A DNA stretch of 64,000 bases. Source: Candidatus Binatia bacterium (GTDB lineage: Bacteria > Vulcanimicrobiota > Vulcanimicrobiia > Vulcanimicrobiales > Vulcanimicrobiaceae). The DNA lies in the NCBI GenBank assembly GCA_035544215.1, contig DATKHY010000001.1, forward strand, positions 248,001 through 312,000. Direction: 5' to 3'. The position numbers and the translations under genes are program-made. This document shows positions 1-64,000 of the stretch, in pieces (position 1 is the stretch's first letter; each line of letters starts with the position of its first letter). The notes under the pieces are model-generated. The model was not told the origin of the DNA. It searched no databases and saw only the letters and a program-made list of their open reading frames with translations.

Positions 1-1
1 C

Positions 2-58
2 GTCTACCTAAGCCGAGACGCCGAGGCGGCCGATGCCCTGGGCCGCCTGGTCGGCTAA
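2..58 (+). CDS. C-terminal tail of a probable tyrosine integrase (partial)
   Basis: Only the last 18 codons are inside the window, ending at TAA 56-58. The tail reads VYLSRDAEAADALGRLVG, which resembles the end of phage-type tyrosine recombinases, where the catalytic Tyr is followed by a helix rich in Arg, Glu and Ala. A tRNA 3'-end fragment lies 80 bp downstream, the usual place for an attachment site next to int. The residues shown are too few to prove the family. Confidence 0.35.
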   Translation, partial: VYLSRDAEAADALGRLVG

Positions 59-138
59 AGTCTAAGGAAAAAGAGGCTCTGCATTTGATGCACAGCGCCT
101 CAGGTGTCGCGAAAACTCCTCTAAAATAAGGACGATTT

Positions 139-161
139 TGGTATCCCCAGCGGGATTCGAA
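139..161 (-). other. tRNA 3'-end fragment, probable attachment-site scar
   Basis: Read on the minus strand, these 23 nt have the exact geometry of a tRNA 3' end: a 7-nt T loop (TTCGAAT), T-stem 3' strand CCCGC, a 7-nt acceptor strand TGGGGAT, discriminator A and CCA. The expected T-stem 5' strand GCGGG is missing and reads TACAC, so the tRNA body is absent. Such fragments are left by tyrosine integrases that recombine in the T loop of a tRNA gene. The integrase-like tail at 2-58 supports this. Confidence 0.6.
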
Positions 162-236
162 GTGTAAACAATGCGGTCCTGCCCAATCCGTCCCGCTACT
201 GAAACGTCCAATATTATAAGGGTTTTCGACGCCTAG

Positions 237-280
237 CGATTCTGAACGATACTGACCGATTCGGACCTTTTCTGACCCGT
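237..280. repeat. Short degenerate direct repeats next to the tRNA fragment
   Basis: Units of about 13 nt resembling CGATTCTGAAC, CGATACTGAC, CGATTCGGAC and TTCTGAC follow one another, starting about 75 bp from the tRNA fragment. Spacing and position fit arm-type binding sites of a tyrosine integrase, but this is inference from pattern only. The stretch 59-353 holds no other recognisable gene. Confidence 0.3.
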
Positions 281-353
281 CTGTTACATTTGCGTTACAT
301 CGAGACCCCAAAAAGCTTCTGTCCGGGGCTATTGGCTAAGCTGGCTGGAGAGC

Positions 354-1133
354 TTACTCGTCGCTCTGAGCCGCCTGCTCCAGGTCGTGGGACAAGGCTC
401 CCGAGATTCGGTCCTCGACGGTATGGAGTAGCTCGCTCGCCATAACCAAGATACGAAGCACGCTCAGTGAGTCGCGCCAACCGACGTAGCGATGCGAGGG
501 TGGATTTTTGTATACGGCCATCGCGCCGCTGAACAACTCTCGATAGCCGTTCTCCTCGCCCGGGTCGCCGTATACGTTTCGTAACGGGCCGCCCTCACCA
601 AAGGCGCGCCTCATCAATGGGACCCCGAGGTCGGAGTCGGTGAAGCCTCCGGCTTGTCTCACGGCAACCTCGACGCATTTCATTCCCGCCGCCACGGCCG
701 AATCAAAGAACTGGGGCCCGCGCTCGTAGAGCGGAAGAGCGGTTGCGACGATGTCTCGATGAAGAAGGGCGCGCGGGTCCGTTATTGTCGTGATGAAGTC
801 GGTCAGCTTTGTACCGGATTCCGCAAGCTCCTTGCCTTGGCGCGATAGCATGCGTCCCATTGCGCTGCCGGAATAAGCGCGAAACTCACCCACTAAAAGT
901 CCATATCGGTCAAGGTAGGCAACGCCTTCCATCAGGACTCGGTCGAGGTCTTCGTTGCGTCCGTATCCGCTGTCAATGATACGTCGCACGGTATCAGCGG
1001 GAACGAACGAGGGGCGGTCCTTGGGAAAGAGCCGAATCAGCAACTGCGCCGCCTCCTCTGGCGAATAGGCCAACAGTTGTTCTCTCTCTGGCAAGCTCTG
1101 TTGGGCGCGAAACTGGCTATACCCGTCAATCAT
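354..1133 (-). CDS. TIGR02391 (Ymh/Abi-like) family protein
   Basis: A 259-aa soluble protein with no signal peptide. The C-terminal half carries the pattern of the Hypoth_Ymh/TIGR02391 family: a block starting LHRDIVATALPLY, then GYRELFSGAMAVYKNPPSHR, then a hydrophobic helix. Proteins of this family are often encoded in mobile DNA and near restriction or abortive-infection genes; their biochemical role is not established. It stands alone here, next to the attachment-site scar. I infer a defence or plasmid-maintenance role from family and context; no catalytic residues can be assigned. Confidence 0.75.
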   Translation of the reverse strand: MIDGYSQFRAQQSLPEREQLLAYSPEEAAQLLIRLFPKDRPSFVPADTVRRIIDSGYGRNEDLDRVLMEGVAYLDRYGLLVGEFRAYSGSAMGRMLSRQGKELAESGTKLTDFITTITDPRALLHRDIVATALPLYERGPQFFDSAVAAGMKCVEVAVRQAGGFTDSDLGVPLMRRAFGEGGPLRNVYGDPGEENGYRELFSGAMAVYKNPPSHRYVGWRDSLSVLRILVMASELLHTVEDRISGALSHDLEQAAQSDE

Positions 1134-1385
1134 GGCTCGTTGATTTGGTTTTGAGTGACGGTCGTCCTCGATGGCTCTAGGGCAGGTCGAACTTCAGGGC
1201 ATCGAGTCTCTCATTCACAGCATCGACAGCACCGTTGAAGCTTTGCACCATTTCCACAAACGCAGGGTCGAATCGGTGACACATTTTCCGGTGTCTCTGC
1301 TACCCGCGCCTCGTGGATTCGCTGCCGCCCCATCACCCTAGGATTTTGCGGTCGGGTCGAACAGACCGAGTTGTATAATGCCCCC

Positions 1386-1607
1386 ATGTATCTAAAATCT
1401 GTCCGCTGTCCGAACCTCTGCGAGCCGTCTCGCGTCAGCAAACCCAGCCTGCGGGAAGTCCAATACCCCGACGGCATGCGGTAATGGTGCGGGTACTGCC
1501 ACGAAGCCTTTGAACCAAGCCGCGTTATCAAGGTCAGGCTGGCGGAGCCAAAGCCCCGAAAGACACCCAAGCGGAAGCCGCGCCGAACCCGCGTCGGGCA
1601 TCGCTAA
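1386..1607 (+). pseudogene. Small zinc-ribbon-like gene interrupted by TAA
   Basis: From ATG 1386 the frame reads 32 codons containing RCPNLC, then TAA at 1482-1484, then continues in the same frame for 40 codons beginning WCGYCHEAFEPSRV and ending in a basic tail with KRKPRRTR before TAA 1605. The two cysteine pairs would form one zinc ribbon only if the stop were read through, so I treat it as a gene broken by a nonsense change. A TATAAT hexamer sits just upstream at 1374. The basic tail resembles a piece of DNA near 2034-2070, suggesting a decayed second copy. Confidence 0.4.
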
Positions 1608-2204
1608 AGGCTAGTCGCAAGCTCTCTCTTCGGGAGCCCCGAGCGACGCCACTGCCGCGATCTATTCACTGTCCATAGGTTCGCGACGGCGGCTTAGCCT
1701 TACGCGCCCCGTGTTTGGCTGCATGATGAGGCATCTCAAGAAGGGCGGGCATCCTCGGCTCTCAGGCTCCACGGTCCTGCGAGCATGTCCCCACGGGTCA
1801 AGGAGCCTTCTTACCGGCTTGGGGCGGACATGCAGCCTTATGTACGGCCCAGCCTTGTGCAACGATGTAACGGTGATAGCGCAGGGCGCGACCGTGGTCA
1901 TCGTACAGGCCCAGGACCAAGGGTTCTGGTCTACCGTCACTTCCGGCGTTCTCTCGATGCTCGCATTCAGCGCCCTGAAAGTCCTTGGGGCTCGGCTCGC
2001 CGCGCGGGCCCGGCTTAACGTGCGAAACCAACGGCCCCGGAAGGTAGCCAAACGGAAGCCACGCCGAACGCGCACTACCGGGCGTTGGGTGCAGGACAGC
2101 CGCCCAGCGGAGAATGCCGGGTCCGTCGAAGGCTTCCGCATGGCAATCTTTTCCGCGTGGGGCTATCTTCGCGGACTCGCAACCGGGCTTATTCTGTGGG
2201 TCGT
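1608..2204. other. Decayed intergenic DNA
   Basis: Long open frames overlap on both strands here, but none has a convincing start, codon pattern or family. A piece near 2034-2070 echoes the basic tail of the broken zinc-ribbon gene upstream. I read the region as degraded accessory DNA. Confidence 0.4.
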
Positions 2205-2391
2205 GCAGAGGCTACGCTCGCCGAGGATATCGCCTACCTTGCTCAGTTGCCGTCAGAAGGCTATTGCTGCCGAGATCGGCATGTCGGAGCGACGCTGGGG
2301 CGACATCACACAGGGCAGGACGAGACCCCGCAAGACAACCGCTGCGCACATCGCGCTTGAGGCCAGTGACCGCCGCCCAGCCGCTGATTAG
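2205..2391 (+). pseudogene. Frameshifted C-terminal fragment of a Cas1-associated helix-turn-helix domain
   Basis: One frame encodes LAEDIAYLAQLPSE; after a +1 shift near 2260 the next frame continues AIAAEIGMSERRWGDITQG and then TTAAHIALEA to TAG. This aligns with the last 55 residues of the Cas1-like protein at 5878-6933 (LAESIDYLAQFPQA, then LALTERGWRKIIKG, then TTAERIQELA). The Cas1 catalytic region is not recognisable upstream, so this is a remnant. It shows that the Cas1-type gene existed in at least two copies around the lipoprotein/beta-helix pair. Confidence 0.6.
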
Positions 2392-2582
2392 CCAGGCAAA
2401 GCAACGCCGCCAGGGCGGCGGTCAAGCCAACGATCCGCGCGCGCCTACTCGGCGGCGTGGCCACGGCAGCTTGGTACGAGGCTGGATTGGCTCAGGCGCC
2501 CTGGCTGCTACCCTGGAACTTAGGGGTCGGGCGCCGAACGTTCCCAGTCGCTCGTCCGTTCCGCTTCGGGGAGGTAATGCAC

Positions 2583-3575
2583 ATGAAAACCCTGGCTCGC
2601 TCGGTGCTCACCATCGGCATTGCTGCCGCGTTGCTGGCGGGGTGCGGCGGATCGAGCTCGCAGATCGGCGCGAAAGGCGTGCTGCCTACAGGTGCGACGA
2701 AGCAGAGCCTAAATGCGCAACGCATTGCAAACGCCGTCCGTCGTTCCGGAGGCAGCCCAGGCTACAGCGTCACCGGTCCACTTGTGTACGTCACCAACTA
2801 CACGAGCAATAACCTTACGGTGTATCACGCGAGGGCCAAGAATCCGGCCCCGATAGCGGTCATTTCGGATAGCCTCGGTGCACCGAGTGGCGACTGCCTA
2901 GACAGCCACGGGACACTCTATGTCGCGAATCAGCCAGCCAGCAGCTCCGGCTGGGTTTCGGAGTACGCCCTTGGCAAGACCAAGGCCTCCAGTGTCATAA
3001 CGAATGGAATTAAGACGCCATCCTTCTGCGCGATCGACGGCAATGGAAACCTCTGGGTGACGAACATCGGCGGTCCGAACGTAACGGAGTATCTGTATGG
3101 CTCCCCGAAACCGCACGTGGTGATCACGAAAGGTCTCGCGTTTCCTGTGGGCGTCGCGATCGATCATTCTGGAAACGTATTTGTCGCAAATGGATGGGGC
3201 GCACCACAGCAAAATGTCGAAGTATACGCGCCTGGAACCAAAGCGCCGTCACGAACGATCACTGACGGCATAACGCATCCAGTTGGCATCGGGGTAGATT
3301 CGAGCGGTACCTTGTATGTGACAAACGCAACCACAAACAGTGTGGAAGCGTACCTCGCAGGACAGGATCATCCGTATCGGACAATTATTGCGGGCTTGGA
3401 TGTTCCGGTGGCTGTGGTCCTCAATTCTAAGGGATGGCTCTACGTCGCCAACTTTGGGAACAGTAACAATGTCGTTGAGTTTCCACCCGGCTCGATCACC
3501 CCGTCACGACGACGGATCAGCAAGAGCGTTTACGCGCCACAAGGTGTCGCGTATTTTCCAGCGCTGCTGCCATAA
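2583..3575 (+). CDS. Secreted NHL-like beta-propeller lipoprotein (left copy)
   Basis: A 330-aa protein starting at ATG 2583, about 9 nt after GGGAGG. Residues 1-22 form a lipoprotein signal with lipobox LLAGC. The mature part has repeated blades such as LYVTNYTSNN, GNLWVTNIGG, GNVFVANGWG and GTLYVTNATT, typical of NHL/SMP-30-like six-bladed propellers. It is a close paralogue of the protein at 45858-46853: the stretches GNLWVTNIGGPN, TEYLYGS and PVGVAIDHSG are shared. It is followed at 327 bp by a beta-helix gene, the same order and spacing as in the right copy. The ligand is unknown; a surface role is likely. Confidence 0.8.
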   Translation: MKTLARSVLTIGIAAALLAGCGGSSSQIGAKGVLPTGATKQSLNAQRIANAVRRSGGSPGYSVTGPLVYVTNYTSNNLTVYHARAKNPAPIAVISDSLGAPSGDCLDSHGTLYVANQPASSSGWVSEYALGKTKASSVITNGIKTPSFCAIDGNGNLWVTNIGGPNVTEYLYGSPKPHVVITKGLAFPVGVAIDHSGNVFVANGWGAPQQNVEVYAPGTKAPSRTITDGITHPVGIGVDSSGTLYVTNATTNSVEAYLAGQDHPYRTIIAGLDVPVAVVLNSKGWLYVANFGNSNNVVEFPPGSITPSRRRISKSVYAPQGVAYFPALLP

Positions 3576-3902
3576 CGAACCGACTCCTCAGCGGTACGGT
3601 TAATCGATTAGCAGAAGAAGCGCCGAGTTTTGGGGAATCGCCTAACATTCGGCGGCGCTGCTGCGTGACGACCTCCGGCGCTTCCCCGTGAGCAGAAATG
3701 CGCTGGGTCATTTTACACGAATTAGCTACTACGACAAAACCTTGAAATTCTACCTCACCAGGCTGGGGATTTCACCACTTGTAGCAACAGCTTCGCAGCG
3801 CTAATATCTGTACCCGAGCGCAGCGAGACGACGGCTAATGAGCAGGCTAGGATTGGATCGCACGGACGCCGGAACTTAACAATCCTTAAAGGAGTTTACA
3901 TC
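3576..3902 (+). other. Intergenic spacer with probable leader of the beta-helix gene
   Basis: No gene seen. Just before the beta-helix start it has CCTTAAAGGAGTTTACATC, nearly identical to the leader of the right-hand copy (CTTAAAGGAGTTCATC). It also contains CGAGTTTTGGGGAATC at 3624-3639, which recurs inverted at 43441-43456. No clear promoter or terminator. Confidence 0.4.
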
Positions 3903-5726
3903 ATGGCCGATCTCAATGCTTCGGGTCCGAATCCGGGCACTACGTACACGCCGAGCGAAACAAACGGTGTCTACCACGAGGACCGTGAGGTGACGGTCAG
4001 CAGTACCGTTGGCTCGCAGATGTTTCGGGCGTACAATGCTACCTTCGACGAAAATCTCGGCGAGTGGAAAATCCCGACGTCGGGCTCCGGTAAGCCAGCC
4101 TATGCGACAGTCCAAAACCCCGACGGTTCGATTCACTTCGTAACAAAAGCAGCCAATTCGTCGCCATGGAATACGTGGGACGGAAGCGGTAACAACACCG
4201 TTTTTAACGGGATCGACTTTGGCATGGTTGCTAATAGCCCGTCCACTGACAATACTGCCGCACTGCAATTAGCCATCACGGCAGTCATGCACGCCGGCGG
4301 CGGTACGATTTTCATCCCAGCGGGGACCTACTATTTCACAAGCTCCACCGGAATCACCATTGCGCCAACTCAGTCACTCCCTGCTGTCGGCCTCATCATC
4401 GCCGGGACCTCGGGGCTCACGAAACTCGTCCAAAGCTCCGGCGCCGCCCTCGCGCTCTTCACGGTTAACAGCTGGGTTGACCCGGGCAGCATTGGCGTTG
4501 GGCTCCGCTTTCAGGATTTGATCATTTTGTTCACCGGCGCGGCCAGCGGCGCCCAAGCCATCAACGTAGCCAGCAGCCAGATGGTCACGGCCACGCGCGT
4601 GTTGTTCGCAGATTGTCCCCAAACGATGTACATGGATGGAAGATCCCTCCAATGCGGGCTGTTCCAATGCATGATCACCTACGATCAGGGGCCGAGCACG
4701 CAGACCATGATCTTCATGGGCGGCTCCGAGAATTATGTCGAGTCCTGCGTCATTTCTCAGACGGCCAAAGGTACTATACCTGCTCCTCCCGGCGGCTGCA
4801 CCGCCATCAACATTCAGCCCGGAGGCGGCGGGATGTACGTGACCAACACCCAGATCTCCGATTTCGATTACGGAATTACCATCACCGGGGGTGGCAACAA
4901 CCTCGATCATGCATTCATCTCCAACGTCCACTGCGAATGCAATATCACCGCCGTCCTGATCCAACCGATCGACAGCAACGAAAAAGTCTATCAGGTATTC
5001 TTTAACAGCTGCGATTTCGCGCTGACGACGTTGGGCACTCAAGCCACCCCTGGCGTGCTGATTAGCTTGGCGAACGGCGGCATGATCGCGGATATCTTCT
5101 TTACGAACTGCATGTCCCACAACTGGGCGGGTCCCGGCTTGCAGATCAACGGCGGGCAGAACATCTCCGTCATCGGCGGTCGCTTTGCCGCTAACGCAAC
5201 CGACCCGTCCATGACAACCAGCGGCGGGATCGCAGTCACTGGCCCCGCCCAGTACGTGACGATCATTGGTGCAGACTGCTATGGCCAAATCCCAAAGTAT
5301 GGCTCCGAGCCAACGCCAAACCCCGTTCAGCCTTATGGGATCTCCGTCACGGGGGCAGTGGTTGCCATGCGGGTGCGCGGATGCAATCTGAACGGCAACG
5401 CATCTGGAGCTCTGTATGCGCCAACGTCAGGGATGGATCTACAGGTAAGCGATTGCGCCGGCTACAACGACCAGCATCCCATCCTCAATGGTAACAACGC
5501 CCCTACGTTGGGCAATCCGCTCTCCGCTTCGACCTGTTCCACGCCCTACTATGGGCCGTCGGTAGTCACGTTTTCGGGCTCATCTCCAACCCCACCACTG
5601 CTTAGTGTGCTTGTCAGCGGACTATCTACCTTTAGCATGAGTTTTGGCGACTTCTACCTGTCACGCCCAACGGATCAGGTTGGCTTTGGCGCGTCACCAG
5701 CGGTATTTGCTTGGATCGGTAAGTGA
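3903..5726 (+). CDS. Right-handed beta-helix (pectate lyase-like) protein, left copy
   Basis: A 607-aa protein with a strong ribosome site (AAAGGAG, 10 nt before ATG). The N-terminal 110 residues are a conserved cap (GTTYTPSETNGVYHEDREV). From about residue 115 the sequence has the start of a pectate-lyase-3-like fold (DNTAALQLAI, then GGGTIFIPAGTYYF) followed by many Asn/Gly/Val-rich turns typical of a parallel beta-helix, as in tail spikes and surface polysaccharide-binding proteins. No signal peptide or lipobox is visible, so its export route is unclear. A paralogue of equal length lies inverted at 43717-45534. No catalytic residues can be assigned. Confidence 0.75.
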   Translation: MADLNASGPNPGTTYTPSETNGVYHEDREVTVSSTVGSQMFRAYNATFDENLGEWKIPTSGSGKPAYATVQNPDGSIHFVTKAANSSPWNTWDGSGNNTVFNGIDFGMVANSPSTDNTAALQLAITAVMHAGGGTIFIPAGTYYFTSSTGITIAPTQSLPAVGLIIAGTSGLTKLVQSSGAALALFTVNSWVDPGSIGVGLRFQDLIILFTGAASGAQAINVASSQMVTATRVLFADCPQTMYMDGRSLQCGLFQCMITYDQGPSTQTMIFMGGSENYVESCVISQTAKGTIPAPPGGCTAINIQPGGGGMYVTNTQISDFDYGITITGGGNNLDHAFISNVHCECNITAVLIQPIDSNEKVYQVFFNSCDFALTTLGTQATPGVLISLANGGMIADIFFTNCMSHNWAGPGLQINGGQNISVIGGRFAANATDPSMTTSGGIAVTGPAQYVTIIGADCYGQIPKYGSEPTPNPVQPYGISVTGAVVAMRVRGCNLNGNASGALYAPTSGMDLQVSDCAGYNDQHPILNGNNAPTLGNPLSASTCSTPYYGPSVVTFSGSSPTPPLLSVLVSGLSTFSMSFGDFYLSRPTDQVGFGASPAVFAWIGK

Positions 5727-5744
5727 GCTAGGCATCAGGAGAGT

Positions 5745-5776
5745 GAAGGGGGACGTGATCTTTGGCGTCCCCCTTC
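5745..5776 (+). terminator. Hairpin after beta-helix gene
   Basis: Perfect 11-bp stem GAAGGGGGACG / CGTCCCCCTTC with a 10-nt loop, 18 bp after the stop codon. No long T run follows, so termination efficiency is uncertain. Confidence 0.6.
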
Positions 5777-5877
5777 GCTCCGCGCGCAGGCTTTGTGGCC
5801 CTGACCTCTTGCCTTCTGTAATTAGACATTGGCTTATGGCGAGGATCGCATAAACTCGTGGCAAAACTCTTGGTATC

Positions 5878-6933
5878 GTGAACGCGATGGGGAAGTCCAC
5901 GGCTACCGCCCAAATCCACGCATGCAAGACGGGTCTCACGGAGACGACGACGCTGGTGGACTTCCTCGCGCTGGAGGGACGGGCGGCACAGGTCTACTGG
6001 GATCTGCTGGTCGAGACGCCCCTTCCATGGAGACCGAGGGCACTCAAGCGGATACCGGCACACTGGGCGGCGATCAGTCCACGGACCGATGGAAAACGCG
6101 AGCGGGTGCGCGATGCGACTGATCCGTGGAACGCAATCCTGAACTACTGCTACACGTTGCTGGAAGTGGAAACGCGGGTCGCTTGCGAGGCGGTGGGGCT
6201 CGATCCGGACCTCGGGCTGATCCACGTCGACGATCGGCTGCGCGAGTCGTTCATCTACGATCTGCTCGAGCCGCTACTCGCCAAGGCGATGTATGGGCGC
6301 TGGATGAGTCGGCTCGATCCGCACAACCGAGCCAAATCGTACGATCATCGCATTAAGCCGTATGGCTTTGTCCAATCGATTACGCCCGCAGTCATCGGTT
6401 CCAACGAACCACTGCCGATCGCTCCATTTGAAAGGGACTTGGCCAAATCAAAACGCCTGCAATTGGTTGACTACCATACCGGCGATCCGATTCGATTGGA
6501 TTGGAGCGGCAGCAGTATGGCCCACACCGTGCCGGTCATGCGTTTGAGCGAATATGTGCAGGAATATGGGCGGCATCCCGAAGCCAAAGCCGCAGATTGG
6601 AAGAGCAATCCAGCAGGACCGGATACGATCGGGCTTTTGCATCGATTACCGCTCCAATCGAAGCGGCTGATCCGAATCGGCAAGGAGGTCGATCGGCTCG
6701 GTGGCGACGAGGGTGCTACGCTTGAGCCTGATCGGCCGGTCGAATACGAATGCGACGAACTCGCGGAGAGCATCGACTACCTGGCGCAGTTTCCGCAAGC
6801 CGCGACGGTACGGGATCTCGCCCTGACAGAACGCGGCTGGCGCAAGATCATCAAGGGTGTTGTAGAACCGCTCGCGACGACGGCAGAACGCATTCAGGAA
6901 CTGGCCGAACAGCGCCGCATCGAAGAACCGTAG
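5878..6933 (+). CDS. Solo Cas1-like integrase with C-terminal helix-turn-helix
   Basis: A 351-aa protein from GTG 5878 (in-frame stop at 5851). Residues 30-165 match the catalytic helical domain of Cas1: LEGRAAQVYW (E33), DPWNAILNYCYTLLEVE, GLDPDLGLIHVDD (H116), then YDLLEPL (D128, E131). The spacing from the His to the Asp and Glu (12 and 15 residues) is that of CRISPR Cas1, so the metal-binding triad looks intact. The N-terminal beta domain of normal Cas1 is missing. Residues 165-290 are unfamiliar; residues 300-345 (LALTERGWRKIIKG) look like a DNA-binding helix-turn-helix. No Cas2, effector or CRISPR array is nearby. Expected chemistry is DNA strand transfer; the biological role is unknown. 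Confidence 0.75.
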   Translation: MNAMGKSTATAQIHACKTGLTETTTLVDFLALEGRAAQVYWDLLVETPLPWRPRALKRIPAHWAAISPRTDGKRERVRDATDPWNAILNYCYTLLEVETRVACEAVGLDPDLGLIHVDDRLRESFIYDLLEPLLAKAMYGRWMSRLDPHNRAKSYDHRIKPYGFVQSITPAVIGSNEPLPIAPFERDLAKSKRLQLVDYHTGDPIRLDWSGSSMAHTVPVMRLSEYVQEYGRHPEAKAADWKSNPAGPDTIGLLHRLPLQSKRLIRIGKEVDRLGGDEGATLEPDRPVEYECDELAESIDYLAQFPQAATVRDLALTERGWRKIIKGVVEPLATTAERIQELAEQRRIEEP

Positions 6934-7023
6934 TGGCGTCGGAGCTTGCCTGCGCGGAGCTGAGCGGCAAAGGCAGAACGTCCTAAACCGCCGATCCGTT
7001 TATCGGGAAAAGGAGCAGGGCAA

Positions 7024-8025
7024 ATGAAGGGCTTAAGTCTTGGCCGCTACACACTTAGCAGCTGCGTTGCGGCTGCAATGCTCGCGGGCTGCGGCGGATC
7101 GCAGCTGCCGGTCGGCGCGCCGGGCGCGATGCCGCAAGGCGTAGCGCAGCAAGGCCAGAGCACGCAGCGTGACGAGAGCGGGTCGTGGATGGCGCCGGAC
7201 GCAACATCGCAAGACTTGCTTTACGTCTCCAGCCACAGCTGGGTTTCGGTTTACAGGTATCCTCAGGGGCATTTGCTCGGCAAGTTAAAAGGCTTTGACC
7301 TTGCTTCCGGCCAGTGCGTAGATAGCTCAAGCAACGTGTATGTTACGGACTATGTGACGTCGCAAATCGTCGAGTTCCCGCACGGTGGCCGCAAACGCCT
7401 CAGGGTCCTTTCCATGCCTGGCGCGAACGGTTGCTCAATAGATCCAACGACGGGGAATCTGGCCGTTTCGTCGTTGGGTAGCACAGGAGTTTGGATTTTC
7501 AAGAATGCCAAAGGGGCGCCCACAAAATACCAAAACTCGCAGTTCCTCTACTATTACGATTGTGCGTATGACCCCAAAGGTAACCTCTTTGTCGACGGAA
7601 TGAGCACGATAGGCACGGGCAGCTTCGTGTTCGCCGAGCTGCTAAAAAATGGTAACCAACTCAAAGTGGTGACTTTGAACCAGTATATTGGCTGGCCCGG
7701 AGGGATGCAGTGGGACGGTCAGCACCTCGCGATTGGCGATCAGGTAGCACCGGCTATTTATCAGTTTAGCATAAATGGAAGTAAGGGAACGAAAGTTGGG
7801 ACGACACCTCTAGGCAGTCATACTTTCGATACCTTGCAGTTTTGGGTCCAGGGGCGGACCGTCATCACATCGACTGCCTGTCATGACGTCGGCTGTGGAC
7901 GTACAAAGCGCGGTTCGGCCGTGATGTTTTTTAACTATCCCGCGGGGGGCAAAGCTACGAAGATCATCATCAACGGTTTACTGGGAGGTCCTGGCGGCGA
8001 CTCTGTCAGCCTCGCTCCCAGATAG
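7024..8025 (+). CDS. Secreted propeller-like lipoprotein, tandem copy 1
   Basis: A 333-aa lipoprotein with ATG preceded by AAAGGAGCAG. The signal peptide ends in lipobox MLAGC followed by GGS. The mature part has propeller blades: LLYVSSHSWVSVY, SNVYVTDYVT, TGNLAVSSLG and GNLFVDGMST. It is about half identical to the next gene and follows the solo Cas1 gene by 90 bp. It is more distant from the lipoprotein at 2583. It probably sits on the outer membrane; its ligand is unknown. Confidence 0.75.
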   Translation: MKGLSLGRYTLSSCVAAAMLAGCGGSQLPVGAPGAMPQGVAQQGQSTQRDESGSWMAPDATSQDLLYVSSHSWVSVYRYPQGHLLGKLKGFDLASGQCVDSSSNVYVTDYVTSQIVEFPHGGRKRLRVLSMPGANGCSIDPTTGNLAVSSLGSTGVWIFKNAKGAPTKYQNSQFLYYYDCAYDPKGNLFVDGMSTIGTGSFVFAELLKNGNQLKVVTLNQYIGWPGGMQWDGQHLAIGDQVAPAIYQFSINGSKGTKVGTTPLGSHTFDTLQFWVQGRTVITSTACHDVGCGRTKRGSAVMFFNYPAGGKATKIIINGLLGGPGGDSVSLAPR

Positions 8026-8063
8026 ATCATCCGCGATACGTGCGTAACGAAGGAACGAGGTAC

Positions 8064-9104
8064 GTGAAGAGCTTGGGTCTTAGCCGCTACGCGCTTAGCA
8101 GCTGCGTCGCTGCGGCAATGCTGGCAGGGTGCGGCGGAGGACAGCCACCGATCGGGGCGTCGAGCGCGATACGACAAAGTGTGGCGCAGCACAGTCTGGC
8201 TGCTCAACGCTCCGCAGGCGCGGCTCAGCTAGGCAGCGACGGCGCGTCGTGGATGCTGCCGGAAGCGAACGGCGAGGATTTGCTCTATGTCTCCAACGGC
8301 CCGGCGTCTAGTCATAACTCGGCGTGGGTCACCGTGTACTCGTACCCTCGCGGAAAGTTGGTCGGTATCCTTCGGGGATTTGCCGCCCCAGCGGGCGAGT
8401 GCGTCGACAGGGGGGGTAACGTATTTATCACAGATACCGACACTGGTAAAATATTCGAGTACGCGCACGGAGGCAAACATCCAATAGCGACACTACCGGC
8501 TCCCGGCCCCGACTCGCTCGGCTGCTCCGTAGACCCCACGACGGGCAACCTTGCCGTGTCTAGCCTCGGCTTCGGTAACAATGGTGCGGTGGGCATTTAT
8601 AAGGGAGCCAAAGGCAGCCCCAAGCTTTACAAAAACCGCGCGTTCCAGATGTATTACTTTTGCGGCTACGATAACAGCGGCAATCTCTTCGTGGACGGTC
8701 AGAACTATGCTTCGAGCGCCTTCGAGTTCGCAGAGCTTGCGCAGGGCGACACGAAGCTCAAGAGCGTTACGCTAAATCAGAGCATTGGGTTCCCGGGCGG
8801 CGTGCAGTGGGATGGAAAGTACGTAACGGTAGGCGACCAGAATACCTCCATCGTGTACCAGTTCTCCATTAGCGGGGATGTGGGAACCGAAGCTGGTTCG
8901 ACGACCCTTGGCGGTAGCGATGTGGGGGCGGTATTACAATACTTCATTGTTGGGAGCCGACTAATCGCCCCAAACGCATGCAGCGGAAAATGCGTTGGCA
9001 ACGTTCTTTACTTCCCATATCCATCCGGCGGCGATGCGACGAAAACGATTACGAAAGACGTGCACTATCCTCGGGGACTCGTGGTTAGTAAAGCCAACGA
9101 TTAG
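8064..9104 (+). CDS. Secreted propeller-like lipoprotein, tandem copy 2
   Basis: A 346-aa protein. I choose GTG 8064 because it aligns with the start of the upstream paralogue (VKSLGLSRYALSSCVAAAM against MKGLSLGRYTLSSCVAAAM) and has GAGG upstream. Lipobox MLAGC, then GGGQPP. Blades include DLLYVSNGPA, GNVFITDTDT, TGNLAVSSLG and GNLFVDGQNY. Only 38 bp separate it from copy 1, so the pair may be co-transcribed. It arose by tandem duplication. Confidence 0.75.
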   Translation: MKSLGLSRYALSSCVAAAMLAGCGGGQPPIGASSAIRQSVAQHSLAAQRSAGAAQLGSDGASWMLPEANGEDLLYVSNGPASSHNSAWVTVYSYPRGKLVGILRGFAAPAGECVDRGGNVFITDTDTGKIFEYAHGGKHPIATLPAPGPDSLGCSVDPTTGNLAVSSLGFGNNGAVGIYKGAKGSPKLYKNRAFQMYYFCGYDNSGNLFVDGQNYASSAFEFAELAQGDTKLKSVTLNQSIGFPGGVQWDGKYVTVGDQNTSIVYQFSISGDVGTEAGSTTLGGSDVGAVLQYFIVGSRLIAPNACSGKCVGNVLYFPYPSGGDATKTITKDVHYPRGLVVSKAND

Positions 9105-9111
9105 CCTCACC

Positions 9112-9214
9112 ACCGCATCGCCTGCGCTGCACGGCACGGCTTTGCGTGCATCGCAGCGCGCGGCGTAGCGGCGCCGATCGCGTAGCGGGCTGAGCGGCTC
9201 AGATCGCGTAGCGG
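9112..9214. repeat. GC-rich intergenic repeats
   Basis: The 13-mer GATCGCGTAGCGG occurs at 9176-9188 and 9202-9214. A motif close to CCGCATCGCNNCGCNGCAC occurs at 9112 and again after the next genes, near 9787 and 10400. The copy near 9787 continues into a sequence that would encode a lipobox (LAGCGGA-like), so these may be relics of lipoprotein signal-peptide DNA. Confidence 0.45.
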
Positions 9215-9296
9215 CTTGGCCTGCGCGGGGGCTCTGCCACGCTAGGCCGAAACGCTGCTAGGACGCGTGGCGTTCACGGAGCGAGGAGCAAGGTAG

Positions 9297-9770
9297 ATGA
9301 AGCGTATAGACTGGCATGATGATCCGCGAGGTGAGGACGCGGCACTTGTCGCAAGGGTTGTGCAGGCAGTTCCTGAGCTATCCGCTGCATACCGCGAGCA
9401 CCTCGACGACAACTACCAGCAGCTTCTTCCATACATGTTTCTTCCAGACGCGGTGCGAACGCTTCAAGCTCAGATGATGGAAGGCAAACTTAACAAAGAT
9501 GCGTGCGTCCGTCTTGGTCGCGTCATTGAAGACGCGCTCGCGCAAGGTGGATCAGTTCGTAATCTGGCGTTATTGGGCCTCACGGGTGAGATCGCGGAGG
9601 CGTATCTCTCTAGTCGTATGCGTGGCCAGCCTAGCCTCCTAGAGTTTATGCGAGACGCCCTTGGCGGGCATGCGAAAGAGGCGATTCGTCAAGAACTAGA
9701 CACACCTACAAGCAGGTCGATATTAAAGGCTACCGAGCAACGAACCGGAGACGCAAAAATATCGTCATAG
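9297..9770 (+). CDS. Hypothetical cytosolic protein
   Basis: A 157-aa protein with GGAGCAAGGTAG before ATG. It is mostly helical, with no signal peptide or membrane segment. It contains LLPYMFLPDAVRTLQ and a central DALAQGGSVRNLALLGLTGE region. It loosely resembles small DUF7674-type immunity-like proteins, but I cannot confirm the family. It stands between lipoprotein genes and small secreted-protein genes. Confidence 0.55.
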   Translation: MKRIDWHDDPRGEDAALVARVVQAVPELSAAYREHLDDNYQQLLPYMFLPDAVRTLQAQMMEGKLNKDACVRLGRVIEDALAQGGSVRNLALLGLTGEIAEAYLSSRMRGQPSLLEFMRDALGGHAKEAIRQELDTPTSRSILKATEQRTGDAKISS

Positions 9771-9889
9771 GGTTGATCCGCCGCCCCTCACCGCATCGCG
9801 TCGCCGCACAGTGGCGGGTTGCGGCGGAGCGCAGCTTTCCATCTGGTGGAATACGCGTCGATAATGTGATAGCTTCATCACGGACATTC

Positions 9890-10399
9890 ATGGTCCGAAA
9901 TATGGTTTTGATTTCACTTATCGCACTGATGACAATGCAACCATGTGCCGCGCAGCAACCAAGTCAGCCTGCACAGACGCCAGTTGGCCAACCCCCAAGT
10001 GGCCCGATGCTGGACGGTTTTGTGCTGAGTCTAAGAGTCGACTCGACGCCTGCGCGTCTTCACGGGCCCATTTGGGTCGACGCGGAGCTGCGGAATGTTT
10101 CTGGGAAGCCGCAGACTGCATGGTTCGGTGCTCGCTACTTCTACGAATTCAAAATAGAAGGCCCCAATGGTGCTGTCGTCCCGAGAAATCGATATACGAC
10201 ATTCGGAGCCGACCCCTACCAGCATGATTATAGTGTGCAGCCAAACGGGGTCATGAGCGGAAGGTTTCGATTAGACCTTCTCTACTCGTTTAGCTCGCCT
10301 GGCACGTACTCCGTACAAATCACCAGGGCATGGGCCAAAATCGGTAACGCAGCACCACCGTTACAGTCGAATGTAATAACGATTACGATATTGCCTTGA
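9890..10399 (+). CDS. Secreted hypothetical protein
   Basis: A 169-aa protein when started at ATG 9890, which gives a clean signal peptide MVRNMVLISLIALMTMQPC ending in CAAQ. The longer upstream frame has no such signal and includes relic lipobox DNA. The mature part (LSLRVDSTPARLHGPIWVDAEL, ending in the beta strand SNVITITIL) looks like one immunoglobulin-like beta sandwich. Function unknown. Confidence 0.55.
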   Translation: MVRNMVLISLIALMTMQPCAAQQPSQPAQTPVGQPPSGPMLDGFVLSLRVDSTPARLHGPIWVDAELRNVSGKPQTAWFGARYFYEFKIEGPNGAVVPRNRYTTFGADPYQHDYSVQPNGVMSGRFRLDLLYSFSSPGTYSVQITRAWAKIGNAAPPLQSNVITITILP

Positions 10400-10589
10400 C
10401 GCCGCATCGCGCCGCTGCACAGCCCGGCCGCCCCGCGCTTTGCACGGCTTCGCGAATGCGAGGGCGGTTGTTGGCTTTGCAGCTTTGCTCGCATTGCAGC
10501 TGCGAGCGCCTCGCACGCGCGGCGGCCTGGCTCGCAGAAGCTTCGCAGTCGGAAGGTGCGGGGTAGAACATCGATAAAATGGGTGCGCA

Positions 10590-10946
10590 GTGAGACAGCT
10601 CTTCACGCTGCTGGCGATCTTCGCGCCCATGGTTTTGTCCCCAGTACTAGCGCACGCCACTTCGCCAGACACACCCGGATCTTACAACTATTACCAGCTG
10701 CGCGGCAGTAAAGAGGCCGGGGCGGCCAATTTCAACGCTGCGATAGCCGATTGGGGACGTGCTGCGGCGCTGAGCACCGATCCCCAGAAGAGTTGCCGCG
10801 GTGAGTTCCAGCGCGTACAGATTCGCGCTGCGAAAGAGGCGCAAGCGAAGATGGCCACCGAGCACCTAACTAAGACGCAGGCCGCCGCGTGGTTCGAGAA
10901 GCGAAACAGCCAACTTTGGATTTCCAACAAGTGCAATGGGCCCTAG
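10590..10946 (+). CDS. Small secreted helical protein
   Basis: A 118-aa protein starting at GTG 10590 with signal peptide MRQLFTLLAIFAPMVLSPVL followed by AHA. The mature part is helical and has one TPR-like pair (GSYNYYQLRGSKEAGAANFN, AIADWGRAAALS). Two cysteines could pair. No family recognised. Confidence 0.5.
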   Translation: MRQLFTLLAIFAPMVLSPVLAHATSPDTPGSYNYYQLRGSKEAGAANFNAAIADWGRAAALSTDPQKSCRGEFQRVQIRAAKEAQAKMATEHLTKTQAAAWFEKRNSQLWISNKCNGP

Positions 10947-11440
10947 GGCCCTCGGTACCGCCCCCGCCGCGCCGCACTTTGCAGGGCTCCTCGCAAGCAA
11001 GCGGCACCGGAACTGCCAAGGCTCTTCTGTAGTATCCCTCGGCAAATCTCACCGTAGCTATCAGATACTGAGTTGGCAGTTCCCAGACTCAAGGCAAAAC
11101 CGACCGAAACCGATCCCCTGAGGTAGACTAAGCCGATCATCCCTGCTCTAGATGCAGGTGAATCAGTTGCCCAGCGGGCGTTGGAGTGTGCTGGTTACTT
11201 ATCCGCCAATCGGTTCTAACTCCGGCCAGTACCGATCTGCGTCGAGCTCGGCCCTAACAGCCTCTACTGCGGCGGCGTTGTCGAGACCATGTGTAACAAT
11301 CGCGGCGCCTTTTATCGACCGTGCGCTTGGAGCGTTTGAGTACTGACTCGACGTGATCATTTTGGGAACGCTCTGATGGTGACGCCGTCGAGGATCTGAT
11401 CCGGCTGACGTGGGATCACGACTCGGCTCGAATCAATCGC
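10947..11440. other. Spacer with no convincing gene
   Basis: Mostly non-coding by eye. A short frame at 11152-11346 begins MQVNQLPSGRWSVLV, which recalls the N-terminal arm-binding domain of tyrosine integrases, but it loses that character within 25 codons. It may be an integrase remnant at the edge of the conjugative module. Confidence 0.35.
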
Positions 11441-11749
11441 TTGATGGGCTTCTTTATAAAGAAAGACGCGCCCAGATTTTGGCGCGGCCGCGGGTCCGGG
11501 TCACAATCGGCCGCATCGGATGTCGCGCTTGCACTCTGTGTGTACGACCAAGTGAGGATTGGCTCGGCCATTAGACAAGCTGTCGCTCTCCTTTCATTTA
11601 GGAGCAAAGGCTGTGCCGAACGATCTAATCACATTTCGGTAGAGACGATCTTTGCCTCCGGACTTTATGTTATCGATGGATGGATCACGAAGTGGACGCA
11701 GGATCGAACGATCGATTGGTTAGGGTGCGGAGGAAGCTTTTGCGCGTGA
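11441..11749 (+). CDS. Hypothetical protein, possible remnant of a plasmid primase-type gene
   Basis: The open frame extends upstream to 11353 with plausible coding character (DGDAVEDLIRLTWDHDSARI), but the first usable starts are TTG 11441 and ATG 11444. The segment RFWRGRGSGSQSAASDVALA weakly recalls the SxSEADLAL region of phage/plasmid primases. Its 3' end overlaps the convergent XRE gene by 30 bp. It could be a truncated replication gene; the evidence is weak. Confidence 0.35.
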   Translation: MMGFFIKKDAPRFWRGRGSGSQSAASDVALALCVYDQVRIGSAIRQAVALLSFRSKGCAERSNHISVETIFASGLYVIDGWITKWTQDRTIDWLGCGGSFCA

Positions 11750-12133
11750 TTGCAGCTCTTCGACAGCGGCTTCCAGCCGACGAATCCGAGAGCGCAACTC
11801 AACAACCACATCGTGGAGCAAAAGCGCGCTCTCGGCGGTCTCGAGCTGCGCGCGATCGAAGCGCGCATTCTCAGCCCGGCGACGACGATGACGCTCACTC
11901 GGAGGTCCGGCCGTCAAGCGCGTGGTGGGCTCCGGCTCGCCGGCAAGGTACCACGGCGAGATGTTGAGCTCGCGCGCAAGCCGTAGCGCGGCCTCGAGTT
12001 TGAGGCTTTTGATGCGGCCGGCGCGCATTTTACGGGCGGCGTCGCTGGTCACTCCCAAGATAGCGCCGAGTTCGGCGTCCGTTAACCCTTTGATCACTTC
12101 CCTGAAGCGTCTACTGAAGCTTGAAGCTGCCAT
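11720..12133 (-). CDS. XRE-type transcriptional regulator with C-terminal coiled coil
   Basis: A 137-aa protein. Residues 8-58 form a Cro/CI-type helix-turn-helix (LTDAELGAILGVTSDAARKM, then ALRLARELNISPWYLAGE). A basic linker and a coiled coil (residues 90-130, LHDVVVELRSRIRRLEAAVE) for oligomerisation follow. It is transcribed away from the operon starting at 12321. AT-rich DNA between them probably carries its operator, and a very similar element lies upstream of the mobilisation genes at 15.68 kb. Likely the master repressor of the element. Confidence 0.8.
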   Translation of the reverse strand: MAASSFSRRFREVIKGLTDAELGAILGVTSDAARKMRAGRIKSLKLEAALRLARELNISPWYLAGEPEPTTRLTAGPPSERHRRRRAENARFDRAQLETAESALLLHDVVVELRSRIRRLEAAVEELQSRAKASSAP

Positions 12134-12158
12134 CTTTCTCCAACGGTTTCAACCGAGA

Positions 12159-12203
12159 TGCCAATATCTTACTATTGACTTTTGTATCGCCGTATTGTAT
12201 TCC
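12159..12203 (+). promoter_or_regulatory. Promoter and putative XRE operator
   Basis: AT-rich stretch with TTGACT at 12175-12180 and TATTCC after a 17-nt spacer. The block ATATCTTACTATTGACTTTT is nearly repeated at 15671-15690 (ATATTTTTGGATTGACTTTA) before the mobilisation genes, suggesting shared control. Confidence 0.5.
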
Positions 12204-12320
12204 TGTAATCAGAAGTAGGCACGTGATTCCTCGGCGAGTGGGGGCTTCGCACCTCCCCCTACCGCTTCACCCCTCGCGTCGTCACCACGCCTTCGCCTTC
12301 CTTGATGGACTGGGGTTCCT

Positions 12321-12719
12321 ATGGACTTTGACGATGACCGCGATCTTCCAGTAAGCACTGCCGACGGGTACTCTCAGCTCAACGACGCGCAGCTGCGCGC
12401 GGCGATCCGCTTCGCCGAGGGCCACCTTCGATCAGTCGAAGAAGATCACGAGACGTTACGCAGTGCGTACCGCGAAGAGATCACCGCGATGCGCAGGCGT
12501 CTCGTCGATCGGCTACTCGCTCGAATCCTGGCGCGAGCCAGGCCCTTATCGGACCAGCAGCGGAGCGAACTGCGCCGACGTTTCGAGCAGCGAGCAACGC
12601 CGGCAGTCGAAGTCGCGTCGCTGGTTCGTGCGGCCTCCTGCGGACGTACTGCCCGGCTCGATGCGCTCAATGAGATCGAGGCGATGGCGCTTCTCCTGCG
12701 TTTGAAGCCCCGCACATGA
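12321..12719 (+). CDS. Hypothetical helical protein of the conjugative element
   Basis: A 132-aa, highly charged helical protein with heptad-like Arg/Glu stretches around residues 30-95 (FAEGHLRSVEEDHETLRSAY). ATG follows TATGG-rich DNA; no strong ribosome site. It overlaps the next gene by 4 bp (ATGA), so they are co-translated. Function unknown; it is the first gene after the regulated promoter. Confidence 0.6.
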   Translation: MDFDDDRDLPVSTADGYSQLNDAQLRAAIRFAEGHLRSVEEDHETLRSAYREEITAMRRRLVDRLLARILARARPLSDQQRSELRRRFEQRATPAVEVASLVRAASCGRTARLDALNEIEAMALLLRLKPRT

Positions 12720-13159
12720 GCTTTTCTGGACGTTCAGGCCGACAGCGCTCGAGCGTTGACGCGACCGAACTCGACTGGCTGCGCGACCACGGGGTTCGCA
12801 TCGATGAGAAGGGGCGCATCATCGTCAGCCTCCCGACTCCCGATGACGAGCTCGGGTTTCGAAACGAGGAGCAGGAGCCGTCCATTTCTGAGCTGATGCG
12901 CCGGGAGATCGGCCGACGACAGGGCGGCTCGCGCGGGCGCCGTCGCAGCGCGCCCAAAGCCTCGCATCGCACCGTGCCTGGCTGCGCGAAGCGCCCGGCC
13001 CAGCCGCCACGCCTTGGGCGCCCGGCGGTAGGCGACGAGCTGCGCGTCTATGTCCAGACGACCATCGCTCCGCAGACGCGCGAAACGCTGACGAAGCGTG
13101 GCCTAACGCTGGCCAAAGTCCTAGACGATTGCGCTCGTGAGCTAGCGGATGCGTTCTGA
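12716..13159 (+). CDS. Hypothetical DNA-binding-like protein
   Basis: A 147-aa protein. The middle is an Arg/Gly/Ser-rich linker (RRQGGSRGRRRSAPKASHRT). The C terminus GDELRVYVQTTIAPQTRETL followed by TKRGLTLAKVLDDCAREL looks like a ribbon-helix-helix unit, with a basic beta strand then two helices. The same pattern is repeated in the next gene, which suggests duplication. It may bind element DNA as a regulator or partition-type accessory. Confidence 0.55.
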   Translation: MSFSGRSGRQRSSVDATELDWLRDHGVRIDEKGRIIVSLPTPDDELGFRNEEQEPSISELMRREIGRRQGGSRGRRRSAPKASHRTVPGCAKRPAQPPRLGRPAVGDELRVYVQTTIAPQTRETLTKRGLTLAKVLDDCARELADAF

Positions 13160-13367
13160 CGAGCGTTCCGGTGAGACCGTACAGCCGGCTCAGCTCGGTC
13201 GTCCGAAGCTTGGGCAACCGCAGCGCGTACGGATCACCACGACGATCGAACCGTCGAAGCTGGCTCGCCTGCGCGAGCACGCGCTCCGGGCGAAAAAGTC
13301 GCTTGGACAGCTGGTCGACGAGTACGTCCGTTACCACTTCCCGCCTTCGGAAGGACCACCGGATTAG
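13149..13367 (+). CDS. Small ribbon-helix-helix-like protein
   Basis: A 72-aa protein overlapping the previous gene by 11 bp. QRVRITTTIEPSKLARLREH followed by ALRAKKSLGQLVDEYVRYHF fits a ribbon-helix-helix fold. It starts with the linker motif QLGRPKLGQPQRVRI, matching RLGRPAVGDELRV in the previous gene. Probable DNA-binding regulator. Confidence 0.55.
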   Translation: MRSDERSGETVQPAQLGRPKLGQPQRVRITTTIEPSKLARLREHALRAKKSLGQLVDEYVRYHFPPSEGPPD

Positions 13368-13440
13368 CCGGCGCGCGCTCTGAGGGCGCCTTCACGCGGT
13401 TCGATTCGAATCAACTCTTTGAATGCAAAGGAGAAGAACG

Positions 13441-13809
13441 GTGCCGCAGTACAACCGAGTGACCCTCGTCGGCAACGTCGTGCGCGATCCGGAGATCCGC
13501 TATGTTGCAAACGGCGCTGCCATGACCAAGTTCACGATCGCCGTCAACCGCAAGAGCAAGGAAGCGGATTCCGCTGACTATGTCGACGTCGTTGCCTGGG
13601 ATAAGCTCGCCGAAACGAGCAACATGTACCTGAAGAAAGGGGCGCTGGTGCTCATCGAAGGCCGCCTAACGGTCCGCTCCTACGAATCGAAGAGCGGCGA
13701 AAAGCACAAAGTCGCCGAGGTCGTCATGTCGCTGCTGCAGACGCTGGGCCGGAGGACGAGTGAGGGCGCCAACCACGCAGAGCCCGAGTCTGAGGTGACA
13801 TCCGCCTAA
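13441..13809 (+). CDS. ssb: Single-stranded DNA-binding protein
   Basis: A 122-aa protein. I use GTG 13441, seven nt after AAAGGAG, giving the standard start MPQYNRVTLVGNVVRDPEIR. The single OB fold covers residues 1-105 with FTIAVNRKSKE, YVDVVAWDKLAE and GALVLIEGRLTVRSYESKSG. The acidic tail is short and lacks the terminal Pro-Phe of host SSB, as in many plasmid copies. It would coat the transferred strand during conjugation. Confidence 0.9.
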   Translation: MPQYNRVTLVGNVVRDPEIRYVANGAAMTKFTIAVNRKSKEADSADYVDVVAWDKLAETSNMYLKKGALVLIEGRLTVRSYESKSGEKHKVAEVVMSLLQTLGRRTSEGANHAEPESEVTSA

Positions 13810-14096
13810 CGCACTCGAATCGGCCCGGCGCATACGACAAGGCGGCATCTGCGCCGCCGCATGGGGAGCGCTCGTCATCGTGCATCCGGTCATCCGTGGC
13901 GCCTTTCGTGCTTTGGCGCCGGCCGTCTGTGATGTATCCTAGCCGCGCCCGCCGTCGCGCGCAAGGAGCGGCTTTCCGGTCCTCGCTGCGCTGCGGTCCA
14001 CGCCTCTACGCTTCGCTCCGTCCTTGCGCCCTTGCCGGCCGCGGCTGCTTCGGACCCATCAACGGCCAGCGCCTTGAAGCGCGAAAGGAGCACGCG

Positions 14097-14534
14097 ATGA
14101 TGTCCGACCTGTACACGATCAAAGACGAGCGCACCCTCTACTGCCGTGCGGCGATGAAGGCCAACGGCGGTATCTGGAATCCGGTGACGCGCGAGTGGAT
14201 GTTCCAAGACCCAAGCGATCACGCTAACGCCGCGGCTGAACTCTACCGCGTGACGCGCCCGAGCGCCGCGATGCGCGAAGCGCTCCAAGTGATGATCACC
14301 GACGGCACCGCCGCCTTGGCATGGGGCTTCGATCCTGCCGAGCAGTCGGTGTCGGTCGACGATCTCGATCGCAACGAAGCCTCAAAGCTGCTTGCCGCGG
14401 GCTACGCCGTGCGCCGCGTGCTCGGCGTCCACCCGCTCGACGATATAACGCCGAGCGACGACGTCGCCCCAGCTACTGAACCGGATCTCGACACGCGCGA
14501 TCGCTCACGCCGGCGTCGCCATTCCGGCGCGTAG
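14097..14534 (+). CDS. Hypothetical element protein with DUF5710-like N terminus
   Basis: A 145-aa protein from ATG 14097 with GAAAGGAG nine nt upstream. The N terminus LYTIKDERTLYCRAAMKANG, then GIWNPVTREWMF, follows the pattern of small domains that precede DNA-processing enzymes in plasmids. The rest is acidic and ends in an Arg-rich tail (DRSRRRRHSG). The 287 bp before it are GC-rich with no gene. Function unknown. Confidence 0.6.
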   Translation: MMSDLYTIKDERTLYCRAAMKANGGIWNPVTREWMFQDPSDHANAAAELYRVTRPSAAMREALQVMITDGTAALAWGFDPAEQSVSVDDLDRNEASKLLAAGYAVRRVLGVHPLDDITPSDDVAPATEPDLDTRDRSRRRRHSGA

Positions 14535-14559
14535 CAGTCCGTAGGTCCATCGTCCCTCG

Positions 14560-14583
14560 AGAGCCCGCCAAACCGCGGGCTCT
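14560..14583 (+). terminator. Rho-independent-type hairpin
   Basis: Nine-bp stem AGAGCCCGC / GCGGGCTCT with a short loop, followed by TCGCTTT. It closes the transcript ending with the gene at 14097-14534. Confidence 0.6.
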
Positions 14584-14616
14584 TCGCTTTCCAGCGCAGC
14601 CAAGGAGTACGAAACG

Positions 14617-15195
14617 ATGACGACAGCAACATGTTCTACCCAGGTCAAGGGGCTCGACGCCCACGACCGGCTCACGACGCGATCGCTGCGCGACGATGAG
14701 ATCCGGGCTATCGCCGACGCGACCTATCGCAGCGACAACCCGTTGCGTTTCGAGGGCGTACGCCAAGCCGCGCTGCTCTTCGAGCGCGCCGGCTATACGA
14801 TCACGCGCGACCCGCAGGCCAGCGCCCTGGCTGTGCCGCCGCAGCCGATCACGCTGGGCTGCCTAACGGTCGATCCACTGCACCGCAGCGTTCAGCTGGA
14901 TGATCACGACATCGAGCTGAAGACCCGCGAGTTCGACCTCTTGGCGCTGCTAGTGCGCCATCCCGGCCAAGTCTTCACTCGCGCACAGCTGCTCGACCTG
15001 ATTTGGCCGCGTGACTTCGCAGGCGACGATCGCACCGTCGACGTCCATATTTCCCGCCTCCGTCACAAGCTGGGCGGATTACGGTCCTCGGAACTCTCGA
15101 TTATCACGGTCGCCAGCGTCGGCTACAAACTAGCCGCGCCGCGGTCGCTTAAGGGCTGCCAGGGGCCCGCCGCGGCCCACTGGCGCATGGTTTGA
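14617..15195 (+). CDS. OmpR/PhoB-type winged-helix regulator without receiver domain
   Basis: A 192-aa protein. Residues 90-180 are a Trans_reg_C winged helix: LKTREFDLLALLVRHPGQVF, then TRAQLLDLIWP, DRTVDVHISRLRHKLG and VGYKLAAP. The N-terminal 80 residues (DDEIRAIADATYRSDNPLRF) do not look like a phospho-receiver. ATG follows AAGGAG. It is a second regulator inside the element, so control is not by XRE alone. The signal it senses is unknown. Confidence 0.8.
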   Translation: MTTATCSTQVKGLDAHDRLTTRSLRDDEIRAIADATYRSDNPLRFEGVRQAALLFERAGYTITRDPQASALAVPPQPITLGCLTVDPLHRSVQLDDHDIELKTREFDLLALLVRHPGQVFTRAQLLDLIWPRDFAGDDRTVDVHISRLRHKLGGLRSSELSIITVASVGYKLAAPRSLKGCQGPAAAHWRMV

Positions 15196-15236
15196 CATCA
15201 GCTCACACGAAGCGAGTCGTGCTCTTGGCGCCCTGC

Positions 15237-15635
15237 CTACTGCCTCGAGACCGCGAGCGATTGTTGCTGAGGCCCGGTATCGCCGGACGGCATGTCAGAC
15301 GAGCGTACGTGGCTCGCCGGTCGAGAATCAGTCGCAACACTGACTCGTCGCGACGGCGACGATATCGTTTCACTCCGCAGGACGGGCTGCTTTGCCCCTG
15401 CGGCATTCTTGCGGTGGCGCATCAGCGCAGCGCAGAGGGTGCTGCGCTTGATCGGATAGCCGCTGGCACTGATTTGTCTGGCAATCTCGGTATAGGTTGC
15501 GCCGCGCTCTTGGGCGGCGCGGATGTTCCCACTGATGCGCGACACGAGCAGTTCGAGTTCGCGCCGTGACGTTGGCTGGAGCGGCAGTACGTCGAGGTCC
15601 GCCCCGATCTTGGCAATGAGCTCATCGGACAGCAT
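15237..15635 (-). CDS. Small conjugation-associated DNA-binding-like protein
   Basis: A 132-aa protein. Residues 20-75 (RRELELLVSRISGNIRAAQE, then GATYTEIARQISASGYPI) match the N-terminal pattern common in small mobilisation or plasmid accessory proteins: a helical pair with a helix-turn-helix-like YTEIARQI unit. The Ser/Arg-rich tail is disordered. It is divergent from mobC across a 289-bp region that is the best candidate site for oriT. Confidence 0.55.
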   Translation of the reverse strand: MLSDELIAKIGADLDVLPLQPTSRRELELLVSRISGNIRAAQERGATYTEIARQISASGYPIKRSTLCAALMRHRKNAAGAKQPVLRSETISSPSRRVSVATDSRPASHVRSSDMPSGDTGPQQQSLAVSRQ

Positions 15636-15670
15636 GGCTGACTCCTTGCTTTGGCTCGGTTCTGGGTTCT

Positions 15671-15709
15671 ATATTTTTGGATTGACTTTAGTATTGAACT
15701 TGTTATGAT
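15671..15709 (+). promoter_or_regulatory. Sigma-70-type promoter of the mobilisation operon
   Basis: TTGACT at 15682-15687, 16-nt spacer, TATGAT at 15704-15709. The upstream AT block is nearly the same as at 12159-12180, so the XRE protein may bind both. The rest of 15710-15924 has no gene; its structured GC-rich part could include oriT. Confidence 0.6.
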
Positions 15710-15924
15710 GCTAGCATGAGGTCGGACGGGGCGCAACAGGCAAGTATAGGAGCTCGAGTCTTTTTTAAAACGCAAGCCGGTGGCTGTGCGTACAACGCCT
15801 GCGGCGTCGTCCGCGCAGCCAGAGAGAGCGAGGTCGCGTCGCCTTCGGCGCCGCTCAGCTCGCATGCGGACGTGTCGGCGTCGGGGTCGCTTCGCTCAGC
15901 TCGACGCGGCACGAGGAGCGCCCG

Positions 15925-16263
15925 ATGAATGCGCCGGTTTCGCGAGCAAAGCGCAGCGAACGGCTCTACATCCGACTTACGATTGATGAAGCCGAATATG
16001 TCGCTGGCGTTGCTGATGCGCGCGGGTTGAGCGTTTCGGACTACGTTCGAAAAACAGTCCTCCGAGGCAGCGGTCGTCGAGCCGGGGCGATGCGCCGTGT
16101 ATTGCCGACCGATGCGGCCGGAACCATCCGTGAGCTCAGCGCGGTCGCGCGCGATCTGCGGCGGCTCGTTGCCCTTTCCGAGGCAAACAAGACAATCGAT
16201 CACGATCAGCTCAATGCGTGCCTTATAGCGGTGCACGCTGCGCTCGACGGGTTTAGCGTATGA
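15925..16263 (+). CDS. MobC/NikA-like relaxosome accessory protein
   Basis: A 112-aa protein. RSERLYIRLTIDEAEYVAGV followed by ADARGLSVSDYVRKTVL is the ribbon-helix-helix N terminus of plasmid relaxosome proteins that bind oriT and recruit the relaxase. The C-terminal part carries the helical IRELSAVARDLRRL segment typical of MobC. It overlaps the relaxase gene by 4 bp (ATGA). Confidence 0.75.
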   Translation: MNAPVSRAKRSERLYIRLTIDEAEYVAGVADARGLSVSDYVRKTVLRGSGRRAGAMRRVLPTDAAGTIRELSAVARDLRRLVALSEANKTIDHDQLNACLIAVHAALDGFSV

Positions 16264-18716
16264 TCACGAAATCCGTCCCGGCGCGAGCGCACACACGAAC
16301 CTTTGCGGTCGGGGTCGACTATATTACGCAGCATATGCACCAGCGTGCCGTCGCGATGGCTGGGCACAGCTTCGAGCGAGGCGTGAACTATGCCAGCGCG
16401 CCGGAGAAGGCCGAGTGGGTCCATCTGCGCGGCGTCATGTCGGTTGAGACGGCGGCCATCGAAATGGAGGCCGTCGCGGCGTTGTCGTCCCGCTGCCGCG
16501 ACCCGGTCTACCACCTGATCATCGCCTACGCCAAGCACGAGCGGCCGACGCGCGAGCAGGTTATCAGCGACGCGGAGCGTCTGCTAAAAGCGATCGGCAT
16601 GGAGAAGAACCAGTACGTGCTCGCAGCGCATAAAGATACGGATGATTTCCACGCGCACGTAATTGCTAACCGCGTTGGTCTCGATGGTCGGGCCAACGAC
16701 CTGTGGCATGAGCGGATCGTCCGCGAGCGTGTTTGCGCGGAGATCGCGGCCGAGCGCGGTTGGGACGTCGTCGTGGGCCACCACAACCGCGACATCGTCC
16801 AGCGTATCGAGCGCCTGCACGAGCTGCCAGCTGGGCCGCAGCGGCGGCTGAGCGATGGCGCGTACCGGCGGCTGCACGAACGCGGCGCGCTGCCGTGGCA
16901 AGAGAGCGCACGACCCTACGTGCTCGACGCCGTCGATCGTGCACACGATTGGAGCGACCTACATCAGCGCCTTGCCGCCCACGGTGTCGTCGTGAAGCTC
17001 GTTCGACGTGGCGAGCGCGTCCAGGGCCTGGCATTCGCCGAAGGCCTCGATCGCAGTGCACCGGGCTGTGCAGCGTCGCGTATCGATGCGCGCTGTGCAC
17101 TGTCAGCGCTCGAACGCCGCTTCGGGCCGTTCGCGCCATTGCGCGATCCCGTTCCAGACATTGCGCGTGTCAGGCCATGGAGTGACACGGTTCGTCCAAC
17201 GATTCTCACCGCCGTTGATGCCGCGACGTCGTGGGAGGATCTCACTGCGCGGCTTGACCAGCACGGCATCATCATCAAAGTCGTGCAGCGTGGTGCCCGC
17301 GTGCAGGGCCTCGCGTTTGCGCAAGGCCGAGATGCCGCTGCCCCGGGATGTGGAGCGTCGCGCATCGATCCGCGTTGCAAGAAGGCTGCACTCGAGCAGC
17401 GCTTAGGGCCATTCCCACGAGCCGGGCGGCAACACGAACGTATCACCGAGCCGAACGTCCGCGCCGACCCACATTTCCGTAATCGCGGTCGCCTGCGCGA
17501 GCGAGCGGAGCATGACGCCCGCACCAATCGAGGCTGGGCGATGCACGAGGCTCGTTCCATCGCTGACCACGCTCGGATGCGCTCCGACTATGCCGCGTAC
17601 CGCGACCGATTCGTTGCAGAGCGCGACCACGTCATTGGCGCACAGCGAAACGCTGCCTGGGAGCGCGAGCGCTGGCTTCGGCAGCAGGAAACCCAGCGCC
17701 GCCGCGAGGCACGCCAGTTGCTCCGTGCGGTGGCGCGCCTCGGCACGCGCGGTCCGCTCGCACATCAGCTTGCGTATTGGTCGATCGACGCCGTCGTAGC
17801 ACGCCGGCGCGCGAAGGAGCATGTCGCAGCGCGTGTTCGCTGGGAAGCCACCAAGATCGTGCTGGCGTCAGAGCGACGGCTGGCGCGCGAGGAGAAGCCG
17901 ATGGACTATCGTTCGTTTGTCACCCACAGAGCGCGCACTGGCGATCCGGCAGCGCGGACCGTGCTAGACTCGCTCGTAACGCCAACGCGTGAGCAGCAAC
18001 GCCATGCGCCGCTGAATGAACCGCAGCGCCCGACCCTTAATGAAGTACGCGCCCGGCTCGACGTCATCCGCGGCGAGGAGGAGGCGCGTTACAAGCGTGC
18101 CAACGTCGAGCGCGACGGGCTGCAACGCATCGCTCAGCCACTGTCCCTGGACGATGTCCTTGCCGCAGAGCGCCAGCGCATCCGAGAGCACGTCGCCGAT
18201 GCGGCTCGGTTCACGGATGCGGAGCGGGTTCGGCTAACGCACCTCAGCAAAGAGAAGCGATCCTGGAACCCGCTAACAAAGGCTGTAGCGGCGAAGGCGG
18301 AGGCGGAGCTGCACGCCGCACACCGGTCCCGCTACGACCAGGCAGCTGCCGAAGCGATGCGCGAGTTCGACGAACGAAGGGTGCCGCAGATAGTCCAGCG
18401 CGTCGCTTCCGACGAACGCCGGTACCGGCAATACGTCGCCGCGTCACTGAACCTTGAGCGGGAGATGAACGAAGCGCGTGCTGTTTATAGGGAGCGAATA
18501 CCGCAAGTCGAGCATCAGGTGAGCGTCCTTGAGCGCGTGGGGCTTTCCAAGCTGGACGTCCTCGATGCCACACCAAATGCGAGCCTCAACCAGCTTGCGG
18601 CTGCCATCGATAAGCGGTATCGGGCTGTACCTGAGCCACTAAGGCATGAAGTTGAGCGCGGCCTTCGTCGGGAGCGCGACCGTTGGCGAGAATCGATATC
18701 GATGGGGGACCTGTAG
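16260..18716 (+). CDS. MOBP relaxase, TraI(RP4)-like
   Basis: An 818-aa relaxase that would nick oriT and lead the strand into the recipient. The N terminus parallels RP4 TraI: MITKSVPAR, then VDYITQ with the likely nucleophile Y21, and the metal-binding triad in HKDTDDFHAHV (H124, H131, H133). After the relaxase domain a module of about 75 residues is repeated twice (about 220-300 and 306-380): DWSDLHQRLAAHGVVVKLV and SWEDLTARLDQHGIIIKVV. This matches a single module in RP4 TraI. The remainder, to 818, is a long Arg/Glu-rich helical region. No helicase or primase motifs are seen. Confidence 0.9.
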   Translation: MITKSVPARAHTRTFAVGVDYITQHMHQRAVAMAGHSFERGVNYASAPEKAEWVHLRGVMSVETAAIEMEAVAALSSRCRDPVYHLIIAYAKHERPTREQVISDAERLLKAIGMEKNQYVLAAHKDTDDFHAHVIANRVGLDGRANDLWHERIVRERVCAEIAAERGWDVVVGHHNRDIVQRIERLHELPAGPQRRLSDGAYRRLHERGALPWQESARPYVLDAVDRAHDWSDLHQRLAAHGVVVKLVRRGERVQGLAFAEGLDRSAPGCAASRIDARCALSALERRFGPFAPLRDPVPDIARVRPWSDTVRPTILTAVDAATSWEDLTARLDQHGIIIKVVQRGARVQGLAFAQGRDAAAPGCGASRIDPRCKKAALEQRLGPFPRAGRQHERITEPNVRADPHFRNRGRLRERAEHDARTNRGWAMHEARSIADHARMRSDYAAYRDRFVAERDHVIGAQRNAAWERERWLRQQETQRRREARQLLRAVARLGTRGPLAHQLAYWSIDAVVARRRAKEHVAARVRWEATKIVLASERRLAREEKPMDYRSFVTHRARTGDPAARTVLDSLVTPTREQQRHAPLNEPQRPTLNEVRARLDVIRGEEEARYKRANVERDGLQRIAQPLSLDDVLAAERQRIREHVADAARFTDAERVRLTHLSKEKRSWNPLTKAVAAKAEAELHAAHRSRYDQAAAEAMREFDERRVPQIVQRVASDERRYRQYVAASLNLEREMNEARAVYRERIPQVEHQVSVLERVGLSKLDVLDATPNASLNQLAAAIDKRYRAVPEPLRHEVERGLRRERDRWRESISMGDL

Positions 18717-19330
18717 TGCTCGGGCTCATCTATGTCTTTGTCACTGCCAAGCCGATCTCAATCCGACGGCTTTTTATGCTGTTCGTCCTTGGGCTGACGT
18801 CAACGTCGAGCGTACTCGGCATTTTCCACATGAAGGATTCGCCCAGTCGCGCGCTTGTTATCGCGACATCGGTAGTGCTACTCGTCTGGAGCCTTCCCTT
18901 GGTTAGAATAGTGCATGACACTATCCGGCTCGGCAGGCTATCGCTCGATGCGCTTGTTCCGGTTTCCGACGTCGTTCGGTGGACCTATGGATTCGCTCTG
19001 CTAGTTGCGCCGACGCTCACGATAGGATGCTTACTTAACCCGGCGCACCGTCTCGTGTTAGCGGCGATCCCGCAGTTGATGGCGATTGCTGGGCTAGCCG
19101 TCCTCGTATTGCACGGCCGATTGGATCGATGGTGTCAGCCCAGGCTTACGTTCGAGGTTCGTCGTGACCAGCCGACACCCGCCGCAGAGTCATGTGTCCC
19201 CGTGTCTGGCCGTCCTTTCTATTCGTGTAATAGTCACCTTCGAGGGTTAGCGTACCGTCGCGTGAGGATAGCAACAAGGATTGCGTACCGTCATGATCGG
19301 CGAGTCTCTGATCATAATGCGCACGATTGA
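18716..19330 (+). CDS. Multi-pass membrane protein, C-terminal tail probably replaced
   Basis: GTG 18716 overlaps the relaxase stop (TAGTG) and has GGGGGA upstream; a TTG at 18683 is possible. About five membrane segments (VLGLIYVFVTAK, LFMLFVLGLTSTSSVLGIF, ALVIATSVVLLVWSLPLVRI, WTYGFALLVAPTLTIGCLL, LMAIAGLAVLVLHG) end near 19125. The last 60 codons run antisense through the 3' end of the CBASS effector gene and are Arg/His-rich, unlike the rest. The insertion of CBASS probably cut off the original end. Function unknown. Confidence 0.6.
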   Translation: MLGLIYVFVTAKPISIRRLFMLFVLGLTSTSSVLGIFHMKDSPSRALVIATSVVLLVWSLPLVRIVHDTIRLGRLSLDALVPVSDVVRWTYGFALLVAPTLTIGCLLNPAHRLVLAAIPQLMAIAGLAVLVLHGRLDRWCQPRLTFEVRRDQPTPAAESCVPVSGRPFYSCNSHLRGLAYRRVRIATRIAYRHDRRVSDHNAHD

Positions 19331-19781
19331 CGTAGCAGTACGTTAGTTGCGGGCCGGCGGCGTTCTTGACTGATATTCCAGCCATCACGCTGACGGATTC
19401 CGATTTCCCGGCTTGATATAGTATGCTCATACTGAACCAGTTCTGCTTGATCTCAACGCTGCATTCCCGCTCTTCCTTGAATTCATCGTACGATGAAGCG
19501 AAGACTCCCGCCCAGATTCCGTTTAGGTCGGGAATCGACACGATATTCATTCGCCGAGCCAGTGGCATACGCCAAAGCTGCAATGAAAACCAGCGGCGAA
19601 GAATCGTGTACACTCCGACCGCAGACGGTGCATCGATGATCCAACCGTATTCCCAGTGCAAGGGTGCTATCGCTTGATGGATGATGTAGGCGACAATCAC
19701 GCTCGCAATGGCGATCCAGATTACGATTCCATCGCGCTCGTCCGAGTCGGTCGAGTAGGGAGTCAGTGGTATGGTAGTCAC
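19146..19781 (-). CDS. cap15: CBASS effector Cap15 (membrane-anchored beta-barrel)
   Basis: A 211-aa protein starting at GTG 19781 with GGAGG eleven nt upstream. Two membrane helices (about 19-38, IVIWIAIASVIVAYIIHQAI, and 45-62) are followed by a beta-strand domain from residue 83 (IPDLNGIWAGVF, then IKQNWFSMSILY and LTLEGDYYTNRK). This is the Cap15 architecture, where the barrel binds cyclic dinucleotides and the helices disrupt the inner membrane. The LNGIW motif is typical. Last gene of the CBASS operon. Confidence 0.88.
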   Translation of the reverse strand: MTTIPLTPYSTDSDERDGIVIWIAIASVIVAYIIHQAIAPLHWEYGWIIDAPSAVGVYTILRRWFSLQLWRMPLARRMNIVSIPDLNGIWAGVFASSYDEFKEERECSVEIKQNWFSMSILYQAGKSESVSVMAGISVKNAAGPQLTYCYVNRAHYDQRLADHDGTQSLLLSSRDGTLTLEGDYYTNRKDGQTRGHMTLRRVSAGHDEPRT

Positions 19782-19819
19782 AAGTTACCGGTCCTCCAAC
19801 AGTGCTTTGAGCTGGTACG

Positions 19820-20308
19820 TCATTTTGGGGGCGCAACCGTGGTGGCTTCGCAAAGGCGCAGTGAGCCTTTCGCATTATGCAGGCTCACCCACAATCCACC
19901 ACCGTCAAGACGTCGTCCTACGATTATGAGAAGCAGGGCTTGAAGTCCGTGCTTCGACTTGGCGAACGCCGATGTCATCGTGGTGCGATCTCTTGCCGAA
20001 GGCGATGGGTGACCAACCGGATGAGTGTGCCACTCCCCAACGTAGTGAAGACCGTGCTGGAACCGTTCATCGATTGTTGACTGCGCACCGTTCAGGTCAA
20101 TCTCGAAGTAGTTGCTGCCACGTCCGTCCTTCCGGTTGGGAATTGTTGCCTCGACGATGTGGATGGCGTCTTGTCCTATCGTGGCGAATAATAGACCTCC
20201 GGCCTCGTTGAAAAATGGCCACTGCCGGTGACGCCGCATTACTGATAGCGCTGCATCGCCGATCACGACGCGTCGGCTAAGGCCGGGGTGCCAGAATGCT
20301 CGTGGCAT
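19820..20308 (-). CDS. cap3: CBASS Cap3, JAMM-type isopeptidase
   Basis: A 162-aa protein; ATG 20308 shares one base with the Cap2 stop (TAATG). Catalytic JAMM residues are all present: E35 in FFNEAGGLL, and H94, H96, S104 and D107 in the run from GEWHTHPVGH to PSPSARD. By analogy with deubiquitinases it removes the CD-NTase from targets and limits priming. A longer upstream frame exists but lies inside Cap2 coding sequence. Confidence 0.92.
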   Translation of the reverse strand: MPRAFWHPGLSRRVVIGDAALSVMRRHRQWPFFNEAGGLLFATIGQDAIHIVEATIPNRKDGRGSNYFEIDLNGAQSTIDERFQHGLHYVGEWHTHPVGHPSPSARDRTTMTSAFAKSKHGLQALLLIIVGRRLDGGGLWVSLHNAKGSLRLCEATTVAPPK

Positions 20309-22086
20309 TACGCTGCCGGTTCCGCACACGCCGGGCATGTTCTCCACTCGTCTTCGTAAATGCCGCCACTGGTAGGTGGCTCGCCGTGCACCTCGACCCA
20401 CTCTTTCCGTAGCGTCCCCCCGTGCGCCGTCCTAACATGTTCTGGGCCGAGCCACGACCATAGCCTGGACCGCACCGGTTTCGCTGCTAACAGGTCTAGG
20501 ATGACGCGTGCCACAAAGGCCTTTGCGGGCAAAGCCTCTATCTCGGAATACGGCTGCCAGCTTGTCGAACAGCCCGGTTCGAACCGATGTGTAGGTCCGT
20601 TCCAGTCGGTGATTGAGTGCCGAAAGACGCCGAACTCATCGCATCCACACCGAAGGCAACCGTCGCCCTCGTTGAGCGCGAGCACTCGGGCGGCAGCGGC
20701 AAATGGCTCGAGCCAAGCGAACAGAAGTGATGGAAAGTTAGCGGTCGCTATCGCAGCGTCGCTTAGTTGGATTTCGTCGGCGGCCTCGCCGGTCGTCGAA
20801 ACGACAATGTCCGCGTCGAGTAGCACGCCGGGATCCCGTTCGTACGTTACTTGCCAAGGTTCGAACTGAGCCCCGATTGTAACGTTTGGAAAGTCACGCC
20901 TGATCGTTTCCGCCAAGGCCTTCGCCTTGGATCTGCCGACGTACCGACCGCCCAGCTCGTGCCTTGCAATGTTTCCCCACGTGAGTAGGTCCGGATCGAT
21001 CAGCGTCAGATTTGAGGCGCCTGCTTTCACGAGCAAGCGCGCAAGGGTGCTCCCCAACGAACCGCAGCCGATCAGGACAATCCGGGCAGACCGTATTGCG
21101 CTGTTGCTACCATCACCGCCGCGATCAACAAGCCATGCTACATCAGCACGGTCAACTCTAACGTTCTCGATCGCCGATTCCGGAGAAAAGAAGTACGGCG
21201 CTGCAACGTGTCCGGGGGCCTTCCCTTTTCGGAAACCTGGCGTGCCGAGTCCCTTAGGCTGACCGACCTTTTGCTTCTCGGGCCTTCTGACCCACGCCCC
21301 GAGAAGTGCGCCGCCGCCGGCCGCGTCCGTGATCCCGATCAGGACGGGAGCTGAAATGGGATCGCCGGCAGCAAGTGATTCGACGAGGGTCATCTGGTCC
21401 GGGTGTTTCTCCTGGAACCACTCGTAAAGCGCTCTACCATTACTCATTTTCACCGGGAATTCGATGTTCGCCGAAAGGAGAACCGAGTGCTTAACGGTTG
21501 GGTTCGTCGAGTTGGAATACTGGCGTACCCACCGCTCGACGTCCTCGCGCGTGTCACCGATCAGGGTAAACGGTAAGTCGTTCGAATAGAACACTTCCCT
21601 TGCAGCGGCGTTGACTTCGCAGATCGAAACGATGCTTCTGCTACTGCGGGAACCCTTCCAGTAGTCGACGATTTCCTCAGCGTTGCGAGCGGCGTAGTCC
21701 TCGCCTTCACCTTCGAGCAACGCTCTAGTTCGACTCAGCAGGTCGTCAAGGACGCGCTCGTCGTCGTTGAGCGAATGCCCTTCATTTCCTTTCAACAAGC
21801 ACAGCGTGCTGTTCACGAAGACGCGAGACCGCGGAATGTCTTGCCGCAACGGAGCGACGCCGATCTGTGCTCGTCGATAAGGATAGTCCGGCCCGAGCAG
21901 CACGTCGACCTCGTGGTCGTCGTCTAGTACGATTCGCCAGCCGGCGACGACATCGGAGTCGGGGTATTGACGCTGGAGATCATCTTCCCTTAGCCAGCGG
22001 GGAGAAAGGTTAGCCTCCGACAGATGCCGCTCGACGCGGGTCAGTTTTTCAGCCGGCAGCTCTCGCTTAGCCGTATCGCCGCTCAC
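20308..22086 (-). CDS. cap2: CBASS Cap2, E1/E2 fusion ligase
   Basis: A 592-aa protein. Residues 20-150 are an E2-like domain with the probable acceptor C96 in FVNSTLCLLKG. Residues 330-560 are a ThiF/E1 adenylation domain with the ATP loop GCGSLG (340-345), the IDPDLLTWGNIARHELG motif and the E1 cysteine C506 in RFEPGCSTSW. Zinc-type cysteines appear at 477-482 (CLRCGC) and 584-587 (CPAC). It would adenylate the CD-NTase C terminus and transfer it to targets. It overlaps the CD-NTase gene by 20 bp. Confidence 0.93.
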   Translation of the reverse strand: MSGDTAKRELPAEKLTRVERHLSEANLSPRWLREDDLQRQYPDSDVVAGWRIVLDDDHEVDVLLGPDYPYRRAQIGVAPLRQDIPRSRVFVNSTLCLLKGNEGHSLNDDERVLDDLLSRTRALLEGEGEDYAARNAEEIVDYWKGSRSSRSIVSICEVNAAAREVFYSNDLPFTLIGDTREDVERWVRQYSNSTNPTVKHSVLLSANIEFPVKMSNGRALYEWFQEKHPDQMTLVESLAAGDPISAPVLIGITDAAGGGALLGAWVRRPEKQKVGQPKGLGTPGFRKGKAPGHVAAPYFFSPESAIENVRVDRADVAWLVDRGGDGSNSAIRSARIVLIGCGSLGSTLARLLVKAGASNLTLIDPDLLTWGNIARHELGGRYVGRSKAKALAETIRRDFPNVTIGAQFEPWQVTYERDPGVLLDADIVVSTTGEAADEIQLSDAAIATANFPSLLFAWLEPFAAAARVLALNEGDGCLRCGCDEFGVFRHSITDWNGPTHRFEPGCSTSWQPYSEIEALPAKAFVARVILDLLAAKPVRSRLWSWLGPEHVRTAHGGTLRKEWVEVHGEPPTSGGIYEDEWRTCPACAEPAA

Positions 22087-23077
22087 CGTCTCGGATGCTG
22101 CGGATCGGTGACGAGCTGGATACGATGCCGGTGATGCCGATTGCGGCTGCTGACTCCTTGATACGATCGGTGAAGTATGTCGTCCGGAAGAAAGCGTCCC
22201 AGGCGCTTGCAGCTTTCGCGGCGTCGCAATCCGACCCGTCGAGAACGCTTAGGTTCGAAAGCAATGACGGTGCTTTATCGCGGAAGAACTTGGTGCGCGT
22301 ATCGGCATCGCCTTGCGTCACGTATTCGTCCACAACCGGGTGCTTGATCTTCAGACTGTTATCGAGGCGATCACGAATCTTTCGCAACGTCTTGACAAGC
22401 GAAACGTCGTCGCGCTGGTCGGGGACGTAGCATTCTACTACAAGAATGGAGAACATGAACCCGGTTGGCGCATTCCAGGAATCGCGGCTCTTTCCGAGTG
22501 CCTTAAGGTACGCGACGATCCGGCGCATCTGGAGGTCGTCGGAGTTATCGGGGCTTCGGTTGGTGACCTTGCCTTCGAACCAGTCGTTCACACTCGCGGG
22601 GTCGGACTTTTTCCAGTCGGCGCCGGCGAGTTCGAGATACGTCGTACCAAATAGGTTCTGCTTCTCGCGATAGACCGGAAGATCCACGTGATGACCCGCT
22701 TCGTAATGAACCCGTACGCAATTCGTCCTCACTTCCGGTGCGGTTTTGAAGGAGCCGTCGTCGACGGCATCGCGCACCATCTTACGAACGTCGAGCGCAC
22801 TCATAGCCGCGCCTTGCGAGCCTATCAGATCGGCGGCCTCGAAGATCACGCCATTGTCGATGTCGTAGTCGTTTTTCGGATGCTGGACGACCGTGTGCAT
22901 GGCATAGCCGCCCTGGACTTGGAAGCGCTTGACCTTCGGTCGCCCCTGGTCGGCAAGGCCGTCTTTCAGCCGGGTTTCGTTCGTCTTCCGGTGGTCGCGC
23001 AGGAGCGTCCGGGTCGCAGAGTCGATCGCGACCTCCGCACGGTAGAACTTGAGCAGGTTTTTCGAGCAGTCGTACAT
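22067..23077 (-). CDS. CBASS CD-NTase (cyclic oligonucleotide synthase) with GG instead of GS
   Basis: A 336-aa protein from ATG 23077 with TGAGGTGG upstream; the longer frame upstream is not credible. Nucleotidyltransferase motifs: VQGGYAMHTVV (56-57), D72 and D74 in NDYDIDNGVIF, and D132 in HHVDLPVYRE. CD-NTases normally have Gly-Ser at the first motif; here it is Gly-Gly, confirmed in the DNA (GGC GGC). The clade and product cannot be set by eye. The C terminus ends DGERRYG, a Gly end fitting Cap2-dependent conjugation. Confidence 0.9.
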   Translation of the reverse strand: MYDCSKNLLKFYRAEVAIDSATRTLLRDHRKTNETRLKDGLADQGRPKVKRFQVQGGYAMHTVVQHPKNDYDIDNGVIFEAADLIGSQGAAMSALDVRKMVRDAVDDGSFKTAPEVRTNCVRVHYEAGHHVDLPVYREKQNLFGTTYLELAGADWKKSDPASVNDWFEGKVTNRSPDNSDDLQMRRIVAYLKALGKSRDSWNAPTGFMFSILVVECYVPDQRDDVSLVKTLRKIRDRLDNSLKIKHPVVDEYVTQGDADTRTKFFRDKAPSLLSNLSVLDGSDCDAAKAASAWDAFFRTTYFTDRIKESAAAIGITGIVSSSSPIRSIRDGERRYG

Positions 23078-23657
23078 GCTGGCACCGTACCACCTCAGAA
23101 TGCCAGCAGAGTGGCATGGTGGCCGGACACTCCCTGGTGACCGCCCCTTTCCCAGGCGATCTTCCCAGCATTTTAGCAGAAGCGACAGTGGAGTGCTAGA
23201 TATACTCGAACGTATGTGCGCTGCGGCGGTGGTGCCGGGGGTGTGAACGGCACCACCGTGACCGAATTTGGTGCCCTGAGTCTGCCCTCGATGGGACAAG
23301 GGGCCGGAAAGCGATGTCATCGAGATGATGGCTCGATAACGAGGAGCCTCCTTTCATCTGCGAGTTTTCAGACGATTCGGCTCGGGTGCGCCCCGACCAT
23401 CGGTCGCGGCCCTCCGTTGCGGCGCCGCCCGCTGGCGAGGCTACCACCGGCGCCGCTCCGCGTAAACGCTTCCCCTCGGCTCGCTGCGCTCGGCGTTGAC
23501 GCGGAGCCTCTGCCCCGGCGGTGACCGCGCCGCGCGGCAGCGCCGTGTCGGGCCGCCAACTGATTCGGCGTCGAACGGCTTGACGGCCGACGATGCGGCA
23601 GCGATAATTGGGGTGTAAGCGCACACATGACTTTCGCCCGCATAATTATGCTGGTGT
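23078..23657. other. Spacer between CBASS and the coupling-protein operon
   Basis: About 580 bp between the divergent CBASS and type IV secretion operons. It must hold both promoters, but no strong -35/-10 pair stands out. A GC-rich part (23430-23540) has short palindromes such as CTCGGCTCGCTGCGCTCGG. No gene seen. Confidence 0.4.
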
Positions 23658-23699
23658 AAAGCCTCTGAGGCACGATCGTCCTCGGGGCTTTTTCTTTTT
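23658..23699 (+). terminator. Hairpin with T run before virD4
   Basis: AAAGCCTCTGAGG pairs with CCTCGGGGCTTT (one small mismatch loop) and is followed by TTTTCTTTTT. It lies 29 bp before the virD4 start, so it may be an attenuator of the transfer operon or end a small upstream transcript. Confidence 0.65.
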
Positions 23700-23727
23700 A
23701 TGCTCATGCGTTTCTGTTTGAAAGCTG

Positions 23728-25608
23728 ATGAAGTCATCTAATTTATATCTGTACAGTCTACCGCGGCGCGAGCGTGATCCGATGACCGTGATCTTTCCGT
23801 CGATCGGAATCGTCATTTGGGTCGGCGCTGCCTCGTGCTGGGCTGCCACGCAAGAGGTTGCGCGCGCGTTCGGCTATCAAATATCGCTTGGCCGGCCGCT
23901 CTTTGGGCACGCCTATTCACCCTTCGACCTAGTCGCCTGGGCGATCAAATTCGATCATCCGGCGATCTTCGGGTTCGAGATTCATCGCGTATTCGTTCAC
24001 GCCTACGTGATCGTCGCGCTCGGCAACGCTTTTGGCATATTCATCGCCGTCGTGATGGCGGCCCGGCGCGTCGGGCGTTTGCAGCGGCACACCGATCTTC
24101 ACGGCTCCGCACATTGGGCTTCACTGCCGGAAGTCCGGGCGACAGGTTTGGTGGGTCGCGATCGCGGGGTGTATGTTGGTGCGTGGCGCGATCCCCAGTC
24201 AGGCCGAATCAAGTACCTGCGTGACGCAAGCTCTACTCATGACCTGGCGTTCATGCCAACCGGCGCCGGCAAGACCACCGGCTCCGTATTTATGACGTTG
24301 CTTTCGTGGTTGGGATCCGTCTTCGCGCTCGATCTTACCGGCGGAGAGCTTTGGGCCCACACGGCGGGCTGGCGTGCTGCGAGCCCGCAAGACGGCGGTC
24401 TGGGCCAGCGCGTCTACAGGTTTGAGCCCACGGCGACTGATGGTTCCAGCATCCACTTGAACCCATTCGACCGAATCCGTATCGGAACGAGCTACGAAAT
24501 CCAGGACGTCCAGAACATCTTAGAGCTCGTTGCGGACGAAGGCGAAAAGCCGGTGCGCGGCGACAACCGCTTCTGGGTCGAGATGGCGAAGCGGTTGCTG
24601 GTCGGACTCAGCCTGCACGTCAAGCATGATGCCAACCCCGAGAACGACTCGCTCACGGGCGTTGCCGCGATGCTCGCCGATCCGCGCTTCAATGACTTCG
24701 ACAAGCTCTTCGAGCACATGCGCACCTACCCGCACGATCCGTCGCATGCCCGGGGATGGCTCGATGCGAAAGGCCTTCCGTCCGTGACGCATCCGCTCGT
24801 GGCGCAGATCGCCACGCAGATGCAAGCAATGGAGCCGCGCGTCAAAGCGAATATCGTGGCGGAAGCACAGAGCTTTCTGACACTCTACAGCGATCCGGTC
24901 ATCGCGGCGAACATCGCATCCAGCGATTTCGACCTTGGTGAGCTCGGCGACGGCGGCATCAGCTTGTACTTCGTCGTCCACCCGGCTGACAAGAAGCGGT
25001 TGCGCCCACTGACGCGGCTCATTACGACCCAAGTTCTGCTCGCGCTGATGGGCCGGCATGAGCACTTGGCCGAACCGCGGGTCCTGATCATGCTCGAAGA
25101 AGTGGCAGAGCTGGGCGCTTTGGACGTAGTTGCAACAGCGCTTGCGCTTGGCCGAGGCTACGGGCTTAAGTTGTTCCTGATCGCGCAGGACTTGAGCCAG
25201 CTGGAGACGGCGTGGGGGAGCAAGAGCAAGACGATCATCGCCAACTGCGCTGTTCGCATCGCTTCAGCGCCCAACGACGTCGGGACCGCCGAGCTGCTTT
25301 CGAAGATGTGCGGCACGATGACGGTTCGGCACACGGTGCGTAACTACTCGGGAAGCCGCATGAGCGCCCTGCTAGCGCATACCATGACGACCGAGCACGA
25401 CACGCAACGCCCGCTCTTGACGCCTGACGAAGTCATGCGGCTTCCGGGCCCGCGCAAGACCGACACCGGCGAAATCGTCTCACCGGGCAACATCCTCGTG
25501 TTCGTCTCAGGACATCCGCCGATCTATGGCGTGCAACCATTCTATTTCCGCGACCGCACGTTCACGCATCGTGCATCGATTCCGCCGCCGGAGGTACGCT
25601 GTGCCTGA
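23728..25608 (+). CDS. virD4: Type IV coupling protein VirD4/TraG
   Basis: A 626-aa protein. Two membrane segments (about 20-42 and 88-110) precede the cytosolic ATPase. Walker A MPTGAGKTT lies at 176-184; Walker B is VLIMLEEVAELG near residue 450; LFLIAQDLSQLETAWG is the conserved coupling-protein block after it. It docks the relaxase-DNA complex to the secretion channel. It overlaps the virB11 gene by 8 bp. The start at ATG 23728 precedes the first membrane helix. Confidence 0.93.
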   Translation: MKSSNLYLYSLPRRERDPMTVIFPSIGIVIWVGAASCWAATQEVARAFGYQISLGRPLFGHAYSPFDLVAWAIKFDHPAIFGFEIHRVFVHAYVIVALGNAFGIFIAVVMAARRVGRLQRHTDLHGSAHWASLPEVRATGLVGRDRGVYVGAWRDPQSGRIKYLRDASSTHDLAFMPTGAGKTTGSVFMTLLSWLGSVFALDLTGGELWAHTAGWRAASPQDGGLGQRVYRFEPTATDGSSIHLNPFDRIRIGTSYEIQDVQNILELVADEGEKPVRGDNRFWVEMAKRLLVGLSLHVKHDANPENDSLTGVAAMLADPRFNDFDKLFEHMRTYPHDPSHARGWLDAKGLPSVTHPLVAQIATQMQAMEPRVKANIVAEAQSFLTLYSDPVIAANIASSDFDLGELGDGGISLYFVVHPADKKRLRPLTRLITTQVLLALMGRHEHLAEPRVLIMLEEVAELGALDVVATALALGRGYGLKLFLIAQDLSQLETAWGSKSKTIIANCAVRIASAPNDVGTAELLSKMCGTMTVRHTVRNYSGSRMSALLAHTMTTEHDTQRPLLTPDEVMRLPGPRKTDTGEIVSPGNILVFVSGHPPIYGVQPFYFRDRTFTHRASIPPPEVRCA

Positions 25609-26662
25609 GCAGTTATCGTTGCGCGATCAGCTGCACGTGCGCTTACAGGAGAAACTGCGCCGCGAGCTTGGCGCAGCGGTGCTCGACGCACTGGCCGACC
25701 CGCGCGTCATCGAAGTGATGCTTAATCCCGACGGCCGATTGTGGATCGACGAGCTCGGCGTAGGCATGCGCGATACCGGTAGCCGGATCTCTGCAGCGCA
25801 AGCCGAGAACCTGCTCGGCACCGTCGCCGCTACTCTCGGCTACGTCATTACGCCGGAGCGCCCGGTGCTCGAAGGCGAGCTAAATCTCGACGGTAGCCGC
25901 GTGTGCGGGCTGCTGCCGCCGGTTGTGCTTGCGCCGGCCTTTTGCATTCGCAAGGCCGCGGCGCTGGTCTACGGTCTCGACGACTACGTGCGCGACGGCA
26001 TACTCGACGGCGTGGTGCTGCCGACGCTGGCGAGCATCGATCCTGCGCCAACATGCGGACACGCCGCCATTTTGCGCCACGCGATTCGCACGCGCCAGAA
26101 CATCTTGGTCGTCGGCGGCACGCAAAGCGGCAAGACAACACTGGCAAACGGACTGCTCCACGAGCTGACCACGTCGGTTGGCTCAACGCAGCGGGTGCTG
26201 ACGATCGAAGAGACGCGTGAGCTGCGCTGCACCGTTCCCAATCACGTCGCTCTGCGCACGACCGAAACGGTCGACATGACACGCCTCGTTCGTACAGCGC
26301 TTCGTTTGCGTCCCGACCGCATCATTGTCGGCGAGGTGCGCGGCGCGGAGGCGCTGGCGATGCTCAAGTCCTGGAACACCGGCCATCCCGGCGGCATCGC
26401 GACCGTGCATGCCAACGACGCCCGTGCGGGACTCATTCGGCTCGAGCAGCTGGTGCAGGAAGCTAACGTGCCACCACAGCCCGCGCTCATTGCTGAGGCT
26501 GTCGACCTCATCGTCGTCATTGTGCGCACCCCCACGGGCAGAAAAATCACCGAGATCGCGCGTGTCCACGGGGCGTCCGCCTCCGGCTACGTGCTCGAAC
26601 CGATCGATCCCACGATTGTCGAGCAGACTCCGCAGATGCACCGCCATTTGATCGCCCTATGA
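25601..26662 (+). CDS. trbB: VirB11/TrbB secretion ATPase
   Basis: A 353-aa hexameric ATPase. I take GTG 25601 (GGAGG seven nt upstream). It has an N-terminal domain (residues 20-130), Walker A GGTQSGKTT (172-180), the Asp-box TIEETRELRC, Walker B LRLRPDRIIVGEVRG and the His-box-like HPGGIATVHANDA. It powers pilus assembly and substrate handover at the inner membrane. First gene of the trbBCDEJLFGI block. Confidence 0.92.
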   Translation: MPEQLSLRDQLHVRLQEKLRRELGAAVLDALADPRVIEVMLNPDGRLWIDELGVGMRDTGSRISAAQAENLLGTVAATLGYVITPERPVLEGELNLDGSRVCGLLPPVVLAPAFCIRKAAALVYGLDDYVRDGILDGVVLPTLASIDPAPTCGHAAILRHAIRTRQNILVVGGTQSGKTTLANGLLHELTTSVGSTQRVLTIEETRELRCTVPNHVALRTTETVDMTRLVRTALRLRPDRIIVGEVRGAEALAMLKSWNTGHPGGIATVHANDARAGLIRLEQLVQEANVPPQPALIAEAVDLIVVIVRTPTGRKITEIARVHGASASGYVLEPIDPTIVEQTPQMHRHLIAL

Positions 26663-26689
26663 CCTACTAAACCAAGAGAGGATTACGTT

Positions 26690-27013
26690 ATGATTCGCAT
26701 GCCCGCCGCGGTGAGAACTGCGGCGTCGTTATTTCCGCTCTTCGCGATCGCCATGCTCCAGCCGGTGCTCGCGAGCACCGGCGGCGGTCTGCCATGGGAT
26801 ACACCCCTGCAAACGCTGCAAAACGACCTTACCGGACCAGTTGCCACGGCCGTCTCGGTGCTTGCGCTCTTCGCCGCCGGCGCGGCGCTGGTTTTCGGCG
26901 AGGAGCTTGGGCACCTCGTGCGGCGCGCGCTCTTGCTCGTCGTTGCGATCGCCTTTCTCGTGCTCGGCAACAACTTCTTGACGGCGCTGGGCCTGACGGG
27001 AGCGGTGATATGA
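26690..27013 (+). CDS. trbC: TrbC/VirB2 pilin
   Basis: A 107-aa protein with AAGAGAGG before ATG. A signal peptide (FAIAMLQPVLAS) is followed by a mature part with two hydrophobic helices (ATAVSVLALFAAGAALVFG and ALLLVVAIAFLVLGNNFL), as in conjugative pilins. It overlaps trbD by 4 bp. Confidence 0.85.
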   Translation: MIRMPAAVRTAASLFPLFAIAMLQPVLASTGGGLPWDTPLQTLQNDLTGPVATAVSVLALFAAGAALVFGEELGHLVRRALLLVVAIAFLVLGNNFLTALGLTGAVI

Positions 27014-27327
27014 TCGACCGACCGCGCACGATTCCGATTCACCTGTCGCTGATTCGACCGATCCTGTTGATGGGCGCTGAGCGCGAGCTTGTCCTCATCT
27101 CGGGGATTCTCGCGGCGGTGCTGGTGATGAGCCTTGCACGGTTGCTCTTCACCGTCATCGGCGTCGTCTTTTGGGGCTTGAGCCTTGCGGCCTTGCAACG
27201 CGCGGCGAAGTCCGATCCGCAGTTCACTCGCGTCTATCTGCGCCACACGCGCTACCGCGCGTACTATGCGGCGCAGTCGCGCGCGACATCGCGGCTTTCA
27301 ACGGTGCGGGAGGGGATGCCGTGCTAA
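27010..27327 (+). CDS. trbD: TrbD/VirB3 inner membrane protein
   Basis: A 105-aa protein. The N terminus RTIPIHLSLIRPILLMGAER is the typical TrbD motif; two adjacent membrane helices (LVLISGILAAVLVMSLARL, VIGVVFWGLSLAAL) follow. It works with TrbE at the base of the pilus. The start overlaps trbC (ATGA) and the end overlaps trbE by 7 bp. Confidence 0.88.
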   Translation: MIDRPRTIPIHLSLIRPILLMGAERELVLISGILAAVLVMSLARLLFTVIGVVFWGLSLAALQRAAKSDPQFTRVYLRHTRYRAYYAAQSRATSRLSTVREGMPC

Positions 27328-29753
27328 ACTTGCGCGAGTTTCGCTCGACGGCAAAGGGTCTGCCAGATCTGCTCAACTATGCCGCGGTCGTCGACGACGG
27401 CGTCGTGCTCAATAAAGACGGCAGTCTCACGGCGGCATGGACGTATCGTGGCGAAGATCTCGATTCGGCCAGCGTCCCGGAGCTCTCCGCGCTCTCGGCG
27501 CGCGTCAACGCGGCGTTCGCGCGCCGCGGCAGCGGATGGATGGTCCACGTCGACGCGCTGCGTACCGAGGCGCGCGGCTATCCGGTGGCCGGCGCCTTTC
27601 CCGATCGTACGACCTTACTGATCGACGCCGAGCGGCGCGCAGCCTACGAAGCCGAAGGCGCGCACTATGAGAGCCGCTACGTGCTCTCCGTCACCTACCT
27701 TCCGCCGATCGACGCGCAGCACGCGATCGCGACCTTCTTCGTCGAGGGCGACCGGCCGCGTGAGCACGCCGGCATGGCCTCCCGAGCGCTGGAAACCTTC
27801 GCGGGCGCCCTTGTGGAAATCGAAGATAATCTGTCAGCGGCGCTACGGCTCGTGCGCCTGCGCGGTCGCCGGATCGAGGACCCCTTCGGGCGCGGGCACA
27901 TCCACGACGAACTGCTCCGCCACCTGATGGTGTGTCTCACCGGCGAGGACCATCCGGTCAATCTGCCGCCGATTCCGATGTACCTCGACGCGGTCTTTGG
28001 CTCGCAGGACTTCTTCGGGGGTCTGCGTCCGCGAATTGGCCGCCGGCACATTCGCCCGATCGCGATTACCGGCTTTCCAGCGGAGAGCTATCCGGGCATT
28101 CTTGACTTCCTCAACCGCCTGCCGCTGTGCTATCGGTGGTCGACCCGCTTCATTCTGCTCGACGCGCCGGCCGCGCAGCAGCGAATCAACCGCTATCGCG
28201 CGCGCTGGTGGCAGAAACGCAAGAGCTTGCGCAACCTCGTGCGCGAACAGACTGGCACGGCGGCGACGCACGTCGACGCCGACGCCGACGCGATGGCCAC
28301 CGATGCCGTTGCCGCGCTGGCCGACGCGTCGAGCGGTGCAGTGAAGTTCGGCTATTACACGAGCGTCGTCGTGCTGATGGATGAGAACGCTGAACTCGTC
28401 GATGCCGCGGCGCGCGACGTGCTCAAAGCGATCCATCACGCCGGTTTTGGTGCGCGCATCGAAGACGTCAACGCCGTCGAGGCGTTCTTGGGGACGTTGC
28501 CGGGCCGCGGCGTTCCGAATATCCGCCGGCCGCTGCTGCATACGCTCAACCTCGCCGATCTGCTGCCGCTCACCACCATCTGGCCTGGACTCGCGCAGCA
28601 GCCCTGTCCGTTCTATCCGCCGCACAGCCCGCCGCTCGCGTATGCGGCGACTACCGGCGCAACGCCGTTTCGTTTGAACCTCCACGTCGGCGACGTCGGC
28701 CATACGCTCGTCGTCGGACCGACCGGCAGCGGTAAATCGACATTGCTGGCGTTCCTACTCGCGCAGCATTTCCGCTATCCCGACGCGCACGTTTTCGCCT
28801 TTGACAAGGGCTACTCGGTCTACGTGCTCTGTACCGCGAGCGGCGGATCGTACTACGAAATCGGTGCCGATACGGGCCCCGCGTTTACGCCGTTGGCGCA
28901 GATCGACGCGCCGTCGGAGCGCTTGTGGGCGCAGGAGTGGCTGGAGACGCTCGTCACGCCGGTGCACAGGCGCGCGCTGCATCGCGCACTCGGGCTACTC
29001 GCCAGCGCGCAGAGCCGTACGCTCACCGATCTCGTCAACACCGTGCAGGACCAACTCTTGCGCGATGCGCTTACGCCGTACACGCTCGCGGGGCCGCTCG
29101 GGCGCTTGCTCGATGCCGAACGTGACGAGCTTGACGACAACCTCTTCCAGGTCTTCGAACTCGACCACGTCGCGATGATGGGCGAGAAGAACCTCGTGCC
29201 GGTCTTGCTTTATCTCTTTCATCGGGTGCAGCGGCGATTGGCGCGTGGGCGCCCCGCAATCGTTGCGCTCGGCGAAGCGTGGCTAGCGCTCTCGCATCCG
29301 CTCTTTCGCGAGAAGATCCGCGAGTGGCTCAAGACCTTGCGCAAGAGCAACGGCGCGGCGATTCTCGAAACGCAATCGATCAGCGACATTACCGAGTCGC
29401 CGATTCGCGATGTCATCATCGAGTCGTGCCTGACCAAGATTTTCTTACCCAATAGTGAGGCGCAGACCGAGCACGCCGCCGGCGCCTACAAGGCGCTGGG
29501 ACTGTCGTCGCGCCAGATCGAGCTGATCGCGCGTGCCGCTCCCAAGCGCCAGTACTACTACAGCAGTCCGCTGGGCAAGCGGCTTTTCGAACTTGGGCTC
29601 GGACCGATTGCAGTCAGCTTTCTCGGTGCGGCGGGCCGCGATGACCTCGTCGCGGTGCGCGGTTTGTGCGATCGCTTTCCCGTCACCTGGCCAGCCGAGT
29701 GGCTCTACCGGCGCGGGCTCCGCGATGCGGCCGCCCAGTGGGCCGACTCGTAA
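27321..29753 (+). CDS. trbE: TrbE/VirB4 secretion ATPase
   Basis: An 810-aa protein from GTG 27321. The N-terminal CagE_TrbE_VirB-type domain begins LNLREFRSTAKGLPDLLNYA. Walker A GPTGSGKST lies near residue 468, HVFAFDKGYS follows, and the C terminus has AAILETQSISDITESPI and EIARAAPKRQYYYSSPL-like blocks (IARAAPKRQYYY) typical of the family. It energises pilin extraction and assembly. Confidence 0.93.
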   Translation: MLNLREFRSTAKGLPDLLNYAAVVDDGVVLNKDGSLTAAWTYRGEDLDSASVPELSALSARVNAAFARRGSGWMVHVDALRTEARGYPVAGAFPDRTTLLIDAERRAAYEAEGAHYESRYVLSVTYLPPIDAQHAIATFFVEGDRPREHAGMASRALETFAGALVEIEDNLSAALRLVRLRGRRIEDPFGRGHIHDELLRHLMVCLTGEDHPVNLPPIPMYLDAVFGSQDFFGGLRPRIGRRHIRPIAITGFPAESYPGILDFLNRLPLCYRWSTRFILLDAPAAQQRINRYRARWWQKRKSLRNLVREQTGTAATHVDADADAMATDAVAALADASSGAVKFGYYTSVVVLMDENAELVDAAARDVLKAIHHAGFGARIEDVNAVEAFLGTLPGRGVPNIRRPLLHTLNLADLLPLTTIWPGLAQQPCPFYPPHSPPLAYAATTGATPFRLNLHVGDVGHTLVVGPTGSGKSTLLAFLLAQHFRYPDAHVFAFDKGYSVYVLCTASGGSYYEIGADTGPAFTPLAQIDAPSERLWAQEWLETLVTPVHRRALHRALGLLASAQSRTLTDLVNTVQDQLLRDALTPYTLAGPLGRLLDAERDELDDNLFQVFELDHVAMMGEKNLVPVLLYLFHRVQRRLARGRPAIVALGEAWLALSHPLFREKIREWLKTLRKSNGAAILETQSISDITESPIRDVIIESCLTKIFLPNSEAQTEHAAGAYKALGLSSRQIELIARAAPKRQYYYSSPLGKRLFELGLGPIAVSFLGAAGRDDLVAVRGLCDRFPVTWPAEWLYRRGLRDAAAQWADS

Positions 29754-29800
29754 CCACCCGCTTCAACGCTCACTACACCTTCTCTTTAAAGGAGACCACC

Positions 29801-30508
29801 ATGAAACGAAATCTCTTCCGCGCCGTCGCGCTGACGGGGGCGCTTCTCTGCGCACCCGCACAGCCCGCCCAAGCGCAAGTGGCCGTCTACGACGCGGCCA
29901 ACTACGTCAAGAACACGCTGACTGAGCTGCACACGCTACAGATTGTCACTGACCAGGCGACCCAAATCGCCAACCAGCTTCAGCAAATCGACTACCAGGT
30001 GCAGAGCCTGCGAAACTTTCCCAACGGCATCTGGGGCCAGATCCAACAGGACTTGCAGGCACTCACCCGCATCGCCAAAGTGGGGCAGAGCATCAGTTAC
30101 GGCGACGCTAACCTGAGTACCGAGTTTACACACATGTACCCCGGCTACGAGGTACCGACGAACTACACGCGAGCCTACACGCAGTGGTCGACGAACTCAC
30201 TGGGAGGGATTCAAGGCGCGCTGCAATCGGCCAACTTGCAAAGCACGCAGTTCCAGAGTGAAGATTCGCTTTTCGGCCAGCTTCAAGGGCTCTCCAATGG
30301 CTCGGTCGGCCAAATGCAGGCACTCCAGGCCGGGAACATGATCGGTATCCAGGAAGTGCAGCAGCTCGAGAAACTCCGCCAGCTGCAGATGGCGCAACTC
30401 CAAGGCGAGTTCGACTATCTGGCCACGCAGCAGCAGAACGACCTCGTGAAGTTCGCCACGCTGCGCGCGTGGCTGGACAGCCAGCAGAACTACAAGTCCA
30501 GCGAGTAA
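29801..30508 (+). CDS. trbJ: TrbJ/VirB5-type minor pilus protein
   Basis: A 235-aa secreted protein; ATG 29801 lies after AAAGGAG. Signal peptide ending PAQAQ. The mature part is Gln-rich and coiled (QIVTDQATQIANQLQQIDYQ, then QLEKLRQLQMAQLQGE), as in TrbJ, and begins with VAVYDAANYVKNTL. It would sit at the pilus tip. Confidence 0.88.
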   Translation: MKRNLFRAVALTGALLCAPAQPAQAQVAVYDAANYVKNTLTELHTLQIVTDQATQIANQLQQIDYQVQSLRNFPNGIWGQIQQDLQALTRIAKVGQSISYGDANLSTEFTHMYPGYEVPTNYTRAYTQWSTNSLGGIQGALQSANLQSTQFQSEDSLFGQLQGLSNGSVGQMQALQAGNMIGIQEVQQLEKLRQLQMAQLQGEFDYLATQQQNDLVKFATLRAWLDSQQNYKSSE

Positions 30509-30515
30509 CGTTCTA

Positions 30516-31982
30516 ATGCAACGGATTACGAGAGCAGCATCGCTGCTCTTTTTTCTTGCGCTCCTGCCGACAGCAGCGCTGGCGGACTCGGCGCCGGTCT
30601 GCGTACCCGGCGCCGGGCAGGGCGGCATCCTCACGGGCCTGGCGCATCAGTTCAGCACCACGACCCAACCTTGGATGGCGACCGCCCTGCATTACGCGCA
30701 AGGTCTGTTCTTTGCGCTGGTCGCGATCGAAATCGCGTGGTCGGCGATTACGTACGTGCTGCAGAAGGACAGTCTACCGGACTTCGTCGCGTCGCTGCTG
30801 CTGAAGATCCTGGGCGTCGGGTTCTTCTTTATCGTGTTGCAACCGCAGTACGGACCGGTTTGGATCGGCGACATCATCTCCAGCTTCAGCCAAGCCGGCA
30901 GCGCGATCAGCGGACAGGTGCAGTTGACGCCAAGTGATCCAAGCTCGATCTTCAACTGCGGGACGGACATCGCAAATGCGATGCTCGAGAGCGCCTCGGA
31001 AAATCAGGGCATGACGCTTGGCAATCTGTTGCCAATGATCGAGATCGTTCTTACCGCGATGATCTGTGCGCTCGGCGTCGTGCTGGCTTTTGCAATCATC
31101 GCGGGTCAGCTGCTCATTACGCTGGTCGAGTCGTACATCGTCATCGGTGCCGGAGTTTTTATGCTCGGTTTTACCGGCAGCCGCTGGACGTTGGTCTTCG
31201 GAGAGAAGTACGTCGGCTACGCGGTCAGTATCGGCATCAAGCTTTTTATGCTGGAGCTGATCGTCGGGCTGGGGTTCGACCTCGGACAGCAGTGGGGGTC
31301 ACTGTTCGCTAACGGCATCGCACCGCCCGAGACCTACATAGAGGTGGTGGGCGCGGCGTTGGTCTTTGGTTTTCTCGCTTGGCAGATTCCGAGTCTGGCG
31401 GCTTCGCTCATGAACGGCGCGCCGCGAATGACCTTGGGAAGCTTCGTAAGCACCGCTGGCGCCGTTGCCGTCGGGGGCGTGATCGTCGGCAGCGGTGTCG
31501 GCGCGTTGGCTGCCGGTGCGACGACACTTGCCGGCGGCAGTTCTGAAGCAGCTCGTGCCGCCGGCGACGTCGGCGATGTCGAAAGCGCGCACATCCTCGA
31601 TACCGGCGGGCGTGGCGACGGGCGTGGCGACGTCGGAAGCACGTACGATCCCGACGCGTACTCGCGTGATTCGGATACGTTTGCGAGCAGCGCAAGCTCG
31701 GAGCGCGACAACGAAATCGCGGACGCCGCTGACGAGGTCAGCGAATCCGGCGATTCGGCTGAGTCCGCGGTCACGGAAGAAGAACTTGCCACATCGCGCG
31801 CGAGCGACGCAGCGGTTGCGGCCGACGCCGCTCGCGAGGTTACCCAAGCAGAAGAGAGTGACGTGCGCAGCGATCCAACCCGCGCGCCGCGCGGCATCAA
31901 TCCAATGCTCTTTCGCCAGCCGCCCGTGCCCGACGACTCAGCCGACGGCAACGTCGAGGTCCGCTTCAAACATCCTGAATGA
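30516..31982 (+). CDS. trbL: TrbL/VirB6 polytopic channel protein
   Basis: A 488-aa protein with a cleavable-looking N-terminal signal, then about six membrane segments (for example ALVAIEIAWSAITYV, LLLKILGVGFFFIVLQ, MICALGVVLAFAIIAG) and the conserved IVIGAGVFMLGFTGSRWT. Residues 340-488 form a long tail rich in Ala, Ser, Asp and Glu with repeated short units, probably disordered. There is no trbK-like gene between trbJ and trbL (7-bp gap). Confidence 0.9.
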   Translation: MQRITRAASLLFFLALLPTAALADSAPVCVPGAGQGGILTGLAHQFSTTTQPWMATALHYAQGLFFALVAIEIAWSAITYVLQKDSLPDFVASLLLKILGVGFFFIVLQPQYGPVWIGDIISSFSQAGSAISGQVQLTPSDPSSIFNCGTDIANAMLESASENQGMTLGNLLPMIEIVLTAMICALGVVLAFAIIAGQLLITLVESYIVIGAGVFMLGFTGSRWTLVFGEKYVGYAVSIGIKLFMLELIVGLGFDLGQQWGSLFANGIAPPETYIEVVGAALVFGFLAWQIPSLAASLMNGAPRMTLGSFVSTAGAVAVGGVIVGSGVGALAAGATTLAGGSSEAARAAGDVGDVESAHILDTGGRGDGRGDVGSTYDPDAYSRDSDTFASSASSERDNEIADAADEVSESGDSAESAVTEEELATSRASDAAVAADAAREVTQAEESDVRSDPTRAPRGINPMLFRQPPVPDDSADGNVEVRFKHPE

Positions 31983-32663
31983 GTGAGTGAACATATGAAA
32001 ACAAGCGAACACGCCGCCGATGCGGCGGCACTAGAAACCCCGTATCTCTCGGCACGCCGCGAGTGGAACGAACGCTACGGCGACTACATTGCACGCGCAC
32101 GCACGTGGCGATGGGCCGCGTTCGCCGCGCTCGCCGTGTCGCTGGTGCTCACGACCGGCGTGGTCTGGCAAGGCGCGCAAAGCAAAGTCGTGCCATACGT
32201 CGTCGAGGTTAACAAGCTCGGTGACGCGGTGGCGGTTGCTCGCGCCGATCGCGCCGCGCCTACGGATGTCCGCGTGATCAAAGCACAACTCGCGGCGTGT
32301 ATCGTGGACGTGCGCTCGGTCAGCTCCGACCCGCTCGCGCAGAAGGCTGCGCTCTCACGTTCGTACGCTGTGACCGCGGCCACCGCGACGCTCTTTCTCA
32401 ACGACTACTATCGGCAGCATTCGCCCTTCAGCCAAAACCGCACCGTTGCGGTCAGCGTCGACGCCGTACTGCCGATCAGCAAGCAAACCTACCAAATCCA
32501 ATGGAGCGAGGACGGGCGCGACTTACAAGGCCGCGCGCTCGCCACAACGCACTGGCTTGCCAGTGTCACCGTCGCGTTTGATCCGCCAACGGATGAACGC
32601 GGCGTCCTGAGCAACCCTCTCGGGCTCTACGTGACCGGTATCAGCTGGACCCAACACTTGTAA
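31983..32663 (+). CDS. trbF: TrbF/VirB8 periplasmic scaffold protein
   Basis: A 226-aa protein. A short cytosolic N terminus with YLSARREWNERYGDYI is followed by one membrane helix (WAAFAALAVSLVLTTGVVW) and a VirB8-like NTF2 fold (VPYVVEVNKLG, then TATLFLNDYYRQHSPF and WLASVTVAF). GTG 31983 directly follows trbL; ATG 31995 is an alternative. Confidence 0.9.
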   Translation: MSEHMKTSEHAADAAALETPYLSARREWNERYGDYIARARTWRWAAFAALAVSLVLTTGVVWQGAQSKVVPYVVEVNKLGDAVAVARADRAAPTDVRVIKAQLAACIVDVRSVSSDPLAQKAALSRSYAVTAATATLFLNDYYRQHSPFSQNRTVAVSVDAVLPISKQTYQIQWSEDGRDLQGRALATTHWLASVTVAFDPPTDERGVLSNPLGLYVTGISWTQHL

Positions 32664-32694
32664 CTCTTCGTCGCTTTTTATAAAGGAATGACCA

Positions 32695-33444
32695 ATGCTG
32701 CGACAGATCACGATCTTCGCTCTTCTTGCCTGTGCGCTCGTGCCGGCGGTTGCCCATGCCGGGCCGATCGCCGGACCCGATGGCGTGCTGCGCTATCCGC
32801 TTGGGGAACGCACGCCGCCGACGTTGCGCTGTAAACCGCTCTTCGTCTGTGACCTCGTGCTCGAACCCGGCGAGACGATTATCAACGTCGCGGTTGGCGA
32901 CTCCGTGCGCTGGCTCATTGCGCCGGCGTCGAGCGGCGGCGGCGACGGCTCTACGCCGCACGTGCTCATCAAGCCGACCGAGGCCGGCCTGCGCACGAAC
33001 CTCATCGTGACAACGAACCAGCGCACGTACTACCTGACGCTGGTGTCAAGTTACACCAACCCGATGCCGCGTATCGGCTTCCTCTATCCGCAAGACCCGC
33101 AGCAGGCTTTTGCGAGCGCCAACGTGGGGCGCGGGGTACGCGTGGGCGCACCGCTGCCCGATACAGCGATCGACAAGCTCGATTTCAACTATCGCATGAG
33201 TGGCGCCCACGACTTGCAGCCGGTGCGCGTCTTCAACGACGGCACGCACACCTATCTGCAAATGCCGCAGGGCATGCGCGAGGTTCCGGTGCTCTTCGCG
33301 ATCGGCAGCGATGGCAGCGATACGCTCGTGAACTACCGTTTCACCGGTCTCTACTACGTCGTCGACGGCGTGCCGGCGGGCATCGCGCTCGTCGAGGGCA
33401 GCGGCAAGCACCAGCGCCGCGCGCTCGTGACCCGCGGGAGCTAA
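32695..33444 (+). CDS. trbG: TrbG/VirB9 outer-membrane complex protein
   Basis: A 249-aa protein with signal peptide MLRQITIFALLACALVPAVA. TrbG signatures: RCKPLFVCDLVLEPGE, HVLIKPTEAGLRTNLIVTTN, RTYYLTLVS and the C-terminal beta-sandwich. It partners TrbI in the outer core; TrbH/VirB7 was not found. Confidence 0.92.
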   Translation: MLRQITIFALLACALVPAVAHAGPIAGPDGVLRYPLGERTPPTLRCKPLFVCDLVLEPGETIINVAVGDSVRWLIAPASSGGGDGSTPHVLIKPTEAGLRTNLIVTTNQRTYYLTLVSSYTNPMPRIGFLYPQDPQQAFASANVGRGVRVGAPLPDTAIDKLDFNYRMSGAHDLQPVRVFNDGTHTYLQMPQGMREVPVLFAIGSDGSDTLVNYRFTGLYYVVDGVPAGIALVEGSGKHQRRALVTRGS

Positions 33445-33447
33445 ATC

Positions 33448-34701
33448 ATGGATCCAAAACATCCAAGTTCACCAGTCGAGCTGGTCGAAAAAGCTTGGCG
33501 AGGCCCAGTTCTCGGGGTCATCAAGATCAGTGCGAAAGCCGGGTTCATGGCAGCGCTGCTGCTTGCCGGACTCGTCGGGCTGATCGTCTACGGGATATCG
33601 ACGGCGGGACACCGCCGCGCTTCGAATCTCAACTCCGCAGCAACCCTGACAAAAGCTTCCGAGCAACAGCCGCCGTGGTGGAAATCCATTCCGGATACCC
33701 AGCCCTCAGCGCTGCGGCTTCCCACTCTTCCGGTTCCCGTGCAGGTTCCGCCGCTGCTTAGACAAGCTGAGAACTCCGTGCACGTGCCGCCACTCGCGCC
33801 GATCTCCGCTACGCAGATGCAAGCCGAGCACCTGGCGCACGAGCGGGAAGAGCGCCGCCAGGCGCTACTCGACGCAGCGCAAGGAGCGCCGGTCATGGTG
33901 CGGCTCAACGAGAACGGAACGCCTGAGCTTGCCGGTGCGACGCAGCCGGCACCCGGTTCTCGTCCCGCGCCGGGTGCCTCCGGACTCGCCGGCAACACGT
34001 CGCAACCGCGAGCGACTGAAACTCAAGATGAGCGCGAAGCCTTTTTCAACTCGGCCGCGAGCGCTTCGCGCGATCGGATCTTCGCGGCACGCCAAGACGA
34101 TCCGTCGCCCTACGAACTTCACGCCGGTAGCGTCATACCGGCCGTCCTGCTCACCGGGGTCAACGCGGAGCTTCCCGGCACGATCGTCGCGCAGGTACGC
34201 AACGACGTCTTCGACAGCGTCACCGGGCGCTGTCTACTTATTCCGCGTGGTACGAGACTCGTCGGCACCTACGATAACCGAATCGTACAGGGCCAACGCC
34301 GCGTTCTTGTTGTGTGGACGAGACTGCTCTATCCCGACGGCTCGAGCGTCGACCTCCTTGGCATGCCTGGGACCGATCAGGCTGGGTACGCTGGTTTTGG
34401 GGCGAACGTTAATGAGCACCTCAATAAAGTCTTCACGTCAGCGCTGCTGCTCAGCATCATCGGCGCGGGTGCGCAGCTCAGCCAGCCGCAGCAGTCATCG
34501 AGCCTCTACGCAGCGCCAAGTGTTGGGCAAACCATCGCGGGTGCCTTCGGACAGCAGATCGGCAACACGAGCATCCAGCTCACGCAACGGCAATTGGAAA
34601 TCCCGCCGACCCTTGAAGTGCCGCCAGGTTATCTTTTCAACGTGCTTGTCGATCGCGACATCGTGTTGGCTGCACCGTACGGAGAGGCGGGTGCACCATG
34701 A
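33448..34701 (+). CDS. trbI: TrbI/VirB10 channel protein
   Basis: A 417-aa protein: short cytosolic N terminus, one membrane helix (AALLLAGLVGLIVYGIS), a Pro-rich spacer, then the VirB10 beta-barrel domain with ELHAGSVIPAVLLTGVNAEL, LLIPRGTRLVGTYD and SSVDLLGMPGTDQAG-like sequence (SVDLLGMPGTDQAGYAGF). It spans both membranes. The stop overlaps the next start (ATGA). Confidence 0.93.
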   Translation: MDPKHPSSPVELVEKAWRGPVLGVIKISAKAGFMAALLLAGLVGLIVYGISTAGHRRASNLNSAATLTKASEQQPPWWKSIPDTQPSALRLPTLPVPVQVPPLLRQAENSVHVPPLAPISATQMQAEHLAHEREERRQALLDAAQGAPVMVRLNENGTPELAGATQPAPGSRPAPGASGLAGNTSQPRATETQDEREAFFNSAASASRDRIFAARQDDPSPYELHAGSVIPAVLLTGVNAELPGTIVAQVRNDVFDSVTGRCLLIPRGTRLVGTYDNRIVQGQRRVLVVWTRLLYPDGSSVDLLGMPGTDQAGYAGFGANVNEHLNKVFTSALLLSIIGAGAQLSQPQQSSSLYAAPSVGQTIAGAFGQQIGNTSIQLTQRQLEIPPTLEVPPGYLFNVLVDRDIVLAAPYGEAGAP

Positions 34702-35336
34702 CAATCCACGCGCTTGCGCTCGCCGCGCTCATTCGGCATTGTGCCCGTGCCGTCGCGCCATCGACCATGGCGGCGATCGTGCAAGTGAAAAGTGGGGGCG
34801 ATCCGTTCGCGATCGGCGACAATACTACGAGGCGTTCGTATTATCCCCACGACCGTGCGAGCGCCGAATCTTTGGCGCGCAGGCTGCTTGACTCCGGACA
34901 CCTGCTTGATGTGGGGATCGCTCAAATCGACAGCATGAACTTCGCCGGTTTTGGCGTGACCGCGCACACGATCTTCGATCCATGCATTAATCTGAATGTT
35001 GGCGCGAGGATCCTCAATGACGACTACGCGTTTGCCGCGCAGCGATATGGCGACGGTCAGATTGCGCTGCGTCACGCGATCGGCATGTACAATACCGGAC
35101 GCCTAAATGCTGGCGCGCGCTACATCGCTCGCGTCCTCGCCGCTGCCGGAATCCAAGAAGATCATTCCGGCGGCTCGCGTGTCATCTCACAACGCGATGC
35201 GATGCGCTCCCCGCTACTCGTACGCGTTGCTATCGTGCGGCGAGCGTTGCCGACCTCGCGTCGCGGAAGCGTCACGCCCGCACGTTCACCGATCCTCGTG
35301 ACGGTGGCGCGAATGTCTCGCGTGAAAATATTCTAG
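34698..35336 (+). CDS. VirB1-like lytic transglycosylase with catalytic Glu replaced by Lys
   Basis: A 212-aa protein with the SLT/VirB1 fold pattern: VAPSTMAAIVQV, SGGDPFAIGDN, LDVGIAQIDSMNF and AIGMYNTGR. In active enzymes the sequence reads (V/T)ES before the Gly-Asn-Pro-like loop; here it is VKS with K31, coded AAA. A single base change from GAA would explain it. If real, peptidoglycan cleavage is lost. No signal peptide is obvious. The C-terminal 45 residues are Arg/Ser-rich. Confidence 0.8.
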   Translation: MTIHALALAALIRHCARAVAPSTMAAIVQVKSGGDPFAIGDNTTRRSYYPHDRASAESLARRLLDSGHLLDVGIAQIDSMNFAGFGVTAHTIFDPCINLNVGARILNDDYAFAAQRYGDGQIALRHAIGMYNTGRLNAGARYIARVLAAAGIQEDHSGGSRVISQRDAMRSPLLVRVAIVRRALPTSRRGSVTPARSPILVTVARMSRVKIF

Positions 35337-35353
35337 CCCCTGCGGATCGCGAG

Positions 35354-36052
35354 ATGTTCGTTAGTCAGGCCGTGCTCGTGCTGTTGCTTTCGCTTGCATT
35401 TGCTCTGTTTGCGATAGCGTCATTCGCCAGCAGTACCCAAGTAAGGACAAGCAAGCGTACGCTCCGAGTGATGGCGTTTGCTCCCGCGATCGTCGTCATA
35501 GGATGTGCGGCTGTCGCGAGCGGCCTGCGCTTTAATTTTACGCCGAGCGTGCCGCTCGGAATCTATCGCCTCGCTCCGATACCTCAGAGTGGAGTTCAGC
35601 GCGGCTCGTTCGTCGCGGTGTGCGCGCCTCTCGATGCCGCTGAGCTTGGCCGGCGCCGCGGATACCTTGCCGCGGGACCTTGCCCAGCCGATACCGAGTT
35701 GCTCTTGAAGGTTGTCGCCGCCGCCACCGGCGACTCGGTTGTGGTCTCGGCCAGCGGAGTGGCTGTCAACGGATGCCTTTTGACGCATAGCCGGGCGCGC
35801 TCCCGCGACGCCGCTGGGCGCCGGCTTTCCCCGTGGCCTCACGTCCACTTGGAGCTTCGGCGTGGCGAACTCTGGCTTTACGCCGCCAACGATCGAAGTT
35901 GGGATTCCCGCTACTGGGGTCCGGTATCGATAGGCGATATCAAAGCCGAGGGAACTCCACTGCTCGTTTTCCCTAGCGTGTTCCACAGGGGAGATCCGCG
36001 CTGCGGTCTCAACGACTTGGTTCTTCCCGTTCATCGCAGCGGCCACGAGTAA
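35354..36052 (+). CDS. traF: TraF-like S26 conjugal signal peptidase
   Basis: A 232-aa membrane protein with two N-terminal membrane helices, then peptidase S26 motifs: TPSVPLGIYR with nucleophile S65, LLLKVVAAATGD with general base K119, and VNGCLL. In IncP plasmids TraF matures and circularises the TrbC pilin, which fits its place at the end of this trb operon. It ends 28 bp before a convergent gene. Confidence 0.88.
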   Translation: MFVSQAVLVLLLSLAFALFAIASFASSTQVRTSKRTLRVMAFAPAIVVIGCAAVASGLRFNFTPSVPLGIYRLAPIPQSGVQRGSFVAVCAPLDAAELGRRRGYLAAGPCPADTELLLKVVAAATGDSVVVSASGVAVNGCLLTHSRARSRDAAGRRLSPWPHVHLELRRGELWLYAANDRSWDSRYWGPVSIGDIKAEGTPLLVFPSVFHRGDPRCGLNDLVLPVHRSGHE

Positions 36053-36080
36053 TTTACTCAATAGCAACGGCTCAACCGCT

Positions 36081-38420
36081 CTAACGGAGATACCTGTAGT
36101 CGGTATTTCGTGCCATATCGCTAAGCGTGAACGGATGACGAACAGGCGAATCATCGTCACGCGTGTGCGGCTCGTAAGACTCCAACTCACGATTGGTCAA
36201 TGCAACGATCGGTATCCATTCTGCCTTCAGGCGTTTGAAGATTTCGATTTCCGAATCGGCAAACTCGTCCGAAGCTTTAGCAAACACTAAGAAGCAGTCG
36301 ATTCCCACATCCCTTAGCTTCTTCCATGCCGCCTTTAGCGGATGAACTTTCGCATCGTCAATGCAACCAGCTGCTTTGGCTTCACCCAGGCCAAGTTCGA
36401 TATGATCGCCGTACTTGTATTGTAATACGCAAAAATCAATCTCGACGGCGGGAACCTCGAAGTCAAGATCGAGTGCAGTGGTAAAGCACGTCTCGGCATT
36501 GTGCAGGGTCGCGTTTAGCCACATCAACGCAAGCACGACGGGGACGAAGCCCTCCTGGTTGTTGTCTCTGGCAAACAGTCCCGCTCGGACGAATGCCCAC
36601 ATTTTCTTGATATCCGTCCTACTAAATGCAGCGCGTAAGACAACTGGGAGGTAGACCTCATAATCGCAATACGGGCAGGTCCATCGGCCTTCGAACGCTT
36701 TCACCTTTACTTTTGAGGAAAGTCCACATTTGGTACAACTTAACCACTTTCGTTCTCTCGCAAACCGTCGCTTCAACTTCGGAACGAAAACACGCTTTTC
36801 GATCAAAGCGTTGAACACGTCGCTTGCCGTTAGCTCGCTGCCTGCCTGACCCGCGAGATGGAGGTTCTTGAACTCGTCAAAGCGGTCGCCGCCGATGGTG
36901 CCAAGCGCCGATTCTAAGCTCACCTTTTCGGAGGCTGGCGTATCTCTTAGTAAGTTCCGCGCACCACGAACCTTAAAAACACGACCTGGCTCGAAGAATT
37001 CCGTGCCTCCAAGTTTTTCAATAATCCGAGAGGCCATTTTCCCGGGTAGACTCGGCGTGGCTGTAATACCAGCAAGGGCGAAGATTCTTTCTACGATCTG
37101 GTAGCGCTCAATCGGGAATAGGCTGATGCTGCTCTCGTCGGCGTCAATGACCTGCGCGATGCCTTCCTTCTCGCATCGCAATGCCCACGGATCGAGAGCC
37201 GCTTGACGACTGTAAAACTCGTTGAGTCTTCGAATAAGCGGCGGGCGCAGCGTGCGATCTGGGTAGTCAAACTCAGTCAGCGGCTCGACGGACACCATCA
37301 GGTGCTGCTGGCTCGTATGCGGATGCTCCAGGCGATCATCGTCTACGAGAAATCGCCGTTCAGGAAGCGCGAACGAGACCGACGGCCGGTTGTACCTTCG
37401 ATCTACGCTTGCCAACACACGGTGCCGCTCAAACTGAATGCTCGACGGCTTGATATTAAGGCCATTCCAGATCATCGGGTCAACAGGCGCGAGCACTTTC
37501 TCACGAGCCGTTTCTAGCGCGCTGATGAACGCTGTCGCTTCCTTTCTGTAGACGTCTCTTGAGTGAACGCTGAACTTTGCGGGCAGAAATGGCCCAGGCG
37601 GATCGGGCTTTAACGAAGCAGCGAAAGCTTTGATGTACGCTTCGAACCGGCTCTCGTACCCCAATGGATAGAACGCTAGCGTCGCGCCAGACGCGCGAAG
37701 GTTCCAAAACGATACGAGGTCCTCGAAAGACGCCGGATCGCCGACATAGACGCCGGAGTTCCAGCGATCTCTCACGGCTTCGACATACATAGACGTGAAT
37801 CGGATCGGAGTTATGTTGTGAATCAAGCCAGGATTGAGGGCGCCTCCCGCGTCAATCGCTTGTTCACTTCCGCGAAGACCCCGAACGAAGGCTCGGGGAA
37901 AATCAATTCTTAGGTTATAGCCGCCTGGAAAGAAGCCGAACATGGTCGCAAAAAGATTGGCGAGCGGATCGTGCGCGTCCCAGCGCATCAAGCGCGCATG
38001 ACTTGTTTCATCAGGCGGTATGTCTTTGATCTCTTTTGTCCAGCACAGGTTAATCGCGTGTAAGACATCTAGGCACGAAATGCCATGTTTGTCTGAGTGC
38101 CAATCCTGAAAGAGCAATCCCATGCCATAAGGGTGCATGAAAGATAAAAAGCGATTCGATTCAACGAGGCGATTTATCTCAGCGGTTTCAGCCAGCGGGA
38201 ACAGCACATCGACGTTAAAAAGGTCGATTAGTCCTTGAGCCGACTTGGGATCGTTTGAGACCGGGCTGATTGGGCAGTAAACTCCGCCCCAAAGAAGCGT
38301 AGCGAGCCCAACGGCCTTAACGAGGTCGTCAGTAGAACCATCGGGCACAAGAAATGCGCCTCGGATCGGCCTGTACCGCGCGGTACAATCGACGGTGGCC
38401 ACGCTATTTCTAAGACCCAC
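36081..38420 (-). CDS. Large protein with zinc ribbon and PD-(D/E)XK-like C terminus
   Basis: A 779-aa soluble protein. Residues 1-550 match no family I recognise. A zinc ribbon is formed by C562, C565, C582 and C585 (CTKCG, CPYCDYEVYL). From residue 659 the sequence VEIDFCVLQY, then LGLGEAKAAG, gives the Asp and Glu-x-Lys of a PD-(D/E)XK nuclease (D662, E680, K682), followed by a predicted strand FLVFAK. It lies between the transfer operon and other defence-like genes, so I infer a single-gene anti-phage nuclease. Codon use is like its neighbours. The target is unknown. Confidence 0.6.
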   Translation of the reverse strand: MGLRNSVATVDCTARYRPIRGAFLVPDGSTDDLVKAVGLATLLWGGVYCPISPVSNDPKSAQGLIDLFNVDVLFPLAETAEINRLVESNRFLSFMHPYGMGLLFQDWHSDKHGISCLDVLHAINLCWTKEIKDIPPDETSHARLMRWDAHDPLANLFATMFGFFPGGYNLRIDFPRAFVRGLRGSEQAIDAGGALNPGLIHNITPIRFTSMYVEAVRDRWNSGVYVGDPASFEDLVSFWNLRASGATLAFYPLGYESRFEAYIKAFAASLKPDPPGPFLPAKFSVHSRDVYRKEATAFISALETAREKVLAPVDPMIWNGLNIKPSSIQFERHRVLASVDRRYNRPSVSFALPERRFLVDDDRLEHPHTSQQHLMVSVEPLTEFDYPDRTLRPPLIRRLNEFYSRQAALDPWALRCEKEGIAQVIDADESSISLFPIERYQIVERIFALAGITATPSLPGKMASRIIEKLGGTEFFEPGRVFKVRGARNLLRDTPASEKVSLESALGTIGGDRFDEFKNLHLAGQAGSELTASDVFNALIEKRVFVPKLKRRFARERKWLSCTKCGLSSKVKVKAFEGRWTCPYCDYEVYLPVVLRAAFSRTDIKKMWAFVRAGLFARDNNQEGFVPVVLALMWLNATLHNAETCFTTALDLDFEVPAVEIDFCVLQYKYGDHIELGLGEAKAAGCIDDAKVHPLKAAWKKLRDVGIDCFLVFAKASDEFADSEIEIFKRLKAEWIPIVALTNRELESYEPHTRDDDSPVRHPFTLSDMARNTDYRYLR

Positions 38421-38805
38421 AAGTAGGTGAGACGGTTTCCCGATCGTAGCGCCTTAGAAAAAGGCGAAGAGTCCCCCGGACGCGGTGGCGGCCTCGACCC
38501 TAACCAGCTGGCTGGGTGCTATTGAACGCAAATCCCGTGTTCGCACCTGGATCACGGGCATAGAATCTAGCGTCAAGATCTGACATTAGCTGTTCGCGCG
38601 TCCCTAAAGCTCCTTTAACGGAGGCCGTTAACTCCGCGGCGACCGACGCCGGCGCCGTCCGGGCAGGCTGCCGCGCTAGCGCATCCCACGCGCAAGGCAA
38701 CCGCTGACGCGGCTGCGCTACGCTTCGACCTTGCGCGCGGGTCCCTTCGCGCGCGGTTCGGCCGCCGTTCGCCAGCGCCACCGTCGGCGCCGCCGAAGGA
38801 AAGCG
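38421..38805. other. GC-rich spacer, no gene seen
   Basis: Frames are open on both strands but Arg/Ala-rich without family signals. The part at 38650-38800 has palindromic GCGC-rich stretches like those at 13.95 and 23.45 kb, which also precede genes of the element. Confidence 0.35.
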
Positions 38806-38997
38806 ATGATTGAAGTCTACGGTACAACCTTTGCGCACATCGAGGAGCTTAAGCGTGGTATGCTGGTCCGCCGCCTGGCGGGTTTCCACGTCGTCGTCGA
38901 TGTGCGTTCGATTGAGGATAGCGGCATTCGGCTATGGCTCGACGATGGTGCGACGATTACGCTTGGATCGGAGGGACTTATTGAAGTGGCGCGATGA
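38806..38997 (+). CDS. Small hypothetical protein
   Basis: A 63-aa protein, ATG 38806 after GAAGGAAAGC. Beta-rich and compact: MIEVYGTTFAHIEELKRGML, VVVDVRSIEDSGIRLWLDDG, TITLGSEGLIEV. It reads like a small Tudor/SH3-type barrel. No family recognised. Confidence 0.5.
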   Translation: MIEVYGTTFAHIEELKRGMLVRRLAGFHVVVDVRSIEDSGIRLWLDDGATITLGSEGLIEVAR

Positions 38998-39087
38998 ACA
39001 CACGGGACCGGGTCGACTTCGCATTGCGCTCGCGAAGTGATGTCCCGCGCGCCACGCCTTCAGCTCTTCGTCCGCTCTCCAAGGGGT

Positions 39088-39813
39088 CTAGTCATTGGCG
39101 ATCCTATTTGGGTTAGCATCGAGCCAAGCGTAGACTTCCGGGCGCAACGTCGTTTTGCCGTCTTTTATTCCAAGGCCGAGCGCGTGCTTTACGATCTGAA
39201 CGGTAGCTAGAAAACACTCAATGGCATCCTCCGCCGCCGTCGCGGCGGCCGAAGCGTCAACGTGAAGATGCCGGTTTCTTATCTTGCGAACGCGGTCAAA
39301 TAGTGCCTTTATGTCCGGTGTAATAAGTTTTGCCTTTGCGAGGAACTGGACGCGCTCAAACTGGGTCATCTTTTGGAACGCGTCGCCCTTGAAATACTTG
39401 GCAAACTCCGGCTTGATCTTCTGGCACTTGCGCTTGGGTGCACAGTACGCGTTGGCCGCATCGAAGATAAATATCGCGCTCATCTCGCAGACGGTGCTGC
39501 ACAAAGCGATCGTCCCGAGATAATTGCCCAAGGCATAGCTGCCCTTGGCGTAGCGCAGCGGCCAAACCAGCATCTGCAGCACCCCACGCGGCGCGATGAA
39601 AATGCGGTCTTTGCCCTCCTCGCTGATTGCCAAGAATCGCTTGATAATTTCGTCACTTGAGGCGTCTAGGTGCGGCTCTACGAGATACCGGAGAACGTCG
39701 GCGTCCTGGACCGGCTCACGGTCTGGGAGAAGCGTCCAGGGCTCCTCGACCTCATGGAAGGCAAGTGGGTTGATGTACCCTTCGATCAGTCGATCTGGCG
39801 TCTCGTCGGCCAT
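39088..39813 (-). CDS. HEPN-domain protein, second gene of a two-gene unit
   Basis: 241 aa from ATG 39813; a GTG at 39852 would add 13 residues and overlap the upstream gene. The C-terminal half has the HEPN RNase motif Rx4H in KIRNRHLHVD, flanked by helices (FERVQFLAKAKLITPDIKAL; IECFLATVQIVKHAL). A hydrophobic helix (YALGNYLGTIALCSTVCEM) precedes it. HEPN proteins usually cleave RNA in toxin-antitoxin and abortive-infection systems. The partner directly upstream is the nuclease-like protein, so I infer a two-gene defence unit. Confidence 0.6.
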   Translation of the reverse strand: MADETPDRLIEGYINPLAFHEVEEPWTLLPDREPVQDADVLRYLVEPHLDASSDEIIKRFLAISEEGKDRIFIAPRGVLQMLVWPLRYAKGSYALGNYLGTIALCSTVCEMSAIFIFDAANAYCAPKRKCQKIKPEFAKYFKGDAFQKMTQFERVQFLAKAKLITPDIKALFDRVRKIRNRHLHVDASAAATAAEDAIECFLATVQIVKHALGLGIKDGKTTLRPEVYAWLDANPNRIAND

Positions 39814-39833
39814 GAATGGGACGCTCTTCGCTT

Positions 39834-41546
39834 CTAGGCGCTCAGGCCCCACGATCTGGTAGTGGTAATGATTTCATCGTACCAGACCTCACCGAGCCCC
39901 GGCCATTGAACAGAGTTAGCTCGATCACGAAGTGGATGGTCGTAGATCGCGAGATAGTTCTTAAAACTGCTCATCGTGATCCACGGAACAGGTTGGTTGA
40001 GTTTACGGGCAAGAACATCCGACACTAAGCATCCAGCCCGACACAGGCGCATCAGTAGGTCAAAGTCCTCGGCGCTAAAGAGTTCGAACTGTTCGCATCC
40101 ATGGAGATAGCCTTCGGCCTTAATGGCGTCGAAGATCATTTTGTTGAACGCGAAGAACCTAGGCACGGAAGCGATAATGAGCGCAGCCGGGTAGATTCGC
40201 TTGAGGCGGCCCGGATCGATCGTATTTCCATCGTCGTCCCGGTATACAAACTTCCCAGAACGAAACGCCGCTATAGCGCCCGTCATCTGCTTCGCGTTGC
40301 CTACGATCTTTCTAATGTCTTTGGTGATCGAGTCCCGATCTAGCTCGACCAGCGTTGTCTTCATTGTGAGGCGAGCGGTAGCAATGTCGATAAAGACGGC
40401 GTTCTCACCCTCGATTATCACGAGGTCGGTCGATTTTGAGCCTTTTCCGTACGGCTGCTCGCCAAAGACGAACTGCGGCGTGCGATGCGCCTTCTTCGCC
40501 ATATCGACGCATCGTTGCTCAAAAAAGTCCGCGAAGAACTGGGTGAACCTCTTTGATCGCGTTCGGTCGCCACCATCTGCTTTGTTGTAGCCGTCGAGAA
40601 GCGCGAAAAATAGCCCCCCACCAATCTTGTTTTCGAGAAACGGGGGGTGAGGCGGAAAGATGACGTTTGGCTGCACGCTGATGAACGGTCGCTCTAAGAG
40701 TGCCTCCAGCGACAGCCCCGAGTAGCGAAGAGTCGATCGCCCTTCAAACTGGGCTTTTGCGTCATCGATGGGCATGGTGTTCAGTGCGAGCCATTTGCGT
40801 GCTGGCTCCTGGTTCGAGAGCGGCTTGAAAAATGTATCGATATCGAGAAATGGGTTGTACCTTTGCAGATCGGCGACGGAGTAAATCTGCTGGTAGTATG
40901 AAAAGAACATAAACGCCGCTGCGGCGTACTCTGGGTACGTCAGTCCGTAAAATTGCGCGAAGTCAGCGTTCGCGTCAAGGTAATGCTTGTTCGCCTTTGC
41001 TACGTCGGTCTGCGCCCATTTGAAGAAGCGCCAATACAGGTCGATGAGAAAAGCGACGTTTTCTTTCGTGCTGAAGGTATTCCTAAGCTCAACCGTCAGG
41101 GCGGCCGACTTCGTGTCCGTTAGATCAACGCCCTCAAGTCCACGCAAGGAGTTGTAAGCCAGCATCACCCGTAGGAGTCGGTCGGTGAAATCTGAGGGGA
41201 GCGGCGAACCCTCTGGCTTGCAGTACTGTATTGCAAACTTCTGCAGGACGGCCATTTGTTCGGCCGTGATAAAGGTATTCTGCGGCACCAACATATCGAC
41301 AATCCGGGTGGCATACGGATTACCAGCGCTTAGCTCGCGAACGACGCCCTTCTGAAAATCGAAGAAACTGCTGCCTTGGAAATTGGAGACCATGATCCCT
41401 ACCCCGCAAAAGAAGCGCAGGGCTTGGTCCAAAGGTATATCGGAAAGAAATTGCTCAATATCGCTATCGCGGGCCTTTTGACAAAAGACTCGCTGATAGT
41501 TGATATAGGTCCCATACTCGGGCGGCTTAAAGGGCTGGCGCTGCAT
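39834..41546 (-). CDS. Degenerate PD-(D/E)XK-like protein, first gene of a two-gene unit
   Basis: A 570-aa soluble protein. Residues 330-400 keep the layout of a restriction-endonuclease-like fold: RSKRFTQFFADFFEQRCVDM (E343), then the Gly-rich GEQPYGKGSKSTDLVIIEG (D374), then the strand NAVFIDIATARL. The expected Glu-x-Lys is Asp-x-Ala (D387, A389), so activity is doubtful. The helical N-terminal 320 residues are unfamiliar. It precedes the HEPN gene with only 20 bp between stop and ATG. It may act as sensor or neutraliser for the HEPN RNase. Confidence 0.55.
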   Translation of the reverse strand: MQRQPFKPPEYGTYINYQRVFCQKARDSDIEQFLSDIPLDQALRFFCGVGIMVSNFQGSSFFDFQKGVVRELSAGNPYATRIVDMLVPQNTFITAEQMAVLQKFAIQYCKPEGSPLPSDFTDRLLRVMLAYNSLRGLEGVDLTDTKSAALTVELRNTFSTKENVAFLIDLYWRFFKWAQTDVAKANKHYLDANADFAQFYGLTYPEYAAAAFMFFSYYQQIYSVADLQRYNPFLDIDTFFKPLSNQEPARKWLALNTMPIDDAKAQFEGRSTLRYSGLSLEALLERPFISVQPNVIFPPHPPFLENKIGGGLFFALLDGYNKADGGDRTRSKRFTQFFADFFEQRCVDMAKKAHRTPQFVFGEQPYGKGSKSTDLVIIEGENAVFIDIATARLTMKTTLVELDRDSITKDIRKIVGNAKQMTGAIAAFRSGKFVYRDDDGNTIDPGRLKRIYPAALIIASVPRFFAFNKMIFDAIKAEGYLHGCEQFELFSAEDFDLLMRLCRAGCLVSDVLARKLNQPVPWITMSSFKNYLAIYDHPLRDRANSVQWPGLGEVWYDEIITTTRSWGLSA

Positions 41547-41590
41547 TATCGTCCGTTAATGCTTCGCCAATCACGCGAAGATTCCAGCCT

Positions 41591-41755
41591 TCAACTACTG
41601 CGTTTGCGCGTCATCTCTTTTAATGTATCGAAGCATTGCTGGTTATAATCTACGATAGCTCGCAGGGCATTCGCCCACTTGTCGCTCCGTACGCGCTCCA
41701 GCGACGCTAGCGCCGCCCTCGCTGCATCACCGCGTTCGTAGATATGCGCGAAATC
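41591..41755 (-). pseudogene. Short gene remnant
   Basis: The frame reads DFAHIYERGDAARAALASLE, then ERVRSDKWANALRAIVDYNQ and ends TRKRSS with TGA. Composition is protein-like, but the frame has no start and is preceded by TAA. It is the 3' end of a lost gene. Confidence 0.35.
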
Positions 41756-41982
41756 TTAGTTGTTCCGGTCACGGTAGCACCGATATACCGCGTGGCAATC
41801 GTCATGACGATCTTGATCATTTTCGGAAGCGCAAGGCGCACCGAACTCATCGCCGTCATGCGCCGCGCCGGTTCCCTCTCACGACGAAATGCTTCGTATG
41901 TGCACGCGACGGTCACTGGAGCGCAAAAGTCACTGGATCCTCTCCGCAAGCGCAAAATCGTCAAACAGAGCGGTCGGCGTAG

Positions 41983-42186
41983 GTTGCGAAACGGTATGCT
42001 TATCGCGAGGTTGCACGGCTCCTGGACCGGATCGCTGGGTGCGACGAGTTCTACGAAGGACTTGCGATCTGCGTTCGGCACGGCGCTCAAGACTTAGCTC
42101 TCTGGGGTTCAAACGCCGTGAGCTTCACGACTTACCGCAAGAAAAAGATCGTGGAAAAGTGCCTAAAGAAGAGACTGGCGTCATAG
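41983..42186 (+). pseudogene. Short gene remnant
   Basis: 67 codons with protein-like composition (EVARLLDRIAGCDEFYEGLA, then LWGSNAVSFTTYRKKKIVEK) end at TAG 42184. The frame opens after a stop and has no initiation codon near its 5' end. It is probably the 3' part of a decayed gene. Confidence 0.35.
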
Positions 42187-42247
42187 CGGAACTGAGCCGG
42201 TAGCGATCGCCAAGAGAACAGCCGGTTTCCTAGAAACGCCCTCGTTA

Positions 42248-43015
42248 ATGACAAAGAAGTTTTTCCCGACGCTAGGAGACTCAGTTGTGGCTCGTCCTCG
42301 CCTCAATACAAAGGCAACGGCTGGTTTGGATCGTTATCAGGTTCTTACGCGCTATCTTGCTGATCGAAAGTTCATCGATCTGGTTGGGACGAGCAGCCTG
42401 CGCTTCGCGAGGTTGCGACTTTTACTAAAGAACGACCCGGATGAAGGCCGCATCGCGACGAGCGCCTACCTCGACGCCTCAGCTATGGTCGATCCACCAA
42501 ATGGCATGCCACGAGATCAGAACGCCTATTTAGAGTTTTTGAAAGTAGGGCCGCACGAGCAAGCCTATATTTCCTGTTGGTATATGGGCGGACCCGATTC
42601 TGATCGTATGTGGGGGGAGTACGTTCCCGATGGTGAAGGCGTGGCCGCATCGACCACTGTTGGGCAGCTTCTTGATTGCTTCGACGGTGATGATGGCATT
42701 AAGGTCGCGTCACTTGCGCCTATTCGGTACATCAAGCCTGACGCGGACATGCCTGCACTCATGGATCGAGACAATTTTGTGGCCGCACTGCAATATAAGG
42801 GTGACAACTTCAAGCACGAAAACGAGATGCGAGCGATCATCCTTTATAATACGTACTACATCTCGGGCGTGCTCCCAATCTTTGGTGAACGTCTACCCAT
42901 CGTCAATGACGCTTTCATAAACAGCATTCGTATTGCTCCAAACGCGACCGACAAATACCAGACGCACGTTCGCAATGTTCTGGAAAACACGCCCCTGGAG
43001 AAGCGAATCGGGTAA
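42248..43015 (+). CDS. DUF2971 family protein
   Basis: A 255-aa protein. DUF2971 signatures: the early LVGTSSLRFARL and DPDEGRIATS (matching the usual FNDPFE region), CWYMGGPDSDRMWGEYVPDG (usual MWxxY), and NFKHENEMRAIIL (usual K-x-W-x-x-E-x-E-x-R). The family is frequent in defence islands and some members act as abortive-infection components, but no activity is established. It stands alone at the right end of the defence island. Confidence 0.75.
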   Translation: MTKKFFPTLGDSVVARPRLNTKATAGLDRYQVLTRYLADRKFIDLVGTSSLRFARLRLLLKNDPDEGRIATSAYLDASAMVDPPNGMPRDQNAYLEFLKVGPHEQAYISCWYMGGPDSDRMWGEYVPDGEGVAASTTVGQLLDCFDGDDGIKVASLAPIRYIKPDADMPALMDRDNFVAALQYKGDNFKHENEMRAIILYNTYYISGVLPIFGERLPIVNDAFINSIRIAPNATDKYQTHVRNVLENTPLEKRIG

Positions 43016-43438
43016 GTTACTGTGACGCCGCCCAATTCGGCGCAATACGAAGGTCTTCGAGCCTGGGTTGCACCTGTGCACTTGGCGCTGGCCCCAGCAC
43101 ATTCGGCATAAAAAAGATACGTTGAGAAAAGCCTTACGGCGTAGGTTTTTGCGAGGCTTAGGGCGCGTCTACGTCTTAGCGTATTGTTAGAGATAACAGC
43201 GGGTGGAATGTCCTTAAGGTCGGCGTTGTCGGCGCGGAACTCGGGGTTGCGGTTCGCACGCCCACAAATAGTGGATTCGACTATCCAACGTCACGCCTCG
43301 GGGATTTGGGGCACTTCTTGCGTCCGAATGGCCCGGGAGCTGCGCTAGTTCAAGCGGGAGTTTTTGGAAACGATGCTCCTAGCATACATTTGCGGCGTCG
43401 CGGCTGAGCGAGCTTCTGCTCCCCTAACGGCCGTCTAA
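43016..43438. other. Spacer with no recognisable gene
   Basis: No frame with credible coding character. It links the defence genes to the attachment-site-like DNA that follows. Confidence 0.4.
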
Positions 43439-43581
43439 CGGATTCCCCAAAACTCGTCGGGATTCGAAGGGACTAGCCGGGACTCGAAAACGCGAAAACC
43501 CGTAAAGGAAAGGACTTTCGGGTATTCGACGGGAGCGGCCGGGACCCCGATACACGGGTTCGATTCCCGTTGGCGCAATCA
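43439..43581 (+). other. tRNA 3'-half fragment with flanking repeats, probable attachment site
   Basis: At 43554-43578 there is an intact T arm (ACGGG, loop TTCGATT, CCCGT), a 7-nt acceptor strand TGGCGCA and a discriminator, but no matching acceptor 5' strand (TGCGCCA) or anticodon arm upstream. CGGGATTCGAAG and CGGGACTCGAA recur at 43458 and 43478. This looks like an attachment-site copy of a tRNA 3' half with arm-type repeats. It is a different tRNA from the fragment at 139-161. Confidence 0.55.
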
Positions 43582-43613
43582 TCGCAGGACTGATCTGTAG
43601 GTGCTCGCCCTGC

Positions 43614-43663
43614 AAAAAAAGGCCTGAACGGGTCTTGCGAACACCCGCGATCCGTCCAGGCCT
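43614..43663 (-). terminator. Rho-independent terminator of the right beta-helix gene
   Basis: On the minus strand AGGCCTGGACGG pairs with CCGTTCAGGCCT (one G-T pair) and is followed by seven T. It lies about 55 bp after the beta-helix stop codon. Confidence 0.85.
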
Positions 43664-43716
43664 GTCATCCTGTCGCTACTACATGTCCATGGGAGCCACA
43701 CTCTCGGCAAAGGTAG

Positions 43717-45534
43717 CTATTTTCCGATGGCTAGAAAGTGGGTAGCGCCCGAGGGATTTTGGAGAACCGCGACCTCACCCGGCGACAGTTCGTACGCCCC
43801 GTCCGAAAGGTGCGTGTCGTACTGTGTAGTGGCGTTTCCAACCGAGACGTCGCCTGCGCCGGTGACGTAAAACGCGATCGGGCCGAACCAGCCCTGCGGC
43901 GCGTTATTCCATGCGCTGGTATTCGTGATGGTGCCAGGTGGCGGAATCGCATGTTGCAGCATCGTACCCTTGTCATTGTATCCGGCGCAGTCGGTGATCT
44001 CGATTTGCGTTCCGGCCGACGACGACGTGTAGATCGGAGGGGATGTTGTGGTGTAGTCCGTCAAGTTGCAGCCGCGAACGTAAAGGCCTGCAACTCCGGC
44101 GGTGATCGAAATGGCATGCGGCTGCACAGGGAAAGTGGGAGCAGTTAGCTGAGCAGTGAAGTCCGCGCCAGTGATCGTCACATTTGCGGGCATTACACTT
44201 GTAGTACCCGTAATGGCGATACCACCGCTCGTCGAAAGCGACGATGCATTGGAGCCATAGCGCCCACCAGTTATCACGATGTTTTGGCCAGCGTTGATCT
44301 GTATCCCAGCGGCGTTCCATGAATAGCACATACAATTGTCGAAGAAAAGGTCCGAAACATTAGCGCTCGGGCCTAGGTTCGAGTCGATGTATACGCCAAT
44401 AGAGGCCGAGTCGGTGGAGTCTGTCTCCCGCACAAAGACGCAGTCGCTAAAAAACACCTGGAAGATCTCAGCCGCGCTGTTTACCGGCTGTATCATGACG
44501 CCCCGACTCCAGCAGTTGCACATGACGTTTGAGAAATATGCGTCTAGCGGGTTCGAACCACCACCCTGGATGTTGATGCCAGTTGTAAAGTCGGTGATGT
44601 GTGTATCAGTAATGTAAACAACGCTCGCCGATGCGATGACGATTGCTGTGCAGCCCGGCGGCCCGTCCGGCGGGTCGGTCCCGACCGTACTCTGACTCGG
44701 CTGTATAAAGATGCAGTTATGGATGAAGTCGTCTGAGCCGGTGATGTAGACCATAACTTGGTTCGCAAGGTTGTCATAGTTGATGAAGCAGTCGATCAGC
44801 CCGCAGTGGTTCGCCCTGTTGCCAAGATAGAGCGCCTGAGGACAGTCCTGGAAGAAGACACGCTCGCACGTGACGCCTATGCAGTCACGTGGAATTCGGA
44901 TTGCTGCGGGTGCCGGAGAGGGCACGCTTGTGAACTGCAGGTACTTGAAAGAAAGATCTTTGAAGCGCACTCCCTTCCCGCTGGTAAGCTCAGTCAGCGA
45001 AAACGTGTCCTCTGTGGTCTGCTGGATCAGCTCGGTACCACCACCCACCCCCATGATGACGACCCCCTGGTCGCTTCCCGGATTGAGCGACAAGTCGACT
45101 GTGATGGTTCCTGTGATCTGATACGTGCCGGCCGGGATGAAGACGATGCCTCCGTTGGTCACGGCTGCGATCACCGCTTCCAGAAGCGCGTCATGGTTTT
45201 GAGTGCCGGTGTTGTTCGCCGACATTCCGAAGTCGACGCCGTTGTAAACCGTGTTGTTATGGCTGCCGTCCCAGCTACCCGAGGAGTTCAGCTTATAATG
45301 GTGGATAGACCCCTCGGAGTCCTGAACCGTAGCATAAGCTGACAACGAACTTTGGTCGGGCGCCCAGTTTTGGCTGCCAGGTTCGAATTTGGCGTTATAC
45401 GTGCGGTACATTTTCGAGCCGCCGCCCGCAAGGAGGCTCACCTCGCGGTCCTCGTGGTAAACACCGTTTTGCTCAGGGCTCTGCGGTGTATACGTAGTGC
45501 CTGGGTACGGGCCTGAAGCCGGGAGATCGCCCAT
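43717..45534 (-). CDS. Right-handed beta-helix protein, right copy
   Basis: A 605-aa paralogue of the protein at 3903-5726, aligned end to end. It shares GTTYTP, NGVYHEDREV, YATVQ, NNTVYNGVDFGM, FIPAGTY and the C-terminal LAIGK (IGK on the left). The ribosome site CTTAAAGGAGTTCATC is conserved. Like the left copy it has no signal peptide. It follows the right lipoprotein gene by 323 bp. The pair is inverted relative to the left pair. Substrate unknown; tail-spike or glycan-binding folds are the nearest structural type. Confidence 0.75.
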   Translation of the reverse strand: MGDLPASGPYPGTTYTPQSPEQNGVYHEDREVSLLAGGGSKMYRTYNAKFEPGSQNWAPDQSSLSAYATVQDSEGSIHHYKLNSSGSWDGSHNNTVYNGVDFGMSANNTGTQNHDALLEAVIAAVTNGGIVFIPAGTYQITGTITVDLSLNPGSDQGVVIMGVGGGTELIQQTTEDTFSLTELTSGKGVRFKDLSFKYLQFTSVPSPAPAAIRIPRDCIGVTCERVFFQDCPQALYLGNRANHCGLIDCFINYDNLANQVMVYITGSDDFIHNCIFIQPSQSTVGTDPPDGPPGCTAIVIASASVVYITDTHITDFTTGINIQGGGSNPLDAYFSNVMCNCWSRGVMIQPVNSAAEIFQVFFSDCVFVRETDSTDSASIGVYIDSNLGPSANVSDLFFDNCMCYSWNAAGIQINAGQNIVITGGRYGSNASSLSTSGGIAITGTTSVMPANVTITGADFTAQLTAPTFPVQPHAISITAGVAGLYVRGCNLTDYTTTSPPIYTSSSAGTQIEITDCAGYNDKGTMLQHAIPPPGTITNTSAWNNAPQGWFGPIAFYVTGAGDVSVGNATTQYDTHLSDGAYELSPGEVAVLQNPSGATHFLAIGK

Positions 45535-45857
45535 GATGAACTCCTTTAAGAGCTTGTTAAGTCAGCTTAGGGCACTCTCAGGTTCCTTCGGTTGAAAGGC
45601 TCTGGCTGCACGATTCATCGTAGCGCTACGATGGCTCGCCAGCAAGCTCGAGAACTCCCAGCTTCGCTCAATATGGTGACAATTGCTGGCGTTTGAGGAG
45701 TCAAGTAAATCTCAGAATATGCGCCGCGCGATGCAACCGGGAAGGAGTTTTCGCACGTCATTTAGTCAGCGCTGGCCGGCTGGCATCCCTTAGGAAAAAG
45801 GGCAAGCCCAATTAGGTTCCCAGGATCGCCGGGAGCTCTCCCGCCGCGTCAGCCCTG
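45535..45857 (-). other. Spacer of the right lipoprotein/beta-helix pair
   Basis: 323 bp, almost the same length as the left spacer (327 bp). Apart from the leader directly before the beta-helix start I see little similarity to it by eye. The long spacing suggests a separate promoter for the beta-helix gene, though none is obvious. Confidence 0.4.
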
Positions 45858-46853
45858 TTAAGGCAAAACAGCGGGGAAATTTGCCAATCCCGCTGGCGCG
45901 TGGAGACCTTTGCTGATTTGTCGCCTTGATGGCCTGCTCGATCCGGGTGCAAACTCGACGACAGTACTCTTTTCGAGGTTAGCGACGAAGAGCCAACCCT
46001 TCTTATTAACAGTCACGGCCACTGGCACGCTAATACCCTGCGTAACCGTCTTAAATGGGTGATCTCGGCCGGAACGATACTCTTCGACGTTATTTTCCGT
46101 AACGTTTTCAATGTAGAGAGTGCCGTTTGCATCGATTGCGATTCCAACCGGTGACGTCACGCCGGCGGTAATTCTTTTCGACGGAGTCTTGCTCCCTGGC
46201 GCATAGATGACGACGTTCCCGCCAGAACTAAGACGGTTCGCGACGTATAAGTCTCCAGAATGATCGATGGCGACACCTACGGGGTAAGACAAGCCTTTGG
46301 TAATCACCGTATGCGGCTTTGTCGAGCCATACAGATATTCTGTAGCATTGGGACCGCCGATGTTTGTTACCCAAAGGTTGCCCTTGCTATCGATTGCACA
46401 AAAAGCCGCGGTATTGATGCCATCAGTAATAACTGTCGATGGCGTCGTCTTGCCTAGAGGGTACTCCGACACCCATCCAGGGCCGCTGGCTGGCTCGTTC
46501 GCAACGTAGAGCGTCCCCTGGCCGTCTAAACAGTTGCCGGCAGGTGAGTTGAGACCACGCAAGATCGTCGCAATTGGAGTAGGGTCTCCTGCATTCGCGT
46601 GATACACGGTCACGCTGTTGTTATATGTGTAGTTCGAAACGTACAGCAGCGGTCCCGTCGCTTCGTACTCTGGGGCAATTAAACTCGCTTTCAGCATCGA
46701 CGATCCGCTGCGATCCCCTCGCGATAAGGCCGCAAAGCTTTGCGGCATCGCGGCCGGTCCGTCGATCGAATGCACCGATCCGCCGCAGCCGGCAAGCACT
46801 GCGGCGGCTAGGCCTACGTTTAAGGCGTGACTGCTAAGGCTGAAGCGCTTCAT
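45858..46853 (-). CDS. Secreted NHL-like beta-propeller lipoprotein (right copy)
   Basis: A 331-aa lipoprotein, ATG after AGGGGGTCG. Lipobox VLAGC then GGSVHS. Blades LLYVSNYTYNNSVTVYHA, GTLYVANEPASG, GNLWVTNIGG, GDLYVANRLSSG and GTLYIENVTE. It is roughly two-thirds identical to the left copy at 2583-3575 over the mature part, including the ending SRRQISKGLHAPAG against SRRRISKSVYAPQG. It belongs to the inverted lipoprotein/beta-helix pair. Confidence 0.8.
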   Translation of the reverse strand: MKRFSLSSHALNVGLAAAVLAGCGGSVHSIDGPAAMPQSFAALSRGDRSGSSMLKASLIAPEYEATGPLLYVSNYTYNNSVTVYHANAGDPTPIATILRGLNSPAGNCLDGQGTLYVANEPASGPGWVSEYPLGKTTPSTVITDGINTAAFCAIDSKGNLWVTNIGGPNATEYLYGSTKPHTVITKGLSYPVGVAIDHSGDLYVANRLSSGGNVVIYAPGSKTPSKRITAGVTSPVGIAIDANGTLYIENVTENNVEEYRSGRDHPFKTVTQGISVPVAVTVNKKGWLFVANLEKSTVVEFAPGSSRPSRRQISKGLHAPAGLANFPAVLP

Positions 46854-47644
46854 ATCGACCCCCTGTTGCTCCTAGAACCAATCGGCGGCTACGTACGTTC
46901 GGCGACGACGCCGTCAGTTCCACTAGGCAGGGCCCGGTCCCGCGCAGGGCTCGGATGGCAAAAACAACCGGCGGTTGGAGCTAAGAGAGAAGGCGTCGTG
47001 ATGGAGACAAGCAGCGATTCTATGTGTCCTCGCCGCGATCCGCGGCCATGCGGGGGTTGCGCCGGGACTCTATTACCCGCCAACGCCGTCGCCAACCGGG
47101 TCGCCCCTAGGCTGGTCGCACACGACCATCCAGCAAGATCGTAAACCGCCCAGGAATGGGATCGCCGTGATGAAGACAAGTCTCAGCACCGGTACTGCAA
47201 GAAGGTGACGAGTTCGACCGGCGTTGTCACCAAAGACGTCGACACTTTGGTCACGAATCACGCGTCGCACGGCCCCGTGCCATTCTTGAGCGATCCGGAA
47301 TCGCGCCCGCCGGCACGCGACCCCCTCTACGTAAAGCTCGATTTCAAGCCCACCTCGATCCGACGGCTGCCCGCACGCCGACAGGGCAGGATGACCATCC
47401 GCTGAGATCACCTCGAACGCGATCGCGGTTCTCAGCCCTCTCGTAGCGATCCTCGCGCTGTGACGCACCGCCCGAGCCGAAACGCGCAAACACGTAGCGA
47501 AGATTGTCATCCGCAACGTCAGGTCCGGCACGCCAGGCCTCGGCGACTCGATTATCCCCGGCGTGCGCGGCGAACAGACGCACTGGATTCCGCCATAACC
47601 TTCAGCCGGCCAAGCCCGAGCAACGGCTCGTGATTGCGATGGAG

Positions 47645-47790
47645 TTACGTGCGATGCGGGGGTTCTTGTGCGTCAGTCGGATGAGGACGTAGTGCTCGTG
47701 CTCCGCACTGCGACCCCTTCGGATCTAACCGTTGAAGACGGCCCGAGCGCGGTGCTGGCCGCAATTAAGCTCGCCGACAAGTTAGACTAG
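47645..47790 (+). pseudogene. 3' end of a frameshifted small gene
   Basis: The 3' frame encodes DGVTCDAGVLVRQSDEDVVL, then VLRTATPSDLTVEDGPSAVL and ends KLADKLD. The probable upstream part (PAKPEQRLVIAMELRA) is in another frame, so one indel separates them. Family unknown. Confidence 0.35.
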
Positions 47791-47858
47791 TTGGGGCAGG
47801 CTTGACTGGTCACGGCAGGGCACGCTTCACCACGTCGCGGCACGCTAAGGCAGGCTCG

Positions 47859-47890
47859 AGGGGGATCGTTAGGAGCGGTCCCCCTTCTCG
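47859..47890 (+). terminator. Hairpin terminator-like element
   Basis: GGGGGATCG pairs with CGGTCCCCC (one mismatch-type pair) and is followed by TTCTCGTTG. It lies about 70 bp after the small gene remnant. Confidence 0.45.
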
Positions 47891-48178
47891 TTGTCACAGC
47901 GTTTTTCAAAGGGACCACTACCGATCACGGCGGCGCGATTGCCATTCGGTTGCCCTACGGTGCCGTTCCGAATGTCATCCGACAATCTCAGACGGCATAC
48001 GCTGACACGAGCGACGCGGCGGAAATCCTTACGCTATAAAGATCGTCTATAGCGAAACGTGACTAGATCGTTCGGCCTTTGCTCTAGGCATTATGAAGAG
48101 GCGAGCGGCAACTTCTGGAATAACCAAGCCGATTTTCGCTTGGTGAGGCGCACAAGGTGGCAGTCGGAAAGCCAACGG

Positions 48179-49612
48179 TCAGGCCGCAGCGCCAGGCTTC
48201 AGCTTCTGGTCAGTGTCGACGTGAAGGCCCCCCAACTCGACCGAGACGGCCCGCGCGATCTTGTTCTGCTCTTCCACGTTCGCCCTACGAAATATCTGCG
48301 CTCCGCGACGAATCAACGCCTCAGCATCGCGCTGTTGGCTTGTGGCAGCCTTCGCGATCGCAAGCTCTTGCTGAACCGCAACAATTCGATCTTGTATCTC
48401 GCCTCGTTCCCGATTGAGAGCATCTAGGCGCTCTTGCACATCTTCGGCGCGCACCTTGCCCGCGGCATGCAGCTCCCAGGCGACGCCGCGCTTACGCGCG
48501 AGTTCATCGAGCCTAGCCTTCTGATCCTTAAGCGTGCGTTCGAGAAGCTGAGGTGACGTAAGAGAACGCCGCCTATGGCGTTCGATCAGTTTCGGGGAAG
48601 CCCGAAGGCGACCGAGTAACGCGACAAACTGTTCTTCGAGCTTATCGGCTCGAACGAGGCGCAGCCGATCATCGTGGTTCCAACGAGCACGGCATGCGTA
48701 GTATCTGTATCTCCATGGCTCGATCCCGCACGCCAGCCCGAGCATTCCGCGCCCGCAGTAACATCGCAGCGAACCGGCGAGTGGCCATGGATATCGGCGG
48801 CGCCGGTCATGTTTGCGATCGTTCGCAAGGAGGGCGGCAGCTTTCTGCGCTCGCGCAAATGTGGCTTCGTCGACGATCGGCCCGATGTATGCCCTATTCA
48901 GCAGAAGCTTCCTGACGCGAGTGGGCGTCCAATTCACAACGCGAGAGTTTCCATTAACGTATAGGTGTGGCGGCGCGATTGCGGTTAGGCGTCGAGCTAT
49001 AGTCTCCAGCCCCTTACCTTGCAAGCGGAGTTTAAAGGCTTCGCGAACGACCGGGGCCCGCTCGCCGTCAATGAGGCATTTGTTGTTCTTATAGCGCAGG
49101 CCGTACGGAGCCTTACCCATGGGCTCGCCAGCCTCGCGTTTGCGGCGGCGGACTTCCCGCATCTTATCCCGGCGGACATCATTTTCGTGACGGGCGACGG
49201 CCAGCGTAGCGGCGGAAATTAGCTCGTCCATTGCCGAGTCAAGTTTTACCTCGCCCTGGTCCCGCGTAAAGACAGAAACACCCAGGTCATGCAGGTCGCG
49301 CAGCACGATCTGAGACTCGACGATCGAGCCGCGGCCGAGCCTGTCGGCCCGGATCATGAGGAGCCGGGTTGGCCTAGCCTCCGCATCGAGCGCCCGAATG
49401 TCGGAAAGCAGGTCGTGCACGATGCGGCGGGGGCCAGCTTTGCCGGTCGCGACGCCCTCGATAATGCGGCTAAGCCGCCAGCCCCGCATCGAGGCGACCT
49501 CTTCGCCCCAGGCGCGCTGATGGGGGAGCGTCTCGGATTGCCCCTCCGCACTCACGGCGGCGAGGAGCCAAACTGAGGGCCCTTTGGCGACCGGTGCACG
49601 CCCGCTGTGCAT
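48179..49612 (-). CDS. Large serine recombinase (site-specific integrase)
   Basis: A 477-aa protein from ATG 49612 (GTG 49624 also possible). Resolvase-type catalytic domain with the nucleophile Ser in LAAVSAEGQS, DRLGRGS and the arginine-rich helix of the active site; then a recombinase domain (KAPYGLRYKNN, GLETIARRLT, VNWTPTRVRKLLLNRAYIG), a zinc ribbon (CYCGRGMLGLACG, YYACRA) and a C-terminal coiled coil (RTLKDQKARLDELARKRGVA). Such enzymes integrate phages and conjugative elements. Its 5' end abuts the gene at 49611, so the attachment site probably lies near 49.6 kb. Confidence 0.9.
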   Translation of the reverse strand: MHSGRAPVAKGPSVWLLAAVSAEGQSETLPHQRAWGEEVASMRGWRLSRIIEGVATGKAGPRRIVHDLLSDIRALDAEARPTRLLMIRADRLGRGSIVESQIVLRDLHDLGVSVFTRDQGEVKLDSAMDELISAATLAVARHENDVRRDKMREVRRRKREAGEPMGKAPYGLRYKNNKCLIDGERAPVVREAFKLRLQGKGLETIARRLTAIAPPHLYVNGNSRVVNWTPTRVRKLLLNRAYIGPIVDEATFARAQKAAALLANDRKHDRRRRYPWPLAGSLRCYCGRGMLGLACGIEPWRYRYYACRARWNHDDRLRLVRADKLEEQFVALLGRLRASPKLIERHRRRSLTSPQLLERTLKDQKARLDELARKRGVAWELHAAGKVRAEDVQERLDALNRERGEIQDRIVAVQQELAIAKAATSQQRDAEALIRRGAQIFRRANVEEQNKIARAVSVELGGLHVDTDQKLKPGAAA

Positions 49613-50204
49613 GCGCTTTACCACCGCCGAAGTGTACCACCCCTATGCTACCCCAGTCTACTACTACGGCTCGAAGTGGAATAGCATGGCGTCTCAGCCG
49701 GATCTGCTCAACTCCGATTCTTTCGCCGGTGGATTTCAGATCTCGACGCAGGCGACGCCGCCGAACGCCAAGGGCGTCACGTGGAACCAATCCGCGACCG
49801 TCTCCCTGAACAACGGCGCCACGACGATCGAGATGAACAATCAGGGCGTGCCGACGATCACGAGCTACGGCCAAAATATGTCGATCGCGCGGGGACAAAC
49901 CGTGCAGCTCGGCGACGGCGAATCGGTGACATGCGAAGAGAACGGCTCGTTACGCGTCTGCGCGCAGAACGGCACAGGCGGCCGGATCGACACGACGCTG
50001 ACGGCGCACGGAGACGGCGTCAACGTCGACGTGACCGCGCATGACGTCGACCTGGGCGGCGCTTTGGTCAACGGGCTCGAGCGGCGCCGCGATCCGGATC
50101 CGCAACCAGTCTCCGGGCCGATCATCTCGAATCCGATCTTGCGGCCGTACACCGTGGCGCCGATCGAACAGCAGCAGCCCCCGCCGGACTATCCCGGGAT
50201 ATAG
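49611..50204 (+). CDS. Hypothetical protein, possibly 5'-truncated by integration
   Basis: 197 aa from ATG 49611, which overlaps the recombinase start head to head; ATG 49686 is another option. The protein is beta-rich and polar: VTWNQSATVSLNNGATTIEM, MSIARGQTVQLGDGESVTCE, LTAHGDGVNVDVTAHDVDLG. There is no signal peptide and no ribosome site, although its composition suggests a secreted or structural protein. I infer that integration removed its normal 5' end. Confidence 0.5.
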   Translation: MRFTTAEVYHPYATPVYYYGSKWNSMASQPDLLNSDSFAGGFQISTQATPPNAKGVTWNQSATVSLNNGATTIEMNNQGVPTITSYGQNMSIARGQTVQLGDGESVTCEENGSLRVCAQNGTGGRIDTTLTAHGDGVNVDVTAHDVDLGGALVNGLERRRDPDPQPVSGPIISNPILRPYTVAPIEQQQPPPDYPGI

Positions 50205-50361
50205 TTGCTCGCTCTAAGGAGCAAGCCGCGCCCGCACGATTCGATCCAACCTCTCGTTAATCTTAGGGAATTCACAGGGAAGGCATCCCCGCTCAAGGAA
50301 TGCGGCTGCTTTCCCTGCTAGGCCCCCTCTAGCTACTCCATTTACGAGAGGTTTATTGCGT

Positions 50362-51321
50362 ATGTACAAGCGGTCGCGGCTTGTCGGCATCTTAGGATGC
50401 GCGGCATTAGTCGCAATGGTCGGCTGCTCGGCGAATTCCGGCGTCACCCCGGTGAGCGGAACGACGGCGCAGCAGCAAGCGCTGAGAGGCGTCCCGATGG
50501 GTCCCGGATGGATCTACAAAGACGGCGTTCTCTACCACACCCCACACTACATGTCCACCGTCAAGGCGGCGAGTCGCATGAAACAAGACATCCTGCTTTC
50601 GTATGGCGGCGGCGCCGTGCTCGTGCACCCCAGGACCTACCTCATCCTCTGGGGCTACACCACGTACGGCGATCCGAACGGCGTGAAGCCACTCCTCCAC
50701 AACTATCTCAGGGTCATGGGTGGCAGCGGCCACAACAACATCTACACCCAGTACTACATGAAGGTCGGCACCACGACGACCGATATCAAAAACCCCAGCA
50801 GACAGCTCAAGGGCGTCTGGGAAGACGACACGAACCCCGTCCCGCAGAACCCGACCGATGCGCAGGTAGCGGCTGAAGCGGCCGCCGCCGTCGCGCATTT
50901 CGGCGGTACCCCCGATCTCAATGGTTCGTATGTCGTCGCCACGCCGCACGGCCGCAGCTCGAGCGGCTTCGGTACGCAGTGGTGCGCGTATCACGGCGCG
51001 ACCTCGGTAGGCGGCAAGATCATCTCGTACACGAACCTGCCGTATCAGCCGGATGCCGGAGCGAACTGCGGTGCCAACTTCATCTCGCCGCCCTCGGATG
51101 AGAGCGGAGCCGATGAGGGCGTGACGATCGTCGAAGGTCACGAGTACGGCGAGTCCGTCACCGATCCGGATCCGTTCAGCGGCTGGAATAGCCCGCAAGG
51201 TGAGATCGGCGACCTCTGCGCTTGGACGAACGTTCAGAACGATCCGTTCCGTACCAAGTCGTACTCGTCTCAGCCGATGTTCAGCAACGCGACCGCGTCC
51301 TGCGTGCATTCGTATCCGTAA
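50362..51321 (+). CDS. Secreted lipoprotein with a zincin-like HExxE segment
   Basis: 319 aa from ATG 50362 (GAGAGG ten nt upstream). Lipobox MVGC after LVGILGCAALVA. The mature part has YGGGAVLVHPRTYLILWG and, near the C terminus, IVEGHEYGESVTDPDPFSGW, then EIGDLCAW. Similar HE(L/Y)xE-TDP-GW-EIGD patterns occur in secreted proteins of many soil bacteria and resemble a metal site, but I cannot assign peptidase activity. Confidence 0.65.
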   Translation: MYKRSRLVGILGCAALVAMVGCSANSGVTPVSGTTAQQQALRGVPMGPGWIYKDGVLYHTPHYMSTVKAASRMKQDILLSYGGGAVLVHPRTYLILWGYTTYGDPNGVKPLLHNYLRVMGGSGHNNIYTQYYMKVGTTTTDIKNPSRQLKGVWEDDTNPVPQNPTDAQVAAEAAAAVAHFGGTPDLNGSYVVATPHGRSSSGFGTQWCAYHGATSVGGKIISYTNLPYQPDAGANCGANFISPPSDESGADEGVTIVEGHEYGESVTDPDPFSGWNSPQGEIGDLCAWTNVQNDPFRTKSYSSQPMFSNATASCVHSYP

Positions 51322-51363
51322 GGATCTAGCCTCGCGCGTCTAACGTGCGAATAGCTCCAAGGA

Positions 51364-51399
51364 GATGGGCCGCCGAGGCTGGCGGCCCATCTTCTTTTT
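51364..51399 (+). terminator. Rho-independent terminator
   Basis: Perfect 11-bp stem GATGGGCCGCC / GGCGGCCCATC with a 6-nt loop, then TTCTTTTT. It ends the transcript of the preceding lipoprotein gene. Confidence 0.9.
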
Positions 51400-51503
51400 G
51401 CGCAGATTAGATGTGGCTGAAATTCCCGCTAACCGCCAAGGCGCTGCTACGTTAGGCGCCATCCGCATGGGTAAAGGCGGCGGGCGAAGGGAGGGATTTC
51501 CTC

Positions 51504-51860
51504 ATGAAGACGATGCTTCGAACGACCGCGACCCTGGCCGGCTTGGCGACGATCTTCACGCTGGGCATCCACACGCCCGCTTCTGCGCAACAACAACCAA
51601 CACCATGCGGTTACTGGTCCGAAGGCGAATGGGTCCCCGAGCCGTGCCAGGCGCGTCCGCATCATGCCGCCATCAGCGGCACGATCGTCGGCGTCAGCGC
51701 GAACAGGCTAACCGTGCAGACCGGCCCAATGCAGACCGTTGTCGTGAATGACGAACCTGCACTCAACGCACAGGACACGGGGCGCATCTATACCGGACGC
51801 ATGATCACGGCATACGGCTACTGGAACGGCGGCGAATTCGTGGCGACGAGTATCGCCTAA
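51504..51860 (+). CDS. Small secreted beta-barrel-like protein
   Basis: 118 aa with signal peptide MKTMLRTTATLAGLATIFTL ending in ASA. The mature part has AISGTIVGVSANRLTVQTGP and ITAYGYWNGGEFVATSI, a DUF5666-like OB/beta-barrel pattern. Two aromatic CGYWSEGEW-type motifs flank it. Periplasmic or surface; role unknown. Confidence 0.65.
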   Translation: MKTMLRTTATLAGLATIFTLGIHTPASAQQQPTPCGYWSEGEWVPEPCQARPHHAAISGTIVGVSANRLTVQTGPMQTVVVNDEPALNAQDTGRIYTGRMITAYGYWNGGEFVATSIA

Positions 51861-51877
51861 GCCGTCGCGTTGGAGCT

Positions 51878-52393
51878 TTGGTGATACCGTTCTTCGGACT
51901 TCTCGTTCTGCTCGCACAAGCGTCGCCCGGCAACGCGCCGGGCGACGCATATTTCGGCAAGCTCAACATGAGCACGCTGCGAATCCGCTACGAGACGATG
52001 CAGCTCAAGAAACGGTACGAGACGCATCAACTGCTCCCTGAGCAAGCCGAACATCTACTAATCTTCACTGACGACGCATACATGGACTGGGCGCGCCGCT
52101 ATCCCAAGGACGGCTGGCTGCCATCAACCGGCTTTGCGATCGCGCAACTCTACGCAGAGCTGCCGGGAGCGACGGCGCGCGGTCGCGCCGCGGCGCTGCT
52201 GAAATACGTCGCGCAGAGTTTTCCGAAGTCGCCGTACGCGCATAAGAGCCGCGTCCAGCTCAATCGCGGGGTTTCGATGAAACCCTATCCCGCGTGGGCG
52301 CGCCCCACGCCCACGCCGTCGCCGTCGCCTGCGCCGTCGCCCTCGTCAGCGACGTCGCCTTCGCCCGCGCCGTCGCGGGCGTCGCGGCTCTGA
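51878..52393 (+). CDS. Secreted hypothetical protein with Pro/Ser-rich tail
   Basis: 171 aa starting at TTG 51878 or GTG 51881; short signal-like N terminus (IPFFGLLVLLAQASPG). Helical middle with a TPR-like pattern (TGFAIAQLYAELPGATARGR, then AAALLKYVAQSFPKSPYAHK). Residues 140-165 are a low-complexity TPSPSPAPSPSS tail. Function unknown. Confidence 0.55.
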   Translation: MVIPFFGLLVLLAQASPGNAPGDAYFGKLNMSTLRIRYETMQLKKRYETHQLLPEQAEHLLIFTDDAYMDWARRYPKDGWLPSTGFAIAQLYAELPGATARGRAAALLKYVAQSFPKSPYAHKSRVQLNRGVSMKPYPAWARPTPTPSPSPAPSPSSATSPSPAPSRASRL

Positions 52394-52426
52394 GGAGTCG
52401 CTTCCCGCGCGACGAACGCTTGCGCC

Positions 52427-52996
52427 GTGACCGGTGCGTTCGATTACTTGACGATCCTGATGTCGATCGTGTTGGGCTTGGCGATCGCCAACGTCCTAGC
52501 TCGGCTCGCGACCGTCATCACCGCCCGCGAGCGGGTCGACTTCTACTGGCCGCCAGTTGCTTGGGCGATTTGGCTCTTCTTCATCTGCGTTCAGCATTGG
52601 TGGGCGGAGTGGGGCGTGCGTCACACGCAACACTGGAACTTCGGCACGTTTTGGCTGCAGCTGCTCGTGCCGGTCGATCTGTTCCTCCTCTCCGCATTGG
52701 CGCTGCCCGAACGCGACGAGGACGGAAAGATTGACCTCGGCGCGTGGTACTTTCACAATCTCGCGTGGTTCTTCGGCGTCATGTTCTTTCTGCCGCTGCT
52801 CAGCATCGCGGAGGAGGTCGCGCGAACGGGACGGATGGCTTCCGTCTTAAACCTCGCGTTCTTGGTGCTGTTCGACGTCGTCATCGTCGTGGCGTTCGCG
52901 TTGCGATCGCGTCGAGCGCAAGAGTGGATCACGGCACAGGCGTTGTTGCTGACGATCGTGTACGTGGCGGTGCTGTTCGCGCGACTTCCCAGCTAG
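52427..52996 (+). CDS. Multi-pass inner membrane protein
   Basis: 189 aa with about five to six membrane helices (YLTILMSIVLGLAIANVLAR, VAWAIWLFFICVQHWWA, FWLQLLVPVDLFLLSALAL, WFFGVMFFLPLLSI, VLFDVVIVVAFAL, LLLTIVYVAVLFARL). Conserved His/Trp residues near the second helix. No family recognised. Confidence 0.7.
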   Translation: MTGAFDYLTILMSIVLGLAIANVLARLATVITARERVDFYWPPVAWAIWLFFICVQHWWAEWGVRHTQHWNFGTFWLQLLVPVDLFLLSALALPERDEDGKIDLGAWYFHNLAWFFGVMFFLPLLSIAEEVARTGRMASVLNLAFLVLFDVVIVVAFALRSRRAQEWITAQALLLTIVYVAVLFARLPS

Positions 52997-53040
52997 CGCG
53001 AAGCGGGGGAAAAGCCCGTCCGCCCGCAAAGGAGGACAGC

Positions 53041-53649
53041 GTGAACGTGCAACGCTTTTTCGGTACGCTCCTGATCGCTTTCGTCGTAGCGGCGTGCTCC
53101 GGATCGTCGCACGGCAGCTCGTCGTACGGCTCCGGCGATCCCAGCTTGGCCGCGCCAAATCCGGCCGGAGGCCCGATCGATCCGTTTCTGACCGACGGAC
53201 GAGCGGTGCTGCGCGCCCTCGACGCGGTGGCGTCGCGTTCGGGGACTCCGTTACGCATCACGACGATCGGTGCAGACGGCGTCAACGGATTGACGCTCGA
53301 CGTGCAGGAACCGCAGCGTCACGTCAACGTGGATCGCTACGTCGTCGCGACCGATGGAAGCATCTCCGGCCCGACGCCCGTCAAGCTGATGTCGCTCAAC
53401 GGCGGTCCGATCACGGCCGCGTCCGTCGACCAGCGAGCCTTCGATCCGAAGGCGGTCGCCTTCGCCGCGCTCACGCAGACCGATCGTGAGGCGATCCGGC
53501 GATCAAACTATCCGGACGCGCGGGTCACCCAGTGGGAGATCGACGGCCTCGGCCCCGACGACCGCCGCTACATCTATCTCGAATCCGCCCGGGCCCGGCC
53601 CACCGCCGCGGTGAGCCCCGGGCTCAAGATCGTCCGGATGTCGTTCTAA
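53041..53649 (+). CDS. Lipoprotein of unknown function
   Basis: 202 aa from GTG 53041 with AAAGGAGGACAG upstream. Lipobox VAAC in LLIAFVVAACSGSS. The mature domain has LRITTIGADGVNGLTLDVQE and IYLESARARPTAAVSPGLKI, an alpha/beta periplasmic fold of about 160 residues. No family recognised. Confidence 0.7.
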   Translation: MNVQRFFGTLLIAFVVAACSGSSHGSSSYGSGDPSLAAPNPAGGPIDPFLTDGRAVLRALDAVASRSGTPLRITTIGADGVNGLTLDVQEPQRHVNVDRYVVATDGSISGPTPVKLMSLNGGPITAASVDQRAFDPKAVAFAALTQTDREAIRRSNYPDARVTQWEIDGLGPDDRRYIYLESARARPTAAVSPGLKIVRMSF

Positions 53650-53723
53650 CCCCGGACCCTTCCCTATCCCGCCCGTTGTTGCTATAGTCAGGGCGACTCT
53701 CGCCTACTTGCAAGGAGATTTTG

Positions 53724-54179
53724 ATGCGTTTTCTCACCCCATCGCTGATCATCGTCGCCGCGCTCGTGGCCGTCACGGCGTGTAACAGCAAGTCCTCGTC
53801 GAGCTCGTCGGACCAGTCGAGCGCCGGCGCAACTGCCGCCGCCTCTGCCGCCGCAACGGAAGCGCCGAGCGGTGCCGCGACATCGTCAGCGGCCGGCGAA
53901 GCGCCGACATACCCGGGCGCTGTGACGCAGGCCTCGGGCAGCAGCTCCAACATGGGCTCCAGCGCCGCCGGTCAAGTGATGACGACCGACGATTCGTTCG
54001 ACAAAGTCTACACCTGGTATCAGCAAAACATGCCGGCGGGCTCGGAGAAGTCGCATGTAACCGCGCCTGTGGAAAGCGCCGTGTTCACGATCGGCCAGCC
54101 GGGTCAAGGACAGACGTCCGTGACACTGACTACCTCGGGCGGTAAGACGATGATTAGCATCGCCAAAGTCAAGATGTAG
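53724..54179 (+). CDS. Lipoprotein with Ser/Ala-rich linker
   Basis: 151 aa; ATG 53724 after AAGGAGATTT. Lipobox VTAC. Residues 20-75 form a Ser/Ala-rich linker; the globular part DDSFDKVYTWYQQNMPAGSE, then VFTIGQPGQGQTSVTLTTSG resembles small domains found in predicted stress or surface lipoproteins. Function unknown. Confidence 0.7.
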   Translation: MRFLTPSLIIVAALVAVTACNSKSSSSSSDQSSAGATAAASAAATEAPSGAATSSAAGEAPTYPGAVTQASGSSSNMGSSAAGQVMTTDDSFDKVYTWYQQNMPAGSEKSHVTAPVESAVFTIGQPGQGQTSVTLTTSGGKTMISIAKVKM

Positions 54180-54218
54180 CGAATCGTTCGATTCGAACGT
54201 CCGGCGGCGCGCTGCTCC

Positions 54219-54602
54219 TCAGCCGGAACCTGCGCGCCTCCGATACCTCCCGAAGATGCGTTCGGGAAGCCAAGTCAGGACAACCGCTCCCACGATGACC
54301 ACGAGACCCAAGACGTTCCATGCTGCGTAGATGCGTCCGAGCGGGCCGAAGCCCAGCAGCAGCGCCGCCGCGGCCATGACGAAAAGAAACGGCGCGGTAA
54401 AATAGCAGTGCAGGCGGCCGCAACGCCATGCGTTGAGCGCACACGCCGCAGCCATGACGCCCAGCGCAGCCGCCCACACGACGGCTTGCACACGCGAATC
54501 GACACTGAAGAAGCCGATCGCGACGATCGCTAGTATCGGCAGCACGAAGGCACCCGCGACGACGCGCAAGTTGCGCAGAAGGTCGCGGCCCTCGTCGGTC
54601 AT
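54219..54602 (-). CDS. Four-helix membrane protein with Cys-rich loop
   Basis: 127 aa with four membrane helices (VVAGAFVLPILAIVAIGFF, AVVWAAALGVMAAACAL, FTAPFLFVMAAAALLLGF, WNVLGLVVIVGAVVLTWL). The loop ACALNAWRCGRLHCYFTAPF has three Cys and one His, a pattern seen in small membrane proteins near metal-resistance genes. It overlaps the SRPBCC gene by 4 bp. Confidence 0.7.
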   Translation of the reverse strand: MTDEGRDLLRNLRVVAGAFVLPILAIVAIGFFSVDSRVQAVVWAAALGVMAAACALNAWRCGRLHCYFTAPFLFVMAAAALLLGFGPLGRIYAAWNVLGLVVIVGAVVLTWLPERIFGRYRRRAGSG

Positions 54603-55015
54603 GCCTCCGCAGTTCGCGCCAGATCGTCGAGCACCGGCACGAAGTGCCTCGCCATCTCGTTGCCCATCATCGGCCCGAACAGGAACGCCAGCGGCCCAGT
54701 GATGGCGACGTTCTGCGAAATAGCGCTGCCGGTTCCGTGCGGTGCGATCTCGCAAGTAAACGTGAAGATCGTCAGCGGCGCCCCCACCATCGTCATGCTG
54801 AAACCGCGCCCCGCGACGACGTTGGAGAACGTCACATCGTGCCTGCTGCCGCGATCGGTCGTCATCTTGCCCGGCGTGCCGTCGGCGATCGGCCCCTCGA
54901 CGAGGGCGGATTTGATGCCCGAGTTCCAGCGGCTCCAATTGTTCGGGTCGCTCCAGATGCTCCACACTTTGTCCGGGGCGGCAGTGGTGGAGCGCGAAAC
55001 GCCGTAGATCTTCAT
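54599..55015 (-). CDS. SRPBCC (START/polyketide cyclase-like) protein
   Basis: 138 aa from ATG 55015. The N terminus STTAAPDKVWSIWSDPNNWS, then RWNSGIKSALVEG, is the signature of the SRPBCC/polyketide cyclase 2 family, which binds hydrophobic ligands in a helix-grip fold. It is co-transcribed with the membrane protein gene that follows. Ligand unknown. Confidence 0.85.
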   Translation of the reverse strand: MKIYGVSRSTTAAPDKVWSIWSDPNNWSRWNSGIKSALVEGPIADGTPGKMTTDRGSRHDVTFSNVVAGRGFSMTMVGAPLTIFTFTCEIAPHGTGSAISQNVAITGPLAFLFGPMMGNEMARHFVPVLDDLARTAEA

Positions 55016-55083
55016 CGGGCGCCTCCTCTCTCGCCAATGTACTCTACGAGGCGAAACTATGCCTCGGTGACGAAGCATAAAGA

Positions 55084-56451
55084 ATGCAGCGCAAACGTTT
55101 TATAACTCTTGCCGCGGTCGTGGCGCTCGCCGCGTGCGGGCAAAACTCGACGGTCGGCCCTCCGCTCCGATCCGCCGGAGCTCGGCCGCTCGGCGCGATG
55201 CTACCGCTCTCGGGAACATCGTCGAAGATTCAACACGTCGTCATCATTTTTCAAGAGAACCGCTCGATCAACGACCTCTTCAACGGCTTTCCCGGAGCCG
55301 GGACCGTGCGCGCGGGGAAGAATTCACTAGGTCAAACGGTGACGCTGCAGCCTCGCCTGCTGACGGCACCGTACGACATCAGCCACAAGCACAGCGCCTT
55401 CGTCACCGAATATGACGGCGGCAAGCTCGACGGATTCAACCTCGTCTATTCGGCCTGTCTCAAGAAGAAAGCGTGTCCGCCCGCGGACATCCGTGCGTAC
55501 GCGTACGTGCCCGAAAAAGAAGTCGAGCCCTACTTCATCATGGCCCGGCGATACGCGTTCGCGCGCAACATGTTCCAGACCAATCAGGGCCCGAGCTTCC
55601 CGGCACATCAATACATCTTGAGCGGCACCTCAACGATCTCGAATTCATCGTCGGTGCGTGCGGCAGAGAACCCGCTCACGACGAAAAACAAGCTCACCGG
55701 CGGCTGCGATTCGCCGCAGGGATCGCTCGTGTGGCTCATCGACGCCAAGGGCCGGGAGAATCGGCAGATCTATCCCTGCTTCGATCGCAACTCGCTCATC
55801 GCGCTGATCGAGGCGAAGTCACTCACCTGGCGTTACTATCAGGCGCATCTCGGTCCCGGCCTCTGGGAGGGTCCCGACGCCATCTTGCCGGTCTATAGCA
55901 GCTCCGAGTTTTCGAGCGACGTCGTCGCTCCGCCGAGGCAAGTGCTTACCGACATCAAGAACGGAAACCTCGCCAACGTCGCCTGGGTGACGCCGACCGC
56001 GGCGGCGTCCGATCACGCGGGAATCACCGACGGGACCGGCCCCTCGTGGGTGGCGTCGATCGTCAACGCGATCGGCAAGAGCGAATACTGGAACGACACG
56101 GCGATCTTCGTGACGTGGGACGACTGGGGAGGCTGGTACGATCCCGTCCCGCCGCAACCGTACAACTCTTACGAGCTCTCGTTTCGCGTGCCGCTGCTGG
56201 TCATCTCGGCCTATGCGAAGCCGCATTATATCTCCACGAAACAGCACGAGTACGGCAGCATCCTGAAGTTCGCGGAAGAGGCGTTCGGGCTCGGATCGCT
56301 CGGCACGACCGACGTGCGCGCCGACGACCTCTCCGACTGCTTCGACTTTTCGAAGCCCCCGCGAAAGTTCGTGCCGATCCCTGCCCCGCGCGGTGCGGAC
56401 TACTTCTTACGGCAGCCCGCCTCCGCGCAGGACCCGGACGACGACTTTTAG
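55084..56451 (+). CDS. Secreted phospholipase C-like phosphoesterase
   Basis: 455 aa. Lipobox-like LAAC in TLAAVVALAACGQ. The phosphoesterase family (PF04185) is shown by IQHVVIIFQENRSINDLFNG, NQGPSFPAHQYILSGTS, WVTPTAAASDHAG and FVTWDDWGGWYDPV near the catalytic metal site. The family hydrolyses phosphodiesters or phosphomonoesters of phospholipids. The 3' end overlaps the convergent gene by 4 bp. Confidence 0.9.
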   Translation: MQRKRFITLAAVVALAACGQNSTVGPPLRSAGARPLGAMLPLSGTSSKIQHVVIIFQENRSINDLFNGFPGAGTVRAGKNSLGQTVTLQPRLLTAPYDISHKHSAFVTEYDGGKLDGFNLVYSACLKKKACPPADIRAYAYVPEKEVEPYFIMARRYAFARNMFQTNQGPSFPAHQYILSGTSTISNSSSVRAAENPLTTKNKLTGGCDSPQGSLVWLIDAKGRENRQIYPCFDRNSLIALIEAKSLTWRYYQAHLGPGLWEGPDAILPVYSSSEFSSDVVAPPRQVLTDIKNGNLANVAWVTPTAAASDHAGITDGTGPSWVASIVNAIGKSEYWNDTAIFVTWDDWGGWYDPVPPQPYNSYELSFRVPLLVISAYAKPHYISTKQHEYGSILKFAEEAFGLGSLGTTDVRADDLSDCFDFSKPPRKFVPIPAPRGADYFLRQPASAQDPDDDF

Positions 56452-57569
56452 CGCGATACTGCCATGGATGAGGGGAACGCGACCGAAAGCGTTTCCTTCG
56501 GCCTGCCCGGGTGACCCGGCGCATATTTCGTGACCGTGTTCGCGCCGGCGTTCGCCACGAAGACGTTGTTGGAGCGATCGACCACGACGGTCGCCGGGCT
56601 GCTGATGCCGTGGGTGATCGTCTCCGACGGAGTGACCGCATTCGGCGGGTACTCCGTGACGCTGTTCAGCGCGTAGTTCGCCACGAACAGATCGCCCGGC
56701 GTGTCGACGGCGATCGAGAACGGCACGTCGACCGCGCTGGTGAAGTTGATCGTTTTGACGGGAGTCGTTCCGCCGTTTGCGGACTCGGTGACGGTGTTCG
56801 TGCCGTGCACGTAGGCGCCGCCTCCTAGCCCGCAGTTGATGCAGTTCGCGACGTAGAGGTTGTTGCTCGAGTCGATCGCCAGGCCGACGGGCTCGTTAAC
56901 ACCCGTCGTGATCGTGCGGATGGGAGTCGTCCCGCCCGGCGCGTAGACGAGGATCTGGTCACTGCCCGTCGCTCCGGTCGAACAGACGACGCAGTTTGCG
57001 ACGTAGAGGTTCTGCGCGCTGTCGAGCGCGAGGCCGAGCGGATATTTCACCGTGACGGTCGTCGACGGGGGACCGGTCGTGTACCCGGAGAGATATTCGA
57101 CCACCGTGCTTTCGCAGCTCGGCGAATAGCATCCCAGGTTCGACACGTACAGCGTTCCGGAGCTATCGATGGCGAGATCGAACGGCTCCGTAACCCCGTT
57201 GGTGATCGTCACCGTCGGCGTATTGACGTGCGGCGCGATCTCGACGACGTTGTTCGTTCCGACCTGACCGGTGAGACACGTCGAGCAGTTGGCAACGAAC
57301 AAGTCACCCGACGCGTCGAAGGCGAGTCCGTACCAGGGTGCGGCGATGCCGCTGACGATGTGCCGCCGGAGCCGCGGCGTGGTGGTGCTGAAGAAGTACT
57401 CCGAGCTCGGACCGTTTTGGAACATGGCGCAGGGCTGGCAGCTGCTGACGGCCAGCCGTTGCGTGCGCACGGCACGCTTCACAACTGGTGGGTTCGACAG
57501 ACCGGTCGCCGGGATCGACGAATCGGTGCGCCCGCCGCACGCGGACAGCGCGAAGAACAGCGCCGACAC
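56448..57569 (-). CDS. Propeller lipoprotein with a frameshift in its signal peptide
   Basis: 373 aa from GTG 57569: ALFFALSACGGRTDS with lipobox LSAC, then blades such as GDLFVANCSTC, GTLYVSNLGC, QNLYVANCVVC and NNLYVANCINC. The proper ribosome site AAGGAG precedes ATG 57588, which is in another frame (MQTKF). Removing one T from a TTTT run at about 57571-57574 would fuse MQTKF to TVSALFFALSAC, a perfect signal peptide. So the gene is shifted, or the base is a sequencing error or a phase-variable tract. Confidence 0.75.
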   Translation of the reverse strand: MSALFFALSACGGRTDSSIPATGLSNPPVVKRAVRTQRLAVSSCQPCAMFQNGPSSEYFFSTTTPRLRRHIVSGIAAPWYGLAFDASGDLFVANCSTCLTGQVGTNNVVEIAPHVNTPTVTITNGVTEPFDLAIDSSGTLYVSNLGCYSPSCESTVVEYLSGYTTGPPSTTVTVKYPLGLALDSAQNLYVANCVVCSTGATGSDQILVYAPGGTTPIRTITTGVNEPVGLAIDSSNNLYVANCINCGLGGGAYVHGTNTVTESANGGTTPVKTINFTSAVDVPFSIAVDTPGDLFVANYALNSVTEYPPNAVTPSETITHGISSPATVVVDRSNNVFVANAGANTVTKYAPGHPGRPKETLSVAFPSSMAVSR

Positions 57570-57739
57570 AGTAAAACTTGGTTTGCATCAGAATACTCCT
57601 TGCGGGCAAAGGAAACGGGTTGCCGTTCTTCCTTTTAACGAACGCCTAGCCTGCCGAGCAGTGTCATCGAGCGAACGCGCGCCGGCAGGTTTTGTACGGT
57701 TCGTGACACAACGCGGTCCGCAAAGTTAGGAGCAAGCAC

Positions 57740-58996
57740 ATGAGCGTTTCCCGTTTTGCACTCGGCGCGGTGAGTCTCTGCGCGGTCGCGGCCGTGGTCG
57801 CGGCTTGCACGACGACACACGGGGCGGCGTACGGCCCGACGAGCGCGCTTCCAAGCATCGGCTCTGCAGCCGGCGCCTCGGAACAGGTCCTCTACAGTTT
57901 CACCGGCGGCAACGACGGTGGGAACGCGGCGACCGGCCTGGTCCGGGATAGCGGCGGCAATCTCTACGGGACGACCGTCGTCGGCGGCAAGAACACGTGC
58001 GGAACCGTCTTCAAGCTGACGCCGCAAGCGACTCCGCCATGGCCGGAGAGCGTGCTCTATAATTTCGGCTGCTTCAGCGACGGAAAGAATCCGCACGGAG
58101 GCGTGACGTTCGACTCGAAAGGCAATCTCGACGGCACGACCGTGTCGGGTGGATCCGGCCCGTCCTGCGGCAGCTACGGTTGCGGAGTCGTGTTTCAGTT
58201 GACGCCGGCAACCGAAAACGTGCTGCATGACTTCACCGGCGGCCGCGACGGCTTCGGCCCGGGCGGCGGCGTCACGTTCGACGCGTCGGGCAACCTGTAC
58301 GGAACCACTCCCGACGGTGGAGTCGACTCGCAGGGTATCGTCTACGAGGTTACGTCGCACGCACAGGAGCGTATCGTGCACACCTTTACCGGCGGCAAGG
58401 ACGGCGGGGTCGGCTCGCTCGGCCTTTTGCTGCTGGAGTCAGGCGGTCTCTACGGCGTCACCGAGGAAGGCGGCGCCCATAGCGCGGGCACCGTGTATCG
58501 GCTGACGCGCACTGGAAAGCGCTGGGCGCTGAGCACGCTTTACGCATTCAAGGGCACGCCGGACGCTGCGTCACCGTACGGCGGTCTGGTGCCTAATGCG
58601 GCGGGCGATCTGTTCGGTACCACCTATTATGGCGGCGCGAACGGGATGGGCACCGTGTTCGAACTGACACGCAACGCCAAGGGTGGCTACCACGAGCGCG
58701 TGCTCTACAGTTTCAAGGGCGGCAGCGACGGGAGCTCGCCGACCAGCACGCTCGCGTTCGGAGGGTCGGACCTCTACGGCACGACGTCGGCGGGCGGCGG
58801 GAGCTGCGGTTGCGGAACGATCTTCAGAGTGAACGCGACGTCCGGCGCGGAGTCGGTGCTGCACGCGTTCGGCAACGGCACGGACGGCGCGTATCCCTAT
58901 TACGGCCTGACGAAGGGCGCGAAGGGCGTGTTCTACGGTACGACCGTCGCGGGCGGAAGCTCGGGCCAAGGCGCGGTCTTCGAGTTCAAACCGTGA
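57740..58996 (+). CDS. GloVer-repeat lipoprotein
   Basis: 418 aa. Lipobox VAAC in AVAAVVAACTTT. It contains about eight tandem repeats of the choice-of-anchor GloVer type, for example EQVLYSFTGGNDGG then GNLYGTTVVGGKNTCGTVF; later ones read GDLFGTTYYGGANGMGTVFE. The repeats form a beta-propeller on the cell surface. Its function is unknown. It overlaps the next gene by 4 bp. Confidence 0.9.
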   Translation: MSVSRFALGAVSLCAVAAVVAACTTTHGAAYGPTSALPSIGSAAGASEQVLYSFTGGNDGGNAATGLVRDSGGNLYGTTVVGGKNTCGTVFKLTPQATPPWPESVLYNFGCFSDGKNPHGGVTFDSKGNLDGTTVSGGSGPSCGSYGCGVVFQLTPATENVLHDFTGGRDGFGPGGGVTFDASGNLYGTTPDGGVDSQGIVYEVTSHAQERIVHTFTGGKDGGVGSLGLLLLESGGLYGVTEEGGAHSAGTVYRLTRTGKRWALSTLYAFKGTPDAASPYGGLVPNAAGDLFGTTYYGGANGMGTVFELTRNAKGGYHERVLYSFKGGSDGSSPTSTLAFGGSDLYGTTSAGGGSCGCGTIFRVNATSGAESVLHAFGNGTDGAYPYYGLTKGAKGVFYGTTVAGGSSGQGAVFEFKP

Positions 58997-59313
58997 ACCC
59001 AAAGCGTCGCGGCTGGGTCGCGCTCGGCTCCGGCGTGTTCCTGGTCGTTTTCATGGGAGCCGTCGCCGTTTGGGTTGACCAGCTCCTGACCGCCAACGGA
59101 CTGTTGCAGCGCGATCCGACCGCAGCTCGGTTTTTCGGGCGGATCAACGTCGCGTTCGCGCTTGTGATCGTGGCCGGCGTGCTCGGAATTTTGAATGGAT
59201 GGTCGATGGCGCACGCCGGCCGCCGCAACAATCTGGTGGTGGTCGCCCTCCTCGTCGTGTTCGTCGCGGCGCTGTTCGTAGCGTGCAGCGCCTCGAAGAT
59301 GTATCCGACGTGA
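58993..59313 (+). CDS. Small membrane protein
   Basis: 106 aa from GTG 58993, overlapping the GloVer gene (GTGA). Three membrane helices (WVALGSGVFLVVFMGAVAVW, INVAFALVIVAGVLGILNG, LVVVALLVVFVAALFVACS). Function unknown; co-translated with the surface protein. Confidence 0.7.
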   Translation: MNPKRRGWVALGSGVFLVVFMGAVAVWVDQLLTANGLLQRDPTAARFFGRINVAFALVIVAGVLGILNGWSMAHAGRRNNLVVVALLVVFVAALFVACSASKMYPT

Positions 59314-59322
59314 GCGCCCGCG

Positions 59323-60459
59323 TTACCGCTCGAGCACCTGCAGATTGTTAGAGTTGTCGTCGTTGAAGTAGAGCTTGGTATCGGACGCACTCTTGCCGGT
59401 CGCAACCATTCCGAAGATCGCTCCGGCGGCCCCAGTATCCACGTTGCGAACCTCCTGCACGTGACCTCCCGGGTTGATCTCGATCATCAGGTTCTCACCA
59501 GTCGGATCGAGCGTGTTGCCGACGACGATCGTTCCATTGAAGAGCAGCGCCGAGCTGATCGGGCCGTTGAGCGGAGCCCCGGAGTAGAGCACGCGCGCCT
59601 TCGATGCGCAGCTGCCTTCGAATCGTGTTCCGCGAGCCCGCACCGTTAAACATCCCCCGTGCATTCCGGAGATGCCGGAGATTGTGGTGACGCTGTTGTT
59701 GTCGCCGTCAACCACGAAGAGTCGGTCGTGGCGCCGATCGTATTGGAGTCCGGAGGGGCCCAGGATGCTGCCCGGCGGACCGCCGTTGACCGGAAAGCCG
59801 GTCGCGACCACTTCGGTGGTCAGCGAGGGAAGGTTGATGCGCACGATCGACCCGTCGGCCGCGTTGCTCTCGTAGACGGCCGGACTCCCCTTCTTGGGCT
59901 GGGCGTAAATTTGGCCGAACGGATGGTTGAACGGACTGCCGGATAGATTCGTAATCAGGCTTCCGCTCGAAGAGTAGATCGGATTGTCGTTGGACGAGAA
60001 CGCCGCCGCGTAAATCGTGTCGTCGGGTCCCAGCGCTAACGCGTTGCAGCCGACTAGGTTCGTCGGGTCGGCCGTGACCAGGGTGGGCGTTGATCCAGGC
60101 TGGGGATGAAGCGCCACGATCGTATACCCGGTTCCTTGGGTGTTGGTGTTGTCGTTGAAATTGCAGACGGCCAAATCACCCTTCGTGAATGAGCCCGCAG
60201 TCGACTTTGCGACGTCGAGCCCGTAAGGATTGAGCTGTCCATACACAGGATCGATCGTCGATCCGATGACGACCTGATTCTTCAGCTTGTGCAGGATGCC
60301 GCCGCCTGCCGGAGACGCGAACGTTCCCAACGCCCGGCTTTGCGCGGGCGCCACGCCCGAGGGCATCGTCGAAACCGAGCCTTGGCTGCTGCAGCCGCTC
60401 GCAAGGAACGCCGCGATCGCCGCAACGGAAAAGAACCTTTCGTACATGCGTAAATCCAT
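59323..60459 (-). CDS. Secreted propeller-like lipoprotein
   Basis: 378 aa from ATG 60459 (GGAGGTAG upstream). Lipobox ASGC in AAIAAFLASGCSSQ. Blades DTIYAAAFSSND, SPAVYESNAADG, DRLFVVDGDNNS and TKLYFNDDNSNN. More divergent than the copies around the mobile region. Ligand unknown. Confidence 0.75.
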   Translation of the reverse strand: MDLRMYERFFSVAAIAAFLASGCSSQGSVSTMPSGVAPAQSRALGTFASPAGGGILHKLKNQVVIGSTIDPVYGQLNPYGLDVAKSTAGSFTKGDLAVCNFNDNTNTQGTGYTIVALHPQPGSTPTLVTADPTNLVGCNALALGPDDTIYAAAFSSNDNPIYSSSGSLITNLSGSPFNHPFGQIYAQPKKGSPAVYESNAADGSIVRINLPSLTTEVVATGFPVNGGPPGSILGPSGLQYDRRHDRLFVVDGDNNSVTTISGISGMHGGCLTVRARGTRFEGSCASKARVLYSGAPLNGPISSALLFNGTIVVGNTLDPTGENLMIEINPGGHVQEVRNVDTGAAGAIFGMVATGKSASDTKLYFNDDNSNNLQVLER

Positions 60460-60713
60460 CGAACTACCTCCACCGTCGAGAAAAAGCAAGCCCAAAACTA
60501 CTGTTCACAGAAAGTGTTAAGAAAGTATGAAACCCAACCGGCGGCCGTTTGCTTGTGCCCTGCTCGGCGTGGCCAGCTCTGATCATCTTGATGAAGATAA
60601 AAATGCAGACGCGAAAACCTTTTGATTCGTCTCCCATTGTTTATGAGATTTCCGGAGAGCACGCTTAGCCTCAGGAGCAACACTAGTCCATACCCCTGAG
60701 GTTAAATCACAAA

Positions 60714-61082
60714 ATGTCGAAACTATGGTCCATGCGCCGATCGCTGAGTTTGCTCGCTATGCTCGTCGCGTTTGCGAGCCTCGCGAGTGTGGGTCGCGCC
60801 GGCACGCTGGGAAATATCCAAGGAGTCATAAGCGACTCCGCAACCGGCGCGCCGATCGCCGGAGTTCGTCTGGAGATCACGTCGGGATCCCAGGCCGCCA
60901 CCGTGACGACGGACGCCCACGGTCACTTCGTCGTCTTCTCGCTGCAGCCCGACGACTATACTCTGACGGCGGAGAAGGCCGGATACGCCACGCGCTCCGT
61001 TGCGGGATATTCTGTTTTCGCCGATCAGACTCAAGTCTACGACCTGCAACTCGATCCAGCCAATAACGGCACCGGGGGCTAA
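60714..61082 (+). CDS. Secreted carboxypeptidase-regulatory-like domain protein
   Basis: 122 aa with signal peptide (LLAMLVAFASLASVGRA). The mature part is one CarboxypepD_reg beta-sandwich: GNIQGVISDSATGAPIAGVR, then HFVVFSLQPDDYTLTAEKAG and YATRSVAGYSVFADQTQVYD. Such domains add stability or adhesion to surface proteins. The stop lies inside the loop of the following hairpin. Confidence 0.85.
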   Translation: MSKLWSMRRSLSLLAMLVAFASLASVGRAGTLGNIQGVISDSATGAPIAGVRLEITSGSQAATVTTDAHGHFVVFSLQPDDYTLTAEKAGYATRSVAGYSVFADQTQVYDLQLDPANNGTGG

Positions 61083-61091
61083 CGCCCCCGG
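61072..61091. terminator. Hairpin at converging gene ends
   Basis: Eight-bp stem CCGGGGGC / GCCCCCGG with loop TAAC; the loop carries the stop codon of the upstream gene. No T run; it may serve both converging genes. Confidence 0.5.
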
Positions 61092-61118
61092 CTCCGCCGG
61101 CAAGGGAGCGACCTTAAC

Positions 61119-62108
61119 CTAAGGTCCTAACGCGACGCCGATCGGCAGTGCGAGATACGATCCGCTCACGACCTGCTTTGGAGTCTGCCTCCCTTTGAGC
61201 GCATCGAAGACGAAGATCGAGGGCGGCCCGTCGAGTGTCGTGCCGCTCGTCGAATAGAGCACCGACCCGCTCAGCGCCGCGCCGACCGGCGCCTTCAGCG
61301 CAGGGCTGCGCGACGAAATGGTGCGGTCCGGGGCGCTCTTCCCGTTAGCGGTCGGCGAGTACGCTAAGATGTTGTTGTCGCCGGCGTTGGCCGCATACAA
61401 CTCGCCGGTCGAGTTGCTCAGCGCCAAACCCGTCGGCGAGTTTTGCTGACCCGTCCCGACGATGGCGCGTTTGAGCGTCGGCTTCGTGACCGGCGTGGTA
61501 AACTCGCTGATTTCGTTCGAGTCGGAGACATACAGGTCGCCGGACGAATCGACGGCGACGCCGTTGATGTCAACGTGGTGATCGGGCAGCGAGATTCGTT
61601 GCAGCGTCTTCGCGTTGCCCTGCGCGCCGGGCGCGTAGACGGCGACATAGCCGTTCGTGAAGCCGCCGACGAACTCGTGGCCGGAACGATCGACCGCGAC
61701 GCAACTCGGTACAAACGGCGGAACCAGCTCGCGCGTGGGCTGAGCGTAGCCTTTGGCCTCTTTGCGGTAGACGAAGAGCGACTGCGTATCTTCGTCAGTT
61801 ACGAAGAGGGCGCCACCGGGTCCGATCGCAATCGGGCCCGGGTTGTAGGGCACGACGAGCGACGAGCCCGCCGGCGACTGCAGCGAGCCATCGGCATTTC
61901 GCACGTAGCGAAACACCGACTTGCCGTACCAGTCGCTGACGTAGAGCGCGCTCGTGCCGGCATTCGGCCGCATCGATCGCAAAAGCGATGGGGTCTGCAG
62001 CGTCGGGCTTGTCGCGTTGGGGAGCGATCCCCCTGCGCTGCAACTCGATAGCGCGGCACCTCCCATGATGAGTGTCAGTACTATGGGGAGCGATCGTTGT
62101 TCGAGCAC
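61119..62108 (-). CDS. Secreted propeller-like lipoprotein
   Basis: 329 aa. Lipobox LSSC in MGGAALSSCSAGG. Blades ALYVSDWYGKSVFRY, GALFVTDEDTQSLFVY, GDLYVSDSNEISEF, GELYAANAGDNNILAY and VLYSTSGTTL. One more member of the propeller lipoprotein set of this genome. Confidence 0.8.
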   Translation of the reverse strand: MLEQRSLPIVLTLIMGGAALSSCSAGGSLPNATSPTLQTPSLLRSMRPNAGTSALYVSDWYGKSVFRYVRNADGSLQSPAGSSLVVPYNPGPIAIGPGGALFVTDEDTQSLFVYRKEAKGYAQPTRELVPPFVPSCVAVDRSGHEFVGGFTNGYVAVYAPGAQGNAKTLQRISLPDHHVDINGVAVDSSGDLYVSDSNEISEFTTPVTKPTLKRAIVGTGQQNSPTGLALSNSTGELYAANAGDNNILAYSPTANGKSAPDRTISSRSPALKAPVGAALSGSVLYSTSGTTLDGPPSIFVFDALKGRQTPKQVVSGSYLALPIGVALGP

Positions 62109-62251
62109 TGTGCGCCTCCAATCCGATTAGAGCAGAGGCCCTTTCCGTTTTCACGACGCAACCCTTGGGACCCGGTGCTCGGTCGGCCGCCGGTTTGGCT
62201 TCCTGCCGGTCAGGGAAGAATCGCTGTCGGCGGACCGAACGGGAGTGTGTA

Positions 62252-62686
62252 ATGAAGCTGCAAGCTACTTTAGTTTTCTCGGCGGTTTTCGGTGCCGGCA
62301 TACTTCTCGCAGGGTGCGGCGGGGGTCAGCCCCCGTCGGCGGGCAGCATTCCCGCAACCAACCTTCGAACGACGAGTGTGCAGCCGTTTGATCAGAACCG
62401 GCAGGGCCGCTGTCAGAATGGAAACGTCAAGATCGATCCGTGCCGCATAATCTTCAATTCGAGCAACCCCGGACCGACGACCGTGACGCTGGGGGGCGAG
62501 GGAGACAACGGCACGATCACCGAGAGCGACGACTGCTCGTCCAGCGGCGTCGCGACGATCACGAAGGTCGACAATCGACACTACACGGCCGCACCCGGCA
62601 CAACGGCTGGATCGTGCAGCGCACGTTTCACCAACGGCGGCGGACAAGGTAACGCGAGCCATCTTCACATAATCAACGAACTCTAA
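62252..62686 (+). CDS. Small lipoprotein
   Basis: 144 aa from ATG 62252. Lipobox LAGC in GAGILLAGCGGGQPPS. The mature part PTTVTLGGEGDNGTITESDD followed by ATITKVDNRHYTAAPGTTAG is a small beta-sandwich with paired cysteines (C54/C62 and two in the C-terminal half). The stop overlaps the next start by one base (TAATG). Confidence 0.75.
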   Translation: MKLQATLVFSAVFGAGILLAGCGGGQPPSAGSIPATNLRTTSVQPFDQNRQGRCQNGNVKIDPCRIIFNSSNPGPTTVTLGGEGDNGTITESDDCSSSGVATITKVDNRHYTAAPGTTAGSCSARFTNGGGQGNASHLHIINEL

Positions 62687-63039
62687 TGGTGAGCGAGGAA
62701 CGGGGCGGCATCAATCCGAGCGTCAAGCCCTCTGGCACGGGCTGCGTCGAATGCACGGCAAAAAACGAGTGGTGGTTCCATTTGCGCCGTTGCGCGCAGT
62801 GCGGCCACATCGGATGCTGCGATCAATCCCTGGGCAAACACGCGACCGCACACTTTAATGAGACGCGCCACCCAATCATCGCGAGCTTCGAGCCGGGCGA
62901 GACCTGGTTCTACAACTATGAGACCGGTGATTTCATGAACGGCCCGCACGTCGCGCCGCCGCGCTGGCACCCTGAGGATCAGCCGGTGCCTGGTCCACGC
63001 GGCAGGGTTCCGGCCGATTGGCAGACCCTGCTGAGCTAA
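62686..63039 (+). CDS. UBP-type zinc finger protein
   Basis: 117 aa. Zinc ligands in GCVECTAKNEWWFHLRRCAQ, then CGHIGCCDQSLGKHATAHFN (C20, C23, C36, C39, C44, H52, H56, H62), followed by HPIIASFEPGETWFYNYETG. This is the complete ZnF-UBP fold, which in eukaryotes binds ubiquitin tails; the bacterial proteins have unknown partners. Confidence 0.9.
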   Translation: MVSEERGGINPSVKPSGTGCVECTAKNEWWFHLRRCAQCGHIGCCDQSLGKHATAHFNETRHPIIASFEPGETWFYNYETGDFMNGPHVAPPRWHPEDQPVPGPRGRVPADWQTLLS

Positions 63040-63048
63040 TCGAAAGGA

Positions 63049-63450
63049 CTAGCTCGAGGCGTCGGCGTTCGCCACCTTAACGAGCCGCAGCGTTCGGCCG
63101 CCGTCGAGGTACTCGACCTTGTCGAGAAGGCAATGCACGATGAAGAGCCCGTAGCCGCGCAGGGCGCCGCCCGCCGGCGCCGCGATCGCAGCCGGCGCAT
63201 GAAAGCCGCATCCGCGGTCCTGGATCTCCGCGATGACCTCGCCGGAATCGAAATAACATTCGACGCATATGCTCTCGCCGCGGCTGTGCTCGACGGCGTT
63301 TGCAAGCACCTCGCCGATCGCAGCCTCAAAATCGTGCAGATCGCGGCCGCTCAGCCAGGAGTTCACGAACGTCCTTACCGCGCAGCGCGCTTGCCGAGCG
63401 CCGATCGGCGAACAGGGAAACGACCCTTTGTAGCGACGGGACGGGCGCAT
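63049..63450 (-). CDS. Anti-sigma-factor-like HATPase_c_2 protein
   Basis: 133 aa from ATG 63450. It has the GHKL ATPase motifs: N box FEAAIGEVLANAVEHS, G1 IQDRGCGF and G2 GGALRGYGLFIV, then the strand VEYLDGGRTLRLVK. This matches RsbW/SpoIIAB-type serine kinases that hold sigma factors in partner-switching. No partner gene is next to it. Confidence 0.85.
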   Translation of the reverse strand: MRPSRRYKGSFPCSPIGARQARCAVRTFVNSWLSGRDLHDFEAAIGEVLANAVEHSRGESICVECYFDSGEVIAEIQDRGCGFHAPAAIAAPAGGALRGYGLFIVHCLLDKVEYLDGGRTLRLVKVANADASS

Positions 63451-63591
63451 AATAACGTTTAATTTTTCCGCTAAAGAGCGCCGTATAAACGCGCCGACGC
63501 GCCAGCAACCAGGCCGTAGCCGCTGGAGAGGTGTGGCCGGGCCGATATGCCGGGCCGTTATTATGAACAAGTCCTTCGTTTCCGCGGCTCT

Positions 63592-63795
63592 CTACGGCAC
63601 CTCTGACTCCATCTCTTCCGGTTCCTCGCTCGGCTTGACGAGCGCCTGTACGATCGCCGTTGGGACGACCGCCGTCAAGACGACGACCGACACGAGCGCG
63701 GTGTATTGATCGTGCCGAACGTCGAAGTAGGCTGGGCACGGAAGTGGCGGCGGCATTTCGGCATCGGTTCGCCCATCGGGTGGCCGCTGGCCCAA
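63592..63795 (-). pseudogene. C-terminal fragment of a Na+/H+ antiporter
   Basis: About 67 codons end FDVRHDQYTALVSVVVLTAV, then VPTAIVQALVKPSEE and an acidic tail. This matches the last membrane helix and cytosolic tail of KefB-type Na+/H+ exchangers. The other eleven or so helices are missing upstream, where another gene ends at 63842, so it is a truncated relic. Confidence 0.5.
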
Positions 63796-63841
63796 GCGCT
63801 GAAGTAGTGTGACTCGAGCTTGCCAGCGGCCTTAGGCGGCT

Positions 63842-64000
63842 CTAACGATGATGTTTTCGCAACGGCGCACTCGGCGTTCCGACGAAGCCATACTGGTACC
63901 CCGTGGTCGGGTCCCTATACCATCCGCAAATATCGTCGTTGGCATTGACACCGTTGACTATCGTGTAATTGGTTCCAGGGGGTCCGTTGACCGTTTTCCA
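63842..64000 (-). CDS. C-terminal end of a HAF-like repeat protein (partial)
   Basis: The last 52 codons before TAG 63842 read WKTVNGPPGTNYTIVNGVNA, then NDDICGWYRDPTTGYQYGFV. This is one repeat of HAF-type extracellular proteins (W-x-x-V then G-I-N-x-x-G-x-I-x-G-x-Y). The rest lies beyond the window. Confidence 0.6.
   Translation of the reverse strand, partial: WKTVNGPPGTNYTIVNGVNANDDICGWYRDPTTGYQYGFVGTPSAPLRKHHR

Follow-up and report, generated by a model that had tools for sequence, protein, structure and literature searches.

GapS1 is a named anti-phage protein family, a single-protein defence system that acts alone. A GAPS1-like gene has been described in the phage of NC_049448 (PMC12774648), and the prophage protein gp49 of this accession, our control P0005, scores 393 bits against the NCBIfam model NF047931 (antiphage_GapS1), above the curated cut-off of 320 bits. 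Known HEPN families are mostly RNases; they figure prominently in abortive infection and in operons with restriction-type nucleases (PMC3710099). The gene pair described here, like the HEPN/MNT system (HepT/MntA), places a HEPN RNase candidate beside a possible regulator, but its partner protein A is a nuclease-fold relative of GapS1 and has no nucleotidyltransferase match.

In the window, the stretch of 64,000 nucleotides that was analysed, genes A and B are both intact ORFs on the same strand, B lying downstream of A (Table 1). A first-pass annotation made from the sequence alone had described this layout, a 570-aa ORF followed 20 bp downstream by a second one, and the coordinates are exactly as it gave them. 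The scan called no promoter-like or terminator-like site within the 20-bp gap, which for this type of scan is weak evidence, and the alternative in-frame GTG would make B overlap A.

Table 1. Features of the A-B locus and of the element around it, in window coordinates.
Feature	Position	Strand	Remarks
Cap3/JAB-like ORF	19820-20398	-	
ThiF/Cap2-like gene	20308-22083	-	
DncV-like CD-NTase	22070-23320	-	
TraF-like S26 peptidase	35354..36052	+	last transfer gene before cargo
779-aa protein	36081-38420	-	zinc ribbon (CxxC...CxxC), D...GEAK nuclease-like C-terminus; no Pfam match
Gene B, 241-aa predicted HEPN-fold protein	39088..39813	-	ATG start; GTG at 39852 possible
B HEPN motif R179-NRHL-H184 (RX4H)	39262..39279	-	conserved in homologue
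A-B intergenic gap, 20 bp	39814..39833	-	no terminator-like sites called
Gene A, 570-aa protein assigned to GapS1 superfamily	39834..41546	-	ATG start; helical N-terminal half and PD-(D/E)XK core at about residues 329-457
A D387-I-A389-T-A391-R392	40371..40388	-	Asp kept, Ala at +2 and +4, clade-invariant Arg
A Asp374, first active-site Asp of PD-(D/E)XK core	40425..40427	-	from alignment
A Glu343, acidic residue of core helix (FFADFFE)	40518..40520	-	from alignment
255-aa protein	42248-43015	+	PADLOC PDC-S31 (2e-11), weakly DUF2971
Large serine recombinase	48179-49624	-	resolvase and recombinase domains

Searches with A gave no useful match in Pfam, PADLOC or PHROGs. Against NF047931, A reached 17.6 bits (E 0.0014), below the cut-off, and fails family membership on score. 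Its relatives come closer: among the ten A-like proteins from the phylum Eremiobacterota that form alignment A1, six gave a GapS1 match with E no higher than 1 (best E 2.3e-22), the best-scoring relative attaining 79.5 bits against the required 320. A small alignment anchored on P0005, one of whose members is a low-scoring Eremiobacterota relative shared with A1, aligned with A1 in hhalign at 99.9% probability (E 5.6e-34) over 347 columns. A displays the significant colinear profile homology, nuclease core included, by which we delimit a wider GapS1 superfamily. Because of this colinearity, and given 17.6 bits against 320, A is on profile evidence a distant colinear member of that superfamily, outside the curated family. 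A and GapS1 share the position of the PD-(D/E)XK core within the 347 colinear profile columns and their occurrence as mobile-element cargo, but differ in sequence (the profile alignment gives about 13% identity), in the active site (D-x-K in GapS1, D-x-A-x-A-R in A) and in the HEPN gene that comes next at the A locus.

The AlphaFold2 model of A (pLDDT 82, pTM 0.82) shows the PD-(D/E)XK core fold in the C-terminal half, as a helix at 329-353, strands at 359-361, 375-379 and 382-388, a helix at 404-429 and a strand at 450-457. Structural alignment retrieved Nt.BspD6I, FokI, Can2, Bse634I and HindIII at Z 7-9, the nearest folds being the BspD6I subunits and FokI (Z 9.2 for N.BspD6I, 8.8 for FokI). 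Foldseek with the same model returned no match with E < 0.001 against the PDB or viral models; the fold call follows the Z values of the structural aligner. Sequence searches of the PDB with the A and B profiles gave no match. Upx (9wuf) was considered as kin of A and rejected, 382 residues being aligned but with an rmsd of 9.2.

The active-site positions of A are E343, D374, D387, A389, A391 and R392. True GapS1 proteins, P0005 (FIDAKG) and a Pantoea homologue among them, carry D...D-x-K, whereas A has no D-x-K, and the catalytic Lys expected of a PD-(D/E)XK nuclease is missing, with Ala389 at +2 and Ala391 at +4. A single-base read error does not explain D-x-A, since changing Ala to Lys requires two base changes. 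In the clade of A, the residue at +2 after the acidic position is V, T, N, C, R, M or A, and most members show E/D-x-x-x-K-R, with Lys at +4 and then an invariant Arg ('FIEVTAKRF'). The +4 Lys is kept by 8 of the 11 other full-length clade members; both Lys are absent from A and from the other three (Thr in G068 and G069, Ser in G119). Since positions 0, +2 and +4 share one strand face, the catalytic Lys looks to have migrated from +2 to +4 in this clade. Model and alignment thus agree with the first-pass annotation that A keeps a PD-(D/E)XK layout with Asp-x-Ala in place of Glu-x-Lys. The Lys loss stands, but E/D-x-K, the motif of FokI-type enzymes at the place of D-I-A in A, was not the apt reference motif for a clade whose usual Lys sits at +4, where A lacks it too.

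A might nevertheless be an active nuclease with a rearranged site, formed by E343, D374 and D387 together with Arg392 or a Lys supplied from another position, in which case B would be a second effector or a regulator. Every acidic position is indeed kept, Lys migration is evident in the clade itself and Arg392 is invariant there. However, Ala occupies both strand positions (+2 and +4), and Arg392, at +5 in a beta strand, should point away from 0, +2 and +4; we regard an active A as unlikely.

The RNRHLH motif reported for B was confirmed, and R179 and H184, the two key residues of the HEPN RX4-6H motif, are both conserved in its only homologue (on L024). The RX4H string by itself is present in half of 230 local proteins and hence carries little weight. 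DUF4145 (PF13643, a HEPN family) matched residues 153-200 of B, over the motif, at E 0.0018 and 18.8 bits, below the Pfam gathering score of 23.1. Marginal HEPN-type matches in PADLOC (E 0.009-0.04) overlap the same stretch, as do weak PHROGs matches. The model of B is weak (pLDDT 57); in structural alignment HEPN proteins, HepT toxins and Csm6 among them, match it best, with a top alignment of Z 8.6 to 2hsb, a range (Z 8) that helical bundles reach easily. Searching the PDB by sequence with B alone gave a chance-level match only. As profile comparison of small alignments found no link between B and DUF4145, the assignment to HEPN is based on the motif, the hmmscan match and the fold, which support a HEPN fold short of proof. 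B resembles DUF4145-like HEPN proteins in its RX4H motif, in the HEPN structures that best match its low-confidence model and in the weak match on the motif, but differs in falling below the Pfam cut-off, in N-terminal 90 residues without known relatives and in having a single homologue found. Altogether B is very probably a HEPN protein that has diverged but keeps its motif intact.

The A-B pair is cargo of a conjugative element, and around it lie genes for a relaxase, VirD4/TraG, VirB4, TrbI and a TraF-like peptidase. In G068, as a parallel to the present element, a GapS1-like gene likewise comes first among the large ORFs downstream of a TraF-like gene, which suggests that this spot is a cargo site of the element family. 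Further defence-like genes flank A-B within the cargo zone. Only G003 encodes a full-length homologue of the 779-aa protein (68%), and there a GapS1-like gene lies about 4 kb away. Between the relaxase and VirD4 genes, the three genes at 19820-23320 (minus strand) form a type II CBASS-like locus, and the serine recombinase is a candidate integrase of the element.

A-like sequences were found in 15 of the 149 Eremiobacterota genomes and B-like sequences in two, with A and B adjacent in the present window only. G060 carries an A-like and a B-like gene, on different contigs; its B-like protein (on L024) is 50% identical to B and has a different neighbour. The first-pass annotation had called for a co-occurrence analysis and would have given up the coupling if the genes did not occur together elsewhere; the one homologue of B in the 149 genomes of the phylum is not beside an A-like gene, which for the exact pair within this set is largely that outcome. 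Searches by tblastn gave no match for A in the plasmid and phage collections, nor for B or two relatives of A in the plasmid collection; A and B had no match in viral contigs, and searching genome contigs with alignment A2 returned only the known Eremiobacterota copy of the B homologue.

At 9209-10323 of L024, an ORF truncated at the contig end overlaps the B homologue and follows it; it has TIR-/deoxyribosyltransferase-like letters (DLTLHNANVAVEFGIA). By eye this ORF is Rossmann/TIR-like or nucleoside-deoxyribosyltransferase-like, and may represent a second HEPN pairing.

The partners of A-like genes vary. In G068 the close same-strand neighbour is a DUF5677 protein (PF18928, E 9.5e-7); in G069 a 647-aa protein with RNRLVH lies upstream on the same strand; in G060 a 199-aa same-strand protein overlaps by one base; in G009 a 338-aa protein comes first, followed by a 431-aa protein with RSRASH; and in G030 the neighbour resembles a uracil-DNA glycosylase by eye. 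The remaining A-like genes have small ORFs or no close same-strand neighbour beside them. Taken over all A-like genes, most lack a HEPN-like partner. R[NS]xx[LVAS]H, a stricter form of the motif, occurs in 4% of the 230 local proteins and is mildly informative, but it was picked after inspection. A HEPN, DUF5677 or HEPN-motif neighbour accompanies three of the four Lys-less members (A, G068, G069) versus one or two of the eight Lys-keeping ones; Fisher's test finds no significant association (p 0.067 or 0.22). In profile comparisons against DUF4145, DUF5677 and B, the neighbours of other clade members were not supported as HEPN proteins.

Our preferred, though tentative, reading is that A-B is a two-gene anti-phage module of abortive-infection type, carried by the conjugative element and composed of a GapS1-like sensor or regulator and a HEPN effector. 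A, as a diverged GapS1-like protein that has lost the catalytic Lys of its nuclease core, would most likely be the sensor or regulator, and B a HEPN RNase that it restrains or recruits; once infection is sensed, B would cut RNA and the cell would be stopped. We infer here the physical and functional link between A and B, the direction of control, the RNA target and the phage trigger. In favour of this module are the shared strand and the 20-bp gap without a called terminator-like site; the GapS1 profile match of A with its PD-(D/E)XK fold and Lys absence at +2 and +4; the motif, DUF4145-like match and HEPN-like model of B, read with published HEPN roles (PMC3710099); the transfer-gene element that also holds the CD-NTase/ThiF locus; and the operon-like HEPN, DUF5677 or RNRLVH neighbours of three Lys-less members. 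Against it, the exact pair was seen once and the other copy of B has a different neighbour, HEPN-like partners are lacking beside most A-like genes, the association of Lys loss with a partner is not significant and profile comparison does not prove the neighbours to be HEPN, the model of B is of low confidence, and A could stay active through the clade-invariant Arg392 or some other residue. That GapS1 itself works alone also speaks against pairing.

The same single-protein nature counts for a possible, if somewhat doubtful, alternative, in which the element has a hot spot where two independent single-gene defence cargoes have stacked up, A being a stand-alone GapS1-like protein and B standing alone or otherwise partnered. 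The unrelated Rossmann/TIR-like ORF adjoining the B homologue, the many A-like genes without a partner and the other defence-like genes of the cargo zone all fit such stacking; the shared strand with 20-bp spacing does not, and the loss of both Lys positions suggests that A alone is no nuclease. Moreover, the 149 genomes hold few DUF4145 and DUF5677 genes (28 and 18 matches), so that their presence beside A-like genes would be unexpected under uniform scatter and pure-chance adjacency is unlikely, with the clustering of defence genes uncontrolled in this comparison. A strict toxin-antitoxin pair, with B as RNase toxin and A as proteinaceous antitoxin without phage sensing, is quite improbable. 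It would suit the adjacent genes, the HEPN toxin type and the catalytically degraded partner, and the antitoxin-upstream order fits but is non-specific; yet A, at 570 aa, is very large for an antitoxin, and its profile is GapS1-like with no sign of an MNT nucleotidyltransferase. Accounts of A-B as a coupled sensor or antitoxin with a toxin, as first annotated, gain from the operon-like spacing and defence-like setting but find no coupling beyond one locus in the 149 genomes of the phylum.

Comparison with the defence catalogue PADLOC-DB 2.0.0 gave no model match for A and for B marginal HEPN-type matches only. The initial view that the locus matches no named system holds for the exact pair, which has no catalogue match, but not for A, which already belongs to the superfamily of a named protein as a catalytically degraded GapS1 relative; its pairing with a HEPN effector is plausible. 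More broadly, and with rather little probability, the GapS1-like clade may have moved its Lys from +2 to +4 and then lost it several times (the poorly resolved clade tree does not allow the losses to be counted), passing the effector role to exchangeable partners, HEPN here and DUF5677 or other HEPN-like proteins elsewhere, as a modular sensor with an outsourced weapon. If so, a stand-alone defence nuclease would be seen becoming the sensor for an unrelated RNase under its control, offering a direct view of the origin of a multi-gene defence system, and A would be a naturally catalytic-dead GapS1 relative useful for separating sensing from killing.

Other GapS1-like genes of the phylum were noted in passing. 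In G030, the ORF that by eye resembles a uracil-DNA glycosylase (L018 9650-10303, 217 aa) runs across the stop of the GapS1-like gene. G127 holds a second GapS1-like gene, apparently split over two frames, at L050 6741-7862 and upstream, and short GapS1-like remnants occur in G016, G070 and G115.
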